Assembly (NCBI GenBank): GCA_028280945.1
Contig: JANQKV010000011.1
Span: 1-33,149, forward strand
Direction of reading: 5' to 3'
DNA: 33,149 nt
Source: Opitutaceae bacterium
GTDB taxonomy: Bacteria; Verrucomicrobiota; Verrucomicrobiia; Opitutales; Opitutaceae
Positions 1-33,149 of this stretch are shown one piece after another. Made by a program: the position numbers and the translations under genes. Under the pieces are notes generated by a model. That model did not search any database, was not told where the DNA came from, and worked only from the letters and a program-made list of their open reading frames with translations. How positions within the stretch are numbered: position 1 is the first letter of the stretch; every line of letters begins with the position of its first letter.

Positions 1-1693
1 CGGTCGTGTCCTCCTCGACCTCGAAGATCCTTGACTGCGGACCCGGGTCGCGGGTCACACCAAAGCCGGCCAGGGCCGCATCGAAGTCGACGATGGCCCA
101 GCTTTGATCGTCGTGATCGGAGAATGTCCGCACATAGGGGGTCACGTCGTCGTCCACCGCCCCGGACTGCCATTCTGAGCGCAGCACGTTGTTGTTGGCC
201 CGGGTAAAGCCCTCGTTGGAAAACGTTTGGTAAGCTGCACCAAACTTCAGGCTCGAACCCGGGGCGATAAGGAAGTCGAAGTCCAACTTGGCGTTGTCAA
301 AGGTGGAGGTCTGTTCGCTCGCACTGAAGTCAATCTCGTGAGCCCGCCAGACCGACGGGTCGGTCGAATCGAAGCCATAGGTATTGTAGCCGTAGAACCG
401 GTCGATGGTGTAGTCGGAGATGACGTCCCCGAAGGTTTCCAGATAGAATTTGTCGCTGGTGGGAATCTTGTATTCGGATTCCTCCGTTCCGAGCAAAGCC
501 TGCAGGGAGAGGCGGTCGTTGAGGTCCCAGTCGGCGGAGAGAACAACTTGGTCAAAGGTGTTCTCGGTGGTCTGGCGGCGCGTTTCCGTGGCGATGTTGG
601 CCCCGGAGACATCGAGGTAGACGACTTCGTTGCCCTCATTGTAACGAATCTCGTTGATGGTCGAGTTCGGGTAGGTGACGCCGTCCACGGTGGTGCCTCC
701 GCCGAGCCAGGTGGAGCTCGAGCCCCGGGCGGCGAGGTGCAGTTCATCCCGTTCGCCATCAAACTGCCCGTGGAGCACGTCCAGCGTGAGACTAAAGTTG
801 TCCGAGGGCTTCCATTGCAGGGCCGAGGTCAGGCCCAGGCGCTCCTGATTGCTCTGCCAGACCGAAAGGCGGTTGCCGCGGGCAAAGCGAAGTTCGCCGG
901 AGTTGATCGCGTCTTGATCGGCTTGCGGCAGGCCCGAGATGTCACTGCCGCGGGAATCCCGCAATCTCCACCGATAGGTGTTGTATCCCTGTTCCTCGGT
1001 ATCGCGGGAGGAGTAGGCGACTGAAAACAAGGCCCCGAACGTGCCCCAGTTGTTCGATGCCTGGGCGGCGAAACGCGGCTGCAGATCGCCGGTTGCGGTA
1101 TTGGTGCCGGCCTGAGCGGAAATCGCGGTTTGCACGCCCGTGTAGTCGAAAGGCTTGGCGGTGACCAATCCCACCGTGCCCGCCAGACCCCCCTCGTTTT
1201 GAGAGGCCTCAAAACTTTTGTAGATGTCCATGCGGTTGAACAGCTCGGAGGCGAAGATATTGAAGTCGAAGGCGCGGTCTCGTGTGCCCTGGCCCCGGCT
1301 GTCTTGAGGTGAGTCGACATTGCCCAACACCTCCATGCCATTCAGTTGCACCCGGGTAAAGTCGGGGCCAAGGCCGCGCAGCGAAACACGCCGTCCTTCA
1401 CCCGCTTCGCGGTTGATCGCCACTCCGGGGAGCCGCTGCAGCGATTCGGCGAGATTCAGATCGGGAAACTTCGCAACGTCCTCCGCTACAATGGAATCGC
1501 TGACGATCACGGCTTCTCGCTTGAACTCTAGAGCTTTTATCAGAGAAGCCCGGGTGCCACTTACACTGAAGGCATCTAGCGTTACGACCGGTTCGGTGCG
1601 GTCGGCGGCAGATTGTTGTCCCTTGGATAAAGTTGCGCTCAGGCTGATTGCCATTGCTAGAAGCAATGAAATAGGTTTGTTGTATATAGTCAT
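1..1693 (-). CDS. TonB-dependent receptor, N-terminal part (C-terminus outside window)
   Basis: Outer-membrane receptor that would import a substrate, probably a glycan fragment, using TonB energy. The frame is open from the ATG at 1693 to the window edge, about 564 codons, so the end of the barrel is missing. The protein starts with a signal peptide (MTIYNKPISLLLAMAISLSA). A plug domain follows with the TonB-box-like VVTLDAFSVSGTRASL, then SIVAEDVAKFPDLNLAESLQ, LPGVAINREAGEGRRVSLRG and the QLNGMEV stretch. This layout is that of the Xanthomonas/Caulobacter-type TonB receptor family (TIGR01782-like). There is no CarboxypepD_reg domain, unlike the receptor at 6224. The gene is divergent from a LacI-type regulator, and a CG-centred palindrome lies 76 bp upstream of the start, so LacI control is likely. 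No clear ribosome site precedes the ATG. The substrate cannot be read from the sequence. Confidence 0.93.
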   Translation of the reverse strand, partial: MTIYNKPISLLLAMAISLSATLSKGQQSAADRTEPVVTLDAFSVSGTRASLIKALEFKREAVIVSDSIVAEDVAKFPDLNLAESLQRLPGVAINREAGEGRRVSLRGLGPDFTRVQLNGMEVLGNVDSPQDSRGQGTRDRAFDFNIFASELFNRMDIYKSFEASQNEGGLAGTVGLVTAKPFDYTGVQTAISAQAGTNTATGDLQPRFAAQASNNWGTFGALFSVAYSSRDTEEQGYNTYRWRLRDSRGSDISGLPQADQDAINSGELRFARGNRLSVWQSNQERLGLTSALQWKPSDNFSLTLDVLHGQFDGERDELHLAARGSSSTWLGGGTTVDGVTYPNSTINEIRYNEGNEVVYLDVSGANIATETRRQTTENTFDQVVLSADWDLNDRLSLQALLGTEESEYKIPTSDKFYLETFGDVISDYTIDRFYGYNTYGFDSTDPSVWRAHEIDFSASEQTSTFDNAKLDFDFLIAPGSSLKFGAAYQTFSNEGFTRANNNVLRSEWQSGAVDDDVTPYVRTFSDHDDQSWAIVDFDAALAGFGVTRDPGPQSRIFEVEEDTT

Positions 1694-1768
1694 TTTGCTG
1701 TCTATATTGAGGTTTGGCGGGCAAGATGAGCGAAGCTCCGGCCGCGGCAATCTGTCAATGGGCCCAAA

Positions 1769-1782
1769 ATCTAACGTTAGAT
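1769..1782. promoter_or_regulatory. Candidate LacI-family operator
   Basis: ATCTAACGTTAGAT is a perfect 14-bp palindrome with a central CG, the form typical of LacI-family operators. It lies between the divergent TonB receptor (start 1693) and LacI regulator (start 2107). On the minus strand a TTGACA at 1758-1753 lies just downstream, but I found no convincing -10 at the expected spacing. Assignment to the adjacent regulator is inference. Confidence 0.6.
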
Positions 1783-1807
1783 ACTCAGCTTTGGCGTAAC
1801 CTTACCG

Positions 1808-1821
1808 TCACGACTTCGTGA
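1808..1821. repeat. Second inverted repeat in the receptor/LacI intergenic region
   Basis: TCACGA-CT-TCGTGA is an inverted repeat with 6-bp arms and a 2-bp centre, directly followed by the alternating tract ATATATATAA. It is 25 bp from the CG-centred palindrome and could be a second protein site or part of a promoter. The rest of the roughly 410-bp gap (to 2106) shows no other gene or clear signal. Confidence 0.3.
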
Positions 1822-2106
1822 TATATATAAGTTGTGCGCCGACCGGCCCCGCGGGCATCGCGGTCACGCGGCGGGTCGTAAGCTCCTAGCAACCAGCTTC
1901 CTCTGCTTGCGGTCGATTCCCTTGGGATGCATCGATGGATCTCCTGCCCGCGTCGGGTGAGGGGGGTTCTTTTTTTCGCTTCCACCCAGAGTTGAGGCAA
2001 GGCGCGAGCGCGGGGAGCGGGTGATTTGGACCGATCAGCAGTGTTACGCGAACGTAGCACAATCCAATTGCGGAGGGTGGGGAGAACCACTGAACTGAGG
2101 CAGTCC

Positions 2107-3141
2107 ATGTCAGGTAGAAAGTCGGTTTCCCTCAGAAGGATTGCTGAGGCCTCAGGTTGCTCGATTGCCACGGTTTCCGAAGCGCTCAGGGACAGCACGC
2201 GTGTGCGTGCCTCCACCAAGAACCGTGTCCTGGAGGTCGCCCGGATGATGAACTATACCGTGGATCCCAAGGTTCAGGCAATGATGTCGGCGATTCGCTG
2301 CCACGGCACGAGCAGCTTCAGAGGGTCGATCGCGGTGGTGGACATCCTGGATCCGGATCTCTCCTCGATCCATCCGTTTCATCGGCCCATTTTTGAAGGA
2401 ATTTGCGAGTGCGCGGAACGCCTCGGCTTCGCCACGGAACTCTTCATCATCGACCGGGCAGATCCCGGGCAGGGAGTCAAAAGACTGGACCGCATCATTA
2501 AAGCACGGGGAATCGATGGATTGATCGTGCTGCCCTTTACCGATGCAGTGGATTTTTCTTGTTTGGATTTTGGCCGGGTTTCGTCGGTGAGCATGGATTT
2601 TTGCCTGGTCGCGCCGAAACTGCATCATGTATACCCCGATCATCATTCCTCAATTATAGAGGCACTATATGATCTTTCGAATCTGGGTTATAAACGGCCG
2701 GGATTGTATATGTTGAAGAGCAAGGACAGTCGACTTAAATATCGCTGGACGACAGGATTTCAGTCTTATCATCTTATGATCGGCGAGGTTATAGATTCCC
2801 GGGCAGCGGTTGTGGTGGATAGTTTGGACGAAAAACACTTTATAAACTGGTTCAATGACTATCGACCCGATGTTGTGCTTGGACATTTCGACCTTTTTTG
2901 GGACTGGCTGGAGAAAAACGGAAATGCGGTGCCGGAGGAGGTGGGCTTCTTTTGCCTGAATCGAGTGGCGCAGAAAAGCAGCTGCTGCGGGTTGGACCTT
3001 AACCCCCGGCAATTGGGGGTGGTGGCGGCTGAGGCGGTGGTCGATTTGATTAACCGGGGGGAGGTCGGAGTTCCCGAGCATCCCAAGGGGATTTCGGTCA
3101 TGGCCTCAAGAATGCCGGGCGACTCGCTCCGGGCAAATTAG
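2107..3141 (+). CDS. LacI-family transcriptional regulator
   Basis: DNA-binding repressor or activator responding to a small ligand, usually a sugar. The ATG at 2107 gives 344 residues. A longer frame from a TTG at 2026 exists, but the ATG has a GAGG about 8 nt upstream and puts the helix-turn-helix right at the N-terminus as expected. Residues 7-27 (VSLRRIAEASGCSIATVSEAL) are the LacI helix-turn-helix, followed by the hinge region (RVLEVARMMNYTVDPKVQAMM). From about residue 70 the protein resembles the periplasmic-binding-protein-like sensor domain, with the subdomain boundary near IDGLIVLPF. It is divergent from the TonB receptor at 1693, whose promoter region has a LacI-type palindrome, so it probably controls that receptor. 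The middle of the gene is noticeably richer in A/T than its neighbours. Confidence 0.93.
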   Translation: MSGRKSVSLRRIAEASGCSIATVSEALRDSTRVRASTKNRVLEVARMMNYTVDPKVQAMMSAIRCHGTSSFRGSIAVVDILDPDLSSIHPFHRPIFEGICECAERLGFATELFIIDRADPGQGVKRLDRIIKARGIDGLIVLPFTDAVDFSCLDFGRVSSVSMDFCLVAPKLHHVYPDHHSSIIEALYDLSNLGYKRPGLYMLKSKDSRLKYRWTTGFQSYHLMIGEVIDSRAAVVVDSLDEKHFINWFNDYRPDVVLGHFDLFWDWLEKNGNAVPEEVGFFCLNRVAQKSSCCGLDLNPRQLGVVAAEAVVDLINRGEVGVPEHPKGISVMASRMPGDSLRAN

Positions 3142-3225
3142 GCGGAAAGCACAACAGGCAAGCGCGTTCCGCGTCTGAATCCGAGCAAGCTGGCCAAACC
3201 TCCCCATGGTCCTTTCGGATGGCCT

Positions 3226-4395
3226 CTATGCCTCCGACTCAGCTGCCACCCAGCGGTGGACGGACTCATTGACTTCTTTGATTCCTGAAGTGCTCAAATC
3301 CTCTTGGTCGGCCGCGTCCCTCAGGCCGAAGCGGCGCACGCGATTACGGAGGTAAGCGCCACACAGGTGGTAACCGACGCATTCCGGTATCTCCTGCAGC
3401 ACCCGGTGAACGGCGGCGTAGCCTTCGGGCCAATGATGGCGATCCTCCTGTGGTGGCCAACCCGGGGTGGTATGGGGCGACCAAACCGCGCTGTCGGCGA
3501 GAAGAATGGGTTTGCCCGCCAGGTCGGCCCAGTAGCGGAGCTTTCGATCCACGTGATCAGCATCGCCAAAGCATTGGAATGCCAGCACGTCTACAAAAGG
3601 CAGGGCGGCTTGCACCACTTCAGCGGGAAGGGGGGCATTGGCTTCGTAGCGATCGCCCAGGATCAGATGATTCGGGTCGTAACGGCGGATGGCCTCGGTC
3701 GTGACACGGTAGTAGGTGGTGGCGAGATCGAAGAGTTCTCGACGACCGGCGGCCGTTTTGAGGTCATTTTCATCGAAGAGCGCGCCCTTCCAGGCGGCGC
3801 GTTCACGATGGTGCACCCACGTCGGACAGTCCGTGAACCAGTAGCCAATAAGGTTGGGATCATCGCGCATGCGGGCGCACTGATCGCGAGCGACATAGTC
3901 ACACCACTCTGCAAACGCCTGTGAACGGATGTCGGGCAGCCGGGTGGCGATTTCCCACTGGTGCGACTCGATGAACGGCAGCATGTGGCAGTAGGGCAGG
4001 CCCAGCCATTGGTATTCCTCGAAGGTGAAGGCGCGGGAGTGGTTGTTGTTGTAGTCGTTGATGACAACCACCTCCTGGTTCCAGCCCAGGGTGTTGAAGC
4101 CCCACGCCTGAAGGTCGGTGCCCACCTGCTTCAGCCACCGCTGCATGTCGTTGCCATACTTCTCGTGCCAGAGCTCGACGTTTTCGACGTAGCGCAGGGT
4201 GGAGGAATCAACGTGGTTCAGGCCCACGGACCAGAACGGATTTCCCTGTGGCGTGCGGAACCACCACCGGCCATTACGCTGCATCAATTGGAAAAAGGAG
4301 GCAGGAGAAGGGGCGGCGTTCATTCGAGTGGCAAGGGCAAGGGTGGCGAGAGTGGCGGTGCGCAGAAACACCCGGCGGCTGGTGGGGTGGGACAT
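3226..4395 (-). CDS. Tat-exported glycosidase-like (agarase-like) TIM-barrel protein
   Basis: Probable secreted or periplasmic carbohydrate-active protein of 389 residues. The N-terminus is a twin-arginine signal (SRRVFLR at residues 6-12, hydrophobic stretch, AAPSP). The mature part starts with a pattern common in clan GH-A agarase/galactosidase-like proteins: FRTPQGNPFWSVGLNHVD (47-63) and AWGFNTLGW (97-105). Later strand motifs are LIGYWFTDCPTW (182-193), HLILGDRYEAN (243-253), VDVLAFQCFG (268-277) and KPILLADSAVW (295-305). Where GH-A enzymes have catalytic Glu after strands 4 and 7, this protein appears to have DCPTW and ADSAVW, so classical retaining hydrolysis is doubtful. It is the last gene of a compact ROK-YkgJ-this unit (21-bp gap to YkgJ) and converges with the LacI gene. 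The exact family is not certain. Confidence 0.7.
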   Translation of the reverse strand: MSHPTSRRVFLRTATLATLALATRMNAAPSPASFFQLMQRNGRWWFRTPQGNPFWSVGLNHVDSSTLRYVENVELWHEKYGNDMQRWLKQVGTDLQAWGFNTLGWNQEVVVINDYNNNHSRAFTFEEYQWLGLPYCHMLPFIESHQWEIATRLPDIRSQAFAEWCDYVARDQCARMRDDPNLIGYWFTDCPTWVHHRERAAWKGALFDENDLKTAAGRRELFDLATTYYRVTTEAIRRYDPNHLILGDRYEANAPLPAEVVQAALPFVDVLAFQCFGDADHVDRKLRYWADLAGKPILLADSAVWSPHTTPGWPPQEDRHHWPEGYAAVHRVLQEIPECVGYHLCGAYLRNRVRRFGLRDAADQEDLSTSGIKEVNESVHRWVAAESEA

Positions 4396-4416
4396 GGGTG
4401 ATATCGTTGGGAATGA

Positions 4417-4815
4417 TCAATTCCGGCTACAAGTGCGGTTGATGCTGGACGTTGCGCCATGCCTCGGAGCCTTGAGGATCAAGTCGGCTTCGCACTGGAC
4501 TGAACCGCGGGCGAGGTCGCGGCAGGTCTGGGGGCGGCGGTCGTAGACCTGGCAGACGAAACGCAGGCCGTGATCGGTGGTCTCAACCGCCAGCGCCGCA
4601 CAATGGCCGTTGGTCATGCGCATGAAGGCTTGGTTACCACGCCAATGGGTCCATTGCTCGACTTCGGATCCCAAACGCGACCAATCATCACCGGTCACTG
4701 GCACATAAAACTCGGCGGGGGAGAAACAACAGGCTCCGCAGTCGAGACAGGCGGGTGGATGGAATCCTTGGGATAACTCTGCGGGTGCTTCTGTTTCTCT
4801 TGAAGACTGGCCCAT
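4417..4815 (-). CDS. YkgJ-family cysteine-cluster protein
   Basis: Small cytoplasmic-looking protein of 132 residues with the CxxCxxCC cluster (Cys23, 26, 29, 30 in CLDCGACC), a later GHCAAL cysteine, and the closing CQVYDRRPQTCR pattern. This is the signature of the YkgJ/UPF0153 family, thought to bind iron or zinc; its biochemical role is unsettled. The gene is placed tightly between the ROK regulator (22-bp gap) and the glycosidase-like gene (21-bp gap), all on the minus strand, so it is probably co-transcribed with them. Nothing in the sequence says what it does in this operon. Confidence 0.88.
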   Translation of the reverse strand: MGQSSRETEAPAELSQGFHPPACLDCGACCFSPAEFYVPVTGDDWSRLGSEVEQWTHWRGNQAFMRMTNGHCAALAVETTDHGLRFVCQVYDRRPQTCRDLARGSVQCEADLILKAPRHGATSSINRTCSRN

Positions 4816-4837
4816 CTCTCAGTCGTCAAATTCCGCA

Positions 4838-6007
4838 TCAGGCGGCCGAGGCGGTAGAGCGGTTGGCCGCATGCTCCCGGCCGCTCTCAGGATAAAAAAT
4901 GTGGGCCAAGGGAAGACAAGCGGCGCCTTGAAGCAGTGAGTTGTCGGTTATGTCCGATACACTTACGCGAGGACAGGGTAGCTCCGCTGAGTAAGAAGTC
5001 TCAACTTGACGATATTCGGCGGCGATAACCAAACGATCCAAGATGAAACGAGGCAGGGGGCCGCTCAGGATGATCATTTCTGGATCGTAAAGCCGCGCGA
5101 TATGGTTGAAGCCGGTTCGCAATCTAGGAACGACTGCGTTTATCCAGGCATCCAAGACTCCCGCGTGATCGGAATTGGTGGGATCCAATGACTCCAAACT
5201 CAGGCTGTGCTTTTCCAGATGCACTTCCAAGTCGCGGGCAGACGGACGTGGTTGGTCATAAGGGAACAAAATCCCGAGTCCGCCGGCGTTGCCGTGTTTT
5301 CCCGACATCATGCGCCCGTCTGACATGACGGCCCCACCAACGCCCTGTGCCAGGTAAATGACACAGAAACTCTGCAAGCTTCGACCTTTGCCGTTCATCC
5401 GTTCCGCCCAAGCAGAGGCCTGGGCATCACGCTCCGCGAAGACAGGGACCCCCAACTGTTGAGTCAGTTCTTTTTCCATGTCCAAGCTGAGCAGCCCGGG
5501 AAAATCCCAATGCACGGCCCAGTGGCCCCGGGAGGTGGCTCGGTAACCAGGCAAGGCGATTCCCACGCCAAGAAGGCGAGCTTCCGCTTGATTGAGAGAA
5601 AACGATTTTCGGATGCACGTTCCTACAAAATCAACCAAGACTGGCAGGGTTATCTCATCGACCTGCTCGTGAATTGACTCGTGGATCTCGCCCAGCAGAT
5701 CGATGACTGCGAACGAGATTGATGTCTTACTGAAACTAATTCCCACTGAGAATATCTTTGCGTGTGAGCGGTTCAGGGGGCGAATCGGCGTCCCGACCGT
5801 TCCGGCGAGATGAACGGACTCCTCTACGATTCCAAGGGAAAGGACCCGTTTGGTCAATCGGGTGGCGGAAGCACCGGTAAGGCCTGCAAGTTCCGCCAGA
5901 CTCTTGCGGGAGATCGGACCGCTTCGCCAAATCAAATCCAGAAGATTTCGTTCATTGATGGTCAACTTCCTGAGGTCTTGAAGGATATCTTGAGGTGGTG
6001 CTCGCAT
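4838..6007 (-). CDS. ROK-family transcriptional regulator
   Basis: Sugar-responsive regulator of the NagC/XylR/Mlc type, 389 residues. The N-terminus is a winged helix (about 16-65; NERNLLDLIWRSGPISRKSLAELAGLTGASATRLTKRVLSLGIVEE is its core, residues 18-63). The ROK sugar-kinase-like domain follows: FSVGISFSKTSISFAVIDLLG resembles the phosphate-binding start, and FAERDAQASAWAE carries the conserved Asp region. The usual ROK zinc motif (CxCGxxGCxE) is missing: after GKHGNAGGLGILFPYDQP comes SARDLEVHLE with no cysteines, so sugar sensing may be atypical or zinc-independent. It is the first gene of the ROK-YkgJ-glycosidase unit and divergent from the TonB receptor at 6224; an inverted repeat between the two starts is the probable binding site. 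Confidence 0.92.
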   Translation of the reverse strand: MRAPPQDILQDLRKLTINERNLLDLIWRSGPISRKSLAELAGLTGASATRLTKRVLSLGIVEESVHLAGTVGTPIRPLNRSHAKIFSVGISFSKTSISFAVIDLLGEIHESIHEQVDEITLPVLVDFVGTCIRKSFSLNQAEARLLGVGIALPGYRATSRGHWAVHWDFPGLLSLDMEKELTQQLGVPVFAERDAQASAWAERMNGKGRSLQSFCVIYLAQGVGGAVMSDGRMMSGKHGNAGGLGILFPYDQPRPSARDLEVHLEKHSLSLESLDPTNSDHAGVLDAWINAVVPRLRTGFNHIARLYDPEMIILSGPLPRFILDRLVIAAEYRQVETSYSAELPCPRVSVSDITDNSLLQGAACLPLAHIFYPESGREHAANRSTASAA

Positions 6008-6076
6008 AAGAATCTTGGATCCGAACTGGGATGTGAATGTAACAAATAAGCAACAGAAAACAGTCCAAATAATTAT

Positions 6077-6097
6077 AATTACTTACATAAAGTAATT
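6077..6097. promoter_or_regulatory. Candidate ROK operator (8-bp inverted repeat, 5-bp spacer)
   Basis: Arms AATTACTT (6077-6084) and AAGTAATT (6090-6097) are exact inverted copies separated by 5 bp, within an A/T-rich island in otherwise GC-rich DNA. A TATAAT at 6074-6079 overlaps the left arm and could serve the receptor promoter, and a TTGACT begins in the right arm. The site lies between the divergent ROK gene and TonB receptor. XylR- and Mlc-type ROK operators are similar two-arm A/T-rich repeats. Assignment is inference. Confidence 0.6.
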
Positions 6098-6223
6098 GAC
6101 TTTTCCTCACTAAAAAAGCCTGCTGATTCCGTTCTCGTCGGAATCTTGTCCTCGCACCGAGGGGTGGGCGCACACGATCGAAGACGGGAATTTCCTCTAA
6201 AACTTCTCAACCACATCTTCCTC

Positions 6224-9200
6224 ATGAAATCCTGGACTTGGCGGAATGCGGCAATGGCCCTTCTCGCACTCGTTTTTGTTCAACAGCCCTTGGGGGCGCA
6301 GCAGACCTCGTCTGCTTTGGCCGGAACGGTAACCAACGCCAGCGGGCAGGCCGTGGCTGGCGCTGCGATTCAGCTCACCCATCTGCCCACCAACAGCCGG
6401 ACAAATTCGGTGGCCGACGAACAAGGGCGGTTTTCGTTGCCGGGGCTTCGACCCGGCGGTCCCTACCGCCTGAACGTTTCCGCCCCTACTTACCAGCCGA
6501 CTGAGATTCGTGGACTGGTCCTTAATCTCAATGAAAGCCTGTCTTTGGCGGTTGCGTTGAATGCCGGGGATACGATCGAGATGGATGCCTTTGTCGTCGA
6601 GGCTGACGACGCAGGCGCGATCGCGACAGGGTCGGGGGTGTTGTCAGAGTTCGGTTCGAAGGCGCTGGCGGGCATGCCGGCAGCGGGACGAGATCCCAAG
6701 GAAATTGCCCGCATGGATCCTCGGGCCACCTTTTTGGATGGCGGCGGCGGGCAGATGAGCATCGCGGGCGTCAACCAGCGCCACAACAGCATCACCATTG
6801 ACGGGATCAGGTTGAACGACGACTTCGGTCTCAATCGAACGGGAAATCCCGGGCGGGCCAATCCAGTCTCGATTGATGCCATCGATCAAATCGTGGTCAA
6901 AACGTCAGATTATGATGTGGAGGCCAGCCAATACCTGGGGGGCAACATCAACATCGTCACCAAGTCCGGTTCCAATGAGTTCCATGGTTCGGCGTATGGG
7001 TTCATTAAGAGCGATAAACTGGCCGGAGACCTGCCAAGTGGTGCCGAGCCGGTGCTGGAGGACGAGATTTACGGATTCACCCTCGGCGGGCCCATTTTGA
7101 AGGATCGCCTGTTTTTCTTTGCCAACTACGAGAAGTTTACGACTTCCACCCCGGTTAACTTCACTCCCGCGGACGCGGGCATCACGGATGCGGAGATTTC
7201 GCGCTATCAATCGATCCTGCAGGATGTTTACGGTTATGATCCTGGAGGCGTTCAGCTGTCCAACCCGACTGATGACGAACGTCTGCTCCTGAAATTCGAC
7301 GCCAATTTGAGCGAGGGTCACCGGGCTGTGTTTACCTACACGAACGATGAGGCGTTCACTTCGGACCAACAGGAGAGCAATACGGGTAATTTTGCTCTTT
7401 CGAGCACGTATCTCAGTCGCATCCGTGAGGTGGATGGTTACTCAGCCCAATTCTTCTCTGATTGGACCAACCGGATTTCGACGGAGCTGAGTTACTCCTA
7501 CAAGAAGGCGGTCGAGGATCGCAATCCGACCAACTCGGAGTTTGCGCAATTTATGGTTCGAACCGACAGCGGCAGTTTTCTGCATGCGGGGCCGCGTTTC
7601 CCGTTCCAGCAGAACTTTCAGTTCAACATTTTTGAAACCCTTAAGGGAAAGATCATCTATGACCTCGGCCGTCATACTCTGAAAGCTGGCTATGAATACC
7701 AGAAGACCCAGGTCAACAACGACTTCATCTTGTTTGCTCCCAATGGAAACTATGTCTTCGACAGCTTCGAGGACTTGGAAAACCGCACGGCCAGCGGGTT
7801 CATGTATGAAAACGCGCCCTCGGGTGACCCCGATGATGGCGGGGCGCGGTGGGACTACGCGGTCCACAATTTCTTTCTGCAGGATGAGTGGGAATTGAAC
7901 GACCGACTCACGTTCGAGTTTGGCGTGCGAGCGGAGGAATATTCGTCCGACTCGGTTCCCGTGGTAAACCCCGGCTTCCTTGATCGAAACGGATTCAGCA
8001 ACGCGGCCAACCTGGACGGCAAGTCGATCGTCATGCCCCGGGCCGGGTTCACGTGGCAGCCCACGAAGCGCACCACGGTGCGGGCGGGCTTCGGGCTTTT
8101 TTCCGGTGGCACCCCCAACGTGTTTTATTCGAACACCTACAACCGCAACGGTGTTGCCACCGCCACTGTTGGAGTGTTCCGCCAGCCGCTTGCCAATTTG
8201 TCTCCAGCCGATGCGGCTGCGATCGGCACGAACATTGATGGGTTCAACGTTGCGCCCGAGGCTCAGGCATTGGTAGCAGCCAATGTGGGATCGGGAACGG
8301 CCGAAGCGCTCGACCCGGATTTTAACATCCCGTCCTCCTGGAAGGCTTCGATCGGCGTCGAGCACTCCCTCGACCTTTCCGACTTCGGTTTGGGGGATCG
8401 CTGGTATCTGAAGGCCGATCTCCTTCATATTGCGGCCAAAGATGCGCTCACCATCAACGTGTTGGGGTTGACGCAAACCGGCACGGTTTTCGATGGGAGG
8501 CCTACTTTCTCGGTCGGCACCCGTGACTTCCTGCTCACCAATACCAGTGCCGGAGAGTCCACCTCTCTCAGCCTGGGCTTCGAAAAGTCATTCGAGTCGG
8601 GGTGGGATGTTTTTGGCAGTTGGACGCTGACCGACTCGGAAGACTCTGACAGCACCCAAGGATCGGTATTGGCGGATACCACGCGTCTGACCGGAACGGA
8701 CATCAACAATCTGCCCCTGACGACGTCTGCCTTGGAAATCCGGCATCGTTTTGTTCTGGGATTCAACTTCACGCGGAACTTCTTCGACGACTATGCCACC
8801 CGGGTGGGGTTGTTCGCCGAGCACCGCAGCGGGCTTCCGTTCAGCTACTCGTTTGCCAACAACCCCTTCAACAGCCAAACCACCGCTCCCTTCTATCTGC
8901 CTCTCGCCGATGATCCCCGGGTAAGCTACGCTGAGGGCACCAAGGCCGCTCTCGATACGTTTGTGGCGCGGAACGGGTTGGCGAAATACCGCGGAACGAT
9001 TCTGCCGCGCAACGGGTTCCGGTCCGACAACGTTACCAAGGTCGACTTGCGCTTTACGCAGGAGATTCCCGCATTTCTGAAGGGCACGCGGGCAGAACTG
9101 ATTTTCGACATCGATAACCTCACCAATTTGCTGAACTCCGATTGGGGCATCGAACGTTCGGTCAGCAGCAATGGCACCTTTGGCCCGAGTGCGGTGCCGC

Positions 9201-9340
9201 TGGCCACCGTGAGTTACGACGCGGCAACCGATACCTATACCTACAGCGGAACCCCGGGTGCTCCGGCGGACGACGATGCGCGCATCGTCGACAGCATTTC
9301 GTTTTGGTCCATCCAGGCGGGTATTCGCATTTCGTTTTAG
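6224..9340 (+). CDS. TonB-dependent receptor, Oar-like, with carboxypeptidase-regulatory-like domain
   Basis: Outer-membrane receptor of 1038 residues. The ATG at 6224 is preferred over a TTG at 6146 because it starts a good signal peptide (MKSWTWRNAAMALLALVFVQQPLGAQ). Residues about 30-115 form a CarboxypepD_reg-type beta-sandwich (SALAGTVTNASGQAVAGAAI, QGRFSLPGLRPGG). The plug follows (MSIAGVNQRHNSITIDGIRL; GGNINIVTKSGSNEFHGSAYG), then a long beta-barrel with the FFFANYE motif and repeated aromatic strands, ending in the membrane-insertion signature WSIQAGIRISF. Plug and barrel resemble the Oar-like receptors of Myxococcus and Verrucomicrobia. It is divergent from a ROK regulator, so a sugar-containing substrate is likely but not shown. 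Confidence 0.94.
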   Translation: MKSWTWRNAAMALLALVFVQQPLGAQQTSSALAGTVTNASGQAVAGAAIQLTHLPTNSRTNSVADEQGRFSLPGLRPGGPYRLNVSAPTYQPTEIRGLVLNLNESLSLAVALNAGDTIEMDAFVVEADDAGAIATGSGVLSEFGSKALAGMPAAGRDPKEIARMDPRATFLDGGGGQMSIAGVNQRHNSITIDGIRLNDDFGLNRTGNPGRANPVSIDAIDQIVVKTSDYDVEASQYLGGNINIVTKSGSNEFHGSAYGFIKSDKLAGDLPSGAEPVLEDEIYGFTLGGPILKDRLFFFANYEKFTTSTPVNFTPADAGITDAEISRYQSILQDVYGYDPGGVQLSNPTDDERLLLKFDANLSEGHRAVFTYTNDEAFTSDQQESNTGNFALSSTYLSRIREVDGYSAQFFSDWTNRISTELSYSYKKAVEDRNPTNSEFAQFMVRTDSGSFLHAGPRFPFQQNFQFNIFETLKGKIIYDLGRHTLKAGYEYQKTQVNNDFILFAPNGNYVFDSFEDLENRTASGFMYENAPSGDPDDGGARWDYAVHNFFLQDEWELNDRLTFEFGVRAEEYSSDSVPVVNPGFLDRNGFSNAANLDGKSIVMPRAGFTWQPTKRTTVRAGFGLFSGGTPNVFYSNTYNRNGVATATVGVFRQPLANLSPADAAAIGTNIDGFNVAPEAQALVAANVGSGTAEALDPDFNIPSSWKASIGVEHSLDLSDFGLGDRWYLKADLLHIAAKDALTINVLGLTQTGTVFDGRPTFSVGTRDFLLTNTSAGESTSLSLGFEKSFESGWDVFGSWTLTDSEDSDSTQGSVLADTTRLTGTDINNLPLTTSALEIRHRFVLGFNFTRNFFDDYATRVGLFAEHRSGLPFSYSFANNPFNSQTTAPFYLPLADDPRVSYAEGTKAALDTFVARNGLAKYRGTILPRNGFRSDNVTKVDLRFTQEIPAFLKGTRAELIFDIDNLTNLLNSDWGIERSVSSNGTFGPSAVPLATVSYDAATDTYTYSGTPGAPADDDARIVDSISFWSIQAGIRISF

Positions 9341-9357
9341 ACTTGGTCGGTGGTCTG

Positions 9358-9396
9358 GGTGGCTCGGCCCGAACCCGTCCCGGAGTCCGGGCCACC
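9358..9396. terminator. Hairpin after the TonB receptor
   Basis: GGTGGCTCGG (9358-9367) pairs with CCGGGCCACC (9387-9396), ten pairs including one G-T wobble, loop of 19 nt. It lies 17 bp after the receptor stop and just before the phosphodiesterase start. No T-run follows, so it may be an RNA-stabilising or attenuating hairpin rather than an intrinsic terminator. Confidence 0.35.
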
Positions 9397-9422
9397 TCAT
9401 GGTCATCCCCGTCTCAGGTCCC

Positions 9423-10388
9423 ATGCATTTTCGCAGCGCGTTTCTCCTTTTCGTCCTGGTCTTGAGTAACGAGCCGGTTCCTTGTTTGTTGGCCGGGAAC
9501 GTGAATGAAGCTGGCGAAGCTCTCGACGATCGAGCTGCCTCCACCAATTTGTATGCTCGTTTTGGTGGGGATGTGAGGCGATTGTTGGCTTATCTGAAAC
9601 GGGAGCAAAAATCAGTTGTGGTGGGGCACCGTGGGGGGGTCCTTCCGGACTATGCCGAAAACTCCCTGACGGCCTTCAATCATGTTCTTGAAGGCGGAGT
9701 TGGCATTATCGAATTCGATGTCGTGTCCAGTAAGGATCGAGTGGATTTCTTGCATCACGATTTCACGCTCGAGCGAACAACCACGGGCTGGGGAAGAGCT
9801 GATGAAATTCCGTGGGGCGGCATTGCCGAGCTCAGACTAAAGGACGGAAGCGGCCGGGTGACTCGCGATCATTCGCTACGCGTCGAGGATGCGTTGCAGG
9901 CGCTATCAGGCCGGTCTTTTCTGATGATCGACCTGAAAGCACCCTCCGACACCGGAGACTTGGTTCGTCAGGTTGATCATTCGGGGCTGCTTTCCGCCTC
10001 CATCTTTATTGCCTATAACTTCCATCAGGCTCGAGAGGTGAGGAGGGCTGCCCCGGAGGCGGTGATTGCCCTGGGAGTGAGGAATTTGGCGGCCTGGGAT
10101 AATATCGTTCAGGAGGGCTTGTCCGGCCAACCGTTGGTTGCCCTCACTGGGGCGTTCAAAAGCGATTTGGAATTGTATCACAGATTAAACGAAGAGGGGC
10201 ACTTCGTGTTGGCCGGAAGCTATCTGGGCGACAATTCGCCTGAATCTCAGTTGAGACAAAACCTATCCAGTGAAGCGCTGAACCGTGCGGGCGAATCCGG
10301 CATTCAATTGATTGTGTCGAATTCCCCGCTCGCCGTGCATGATTACCTGCGTCGTCACGGGCTTACCCCGCCGTCCGATTCTCCCTGA
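9423..10388 (+). CDS. Secreted glycerophosphodiester phosphodiesterase (GDPD family)
   Basis: Hydrolyses glycerophosphodiesters to glycerol-3-phosphate and an alcohol in most family members. The ATG at 9423 (321 residues) starts a signal peptide (MHFRSAFLLFVLVLSNEPVP) and is chosen over an upstream ATG at 9399. All core GDPD residues are visible: His69-Arg70 in VVGHRGG, Glu79-Asn80 in YAENSLTAF, the metal ligands Glu97 and Asp99 in IIEFDVV, and the second catalytic His112 in LHHDFTLERTT. LMIDLKAP supplies a further acidic site. It lies 82 bp after the TonB receptor on the same strand and may be co-transcribed, so the receptor may bring in a phosphodiester-linked compound. Its 3' end overlaps the converging transporter gene by 34 bp. 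Confidence 0.9.
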   Translation: MHFRSAFLLFVLVLSNEPVPCLLAGNVNEAGEALDDRAASTNLYARFGGDVRRLLAYLKREQKSVVVGHRGGVLPDYAENSLTAFNHVLEGGVGIIEFDVVSSKDRVDFLHHDFTLERTTTGWGRADEIPWGGIAELRLKDGSGRVTRDHSLRVEDALQALSGRSFLMIDLKAPSDTGDLVRQVDHSGLLSASIFIAYNFHQAREVRRAAPEAVIALGVRNLAAWDNIVQEGLSGQPLVALTGAFKSDLELYHRLNEEGHFVLAGSYLGDNSPESQLRQNLSSEALNRAGESGIQLIVSNSPLAVHDYLRRHGLTPPSDSP

Positions 10389-11728
10389 CCCACTGGAAAG
10401 AGTTTCCTCACCACCTCGGCATGACGGTCGTGGTTTAGTCGATATTTTGCCAGCAGAAGCAAAACCATCAGACAGCCCGAAACTGTCGCGACGATCACGA
10501 GCGTTTGATAGGTTCTGAAGTCGGGTGATTCCGGGAATCCTGACCATTGCAAAAAGGCACCACCCAATAGTTGGGACAGCCCGATGGTGAGTTTCCCGAC
10601 TGCAGCGAATGAGCCCACAACAGGAGCGTGGATGGGGCGGCCGACGGCTAAGGAAGCCTCATCGGTCGCATCGGGCAGCATTGACCAGATTATCGAATTC
10701 ACGTGGCCGACACCGGCAAACAGAACAACGAACGTTACGATTCCCCATGTAGAGGATTTCAGCGTGGGATAAAGTGCGACCACGATACTGATGGCGACCA
10801 AACCAATGAATGCGATCGTCCGCTTCTCGTTTCGGCTCGCAAACCACATCCAAGGTCCGACCGTTATGGCTGAAACGACCGTTAAGATGGCCCAGACAGA
10901 GCTAAATGGAGTCGAGATCAAAGGGTCAGTCTCGACCATGAAAATCAAGGCATGGCCGAACTGGCATGCCAGTAGAAGAAACGCGATGTTTGCAGCTGAT
11001 AGATAAAGCATGTTGCGCGTAAGACCGGGCAAAAAATCAGCGAAATTGAGACTCTGTTTTTGTCCGGAAAGGACCTCACTTTGGTGGGCTCGCTGATCCA
11101 CCCGACGGAATGCCGGAACGATGGCCAGGGGGGCGATCAAGGCGATCACCGCCGCGGCCACCCAAAGATTCCCGGCGACGATCTCGCCATCCTGCTCCAC
11201 CTGAATTGCCAACAACCCGGCGAGACTTCCTTTCGCCGCTGCTGACGCGATATTTCGACTTCCGGCCACAAGATTCCGGCGTCTGCTGTGGTTGCTGACT
11301 CGACCAACCGATGCATTCATCGGCACATCAACGAAGGTGAAAGCCACCCGGGAGGCGAAGCCCGCAATGATGCAAATCACCACCCAAAGATTTGAGTCGT
11401 CGGGACTTCCAGAGTAGAAGCTCATGAGCAGCAAAACTGCCGTGGCCGGCGCACCGAAGGTAACCCAGCGGGACATTCCTCCCCATTTTTTCTGCATCCG
11501 GTTTATGATGAATGACGCTGGAACATCCACTCCCACATCCATCACGGCGAAAAGGAACACAAACAAGCTTGCGTAGATGGGCTCCAAACCGAGTCCGTAA
11601 ATGGCAAAAAACAGAAAGAAGGTTTGGAAGAAATTCCAAATGAGCATCTTTCCGAAATGCGCGACCGAGTATGCCGCTACGGCGGAGCGCCAACCGATCA
11701 CGGTGGAGACGGGGGGAGCCGACGACAT
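10355..11728 (-). CDS. MFS transporter, GPH (glycoside-pentoside-hexuronide:cation symporter)-like
   Basis: Inner-membrane transporter of 457 residues with about 12 hydrophobic segments. The N-terminus (AYSVAHFGKMLIWNFFQTFFLFFAIYGLGLEP), the acidic helix FLFAVMDVGVDVPASFIINR, the following KKWGGMSRWVTFGAP loop and the later VDVPMNASVGRVSNHSRRRNLVAGSRNIAS stretch match the GPH pattern of a sodium- or proton-coupled sugar transporter. The conserved aspartates of helix 2 are present. It is on the minus strand 132 bp downstream of the sulfatase, so the pair may form one unit in which the transporter imports the desulfated product. It converges with the phosphodiesterase gene (34-bp overlap). The substrate is not readable. 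Confidence 0.82.
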   Translation of the reverse strand: MSSAPPVSTVIGWRSAVAAYSVAHFGKMLIWNFFQTFFLFFAIYGLGLEPIYASLFVFLFAVMDVGVDVPASFIINRMQKKWGGMSRWVTFGAPATAVLLLMSFYSGSPDDSNLWVVICIIAGFASRVAFTFVDVPMNASVGRVSNHSRRRNLVAGSRNIASAAAKGSLAGLLAIQVEQDGEIVAGNLWVAAAVIALIAPLAIVPAFRRVDQRAHQSEVLSGQKQSLNFADFLPGLTRNMLYLSAANIAFLLLACQFGHALIFMVETDPLISTPFSSVWAILTVVSAITVGPWMWFASRNEKRTIAFIGLVAISIVVALYPTLKSSTWGIVTFVVLFAGVGHVNSIIWSMLPDATDEASLAVGRPIHAPVVGSFAAVGKLTIGLSQLLGGAFLQWSGFPESPDFRTYQTLVIVATVSGCLMVLLLLAKYRLNHDRHAEVVRKLFPVGQGESDGGVSP

Positions 11729-11860
11729 ACGGGTTCGCCTAAACTATCCCTAAAATATGGCAATCATCGTAGCCTTTGCAGGCATGTTTTGTGGTTGCCA
11801 ATGAAGCCCTCGCTCCAGTTGTCGGTAGAGTGCCCTGGGAGGATCGAAATTCGGCAGGAG

Positions 11861-13354
11861 CTACTTCCCCTCAGCGCGCCATCGGCGCTGCTGCTCCAGG
11901 TTGGCTTGCAGGACGTCGGCGTTGCCCCTGCTCATCCGGTGCTCAAGATAGACCGCCATGTCGCTTTCGAACATGGCGACGGATTCCGGTTCACGTCCGC
12001 GGTCTTGGGTTGCAAGCATCCAGCCGTCGAGGCGACCGCGAAGGAAAGCGAGCGTCTTGGCGTGGTCGGGATCTCCCGCGAGATTGTGCAGTTCGTGCGG
12101 ATCATTGACCACGTCGTAGAGCTCTTCGGGAGGGCGGAACTCGGCCATGATGAGCGCCTGCGCGGCGTTGAGCTGCCCGGCGGCGTGCCACTCGCGCATG
12201 GCAATGATGATGGCTTTGGCATCCTTGTAGCCGTTGGCCTGCAGGTAGGGGCGGTGGGGCAGGAAATTGCGGATGTATTTGAACCGTTCCGTTCGCACGG
12301 AGCGCATGTGGTCAGTCGTTTCGTCGCACCGGTCCCGGGCGGCAAAGACGGCGTCCCGCGGCTGGTAGTCCGATGCCAAAACGTCCCGACCCTGCATGTA
12401 ATCAGGGACAGGGATACCCGCCGCACCGAGTGAAATCGCGGCGATGTCGATGTGTTCAATGAGGTCGTCCCGCACGGTTCCAGGGGCGATTCCGGGACCA
12501 CGCACGACAAACGGCACGTGCAGGCCTTCGTCATACATGAACTGCTTGCCCCGGGCGTGGCTGATTCCGTGATCGGTCATGAAAATCACCAGCGTGTTGT
12601 CCAAGTCGCCATCGGCTTCCAACTTGGCCAGCACCTCGCCGATCATCGCATCGGTCAGGCGCACGGAGTCCAAGTAGGCCGCCCAATCCTGGCGAATGTG
12701 GGGATGGTCGGGATAGTAGGGCGGCAGGGTGATGTCCCGCGGATCGGTTCGGCTGCCGAATCGTGCCTCGGCCCGTTGTCCCACCCGTTCCCAGCTTTCC
12801 GGTTGAGCGCCCCGCAGCTTGCCGCCCGGGGTTTGGATTTGCGCGAAGAAGGGTTGGCCGGGCTGACGCTCCGTCCAATCCGCGCCGTTGTAAACCGACT
12901 TGTCCCACTCGAAATTGTAGTCGGTTTTGCCGAGTCTCCCGGGCCGAACCGGCCATTGGCTGATGGTGGTGTAGTATCTCGCTTCCTGGAAGAGCTGGGG
13001 GATCAGTTTGATGTGATCGGGCAGGTGGATCTTCAGCTCACCGCGTCCGGAGCGGTGATGATGCGCTCCGATGGTCGTTTGATACATGCCCGTGATGAAT
13101 GCCGAGCGATTGGTCGAACAGACCGGAGCAGTGACAAAGGCACGTGCGAACTTCACGCCCTCTGCCGCCATGCGATCGAGGTGGGGTGTTTTAATGGTGA
13201 TTTCGCCGTAGCACGAAAAATGCGCCGACATGTCATCGGGAATGATCCACACGATGTTGGGCCGGGTGTCGGCGGCGGCGATTGTGCCGATGATAGAAAA
13301 AAATCCAGCAAGGGCGACGCGTCGCCAACTTTGGGGAAAGGTCAGAGAAGTCAT
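11861..13354 (-). CDS. Exported sulfatase, type I (S1, N-sulfoglucosamine sulfohydrolase-like)
   Basis: Removes sulfate esters or N-sulfate from carbohydrates outside the cytoplasm. The ATG at 13354 (497 residues) starts a signal peptide (RRVALAGFFSIIGTIAAADT); a longer frame begins at 13411. Metal ligands Asp40-Asp41 lie in NIVWIIPDDMS. The formylglycine motif is at Cys79 in APVCSTNRSAFITG, that is C-S-T-N-R rather than the textbook C-x-P/A-x-R; similar variants are frequent in environmental S1 sulfatases. The TDHGISHARGKQFMYDEGLHVPFVVRGPG stretch carries further metal ligands and a lysine and resembles heparan N-sulfatase-like enzymes. No maturase (FGE) is in the window. It lies 139 bp after the ABC transporter ATPase and 132 bp before the GPH transporter, same strand. 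Confidence 0.92.
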   Translation of the reverse strand: MTSLTFPQSWRRVALAGFFSIIGTIAAADTRPNIVWIIPDDMSAHFSCYGEITIKTPHLDRMAAEGVKFARAFVTAPVCSTNRSAFITGMYQTTIGAHHHRSGRGELKIHLPDHIKLIPQLFQEARYYTTISQWPVRPGRLGKTDYNFEWDKSVYNGADWTERQPGQPFFAQIQTPGGKLRGAQPESWERVGQRAEARFGSRTDPRDITLPPYYPDHPHIRQDWAAYLDSVRLTDAMIGEVLAKLEADGDLDNTLVIFMTDHGISHARGKQFMYDEGLHVPFVVRGPGIAPGTVRDDLIEHIDIAAISLGAAGIPVPDYMQGRDVLASDYQPRDAVFAARDRCDETTDHMRSVRTERFKYIRNFLPHRPYLQANGYKDAKAIIIAMREWHAAGQLNAAQALIMAEFRPPEELYDVVNDPHELHNLAGDPDHAKTLAFLRGRLDGWMLATQDRGREPESVAMFESDMAVYLEHRMSRGNADVLQANLEQQRRWRAEGK

Positions 13355-13493
13355 ATTGGGCAGGGTCAGAAAACGGAGCGCCGAGTTTTTTTGAGGTTGG
13401 CGAACTCCCATTCAACAGACCGCACCTTCCCGGAGCGAGCGACTTCTCGCGAATCCGTTGCGCTTTTGCGCCGAAATCACGAGTGGTCCTTGG

Positions 13494-14492
13494 TTACAAA
13501 TCGTAGTGACAGGAGACCGTGTGGCCTGAGGCGCCATCCGGGGCAGGACGGAGAGCGGGAGCCTCGACTTTGCAGCGGTCGGTCGCGTGGGGGCAGCGGG
13601 GATGAAAGGGGCAACCGGACGGGGGATCGATGGGTGAGGGCACGTCACCGGTCATCACGATGCGTTCCGATTTGCGGCGTGGCTCCGGCTGCGGAATCGC
13701 GGAGATCAGCGCGCGGGTGTAGGGATGCTTGGGTTTGGTGTAGATTTCGTCGGCCGGAGCGAGCTCCACCACCCGGCCCAGATACATGATGGCAATCCGG
13801 TCGGACACGTGCTTCACCACCGCCAGATTATGGGCGATGAAGATGTAGCTGAGTTTCAACTCGCGCTGCAGTTCGAGAAAGAGGTTGAGCACCTGGCTTT
13901 GGATCGAGACGTCGAGCGCGGAAACGGGTTCGTCGCACACCAGCACCCGGGGATTCAGCGAAATGGCCCGGGCCAGGCCAATGCGTTGCCGCTGGCCGCC
14001 GGAGAATTCGAACGGGTAGCGGTCGTAGGCATTGGCAGGCAGCCCCACGCGATCGAGCAGCTTTGCCACCGACGCTTTGCGTTCCTCCCGGTCACCGATG
14101 CCGTGAATGATGAACGGCTCGGAGAGAATCTCCCCAATCGTGTGCCGGGCGTTGAGCGATTCGACGGGATCCTGAAACACCATCTGCAGGTTGCGACGGA
14201 AGGGCTTGAGCTCCTTGCGCTTCAACGGGGCGAGGTTGGTATCCTGGTAGATCACTTCACCGGAAGTGGGTTGGTTGAGCCGCACGACGCATTTGCCAAG
14301 GGTGGACTTGCCGCAGCCGGACTCGCCCACCAAGCCGAGCGTTTCACCTTCCTGCACGTCAAGGGTGACACCGTCGACCGCCTTGCAGAATCGGGCAGCG
14401 CGGTTGAAGATCCCTTCGCGCACGGGGAAATGCATCTTCAGGTCGCGCAGCTGAAGAATCGGGGTGGCGGGGGTGGTTTCGGTTGTATCCAC
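13494..14492 (-). CDS. Peptide ABC transporter ATP-binding protein (OppF/DppF-like; matches C-terminal half of YejF)
   Basis: Cytoplasmic ATPase powering oligopeptide import. The GTG at 14492, two nucleotides after the stop of the preceding ATPase, gives 332 residues; a TTG at 14528 would overlap that gene. Visible motifs are Walker [11 protein letters not shown]-loop VFQDPVESLN, signature FSGGQRQRIGLARA, Walker B VLVCDEPVSALDVS and the H-loop in FIAHNLAVVKHV. The C-terminal oligopeptide extension follows, with HPYTRALISAIPQPEP and the cysteine pattern GCPFHPRCPHATDRC. It is the last gene of the Yej-like operon. In E. coli YejF carries both ATPase halves in one chain; here they are two genes. 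Confidence 0.93.
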   Translation of the reverse strand: MDTTETTPATPILQLRDLKMHFPVREGIFNRAARFCKAVDGVTLDVQEGETLGLVGESGCGKSTLGKCVVRLNQPTSGEVIYQDTNLAPLKRKELKPFRRNLQMVFQDPVESLNARHTIGEILSEPFIIHGIGDREERKASVAKLLDRVGLPANAYDRYPFEFSGGQRQRIGLARAISLNPRVLVCDEPVSALDVSIQSQVLNLFLELQRELKLSYIFIAHNLAVVKHVSDRIAIMYLGRVVELAPADEIYTKPKHPYTRALISAIPQPEPRRKSERIVMTGDVPSPIDPPSGCPFHPRCPHATDRCKVEAPALRPAPDGASGHTVSCHYDL

Positions 14493-14494
14493 AA

Positions 14495-15508
14495 TTAGGA
14501 GACGTTGGCGGCCGGAAGCTCGCGCCAACGGTGGCAGGCGCAGTGGTGATCGGCGTCGACTTCCTCCAGCGGAGGGAGTTGGCCGCAGATGTCCTCACGG
14601 TAGGGACAGCGGTTTTGGAAACGGCAACCTTCGGGCAGGTCAGCCAGGCTGGGCACCATGCCTTCAATCACGGGCAGCTCGGATTTGCGGGGGGTTGTGA
14701 GACGCGGAATCGAGGCGAGCAGGCCGCGGGTGTAGGGGTGGGTGGGGTGATTAAAAATACGTTCGACCGGTCCGCTTTCGGCGATGCGGCCGGCATACAT
14801 CACGACCACTTCGTCACACATTTCGGCGACCACGCCGAGGTCATGGGTGATCAGCACGATGGCCAGTCCGAGGTCGCGTTGCAGTTGCTGCATGAGCTCC
14901 AGAATCTGGGCTTGAATGGTGACATCGAGCGCGGTGGTGGGCTCGTCGGCGATGACCACCTTGGGTTCGCAGGCCAGCGCCATGGCGATGACCACGCGCT
15001 GGCGCATGCCTCCGGAAAGTTGATGGGGATATTCGTGCATCCGATCGTTCGGAGCGGGGATGCCTACTCTCTCCAACATGGTGATGCCGCGCTGCCAGGC
15101 GTCCTTGGGATCCTTGGTGAGATGCAGCAGGAAAACCTCGCTGAGCTGCCGGCCGATGGTGTGCACCGGGTTGAGCGCGGTCATGGGTTCCTGGAAAATC
15201 ATGCCGATCCGGCCGCCGCGGATTTGTTGCATGTCGTCGATGGGCAAGGAGACGAGATCCTCGCCATCAAGTCGGATCTCACCGCCGCGGATTTGCCCCA
15301 TGGGTTGGGGGAGCAGGCGCATGACCGAGAGTGCGGTGACGCTCTTGCCGCAGCCCGATTCGCCTACGATGCCGACGGTGTGACCGGCCTTCACGGTGAA
15401 ACTCACGCCATCGACGGCGGTGAGTCGGCCGGCGTCGGTATCAAACGTGGTCACGAGGTTGTCGACCTCGAGCACGGGTGGAGCGGTGGCGGGGGATGGC
15501 GAACTCAT
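14495..15508 (-). CDS. Peptide ABC transporter ATP-binding protein (OppD/DppD-like; matches N-terminal half of YejF)
   Basis: Partner ATPase of the same importer, 337 residues. Motifs are Walker [11 protein letters not shown]-loop [14 protein letters not shown], signature [15 protein letters not shown], Walker [16 protein letters not shown]-loop [12 protein letters not shown], and the C-terminal [14 protein letters not shown] plus the [15 protein letters not shown] cysteine pattern shared by OppD/DppD proteins. The start ATG overlaps the stop of the upstream binding-protein gene by 4 bp (ATGA), so the two are translationally coupled. It probably forms a heterodimer with the next ATPase beneath the YejB-YejE permeases. 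Confidence 0.94.
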
Positions 15509-17520
15509 GACTGGCGGAATTGGTCGAAGACCAGAAGGTCGGCAGGATAGGTTTGGTCGGTGCGGCGGGCGCGTTCGATTTCCCCGCGCTCTTCGGAATC
15601 GATCCAGAAAAGAAAAAGCTGATCAGCGCGATCGGTGGCGGCCCCGTTAAAGCCGTCGGGCCACTTCACATAGCGCCAAAATGCACCGCGATAGAACGGC
15701 TGGGCCCAGCCATTGATCCAGAATCCTTCATCGTGGATGATCTGTTCGATCTGGGCGGCGAGGTCCCTCACTTCGGCCATGGTGGTCGCCTTGTCGTACG
15801 TTTCGATCAGGCGGTCCAGTTCCGGAATGAACGTCGACGTCATGTTGTTGGTCTGGACCTTGAGGCGGCTCGGTGAGGAGTTGGGAGTGCCGGCAAAGTA
15901 GGACGCGACGGGTTCACCCGCGTCGTTGAAGTAAGCGTCTTCGTAGGCGTTGGAACCGTGAAAGGTTTCCCAGTAGCGCGGGTAGAGCTCGTTCACGGGG
16001 GCGAGGGCCAGCAGGGCGAGCTCGTGGTTTTTCTCCTGCATCTTCTTGAACGCCGTGGTGCCGTCGAGGACCTCGAGTTCATACTCCACCCCGGCTTTGA
16101 TTGCTTCCTGTTTGAGGATGGTCAGCAAATCCCGGCGTGGTTCTCCCCACGTGGTGATGGTGAAGGCGAGGCGCTGGCCGGCCGCGTTTTGCAATACGCC
16201 GTCGGGTCCCTGCTGGTCATAGCCCGCGGCCGCAAAATACTCCCGGGCCTTGACCGGGTCAAAAGGACGAAACGTGATCGTCGGGTGGACACGCCACGGG
16301 TAGCCGTCGGAGCGGGTGTGCATCATCTCGGCGTCGCCGCGAAAATACTGGTCGCATACGAGCTCGAAGTGGGTCGCGTGGTGCAGGCCGAGGCGCACGT
16401 TGCGATTGTCGAGGGCGGGCATGGCGGAGTTGACCCACAGGCCCCATTCGGGACGAGGCATGCGATTGTAGAACTTGTAACGCACAATGCGGCCGGCGGC
16501 GATGTCGGGCTGCGTCTCGTTCAGCGTCTCATACCAGAACTTCGGGGAAGCCAGCTCCATCATGTCGATGTCGCCGCGGGCAAAACTTTCGGCCGCCTTG
16601 TTGGCATCGCGGATCACGTTGAGTTCGACCCGGTCAGGGTTAAAGCGACCGCGGAAGAAGCGCTTGTCCTTTGCCCACCAGTTGGCGTCGCGGCGCAGGG
16701 TGATGCTGCGCCCCTTTTTGATATCCTCCTCGCGGACGGAGTAGGGGCCGACCTTGGGCATGACACGCCATTGAAAACGCTCGATCCAACCGGCGCCAAA
16801 ATCCTGGTAGGCATGGCGTGGATACACGGTATGCTCGAGAAAACGCTCGAGGTCGGGTTTGTCGGCGGGGAACGTGAGCGCGAACGTCCGCTCATCGTAG
16901 AGGGTCAGGCGGGTATACTTGGTGGTATAGAAATCGTTATACCAAGGTGCCCGCAGATGCGGACTGCGCATGAAGTAGAAGGTGAATTCCACGTCGGCGG
17001 TGGTGACCAGGGTGCCGTCCGACCATCGGGCGGCCGGATCGATTTCCACATAGGCCGTGCGGTTGGTGTGGTCGATGGCCCACCGCGAAGCGAGCCCCGG
17101 ATAGTAGCGACCGGGAAGGTTGGGGTGGGGGTGCACCCACTGGGGTTCAACCCAGTCCAGCAGATACGGACGAATGCCTCCGGAGGCATCGGGCCCGAGC
17201 GTGCGCAGGGTGCGGGGAAAGTCGCTGATGAAACCGTAATAGGAGCCACCCTTGATGGCGTTGGGATCGGCAAATTCCGGCAGGTCCGAGCCGTCCTGCC
17301 ACGGCAGGTCGGCGGGGAGATCGCCAATGGGTGCGCGGTGATAAAAGTCGCTTTGCTCGGCCACCGTGGCGGCGAGCTCGGCCTCCATCACCATGGCCGC
17401 CGTATCGGCGGCGGTGGCATCGTCTGATTTGCCGCAGCCCGAGAGCATCAATGCCAGCACCCCGCTCGCGAGGAGCGGTGGCATGCCACGATGCATCGGA
17501 CTGGACGGCGTCAGCCTCAC
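15505..17520 (-). CDS. YejA-like extracellular solute-binding lipoprotein, copy 2
   Basis: Periplasmic peptide-binding component (SBP family 5, YejA-like), 671 residues from a GTG at 17520 whose GTGA overlaps the stop of copy 1; an ATG at 17496 is a good alternative. A lipoprotein signal (LASGVLALMLSGCGKS, lipid Cys29) anchors it to a membrane. Conserved features include LPWQDGSDLPEFADPNAIKGG, ISDFPRTLRTLGPDA, ARWSDGTLVTTADVEFTF and FFRGRFNPDRVELNVIRD, as in the microcin C/peptide-binding YejA group. It is colinear with copy 1 over its whole length and roughly two thirds identical by eye, so the pair arose by tandem duplication and probably serves different peptides. The downstream ATPase overlaps by 4 bp. 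Confidence 0.9.
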   Translation of the reverse strand: MRLTPSSPMHRGMPPLLASGVLALMLSGCGKSDDATAADTAAMVMEAELAATVAEQSDFYHRAPIGDLPADLPWQDGSDLPEFADPNAIKGGSYYGFISDFPRTLRTLGPDASGGIRPYLLDWVEPQWVHPHPNLPGRYYPGLASRWAIDHTNRTAYVEIDPAARWSDGTLVTTADVEFTFYFMRSPHLRAPWYNDFYTTKYTRLTLYDERTFALTFPADKPDLERFLEHTVYPRHAYQDFGAGWIERFQWRVMPKVGPYSVREEDIKKGRSITLRRDANWWAKDKRFFRGRFNPDRVELNVIRDANKAAESFARGDIDMMELASPKFWYETLNETQPDIAAGRIVRYKFYNRMPRPEWGLWVNSAMPALDNRNVRLGLHHATHFELVCDQYFRGDAEMMHTRSDGYPWRVHPTITFRPFDPVKAREYFAAAGYDQQGPDGVLQNAAGQRLAFTITTWGEPRRDLLTILKQEAIKAGVEYELEVLDGTTAFKKMQEKNHELALLALAPVNELYPRYWETFHGSNAYEDAYFNDAGEPVASYFAGTPNSSPSRLKVQTNNMTSTFIPELDRLIETYDKATTMAEVRDLAAQIEQIIHDEGFWINGWAQPFYRGAFWRYVKWPDGFNGAATDRADQLFLFWIDSEERGEIERARRTDQTYPADLLVFDQFRQS

Positions 17521-19526
17521 TGCTCCTTGAACTGGTCAAAGACCATGAGGTCGTTGGGATACGTCTCCCCGGTGCGGCGGGCGCGCTCGATTTCGTCGCG
17601 CTCGTCGGAATCGACCCAGTGCACAAAGAACTCTTCGGCGTTGCGGCTGTTGGCCGGATTAAAGCCCTCCGGCCACTTCACGTAGCGCCAGTAGCCGCCG
17701 CGGTAGAAGGGGGTTTTCCAGCCGTTGATCCACGCCGCGTGGTCGTAGATCATCTGTTCGATCTGTTCGGCGAGGGACTTGATCTCCGGCAACGTCTCTG
17801 CGTCCACGTAAGCCTCAATGAGCCGGTCCATTTCCGGCACGAAGGTGGAGGTCATGTTATTGGTCTGCACGCGGATCTGTTGCGGGTTGGGGTTGGGCGT
17901 GCCTTCGCTGTATTTTGCCACCGGGTTGCCGTTCGCATCGAGGTAGGCGTCGATCCAGGCATTGTTGCCGTGGAACATCTCCCAGTAGCGGGGGTAAAGC
18001 TCGACGGAACGGGACAGGGCGACGAAGCCGATTTCGTGGTTCTTCTCCTGCAGCTTCTTGAAGCCAGTCGTGCTGTCCAAGACCTCGAGGTTGTATTCGA
18101 GTCCGGCCTTCAGGGCCTCCTGCTTTAGAACCACAAGCAGATCGCGGCGCGACGGAACCGGTGAGGTAATGGTGAAGGAGAGACGCTCGCCGGCGGCGTT
18201 TTGCAGGACGCCATCCGGACCGGGTTGATCGTAGCCGGCGGCGGCGAAGTATTCGCGCGCCTTCTCCGGATCGAACGGTCGGAAGGTGATGGTGGGATGC
18301 GTGCGCCAGCCATAACCGTCGGAGCGGGTTTCCAGCATTACGGCGTCGCCGCGGTAGTATTGTTCACAGACCAATTGAAAGTTGGTGGCATGGTGCAGGC
18401 CTTTGCGGATATTCAAATCATCCATGCGCGGTTTGGCCGTGTTGATCCACAAACCCCAGCCCGGGCGCGGCACACGATTGAAGAACTTGTAACGCTGGAC
18501 GCGGCCGGATGCGACCTCCGGGTGCTCCTCGTTCATGTTCTCATACCAGAACTTCGGCGTATTGAGCGGCAACATGTCCAGATCGCCGCGCGCAAAAGCC
18601 TCAACGGCCTTGTCGGGATCACGCACCACATCGAAGCGATAGCGGTCAGGGTTAAAGCGGCCGCGCCAGAATCGCTTGTCCTGGGCCCACCAGTCCTTGT
18701 TGCGGCGCAGGGTGATGCTGCGGCCCTTGTCGATATCATCCTCACTGAGGGTGTAGGCACCCAGCTTGGGGAGGATTCGCCATTGGTAGCGCTCAATCCA
18801 GCCGGCACCAAAATCCTGGAACGCGTGGCGGGGGTAAGGCACGAAATTGCCGAAGCGCGCGGCCAAGTCCGGTTTGTCGACCGGATGGGTCATTGCGAAC
18901 GTCAGGTCGTCGAAGATGGTAATCGAGACATAGTTCTTCCGGTAAAAGTCGTTATACCACGGCGCCCGCAGGTGCGGGCTGCGCATAAAATAAAACGTGA
19001 ACTCGACGTCGGCGGTGGTGAGTGGCGTGCCATCGGACCAGCGGGCATTGGGGTCGATCCGGTAATAAACCGTTTTGTTGGGGTGATCCTCAGCCCAGCT
19101 TTCAGCCAAACCGGTGAATACTCCTCCCGGGACCGTGGGGTGGGGATCGAGAAACGAAGGCTCCACATAGTCGAGCAGGTAGGGACGGATGCCGCCGGTT
19201 GCATCCGGTCCGAGGGTGCGCAGCGTGCGGGGAAAGTCGGTGATGTAGTAGTTGAACGTGCCGCCCTTGATGGCATTGGGGTCGGCGAATTCCGGCAGGT
19301 CGGAACCGTCCTGCCACTCTAGGTCGGCCGGCAGTTCGGAGATGTCCTTGCGCAGGTAGAAATCACTCTGCTCCGCGACGGTGCGGGCGAGATCCTCCTC
19401 CATGTTGGGGGCATCGGGATCGACGGCGGCAGTTTCAGTTTCCTTTTTGCCACAGCCGACCAGCAGGAACGGCAGCAACAGCAGGGGCCAAATTGAGGAT
19501 AAGCGGAGACGGAACGACGTATTCAT
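17517..19526 (-). CDS. yejA: YejA-like extracellular solute-binding lipoprotein, copy 1
   Basis: Peptide-binding lipoprotein of 669 residues. The ATG at 19526 starts the signal MNTSFRLRLSSIWPLLLLPFLLVGCGKK with lipid Cys25; a much longer open frame upstream (to 19670) has no signal and runs into the permease gene. Family 5 SBP features match copy 2 block for block, for example LEWQDGSDLPEFADPNAIKGG, TDFPRTLRTLGPDATGGIRPYLLD, ARWSDGTPLTTADVEFTFYF and FWRGRFNPDRYRFDVVRD. It follows the YejE permease by 29 bp and overlaps copy 2 by 4 bp. In E. coli the YejABEF system imports peptides including microcin C; here the natural cargo is unknown. Confidence 0.9.
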   Translation of the reverse strand: MNTSFRLRLSSIWPLLLLPFLLVGCGKKETETAAVDPDAPNMEEDLARTVAEQSDFYLRKDISELPADLEWQDGSDLPEFADPNAIKGGTFNYYITDFPRTLRTLGPDATGGIRPYLLDYVEPSFLDPHPTVPGGVFTGLAESWAEDHPNKTVYYRIDPNARWSDGTPLTTADVEFTFYFMRSPHLRAPWYNDFYRKNYVSITIFDDLTFAMTHPVDKPDLAARFGNFVPYPRHAFQDFGAGWIERYQWRILPKLGAYTLSEDDIDKGRSITLRRNKDWWAQDKRFWRGRFNPDRYRFDVVRDPDKAVEAFARGDLDMLPLNTPKFWYENMNEEHPEVASGRVQRYKFFNRVPRPGWGLWINTAKPRMDDLNIRKGLHHATNFQLVCEQYYRGDAVMLETRSDGYGWRTHPTITFRPFDPEKAREYFAAAGYDQPGPDGVLQNAAGERLSFTITSPVPSRRDLLVVLKQEALKAGLEYNLEVLDSTTGFKKLQEKNHEIGFVALSRSVELYPRYWEMFHGNNAWIDAYLDANGNPVAKYSEGTPNPNPQQIRVQTNNMTSTFVPEMDRLIEAYVDAETLPEIKSLAEQIEQMIYDHAAWINGWKTPFYRGGYWRYVKWPEGFNPANSRNAEEFFVHWVDSDERDEIERARRTGETYPNDLMVFDQFKEQ

Positions 19527-19555
19527 GACGTGGAAAGGAAAGGCGGGCGTCCGGT

Positions 19556-20635
19556 TTAGCGATAGACGGTGAACTTTTTCGGATCGAAAGCTTCGCGGAT
19601 GGCCTCGCCGACGAATGTCACCAACACCAACACGATCACGAGCGCTGAGAAGGCCGACGCCACGATCCATGGGGCCTGCAGGTTGGACGTGCCCTGGCGC
19701 AGCAACTCGCCCCAGCTCGGGGTGGGCGGCGGCAGACCAAAGCCGAGGAAATCGAGGGCGGTGAGGGCACTGATCGAGCTGGCGATCGTAAATGGGATGA
19801 AGGTGACCAGCGTGGAGAGGACGTTGGGCAGGATGTGGCGGAAAACGATGCGTGAGGTGCTGGCGCCCAGCACCTCGGCAGCGTGCACGTAGTCACGGGC
19901 TTTCTCCTTATACGTCGCCGACCGCATGTAATAGGTCATGCTCGTCCAGGAGAACAGCACGACGATGAACAACAGCACGCCGAGGTTCATGCCGATTCCG
20001 GCGGGGATGACCGATGCCACGATGATGACCACAAACAGGAAGGGGATGTTGGACCAAATCTCGATCAGGCGCTGCACGCTGAGGTCAAACCAGCCGCCAA
20101 AGTAACCCATCAGGCAGCCGAGCGTGATGCCGATCAAGTAAGTGAAGATAAGAAACGCTGCGGAAAATATCAGTGCGTTGCGAAAACCGTAGACCAGGCG
20201 TGCAAGGATATCGCGGTTGATTTGGTCGGTGCCCAGGTAGTGGCTTTCTTCAAAGTTAGGCGGGCGGGGACGAAATGATTCTCCAAGGTAGGAGTTTTCG
20301 AGCGGACTGTAAGGCACCAGCGGCAAAAGCACCCAGTTGCCGGATTCGGGTTGGTTGGCGAAAACGTTCTTCAGTTCCCGGTAGTTGACCTCGTAATCGT
20401 AGTCCAAGCCGAAGTCGCGGCCGGTGTGGATGGCGCCGTAGGTGGGGAAAAACAACTCGCCGTTGTATTTCACCATCAGCGCGCGGTTGTTGACCAGCAA
20501 CTCGGCAACGCACGACAGCAGGATGGCAACCGCGAGGATCAGAAACGAAACGTAGCCGCGCCGAATGGAGCGAAAGCGCTTCAGCTTCTTGCGGGTAAGC
20601 GGATCGAGCGTGAACTTGAGCTTCGGCAACGGCAT
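19556..20635 (-). CDS. yejE: Peptide ABC transporter permease, YejE-like
   Basis: Inner-membrane permease of 359 residues. The ATG at 20635 lies 19 bp after the yejB stop; a longer frame (to 20680) would overlap yejB. The N-terminus (LTRKKLKRFRSIRRGYVSFLILAVAILLSCVAELLVNNRALMVKYNGELFFP) has the basic segment, first helix and long periplasmic insert typical of YejE, which DppC/OppC lack in this form. YLGTDQINRDILARLVYGFRNAL and the EAA loop (AAEVLGASTSRIVFRHILPN) follow, then LTALDFLGFGLPPPTPSWGELLRQGTSNLQAPW and a FVGEAIREAFDPKK end, all close to E. coli YejE as I recall it. Confidence 0.93.
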   Translation of the reverse strand: MPLPKLKFTLDPLTRKKLKRFRSIRRGYVSFLILAVAILLSCVAELLVNNRALMVKYNGELFFPTYGAIHTGRDFGLDYDYEVNYRELKNVFANQPESGNWVLLPLVPYSPLENSYLGESFRPRPPNFEESHYLGTDQINRDILARLVYGFRNALIFSAAFLIFTYLIGITLGCLMGYFGGWFDLSVQRLIEIWSNIPFLFVVIIVASVIPAGIGMNLGVLLFIVVLFSWTSMTYYMRSATYKEKARDYVHAAEVLGASTSRIVFRHILPNVLSTLVTFIPFTIASSISALTALDFLGFGLPPPTPSWGELLRQGTSNLQAPWIVASAFSALVIVLVLVTFVGEAIREAFDPKKFTVYR

Positions 20636-20654
20636 GGATCGGGAAGTCAGCGGG

Positions 20655-21674
20655 TCACTTGAAACGCACGCGCGGGTCAACCAGCGCGACCAGGATGTCG
20701 GCGAGGATGTTGCCCAACAGTATGATCAAAGAGGATACGATGAGCACTCCCATCACGGTGGGATAGTCGCGATCAACCACCGATGTGTAACCGAGCAGGC
20801 CCATGCCGTTGATATCGAAGATGAACTCAATCAAGAAGGACCCCGTCACCAGCACGCTGAGGTTTTGGCCGAAGTTGGTCGCAAGCGGGATCATCGAATT
20901 GCGCAGCGCGTGCTTGAGCACGGCTCCGCGAAACGAGACGCCTTTGGCCATGGCCGTGCGCACAAAGTCGGCGGCCAGGTTGTCCATCAGGTGGTTCTTC
21001 ATCAGCAATGTTACGAACGCAAAGCTGCCGATGGTGTAGCAGATGAGCGGCAGCACCGCGTGGTGGCTGATGTCCAGGACCTGTCCCCAAACCGAAAGGT
21101 CTTCAAAATCGCGACTTTGAAAACCTCCCATGGGGAACCAGCCCAACCGCGCCGAAAAATACACCACCAACAGAGCCCCGAGAGCGTATCCGGGAATCGC
21201 ATACCCGATGAACACCAGTGCCGAGCTGGCGTTGTCGAGCCATGTGCGGTGGCGCACGGCCTTCAGCACGCCCAGCGGCACACAGACGCCATAGACGAGG
21301 ATCGAGGTGACCAGTCCGTAGAATACCGAAACGGGCAGCCGCTCTGCGATGATCGTCGAGACGGGTTCGTTGAACCGGTAGGATGTGCCGAGGTCGCCCT
21401 GGACAAGATTGCCCAGCCAGATGAAGTAGGCCTGCAGGGCGGGTTTATCGAAACCGTAATACTCCTTGAGCTGCTGCATCTGCTCCTCGGAGATGGCGCC
21501 GCCGCCCGGGCTGCTGGTTTGGGCGGAACCGCTGTCGCCGGACATTTGGGCCTCCATGAGTGCGCGCTCGATGGGGCCGCCGGGCACAACGCGCGTGATC
21601 ATGAACACGATCAGCGTGATGCCGATAAGAGTCGGGGGAATGAGAAGAAAACGTCGAAGAAAGTAATCCCGCAT
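20655..21674 (-). CDS. yejB: Peptide ABC transporter permease, YejB-like
   Basis: Inner-membrane permease of 339 residues. The ATG at 21674 (MRDYFLRRFLLIPPTLIGITLIVFMITRVVPGGPIE) is preferred over one seven codons earlier because it matches the normal family N-terminus. The family features are the long N-terminal periplasmic insert with EEQMQQLKEYYGFDKPALQAYFIWLGNLVQGDLGTSYRFNEPV, the EAA loop VRTAMAKGVSFRGAVLKHALRNSMIPL, and the C-terminal GLLGYTSVVDRDYPTVMGVL and DILVALVDPRVRFK. It is the first gene of the transporter operon. An inverted repeat at 21698-21723 lies in its promoter region. Confidence 0.94.
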   Translation of the reverse strand: MRDYFLRRFLLIPPTLIGITLIVFMITRVVPGGPIERALMEAQMSGDSGSAQTSSPGGGAISEEQMQQLKEYYGFDKPALQAYFIWLGNLVQGDLGTSYRFNEPVSTIIAERLPVSVFYGLVTSILVYGVCVPLGVLKAVRHRTWLDNASSALVFIGYAIPGYALGALLVVYFSARLGWFPMGGFQSRDFEDLSVWGQVLDISHHAVLPLICYTIGSFAFVTLLMKNHLMDNLAADFVRTAMAKGVSFRGAVLKHALRNSMIPLATNFGQNLSVLVTGSFLIEFIFDINGMGLLGYTSVVDRDYPTVMGVLIVSSLIILLGNILADILVALVDPRVRFK

Positions 21675-21697
21675 AGCAGGCAGAAGACGGACCACGG

Positions 21698-21723
21698 GTC
21701 CGGAAAAGTGAGGATTTCCGGAC
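21698..21723. promoter_or_regulatory. Inverted repeat between rhombosortase and yejB
   Basis: GTCCGGAAA (21698-21706) and TTTCCGGAC (21715-21723) are perfect 9-bp inverted arms with an 8-nt loop, 24 bp upstream of the yejB start. A smaller repeat GGACC-ACG-GGTCC overlaps its gene-proximal side. No T-run follows on the minus strand, so it is either a weak terminator of the rhombosortase unit or an operator for the yej operon. Confidence 0.4.
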
Positions 21724-21780
21724 AGGACGGCCCGAAAGGCAAGCCATGCGCAGCAGAAATCGAACCTACGCGGTTGAACT

Positions 21781-22362
21781 TTAACGTCGCCCGACCGTTA
21801 TCGCACAGGCGGCCACGATCCCCAATAAATGCGCCAGCGGCTCCGACCGGATGCCTGTATCAGAAAGCGCCACGACCAGAGGGGTTGTGGACACCCAGTC
21901 CCACCCCAACTTTGCCACCAGCAGTCCGGACACCATTATTCCCACCACCCGGGCTGAACCTTGCCGGCGGAGCAGTTCGATGGCCCAAAGCGTTACCGCG
22001 CCGGTTGCGATTCCGGACAGGCCCCCAAAAGCTGCCATCTCCGGCCTCAACTCCAGCAAAGCGAGACTCATGGCCGGGGCGCCGCAAGCCACTAGCAGCC
22101 AAAGGCTTTGACGACTTGCTCGGTTCAGTTGCGAAGACACCAGCAACAAGGCGCCCACGTCCCAGGCAAGGTGGGTGGATGAGAAGTGCACCCAATGCCC
22201 GGTCCAGAGCCGCCAGACTTCAGCTCCCGAAATCGCCGCGGGCGAGAGCAGCAGGGCGTCATGAAGCCTGGAAGAAGCCGCCACCAGCGCGGCGATGGCT
22301 CCGATGGCGAAAATGGCAGCAGCCTTGGCTGAACACCTTTCCGAAAGCGCGTGATGGGTCAT
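21781..22362 (-). CDS. rrtA: Rhombosortase (rhomboid-family intramembrane serine protease)
   Basis: Intramembrane protease of 193 residues that cleaves proteins carrying a GlyGly-CTERM tail. It has about six hydrophobic segments. The rhombosortase-type WRLWTGHWVHFSSTHLAWDVG block lies at 50-70, the catalytic serine is Ser116 in GGLSG, and the catalytic histidine is His178 in EPLAHLLG. The small size and spacing fit the rhombosortase family (TIGR03902-like) rather than housekeeping rhomboids. Its start overlaps the stop of the upstream lipoprotein gene by 4 bp (ATGA), and that lipoprotein ends in a GlyGly-CTERM-like tail, so the neighbouring gene is its probable substrate. About 106 bp separate it from the yejB start. 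Confidence 0.85.
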   Translation of the reverse strand: MTHHALSERCSAKAAAIFAIGAIAALVAASSRLHDALLLSPAAISGAEVWRLWTGHWVHFSSTHLAWDVGALLLVSSQLNRASRQSLWLLVACGAPAMSLALLELRPEMAAFGGLSGIATGAVTLWAIELLRRQGSARVVGIMVSGLLVAKLGWDWVSTTPLVVALSDTGIRSEPLAHLLGIVAACAITVGRR

Positions 22363-23258
22363 TCGATGGCAGCCCCTTGATGGTATCGCAGCCGGAGGTG
22401 ACGGGCAGCGGCCAAAGCGGTGAGTATGGCCACGAATCCTCCCGAAAGGGATCCGGCTCCCGTGTATCCGGGGCGATGTTCAATCACCGCGGTCTCGGGT
22501 TCCTCGCGCAGGCGAACCTGAAAGCGTAGCAGCTCCTCCTGCAGATTGAGGGTCAGGTCGTCCGCCGCGGCAATGAACCCTTTGCTCGAGTCCTTTATCA
22601 GTTCGTCCTGACTGCCGACCAGGGTGTTGCGGTCCTTGATTGAGCTTACTCCCGGAGCGCGGAACAACAGGCTGCGACTGCTGATGTCGTAGACCACCGC
22701 TTCCATGAGCGTGTGGGTTTCATTTTTGCGTGTCGGGAAAATATACGAACCGATCACCGTCCAGTAGATCAGACTGGCTTCATCATCGATGCTCGCCTGC
22801 GCTTGGTCGAAGGCGATCAGGGCAATGACATCCACGCCCAACACGGATTGAATTTGATCGAGATTTTCGAAACCACCCGCGGACCGAAGGTAGGAGGTGG
22901 GAATGGTTTCGATCTTATCCACGAACGGCAGTTCGCGAAACTGAGCGGCGACTTCGTCGAGCAACTCCTGTTTGCGCGCTTCGGGAAAATCCTGATTAAA
23001 GAAACCGCCCCGCTGTCGCGTGGAACCGGAGGTCGGCGCGAATGCGATGCCGACCCGCAGGGGCAGGCGAAGGGTGGGGATCTGGGGCTCTACCAGCGGA
23101 CGGTCCGCGTCGGGATAGAGGAACTGCACGATGCTGCTCGATTTGTAGTTTGAGCGCCCGGGCAAGGCGCAGCCCGTGAGTGCGATCACGAGCAAAGCGG
23201 CCAGGGCGGCGAGGGCAACGAAGCGGACGGTATGGTCTCGGGATGGATGTGTTTCCAT
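22359..23258 (-). CDS. Rhombotarget lipoprotein (GlyGly-CTERM-tailed)
   Basis: Exported lipoprotein of 299 residues and probable substrate of the overlapping rhombosortase. The N-terminus is a lipoprotein signal (VRFVALAALAALLVIALTGC, lipid Cys30). The middle (RLPLRVGIAFAPTSG, FRELPFVDKIETIPTSYLR, VLGVDVIALIAFDQ, THTLMEAVVYDISSRSLLFRAPGVS) looks like a soluble domain conserved in the rhombotarget lipoprotein family (TIGR04179-like, from memory). The C-terminus has the tripartite tail: a Gly/Ser-rich GYTGAGSLSGG with Gly273-Gly274, a short hydrophobic stretch FVAILTALAAA (275-285), then basic RHLRLR. Cleavage near the glycines would release it from the C-terminal anchor. Its leader shares about 79 bp with that of the gene at 25607-26143. 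Confidence 0.85.
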   Translation of the reverse strand: METHPSRDHTVRFVALAALAALLVIALTGCALPGRSNYKSSSIVQFLYPDADRPLVEPQIPTLRLPLRVGIAFAPTSGSTRQRGGFFNQDFPEARKQELLDEVAAQFRELPFVDKIETIPTSYLRSAGGFENLDQIQSVLGVDVIALIAFDQAQASIDDEASLIYWTVIGSYIFPTRKNETHTLMEAVVYDISSRSLLFRAPGVSSIKDRNTLVGSQDELIKDSSKGFIAAADDLTLNLQEELLRFQVRLREEPETAVIEHRPGYTGAGSLSGGFVAILTALAAARHLRLRYHQGAAIE

Positions 23259-23333
23259 GCCTTCAACTCTACCGCGAAGGCGGGATTCAGCGTTAATCGA
23301 TAAACTTGATGGACTCCATTGATTTGCTCAATG
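23256..23333. promoter_or_regulatory. LysR-type control region and leader of the rhombotarget gene (copy A of a duplicated element)
   Basis: Contains the 20-bp core GTTAATCGATAAACTTGATG at 23292-23311, also present exactly at 26176-26195. Two LysR-like dyads lie here: ATCGA-N5-TTGAT (23296-23310) and the perfect ATTGA-N5-TCAAT (23318-23332), centres 22 bp apart, about two helical turns. Closer to the lipoprotein start a CCGC-GAAG-GCGG stem (23272-23283) occurs. The element sits between the lipoprotein and the divergent LysR gene. Confidence 0.7.
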
Positions 23334-23375
23334 GGCGTTGCCTCGTCGGCCTCCCGGGCGCAGCGTCCTCGCACT

Positions 23376-24269
23376 GTGAATATCCATCATGTCGAGTTGT
23401 TCTATTACGTGGCCCGGCATGGCGGCATCAGCCGCGCCGTGCGCAACATGCCCTACGGCATTCAGCAACCCGCGGTGAGCAGCCAGATTCTCTCATTGGA
23501 GGACGACCTGGGGGCCAAGCTTTTTGAGCGAAACCCGTTTAAACTCACTCCGGCCGGTGAAGCGCTGTATGAGTTTGCCCGGCCCTTTTTCGACAACCTG
23601 GAAGCCACGGCGGAGCGTCTCCGCCAGACTGCCGCCCCCAGCCTGCGGATTGGAGCCTCCGAGTTGGTCCTGCGCGACTACCTGCCGACCGTGATTGCGC
23701 AAGTGCGGGCGCGGGAACCCAAGCTGCGGCTCGGCCTCAGATCGGGATTGCAGCAGAACGTGGAGACTTGGCTGCTCGAACGTGAAATCGACATGGCCAT
23801 CGTGCCGTTGCAAAAGAAGCCCACCGCCAAGCTGCGCTACGAACGCCTGTTGCAGCTGCCCCTCGTGCTGTTGGTGCACCGCGATTCCGAAATTCAATCT
23901 CCCGACGAGCTTTGGCGGCAGGACGTCATCGAAGAGCCGCTCATTTGCCTGCCGGAAACCGAAGCCATCACCCGGGTGTTTCGCGAAGGACTGCGGCTGC
24001 GCAAGGTTGACTGGCCGCATACCGTGGAGTCGAGTTCCGTGAGCCTGATTACTCGGTATGTAGCAAATGGATACGGAGTCGGGGTCAATGTTGCCGCCCC
24101 GCAGGCCATCACCCACCCGGATGTGCGGGTGCTGCCGCTGGGCGATTTTGGTCAGATCGAGATCGCGGTGCTGACCAACGGCAAACCCTCGCCGTTGGTC
24201 CAGCAGGTCATTGCCGCCAGTCAACAGGTGGTGAGCGAAGAGTGGCCGGAGTCACAGCAGGTCCGGTGA
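23376..24269 (+). CDS. LysR-family transcriptional regulator
   Basis: DNA-binding regulator with a ligand-binding domain, 298 residues from the GTG at 23376 (VNIHHVELFYYVARHGG). An in-frame ATG at 23331 would place coding sequence over a LysR-like dyad, so the GTG is preferred. The helix-turn-helix spans about residues 17-45 (GGISRAVRNMPYGIQQPAVSSQILSLEDDLGAKLFER), with the linker helix LTPAGEALYEFARPFFDNLEATAERLRQ. The periplasmic-binding-protein-like effector domain begins near LRIGASELVLRDYLP. It is divergent from the rhombotarget lipoprotein and convergent with the radical SAM gene (3 bp between stops). The duplicated dyad elements beside the two lipoprotein genes suggest it controls both. 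Confidence 0.92.
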   Translation: MNIHHVELFYYVARHGGISRAVRNMPYGIQQPAVSSQILSLEDDLGAKLFERNPFKLTPAGEALYEFARPFFDNLEATAERLRQTAAPSLRIGASELVLRDYLPTVIAQVRAREPKLRLGLRSGLQQNVETWLLEREIDMAIVPLQKKPTAKLRYERLLQLPLVLLVHRDSEIQSPDELWRQDVIEEPLICLPETEAITRVFREGLRLRKVDWPHTVESSSVSLITRYVANGYGVGVNVAAPQAITHPDVRVLPLGDFGQIEIAVLTNGKPSPLVQQVIAASQQVVSEEWPESQQVR

Positions 24270-24272
24270 GGG

Positions 24273-25583
24273 TTATCTCAGCGCCAAATGCCGACGAGCA
24301 AAACGGCGCCGTCGATAATCCGTGAACTCCTTCGAATAGACTTTTTCCGCCAGCGCGATCAGCCCCTGCCGCAATGTCTCCGCGGACATGCCGACCGGAT
24401 CATACATCACATCAAACAGGGTGCATTTCTCCCAAGCCTCCGGATCCCGCAGCCGGTCCTCTGCCTCCAGCCGCCGATAGAGCGGTGTGCCGGGGAATGG
24501 CGTCAGCACCGTCAGCTGGATTTCGTAGAGTTCACTCTCTTGAATGAACTCCCAGATGCGATCGAACGACGCGGGAGTTTGGTCATCGAGCCCGAGGATA
24601 AAACAGCCATTGACGGTGATGCCGTGGTCCTGAATGCGCCGAATGTCCTCCAGGTAGCGGTGAGTCTGCCGGGCTTTCCAGTTGCCTCTCAATTCCAGTC
24701 CGTTGGTGGCTGCTCCCGGGTCTTCCAGCCCGATCAGGATCTGGGCGCATCCCGCGTCGGCCATCTTCTTGAGCAGGGCGGAATCCCGGGCGACCGAAAT
24801 GTCCGTCTCGGTGAACCAGCGCAGCTTCTCACCCCTCATGGCATCCATCAAGGCGTGACCGTGCCGCCGATCCGCAAAGGTGTTGTCGTCGGCCAACTCG
24901 ATGAACGGCACCGGCCACGTCTCGCGGATGCAGTCGAGTTCAGCGATGATCCGATCAATGGGTTTGGTGCGGTATTGCGGCTGCAGCCGGAGGGACGCGG
25001 CACAGAATTCACAATTCCAGGGGCAGCCTCGCGACGTTTGCACCGTCAGGCGATTGTAGCGCTCGGGCTGCAGCAGGTCGAAACGCGGCATGGGTGACTG
25101 CGCGAGATTGAAGGGGCTGTCCGGTTGGTAGCGGGGTCTCAGACGATCACGCTCCAAGTCCTTCAGGATCTGCGGCCAGCAGGGTTCGGCTTCACCCACC
25201 ACGATGGCATGGGCATGAGCCGCGGCTTCGTCCGGACATAACGTGACGTGCAGCCCGCCGAGGATGACCTTGGTGCCGCGGGCGCGATACCAATCCGCCA
25301 ATTGGTAGGCGTCCTTGATCATGGCGGTGAAGCTGGAGATGGCCACCACGTCAAAGGCGCCGAGAAGTTCTCCGTCGGGATTGAGGTCATCGATATCAGG
25401 CACCTCGTGGTAACTGATTTCGTGATGGGCGGGCGTGAGCCCGGCGAGGGTGAGCAGACCGAGCGAGGGCAGGGAGGCGATTACCTGGCTGCGCTCAACG
25501 AAGCCGGGCAGATTCAGGCCGATCCGATGCAATTCGGGGTCAATCACGCGGACTCCGCTCATGGCAATAAAGGCGATTTTCAT
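24273..25583 (-). CDS. B12-binding-domain radical SAM protein
   Basis: Iron-sulfur enzyme generating an adenosyl radical, 436 residues from the ATG at 25583 (MKIAFIAMSGVRV); an open frame extends further upstream but overlaps the next gene and lacks family similarity. Residues about 30-150 form a B12-binding-like domain (SLPSLGLLTLAGLTP, FDVVAISSFTAMIKDAYQLADW, VILGGLHVTLCPDEA, VVGEAE). The radical SAM cluster is Cys187, Cys191, Cys194 in TSRGCPWNCEFCAAS. FIELADDNTFADRRHGHALMDAM, ILIGLEDPG and GCFILGLDDQTPASF follow, as in Elp3/MiaB-type barrels. No cobalamin DxHxxG is visible, so cofactor binding is uncertain. It lies 23 bp after the small membrane lipoprotein and is probably co-transcribed with it. 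The substrate is unknown. Confidence 0.9.
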   Translation of the reverse strand: MKIAFIAMSGVRVIDPELHRIGLNLPGFVERSQVIASLPSLGLLTLAGLTPAHHEISYHEVPDIDDLNPDGELLGAFDVVAISSFTAMIKDAYQLADWYRARGTKVILGGLHVTLCPDEAAAHAHAIVVGEAEPCWPQILKDLERDRLRPRYQPDSPFNLAQSPMPRFDLLQPERYNRLTVQTSRGCPWNCEFCAASLRLQPQYRTKPIDRIIAELDCIRETWPVPFIELADDNTFADRRHGHALMDAMRGEKLRWFTETDISVARDSALLKKMADAGCAQILIGLEDPGAATNGLELRGNWKARQTHRYLEDIRRIQDHGITVNGCFILGLDDQTPASFDRIWEFIQESELYEIQLTVLTPFPGTPLYRRLEAEDRLRDPEAWEKCTLFDVMYDPVGMSAETLRQGLIALAEKVYSKEFTDYRRRRFARRHLALR

Positions 25584-25606
25584 GTCGTTTGATTTGGGTT
25601 GGACAG

Positions 25607-26143
25607 TTAAGCCGGGAGGCTTCCAGAGAGATGGATCAGCAGTGCGACGATTCCTCCCGTAGCGGTGCCTGCGGGTATAAAAAACAGATGCCGAAATCCC
25701 GGTCGCCACGCCGTGAGGAAACAGTTGGTCGACATCGTGGCCAACGCTATGACCAGACAGATACCGCCTATCGAGACCGTCGCTGATGAGACGGATCCCA
25801 CGCTTAAGGCGAAAAGGATGTTGATCAGGCCGATGCCAAAAAAGGCAATATGTCCCAACCGTACCATTCGCCGCGGAAACGCATCGTAGCCCCCGAGCCA
25901 TTCCGGTCGATGAAAGCGCAGGCCGATGAGGGCACCCGATAGCGCACCGAGCAGAAACCCGAACCAACCGGCGAACAGGTTGATCGCGGCCTTCCAGCTA
26001 TAGGCGCTAGTGATCGCCGTTTCCGTGGCCGCGACGGAGGAGGTTGATCTGTCACAACCAGTGATCGCCAACGCGACCAAGCCGAAGACAAGGACCGCGA
26101 AGGCGCGGCGCAAATTCGGAATCGAGACGGACGGCTTTTGCAT
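25607..26143 (-). CDS. Small membrane lipoprotein of unknown function
   Basis: I do not recognise a family. The protein has 178 residues and begins with a lipoprotein signal (LRRAFAVLVFGLVALAITGC, lipid Cys30, the same position as in the rhombotarget lipoprotein). Four further hydrophobic segments follow, near 49-75, 92-112, 114-136 and 148-172. The C-terminus is FFIPAGTATGGIVALLIHLSGSLPA: it has a Gly-Gly before a hydrophobic stretch but no basic tail, so it is at best a degenerate GlyGly-CTERM. It is the first gene of a two-gene unit with the radical SAM enzyme (23-bp gap). Its leader is homologous to that of the rhombotarget lipoprotein, including the LysR-like sites, which ties it to that regulon. 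Confidence 0.75.
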   Translation of the reverse strand: MQKPSVSIPNLRRAFAVLVFGLVALAITGCDRSTSSVAATETAITSAYSWKAAINLFAGWFGFLLGALSGALIGLRFHRPEWLGGYDAFPRRMVRLGHIAFFGIGLINILFALSVGSVSSATVSIGGICLVIALATMSTNCFLTAWRPGFRHLFFIPAGTATGGIVALLIHLSGSLPA

Positions 26144-26218
26144 GCCTCCACCCTACCGCAAACGCGGTTTTCACCGTTAATCGATAAACTTGATGCCCCC
26201 TATCGATTCACTCAATGG
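26141..26218. promoter_or_regulatory. LysR-type control region and leader of the membrane lipoprotein gene (copy B)
   Basis: Second copy of the element at 23256-23333; about 64 of 79 aligned columns match by hand count. The 20-bp core at 26176-26195 is identical. The dyads are ATCGA-N5-TTGAT (26180-26194) and ATCGA-N5-TCAAT (26202-26216), centres again 22 bp apart. The stem CCGC-AAAC-GCGG (26156-26167) is kept although its loop differs. On the minus strand a GGAGG directly precedes the ATG, too close for a normal ribosome site. Confidence 0.7.
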
Positions 26219-26268
26219 CTACGTTTGGCGGGATCACGAGTGACGTGCTTCAAAACTTCGCGGAGAGA

Positions 26269-28113
26269 CTACTTGTGCTCCTCGTAGGTGATCTCGATCA
26301 GGGCGGCAAAAGCCTGCTTTTTGGCCGCGCCTTCGAAGCGGATGCTGTGGGAGAGGTCGTCGTAGACCCAGCCGTTCTGTGGGTCCGCCAAGATCGCCTG
26401 GCCGTCGACGAGCACGTTCAAGCTCGGGGTGTAGAGCGTGGCGCCGATTTCGACCGGATCGAGGGCCACTGCCACGGTGTCGGCGATGCGGTCTCCGAGT
26501 GCGGCAAGGTCGGCGGAGAAATCACTCTCGATGTTGAGTACGGTTCCGCCGGTCAGTTCGGCGGCTCGCCGGTGGGAAACATTGTCGGGTGATACCACGG
26601 CATGCATCTGGATTTTGCCGCGCTGGTTGCCCTTCACGATAATGAAGGGCCGCAGCACCCAGTAGTTGATGTAGCCATCGAGGGTCTGGCGGTCGTCGTC
26701 GTTGCGCCGGTTGTAATCTTCGAGCAGCTCCGGCAGCGTGCCGTCTTCGACCCACTCGGCTTTGCGGAACCCATCTTGGGCGGTTTGCCAAGTCGCCATG
26801 CGGGTCTCCTCTTCGTCCATGAAGTAGACGACAATGGTGGTCGCTTCGGGGCGCAGCAGGTTGTGCTGTCCATTGTGGGCGCCGGCCACGAAGTTATACA
26901 TGGCCGTAAAGGCGGTGCGGTTGCTGGACCCGTTGGTGCCGACCCGCACGAGTTCAGCGAAAACGCTGTCCGGGGTTTCCGGCGTGATCCATGGTTCGGC
27001 CATGGCCGACAACGTTACCAGGTTGCCATTGCTGGCGACCTGCTTGTAGGCGCGGCGGGGTTGGCCATTGCGGCGGAGCACCGGGGCACCGGCTTCGTCC
27101 AGTTCGATCCCGCGCACGCGCTTGGAGTGGCGTTGGTTGGTATTAACGAAGTCGGTGGTGAGCACACCGATTCGGTAGTCGAGTTCGCGCTCGTCGAAGA
27201 GTTGGCGGAAACGCTGCAGGTTGTCTGCAATGCGGCTCTGGTGCGGTGCCATCGAGCGCGAGTTGTTGATCACAAACACCAGGTCGACCTCACGACTGGA
27301 GGAGCGGTCGGCAACCTTGGTCCGGGGCGTGCGAAGGGGTTCGACGGTGATGATGATTTCGTTCTCCACGCCGAGCTCGGGGTTGTTCTCGTCGATCGTG
27401 TAGTAAACGAAGCGATCCTCGCCGATGAAGTTGGGATGGGGCGCGTAGGAAAGCTCACCGGTGTCCCGATTGAGTTGGGCGGTGCCGTGGGCGGGCTTGT
27501 CGTATTCATCAATCGCATACGCGATTTTGGCGTCAACGATGGTGACGCGGTCTGCTGTTTCCATGAAATCCTCATGGTTGGGAAGGGTGCTGGAAACGGG
27601 GCGGTTGGGTCGGGTCTGCAGCGTCACCGCCACGGCCTTGATGGCCCGCTCGCGGTCCACGCTGACCTCAAACGAGTCCATCAGCAACGGCGGTGGTGGG
27701 GTGATTTCGATGATGACATTGTTGGCAAAAACCAGCCCGGTGGTGCGGTTCAACACCTCGTAACTGAAGGAGTCGGTGCCCTCGAAGGCCTCGTTCGGTC
27801 GATAGGCGAAATAGCCGAGGTCGGAGGACTTGTTGGCAAAAATGTCATCGGCGTCACCGCCGGCGAGACCCACCCGGCCATCACTCGGATCCGACGTGAT
27901 GGTGAACACCAGGTCGTCGGACATCTCCGCACTCAGAATCTCGTCGGCCACCCACAACTGGCCGGCCACCCCCTGGCCTTCGGCGGAGTAACGCATCGTG
28001 TCGGGGGATTCCGTCACCGGATTTTGCGCGGATGCGATCAGGACCGAAGTGAAGAAGGCCCAGAGGCGCAGCCCGTGGCGGAGTTGAAGAGAGGACATCA
28101 TCTTGGCAGCCAT
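26269..28113 (-). CDS. Secreted Ig-like repeat/VWA-domain protein
   Basis: Exported protein of 614 residues from the ATG at 28113; ATGs at 28101 and 28098 are alternatives. A signal peptide (LRLWAFFTSVLIASAQ) is followed by two cadherin/Ig-like modules of the bacterial type: LVFTITSDPSDGRVGLAGGD to YFAYRPNEAFEGTDSFSYEV (about 45-140), and AHGTAQLNRDTGELSYAPHPNFIGEDRFVYYTIDENN (about 190-260). A von Willebrand A domain starts near 275 (EVDLVFVINNSRSM). Its MIDAS motif should read DxSxS but reads N-N-S-R-S (283-287), so the first metal ligand is changed. MDEEETRMATWQTAQDG and MHAVVSPDN lie later in this domain. No GlyGly-CTERM or other anchor is visible. It may act in adhesion or surface complexes; its partner is unknown. 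Confidence 0.8.
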   Translation of the reverse strand: MAAKMMSSLQLRHGLRLWAFFTSVLIASAQNPVTESPDTMRYSAEGQGVAGQLWVADEILSAEMSDDLVFTITSDPSDGRVGLAGGDADDIFANKSSDLGYFAYRPNEAFEGTDSFSYEVLNRTTGLVFANNVIIEITPPPPLLMDSFEVSVDRERAIKAVAVTLQTRPNRPVSSTLPNHEDFMETADRVTIVDAKIAYAIDEYDKPAHGTAQLNRDTGELSYAPHPNFIGEDRFVYYTIDENNPELGVENEIIITVEPLRTPRTKVADRSSSREVDLVFVINNSRSMAPHQSRIADNLQRFRQLFDERELDYRIGVLTTDFVNTNQRHSKRVRGIELDEAGAPVLRRNGQPRRAYKQVASNGNLVTLSAMAEPWITPETPDSVFAELVRVGTNGSSNRTAFTAMYNFVAGAHNGQHNLLRPEATTIVVYFMDEEETRMATWQTAQDGFRKAEWVEDGTLPELLEDYNRRNDDDRQTLDGYINYWVLRPFIIVKGNQRGKIQMHAVVSPDNVSHRRAAELTGGTVLNIESDFSADLAALGDRIADTVAVALDPVEIGATLYTPSLNVLVDGQAILADPQNGWVYDDLSHSIRFEGAAKKQAFAALIEITYEEHK

Positions 28114-28148
28114 GTTACGACAAAGGACGCCTGACACGAGCCCGTGTT

Positions 28149-28174
28149 CCCGCCTTCGCCAAGGCTACGGCGGG
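28149..28174. repeat. Intergenic palindrome, REP-like
   Basis: CCCGCC-TTC-GCC-AA-GGC-TAC-GGCGGG forms a nested stem with a symmetric 3-nt internal bulge. It lies in the 182-bp gap between glycyl-tRNA synthetase and the VWA gene. The shape is that of short dispersed palindromic elements of high-GC genomes. A single copy in this window cannot prove it is a family member; it could also act as an RNA hairpin after the synthetase gene. Confidence 0.45.
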
Positions 28175-28295
28175 CAGGCCCGCTCCAATCAAGGTCCTTG
28201 GAGTTGATGTAGGTAGAACCACCGCTCCGTTGGTCTGCCTGTCTTTCCTTCGAACGCTTCGGTTCTCCGCGTGAATTTGCCTAATTTGAGCCCAC

Positions 28296-29822
28296 TTAGT
28301 AAATCGCTTCGTCGAGCAGGGTGAAGAGCTCCTTCTCGGTGATGCGTTTTTGCTCCATGCTGTCGCGGTCACGCAGGGTGAAGGTGCCGTCCTTTTCGAT
28401 GGTGTCGAAGTCGATGGTTACACACCAGGGGGTGCCGATTTCGTCCTGGCGACGGTAACGGCGGCCAATGGCGCCGGCTTCATCGTAAAACACGGCGTAA
28501 CGGCGCTGGAGCTTTTTGTAGAGTTCCTTGGCCCGCTCGGTGAGGGCTTCCTTGTTCTTGAGCAACGGCAGCACCGCCACTTTGACCGGGGCGATGCGTG
28601 GCGAGAAACGCAGCACGGTGCGGGTTTCGGTTTTGCCCTTGTCGTTGGTGATTTCCTCCTCCGCGTAGGCGGCGCACAGCACGGCCAGAAAGATGCGATC
28701 GACTCCGACGGCGGGCTCGATCACGTGCGGCACGAGTTTCTTCTTGGTCTCTTCGTCGAAGATCTCCTGCGGCTTGCCGGAGGCGTTGGCGTGTTGGGTC
28801 AGGTCGTAGTTGCCGCGGGCCGCGATGCCCCACAGCTCCTGCACGCCAAAGGGATATTTAAACATGATGTCCGTCGTGCCGCGCGAGTAGAAGGCCAGCT
28901 TGGCCTTCTCGTGATCGTAGAGCGACAGCATATCCTCGGGCAGGCCGATGGAGACAAGCCAGTTCCAACACCATTGGATCCACTCCTTGTGGGCCTTTTC
29001 CCAATCGGCGTCTTCGTGAATAAAATATTCCATCTCCATCTGCTCAAATTCACGGGAGCGGAAGATGAAGTTGCGCGGCGTGATTTCGTTGCGGAACGAC
29101 TTGCCGATTTGGGCGATGCCAAACGGCAGCTTCACGCGGCCGGTATCAACCACGGGCTTAAAATCGACAAACATGCCTTGGGCCGTTTCGGGACGCAGGT
29201 AGGCGACCGAGGAACCGTCGCGCAGCGCGCCGACATTCGTCTCGAACATCATGTTGAACGCCCGTGGTGGAGTGAGGCTGCCGGCTTCGCCGGTGGCGGG
29301 GGAGGGGATGAGCGGGATCTGCTCGGGGGTGGCCTCGGTGAATTCCTTGGCCTCGACCGGGGCGAGTTCACCTTGGATCGCCTGCTTGCGCTTCATCTTC
29401 TCGGCGGCGGCCTGGAGCTCGCCAACCGTGTCTTCGGATTCGAGCGCGGAGACGTAGCCCTTGGTTTCGCCGCCAACCACGACGGCGGCAAAGAAGAGTT
29501 GGTCGGCACGGAAGCGTTGTTTGGAGACTTTGCAGTCGACCAAGGGGTCGGTGAAGCCGTCGACGTGGCCGGAGGCCTGCCACACCTTGGGGTGCATGAT
29601 GATGGAGGACTCGATGCCCACGATGTCGTCGCGGCGGCGCACCATGTCGTCCCACCAGCAGTCGCGGATGTTTTTCTTCAGCTCGATACCGAGTGGACCA
29701 AAGTCAAAAAAGCCGTTGTAGCCGCCGTAGATTTCGGACGACTGAAAAACGAACCCACGGCGCTTCGACAGCGACACGATGGACTCCATGAGGTTGGCGG
29801 ATGACTCGGTCTGAGAGGACAT
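28296..29822 (-). CDS. glyQS: Glycyl-tRNA synthetase (single-chain, bacterial/archaeal type)
   Basis: Class II aminoacyl-tRNA synthetase charging tRNA-Gly with glycine, 508 residues from the ATG at 29822 ([34 protein letters not shown]). Recognition is firm: the [13 protein letters not shown] start, [22 protein letters not shown], motif 2 region [13 protein letters not shown] and [13 protein letters not shown], motif 3 region [15 protein letters not shown], the anticodon-binding domain [20 protein letters not shown], and [15 protein letters not shown]. The zinc-ribbon position (about 170-187) has lost its cysteine pair and reads [17 protein letters not shown] housekeeping gene flanked by intergenic DNA on both sides; no T-box was recognised. 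Confidence 0.96.
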
Positions 29823-30046
29823 AAGAGGTGAGAAGTAGCCAACCTTGGCCGATCGGCTCAAGTAACAAGTATCAGGTGGCAAGGTGGAGGATCACCTCTT
29901 TGCCTCCGAACACATCGCCGGGTAAGCGCGCCTCCGGACATCCCGCATACGGTGAAATTTCAGGTGAAAAGGGTGAACGGTTCGGGACTATTGCGTTGCT
30001 GAATTCTCATGGGGTTTCAGAACGGGAGGCTCCTTCCCCCAACTGT

Positions 30047-30070
30047 GCACCAAATGGTTATTTTTGGTGC
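30047..30070. promoter_or_regulatory. Inverted repeat just upstream of the sodium:solute symporter
   Basis: GCACCAAA (30047-30054) and TTTGGTGC (30063-30070) are perfect 8-bp inverted arms with an 8-bp spacer, ending 16 bp before the symporter ATG. Half-site spacing of 16 bp would suit a dimeric repressor; as RNA it would be a hairpin covering the ribosome entry region. The remainder of the 264-bp gap (29823-30086) shows no gene. Confidence 0.5.
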
Positions 30071-30086
30071 CCGCCTCAGCTGCCTC

Positions 30087-31811
30087 ATGCATCTCGAATA
30101 TATTACCCTCGGCGCGTATTTTGCCCTGTTGATCGTCATCGGTGCGGTCTTCGCCCGCTTCAATAAAAACCTCAGCGACTTCGTCCGTGGAGGCGCCCGC
30201 GGCACGTGGTGGATGGTGGGCACGAGCATGCTGATGGCGGGGATCAGCGCCTTCACCTTCACGGGCAACGCCTCCGCGATCTACGAAGCCGGACCCTCGG
30301 CCGTCATCATTTATTTGGCCAACATCACCGGGTTCATTCTCGGGGCAACCTTCCTCGGACGTTGGTGGCGGCAGAGCCGGGCTTACACCTCGGGTGACCT
30401 GGTGCGCGCACGCTTCGGGCTGGGCGCGGAACAGACGTTTGTGGTGACCGGCATCATCCTGAATCCGCTGCATGCGGCGATTCAGCTCTGGGCCCTGGCG
30501 GTGTTTGTGAGCGCCGTGTTTGGCATCCCGGTCATCTGGATGATCGTCATCATCGGTCTGATCACCCTGGCCTACTCAACGACGGGCGGCATGTGGGGGG
30601 TGATGGCGACCGACGTCGTGCAGGGTGTGATCATGTATGGCATGACGCTCCTGATGGGCGTCCTCTGCATCATGGAAGTGGGTGGAGTCGGGGCGTTCAT
30701 CGACAATTACCAGAAGATGGTGGCGGAGGGCAGTTTCACCTTCGTCAAGGAGGACGGACAGTATCCGAATAACCGTTACACCGGTCTCTGGATGGTGATG
30801 GCCTTCGTGATGCAGATCATCTCCCAAATCCACATCGGGGCGGCCAACAAATACCTTGCTTCCAAGGACGGCAAAGTGGCGTCCCAGGCCAGCTGGTTCT
30901 GCATGGTATTGATGGCGGTGGGCGTGGCGGTATGGTTCATCCCGCCCATGGTGGCGCGCTTCCTTTACGCCGACGAAGTGATGGCGGCGGCGGTGGGCGA
31001 CCCGGCCACGACGTCCTATGCCGTGGCTGCGGCCCACGTGCTGCCCAACGGCCTGCTGGGCGTGATGATCGCGGCGATGTTCTCGGCCACGATGAGCAGC
31101 ATGGACTGGGGGTTGAACACCACCACCGGCATTTTGGTGAACAACTTCATCCTGCCGATTCGCCGCTGGCTGGGCAAAGCCAAGCTGTCCGATCTCTTCC
31201 AACTGCGCCTGTGCCGGGGCATCACGATTTTCCTCGGTCTGTTGATTATCACGATGTCGATCGGACTCTCCAAGCAGGACAAGTTTGCGATGTTCGATTC
31301 CTACATGATCCTCGCCTCGGTGTTGTCGGTGCCGCTCACGCTGCCGCTGGTGGTGGGCATCTTCATCCGTAAGATGCCCGGCTGGTATTACTTTGTGATG
31401 CTTGGCGGAGGCATGGTGATGTCGATCTATACGATGGTGGACGAGAAAATGAACGGCAACGTTTGGGCGCTGCAGGAGCGCAGCTTTGTGGTGATCATCG
31501 GCGCTTTGGTGGCGCTGGGCATCGCCTGGCCGTGGCGACACAAACGCAGCTCCGAGGACCTTGATCGCGAGACCGAGCTATGGGAACGGGTTGGCACTCC
31601 GGTGGACTTTGACAAGGAAGTGGGAGGCTCGCTCGATGGCGCCCAAGCGCGGATTACCGGCAATCTCATCCTGGTTACCGGCGGATTGCTGGCGGCGTTT
31701 CTGCTTGTGCCCAATACCCTGGGTGATCGCTTCATCATCATCTGCCTCGTGAGCTTCGTCCTCGCTTGCGGGGGGTGGTTGCGATTCGTGGAAGGTCGCA
31801 AGGACACGTAG
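30087..31811 (+). CDS. Sodium:solute symporter (SSS family)
   Basis: Inner-membrane transporter of 574 residues using a sodium gradient. The ATG at 30087 (MHLEYITLGAYFALLIVIGAVFARFNKNLSDFVRGG) is preferred over one at 30009 because the first helix then starts at once. It has about 13-15 hydrophobic segments. SSS features are the gating/pore region GARGTWWMVGTSMLMAGISAFTFTGNASAIYEAGP, WRQSRAYTSGDLVRARFG, and the sodium-site helix LLGVMIAAMFSATMSSMDWGLNTTTGILVNNF with its Ser/Thr pair. The C-terminal part has two more helices after a charged linker (RSSEDLDRETELWERVG). The substrate, often a sugar or organic acid, is not readable; no dedicated pathway genes adjoin. An inverted repeat immediately upstream suggests local control. 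Confidence 0.92.
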   Translation: MHLEYITLGAYFALLIVIGAVFARFNKNLSDFVRGGARGTWWMVGTSMLMAGISAFTFTGNASAIYEAGPSAVIIYLANITGFILGATFLGRWWRQSRAYTSGDLVRARFGLGAEQTFVVTGIILNPLHAAIQLWALAVFVSAVFGIPVIWMIVIIGLITLAYSTTGGMWGVMATDVVQGVIMYGMTLLMGVLCIMEVGGVGAFIDNYQKMVAEGSFTFVKEDGQYPNNRYTGLWMVMAFVMQIISQIHIGAANKYLASKDGKVASQASWFCMVLMAVGVAVWFIPPMVARFLYADEVMAAAVGDPATTSYAVAAAHVLPNGLLGVMIAAMFSATMSSMDWGLNTTTGILVNNFILPIRRWLGKAKLSDLFQLRLCRGITIFLGLLIITMSIGLSKQDKFAMFDSYMILASVLSVPLTLPLVVGIFIRKMPGWYYFVMLGGGMVMSIYTMVDEKMNGNVWALQERSFVVIIGALVALGIAWPWRHKRSSEDLDRETELWERVGTPVDFDKEVGGSLDGAQARITGNLILVTGGLLAAFLLVPNTLGDRFIIICLVSFVLACGGWLRFVEGRKDT

Positions 31812-31888
31812 GCGGGCGGCGGAAATCGCATCGATTGCAATTGCGGCGCTGATGGCGGTTCGCGATAAGGTCCGCTCGCCCGACCCCC

Positions 31889-32350
31889 ATGAAGGAATCG
31901 TTTTCACCACAAGAGTTCGCCCGCCTGCTGGAGTTGGTGCACCTCGGGATGCGCACCGTGATGTCGCGGCAAGGAGGTGCTTCGCCGTTTTTCGAGCGCT
32001 ATGCCGGAGTGGAGCAAAAGATCCTGAAAATGGCTGAGCGCCATGGCTGCGGAGACCTGGTGGACGTGGGGGGCAGCGGCACCCTCGTGCCCTCGGCCAA
32101 AGTCGATGCCGACAAGGTGCTGCGCAAAATGGTGGGCGAGGCCGACAACGATATTTTCTGGCACGAACTGGTCGCCCGCCTGGCGGACCGCGATCTGGGG
32201 GTTGAACAGACCACCGCCGCCCTCAGCGGTCAGGATGGTCCCCCCATCAACGCGGAAGCGCGCCTGAAAGAAATCGAGGAAACCTACTGGGAAGAGTTTC
32301 AAAAACACGATCTCGCCCGCGTCCTTGTCCTCCGGGCCGGCAAGGGCTGA
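31889..32350 (+). CDS. Conserved-looking protein of unknown function
   Basis: I do not recognise the family. It is 153 residues, apparently soluble and cytoplasmic, mostly helical and charged, with no signal peptide or membrane segment. Features are an N-terminal helix (SPQEFARLLELVHLGMRTVMSRQ), a glycine-rich loop VDVGGSGTLVPSAKVDADKVLRKM, the aromatic stretch NDIFWHELVARLADRDLG, and a C-terminal acidic helix (EARLKEIEETYWEEFQKHDLARVLVL). Codon use fits the neighbourhood, which supports it being real. It follows the symporter by 77 bp on the same strand and may share its transcript; a hairpin with a pyrimidine-rich tail lies after it. Confidence 0.7.
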   Translation: MKESFSPQEFARLLELVHLGMRTVMSRQGGASPFFERYAGVEQKILKMAERHGCGDLVDVGGSGTLVPSAKVDADKVLRKMVGEADNDIFWHELVARLADRDLGVEQTTAALSGQDGPPINAEARLKEIEETYWEEFQKHDLARVLVLRAGKG

Positions 32351-32406
32351 CCGGTTGGCCCTCCCTTTGCATCCGCGGTTTGCGGATTTGCATGCCAAAG
32401 TTAAAC

Positions 32407-32447
32407 GGCCGGAGACAAACGCAGGTTAAAGGCGTTCATCTCCGGCC
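32407..32447 (+). terminator. Probable intrinsic terminator
   Basis: GGCCGGAGA (32407-32415) pairs with TCTCCGGCC (32439-32447), nine perfect GC-rich pairs, followed by GGTTGTTCGTTCTTTTCTC, a T-rich stretch. The loop is long (23 nt), which weakens the call. It would end the transcript of the gene at 31889. A smaller ATCCGC-GGTTT-GCGGAT hairpin lies just before it (32371-32387). Confidence 0.5.
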
Positions 32448-32470
32448 GGTTGTTCGTTCTTTTCTCTCTC

Positions 32471-32608
32471 CTAACTGACCCGCGGATGGTGCGGGGGATG
32501 TCGGGGCGGCTCGGCCTCGACCGGGGTCGGCGACGCCTCGAACTCAGGTTCGAGCGCCCGCGCGACCCACTGGTCGAGGCGCCGCCAAAGTTTTGCGATG
32601 ATGTTCAT
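32471..32608 (-). CDS. Possible small protein, 45 residues
   Basis: An ATG at 32608 opens a 45-codon frame ending in TAG at 32471: an amphipathic start MNIIAKLWRRLDQWVARALE followed by a Pro/His/Glu-rich tail ending PHHPRVS. It is the next gene after the sigma factor on the minus strand, 66 bp downstream of its stop, with a strong hairpin between. No family is recognised. Length and position are compatible with a real small protein, but chance cannot be excluded. Confidence 0.35.
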   Translation of the reverse strand: MNIIAKLWRRLDQWVARALEPEFEASPTPVEAEPPRHPPHHPRVS

Positions 32609-32625
32609 GGTATGAAGGGGTTGTT

Positions 32626-32651
32626 CGCCGCCGGCTGGTCGGCCGGCGGCG
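32626..32651. repeat. Strong GC hairpin downstream of the sigma factor gene
   Basis: CGCCGCCGGC (32626-32635) and GCCGGCGGCG (32642-32651) are perfect 10-bp inverted arms with a 6-nt loop, 24 bp after the sigma factor stop. No T-run follows on the minus strand (GAACAACCCC), so it is more likely an mRNA-protecting hairpin or Rho-assisted end than a standard intrinsic terminator. Confidence 0.5.
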
Positions 32652-32674
32652 AGAGTTGGGTTTTGATTATAGGA

Positions 32675-33149
32675 TCAGGCGGCGATCAGCGCGTCCCAGA
32701 GCTGCAGGACACCAAGGTCTTCGCGCAGCCGGTTTTCACCGGCCGAGCGCAGCTGGCGGGCCCGCTCGCGGGAGACGCCGAGCTCGTTGCCGATGGCATC
32801 GAGCGTCGCATCCTCGAGGTGATAACGCCGGACCGCGTAGGCTTGCCGCTCGGGCAACCGGTCGAGCGCGTCGAGCAGTTGGGCGAGCAGGTCGCCCCGC
32901 TCGGCCCGGAAGGCCGGATTGGGCGAGAGCGGATCGGCGAGGTTTTCGTCGAGGACCGGAGTACCGGCTTCTTCCGCCGCGAGGTCGGCCTGAGCGGCCC
33001 GCACCTCGTGGGTGGAGAAGTCCAGCGCTTCGGCGATTTCGACGGTCAAGGGACTGCGCCCCAGTTCGTGAGTGAGCTCGTGCTCGATCCGGGACACGGC
33101 CCGAGCGCGTTCGCGCCGCCTTCGGGCGAGGGGATCGAGGCGCCGCAGC
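32675..33149 (-). CDS. Sigma-70 family RNA polymerase sigma factor, C-terminal part (N-terminus outside window)
   Basis: Promoter-recognition subunit of RNA polymerase. The frame is open through the right edge; a GTG at 33097 exists, but upstream codons (LRRLDPLARRRRERARAVSRIEHELTHELGR) continue the family sequence, so the gene is truncated by the window. Region 3 is seen as IEHELTHELGRSPLTVEIAEALDFSTHEV, and region 4 as LDRLPERQAYAVRRYHLEDATLDAIGNELGVSRERARQLRSAGENRLREDL, whose helix-turn-helix (LDAIGNELGVSRERARQLRSAG) reads the -35 element. This matches primary/general-stress type sigma-70 (group 1-3), not ECF factors. The end is short and acidic-hydrophobic (GVLQLWDALIAA). Confidence 0.92.
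   Translation of the reverse strand, partial: LRRLDPLARRRRERARAVSRIEHELTHELGRSPLTVEIAEALDFSTHEVRAAQADLAAEEAGTPVLDENLADPLSPNPAFRAERGDLLAQLLDALDRLPERQAYAVRRYHLEDATLDAIGNELGVSRERARQLRSAGENRLREDLGVLQLWDALIAA

Follow-up and report, generated by a model that had tools for sequence, protein, structure and literature searches.

In OxyR, the tandem operator consists of a 15-bp dyad, a 7-bp spacer and a further 15-bp dyad with half-sites of the form ATAG...CTAT, and the effector domain carries a conserved redox-active, peroxide-sensing cysteine pair. For LysR-type transcriptional regulators (LTTRs), passages of PMC8407307 describe a layout with a T-N11-A box (RBS) near -65 and a further site (ABS) over the -35 region, and a divergent gene order at the promoters of CatM, BenM and others. 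For rhombosortase/GlyGly-CTERM systems, the passages concerned in a 2011 paper go no further than to suggest that rhombosortase expression may be under regulation (PMC3237569). In this study, we analysed a window of 33,149 nucleotides (contig JANQKV010000011.1 of an Opitutaceae bacterium), in which rhombosortase adjoins its putative target gene as in those systems (PMC3237569), and unlike those passages we propose a regulator and an operator. The leader of the rhombotarget lipoprotein gene (leader A) and that of a small membrane protein gene (leader B) serve, with high probability, as operator-promoters for a single LysR-type regulator, the product of the gene at 23376-24269, which would activate both operons (Table 1).

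Table 1. Features of the two proposed operator-promoters and of the neighbouring genes in the window; positions relative to the transcription start are predicted
Feature	Position	Strand	Remarks
Site A with promoter	23266..23335	-	Upstream of the rhombotarget lipoprotein gene; LysR gene on the other side
Site A distal dyad	23318-23332	-	ATTGATTTGCTCAAT; RBS-like, about -66
Site A proximal dyad	23296-23310	-	ATCGATAAACTTGAT; ABS-like, about -44
Site A TAAC	23292-23295	-	
Site A -10 box	23266-23271	-	TAGAGT
Site B with promoter	26150..26219	-	Upstream of the small membrane lipoprotein and radical SAM genes
Site B distal dyad	26202-26216	-	
Site B proximal dyad	26180-26194	-	
Site B -10 box	26150-26155	-	TAGGGT
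Rhombosortase	21781..22362	-	TIGR03902, 96.5 bits (cut-off 84); overlaps the lipoprotein gene
Rhombotarget lipoprotein	22359..23258	-	TIGR04179, 287.8 bits (cut-off 150)
LysR-family regulator	23376..24269	+	Likely GTG start, 297 aa; HTH_1 + LysR_substrate
B12-binding radical SAM protein	24273..25583	-	Second gene of the site-B operon
Small membrane protein	25607..26143	-	N-terminal lipoprotein signal, residues 1-30

Direct alignment without gaps, leader B being taken from 26140, gave 59 identical bases of 79, and one gap raised this to 64 of 79 columns (counted by eye from the alignment), which equals the hand count of the initial annotation, whereas no other 79-mer of the window, on either strand, matches at more than 40/79 positions. 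The exact core reported there is present, but is 21 bp long (CGTTAATCGATAAACTTGATG) rather than 20 bp. Each leader bears two 15-bp dyads separated by a 7-bp spacer, with their centres 22 bp apart as previously stated. When the 5.44-Mb genome, which is 96% complete, was scanned for ATYGATNNNCTYRAT-N7-ATYGATNNNCTYRAT with up to three mismatches, two places were found, namely leaders A and B, and the reversed control pattern had no match in the same genome; the feature is thus real and no genome-wide repeat. Site A would drive the rhombotarget lipoprotein gene, and site B the genes of the small membrane lipoprotein and of the radical SAM protein. The latter scored 46.2 bits with PF04055 (cut-off 29.5) and 35.1 bits with PF02310 (cut-off 32.1). 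The small membrane protein, whose conserved part begins near residue 53, matched no NCBIfam or Pfam family at E <= 0.001 and had only a sub-threshold Tim17-like match. Its description as a lipoprotein holds for the window genome, where the signal is present, but not for its relatives, since none of the 10 homologues inspected by eye (11 found) carries such a signal.

The LysR gene had been placed beside the first leader, and it does adjoin site A, but the start of the longest frame, TTG 23319, is less likely than GTG 23376, which we regard as the most likely start because the orthologues align from there. With PF00126 at 53.0 bits and PF03466 at 94.7 bits, both above cut-off, the protein has the LTTR domain pair. 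Its DNA-binding domain is nearly invariant among 17 orthologues, with the signature PYGIQQPAVS. Even the closest solved LTTRs match weakly, namely CatM (55 bits), BenM and a Rubisco-operon regulator (52 each) and OxyR (46), and the protein scored below cut-off in all 25 NCBIfam families examined of the 49 matched. Sites A and B share with OxyR the 15-7-15 spacing and the 22-bp centre distance, but differ in their half-site, ATYR...YRAT. No cysteine was found in the invariant or nearly invariant columns of the 17 orthologues, and membership of OxyR was rejected for want of these conserved residues, although the spacing agrees.

The dyad pattern was present in 27 of a first set of 95 genomes, with one match for the reversed control, and dyads were also found upstream of LysR genes with neighbours other than rhombotarget. 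The initial annotation had named the lack of conservation of the dyads or of their spacing in relatives as what would speak against it; both recur across the family, before many genes. The pattern search did not ask for a -10 box, and a TANNNT box nevertheless lies 19-20 bp beyond the site in all 36 sites of the window's family (at 20 bp in 26 sites and at 19 bp in 10, against an expectation of 0.22 per offset). None of five pattern matches in other families of the order had TANNNT at 19-20 bp (in one it stands at 17), and all five were left out of the alignment. The 36 aligned family sites show two T-N11-A boxes (T5 in 27/36 with A17 in 36/36, and T27 and A39 both in 36/36), the -10 box occupies columns 65-70, and no -35 hexamer is evident. 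Derived from the -10 box, the predicted dyad centres are at about -66 and -44, to be compared with -65 and -35 for RBS and ABS. The system resembles the RBS/ABS type of LTTR described in passages of PMC8407307 in its HTH_1 and LysR_substrate domains, its T-N11-A boxes and its divergent gene order, and in the predicted placing of one box near -65 and of a second site over the -35 region.

The distribution of the site follows that of the regulator. A profile, R1, was built from the 36 family sites and run with strict filters (22 scored candidates per genome) on 220 family genomes; a search for the LysR protein in the same genomes divided them into 64 positive and 156 negative. An R1 site at E <= 1e-4 was found in 59/64 LysR-positive and 5/156 LysR-negative genomes. 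When the 61 first-set genomes were left out, the remaining 159 gave 39/42 and 3/117, respectively; in both comparisons the genomes are related rather than independent, and Fisher values overstate the significance. Within the first set, a LysR relative above 190 bits occurs in 20 of the 94 other genomes, a count without G004, whose gene is split in two, but with G010, at 39% identity. The five LysR-positive genomes without a good site are G004, with its split LysR, and G010, G120, G175 and G227, in which LysR is 37-44% identical. Next to its LysR, G010 shows a weak R1 match at E 0.0078. The five LysR-negative genomes with a site (G003, G008, G202, G231 and G240; G202 is borderline at 1.0e-4) are all drafts, in which profile search found no close LysR. 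The 126 sites that reach E <= 1e-4 are of four sorts: 50 face a divergent LysR gene whose start is no more than 400 bp away; 14 have LysR within 10 kb; 57, spread over 35 of the 64 LysR-positive genomes, are separated from LysR by over 10 kb or sit on a different contig, which in a draft genome is no proof of distance; and 5 belong to LysR-negative genomes.

In a scan of named genomes, 529 LysR relatives were found, the best 80 of which were examined as loci. A homologue of the small protein lies upstream of LysR on the opposite strand in five of these best 80, all from orders other than Opitutales (L318, L326 and L346, labelled Verrucomicrobia; L330, Pedosphaera; L335, Limisphaerales). It is directly divergent from LysR, within about 0.15 kb, in L326, L330 (where the homologue has 40% identity over 107 residues) and L335, and farther upstream in L318 (0.7 kb) and L346 (2.1 kb). 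A TTTATCRAT core stands upstream of LysR in all five. Seven core-bearing loci were inspected, and TA was found at 20 bp in 7/7 and the full TANNNT in 3/7; an eighth locus, L344, has no such core. At E <= 0.01, R1 had 65 matches in the best 80 of the 529 loci, 51 of which lie at most 300 bp upstream of LysR on the opposite strand (counted by eye). In these other orders the dyad spacing, judged by eye, is 21 bp, and the proximal dyad has a weak outer arm; the exact 22 bp is therefore a feature of the window's family.

Both window operons bear the site elsewhere. As in the window, LysR is divergent from the rhombotarget/rhombosortase pair in G005, G006, G014, G043 and G046. Of the 220 family genomes, 44 have the rhombotarget gene, and among the matches listed (E up to 0.0123) an R1 site lies directly upstream of it in 15/24 LysR-positive and 0/20 LysR-negative genomes, being absent in 9 of those 24. 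In three genomes the gene has a site and LysR is elsewhere, on another contig in G060 and G222 and about 534 kb away in G150. The link to rhombosortase was assessed through this neighbour gene only. The small-membrane-protein gene occurs in 12/220 family genomes, and the site precedes it in two of the five LysR-positive genomes that own it (G000 and G040, not G105, G135 or G217). G040, a member of another genus and the only one besides that of the window in which this operon is preceded by the site, has a site with 0 mismatches before the small-protein homologue, followed by a B12-binding radical SAM gene in the same order as in the window, and LysR is elsewhere. The single regulon proposed for both operons is thus upheld in that the sites track LysR and both operons bear them elsewhere, but its contents had been drawn too narrowly.

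We clustered the genes that come first downstream of 116 sites (36 + 80), with family names taken from one to three members per group, and 19 of the 116 sites had no conserved frame downstream. The largest group is the rhombotarget lipoprotein (15 genomes), and the second commonest is PF10520, Lipid_desat (13). These are followed by a small secreted protein (9), an Amidohydro_2 protein (7), a DUF2339 protein (7) and an LplT-like transporter (6), and by groups of 2-3 with TAtT lipoproteins, ceramidase-like proteins, PlsY, an Aas-like acyltransferase and radical SAM proteins. All three desaturase members examined belong to PF10520, the domain shared with the CarF/PEDS1 lipid desaturases treated in passages of PMC9131029, but two members scored 75.2 and 97.1 bits with the CarF equivalog NF045946, far under its cut-off of 500, and plasmalogen synthesis is therefore not established. 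The target in G012 reached 225.2 bits with the LplT family NF008397 (cut-off 297), and is named LplT-like because this is its best-scoring family. These groups support a predicted regulon that is wider than the two window operons and also takes in lipid-remodelling genes. Since several of the named groups act on membrane lipids, we propose membrane state as the probable signal.

Of the 15 site-bearing rhombotarget genes, 14 start 6-9 nt past the -10 box, and the fifteenth (G006) has an ATG at 6 nt, two codons past the GTG chosen by the script; in the window, the ATG follows at 7 nt for rhombotarget and at 6 nt for the small protein (by eye). The predicted transcription start thus coincides with the start codon or adjoins it, and the rhombotarget mRNAs are probably leaderless. 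Among 35 located starts in five other target families, 24 lie 12-56 nt after the -10 box, one lies at 102 nt, and 10 lie at 8 nt or less, where the start codon chosen by the script is uncertain.

From the aligned sites, we propose that LysR would bind as a tetramer, with one dimer anchored on the distal dyad, at about -66, and the other on the proximal dyad, at about -44, where it would occupy the place of the missing -35. In the presence of ligand, LysR would recruit RNA polymerase and activate both window operons; we infer activation rather than repression from the geometry only. Site A lies just upstream of the divergent LysR gene, and binding there would probably also bring about autoregulation.

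Several other explanations of the two leaders were weighed. Pure chance was rejected in view of the 64/79 alignment, the uniqueness of the pattern in the genome and the fixed distance of the -10 box in the family sites. It is unlikely, in our judgement, that the site belongs to some other regulator or to an alternative sigma factor, with the LysR gene as just one target. The five genomes with a site and no LysR would fit that explanation, and the strongest conservation, TTTATCRATTAAC together with TANNNT, is where a sigma factor could act too, but TANNNT is an ordinary -10 box, the two T-N11-A dyads have LTTR geometry, the site follows LysR (59/64 against 5/156 genomes), and the core still stands upstream of LysR in other orders. 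That LysR controls just itself and its divergent neighbour, remote sites being chance matches or relics, would agree with the 50 LysR-adjacent sites among 126; we consider this very unlikely, as the 57 remote sites occur in 35/64 LysR-positive genomes against any site at all in 5/156 LysR-negative ones, and remote sites recur before the same gene families.

Recent duplication of a segment might also by itself have made the leaders alike, with no shared regulation. They are 0.80 identical over 70 columns, which ranks 2 of 630 pairs, and even their supposedly neutral spacer is 0.75 identical (mean 0.36, sd 0.12; rank 3 of 630). However, the dyads and the -10 box are kept before non-homologous genes in many genera; function, and not descent alone, therefore maintains them, and duplication without function was rejected on this ground. 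We hold such an origin without shared control to be extremely improbable; duplication as such is compatible with shared control and would explain it. Under control of both leaders by one LysR, site B is probably a copy of the rhombotarget leader, perhaps together with the start of the signal peptide, and a copied leader is the simplest account because the spacer is unusually alike and the small protein of the window has a signal that none of the 10 homologues inspected carries. The codon similarity of the two signal peptides (score 61) was reached by 12/1000 codon shuffles and 9/1000 base shuffles; compared with the small-protein gene, the signal regions of the rhombotarget genes scored 66 in G005 and 75 in G043, above 61, and 50 in G014. 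This similarity in the coding part is too weak to prove that the signal start was copied with the leader.

LysR regulators with two-dyad operators are as such a known kind. In the literature searched, we found nothing on such a LysR regulon in Verrucomicrobiota and nothing on LysR control of rhombosortase, nor did we find this regulator family, its operator or its gene set. The recurrence of the site before many membrane and lipid genes in related bacteria with this LysR points to a cell-envelope control circuit not described in that literature. A wider reading, which we offer tentatively as quite possible though short of probable, is that the PYGIQQPAVS family of LysR proteins senses the state of the membrane across Verrucomicrobiota and activates a membrane-maintenance regulon through one tandem operator. 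This regulon, reached by different routes in different lineages, would comprise a CarF-like desaturase, LplT- and Aas-like lysophospholipid repair, PlsY, ceramidase-like enzymes, envelope lipoproteins and the rhombosortase system. The start codon of rhombotarget would stand at the transcription start, giving a leaderless mRNA, and new members would join by copying of leaders, a process that in the window may have brought a lipoprotein signal onto a membrane protein. For bacteria with little gene regulation in the literature searched, the analysis offers a concrete regulator, an operator and a list of putative targets, and with them a candidate control circuit for a rhombosortase system that is tied to membrane-lipid genes. 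The operator appears specific enough for the regulon to be predicted from sequence in uncultured genomes.

In both leaders of the window, the one of the rhombotarget lipoprotein gene and the one of the small membrane protein gene (leader B), the -10 box (TANNNT, beyond the site) lies so close to the start codon that the two mRNAs are predicted, from the DNA sequence, to be leaderless. The -10 box was likewise found just before the start codon in the rhombotarget genes of all 14 other genomes examined, among them the family genome G006, whose gene fits the short distance only when its second start codon is chosen. The reading frame of this G006 gene (locus L041) is interrupted, and the site is retained.

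Features at the two leaders in the window
Feature	Position (nt)	Strand	Remark
-10 box to start codon, rhombotarget lipoprotein gene	23259-23271		box end 7 nt before start codon
-10 box to start codon, small membrane protein gene	26144-26155		box end 6 nt before start codon
Small membrane protein gene	25607-26143		
Large protein with Big_9 (bacterial Ig) domain	26269-28137	same as leader B	directly upstream of leader B

At its N-terminus the small membrane protein is extended by some 50 residues that include a lipoprotein signal, and this extension was seen in none of the 10 homologues inspected.

In G004, a genome of the same genus as the window, the orthologue of the LysR regulator gene (locus L057, 9425-9995) is split into two overlapping pieces in different frames, lying near glyS as the window gene does, and a search of this genome found neither a rhombotarget gene nor the site. 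Tandem or multiple LysR copies were observed at L044 (G060), L056 (G049), G208:C2 and G125:C66, and G125 holds ten site matches at E <= 0.05. A GCAAG element, not evident in the site alignment of the window's family, is conserved in the spacer between site and promoter upstream of LysR at the more distant loci L315, L318, L326, L330, L334, L335 and L346.
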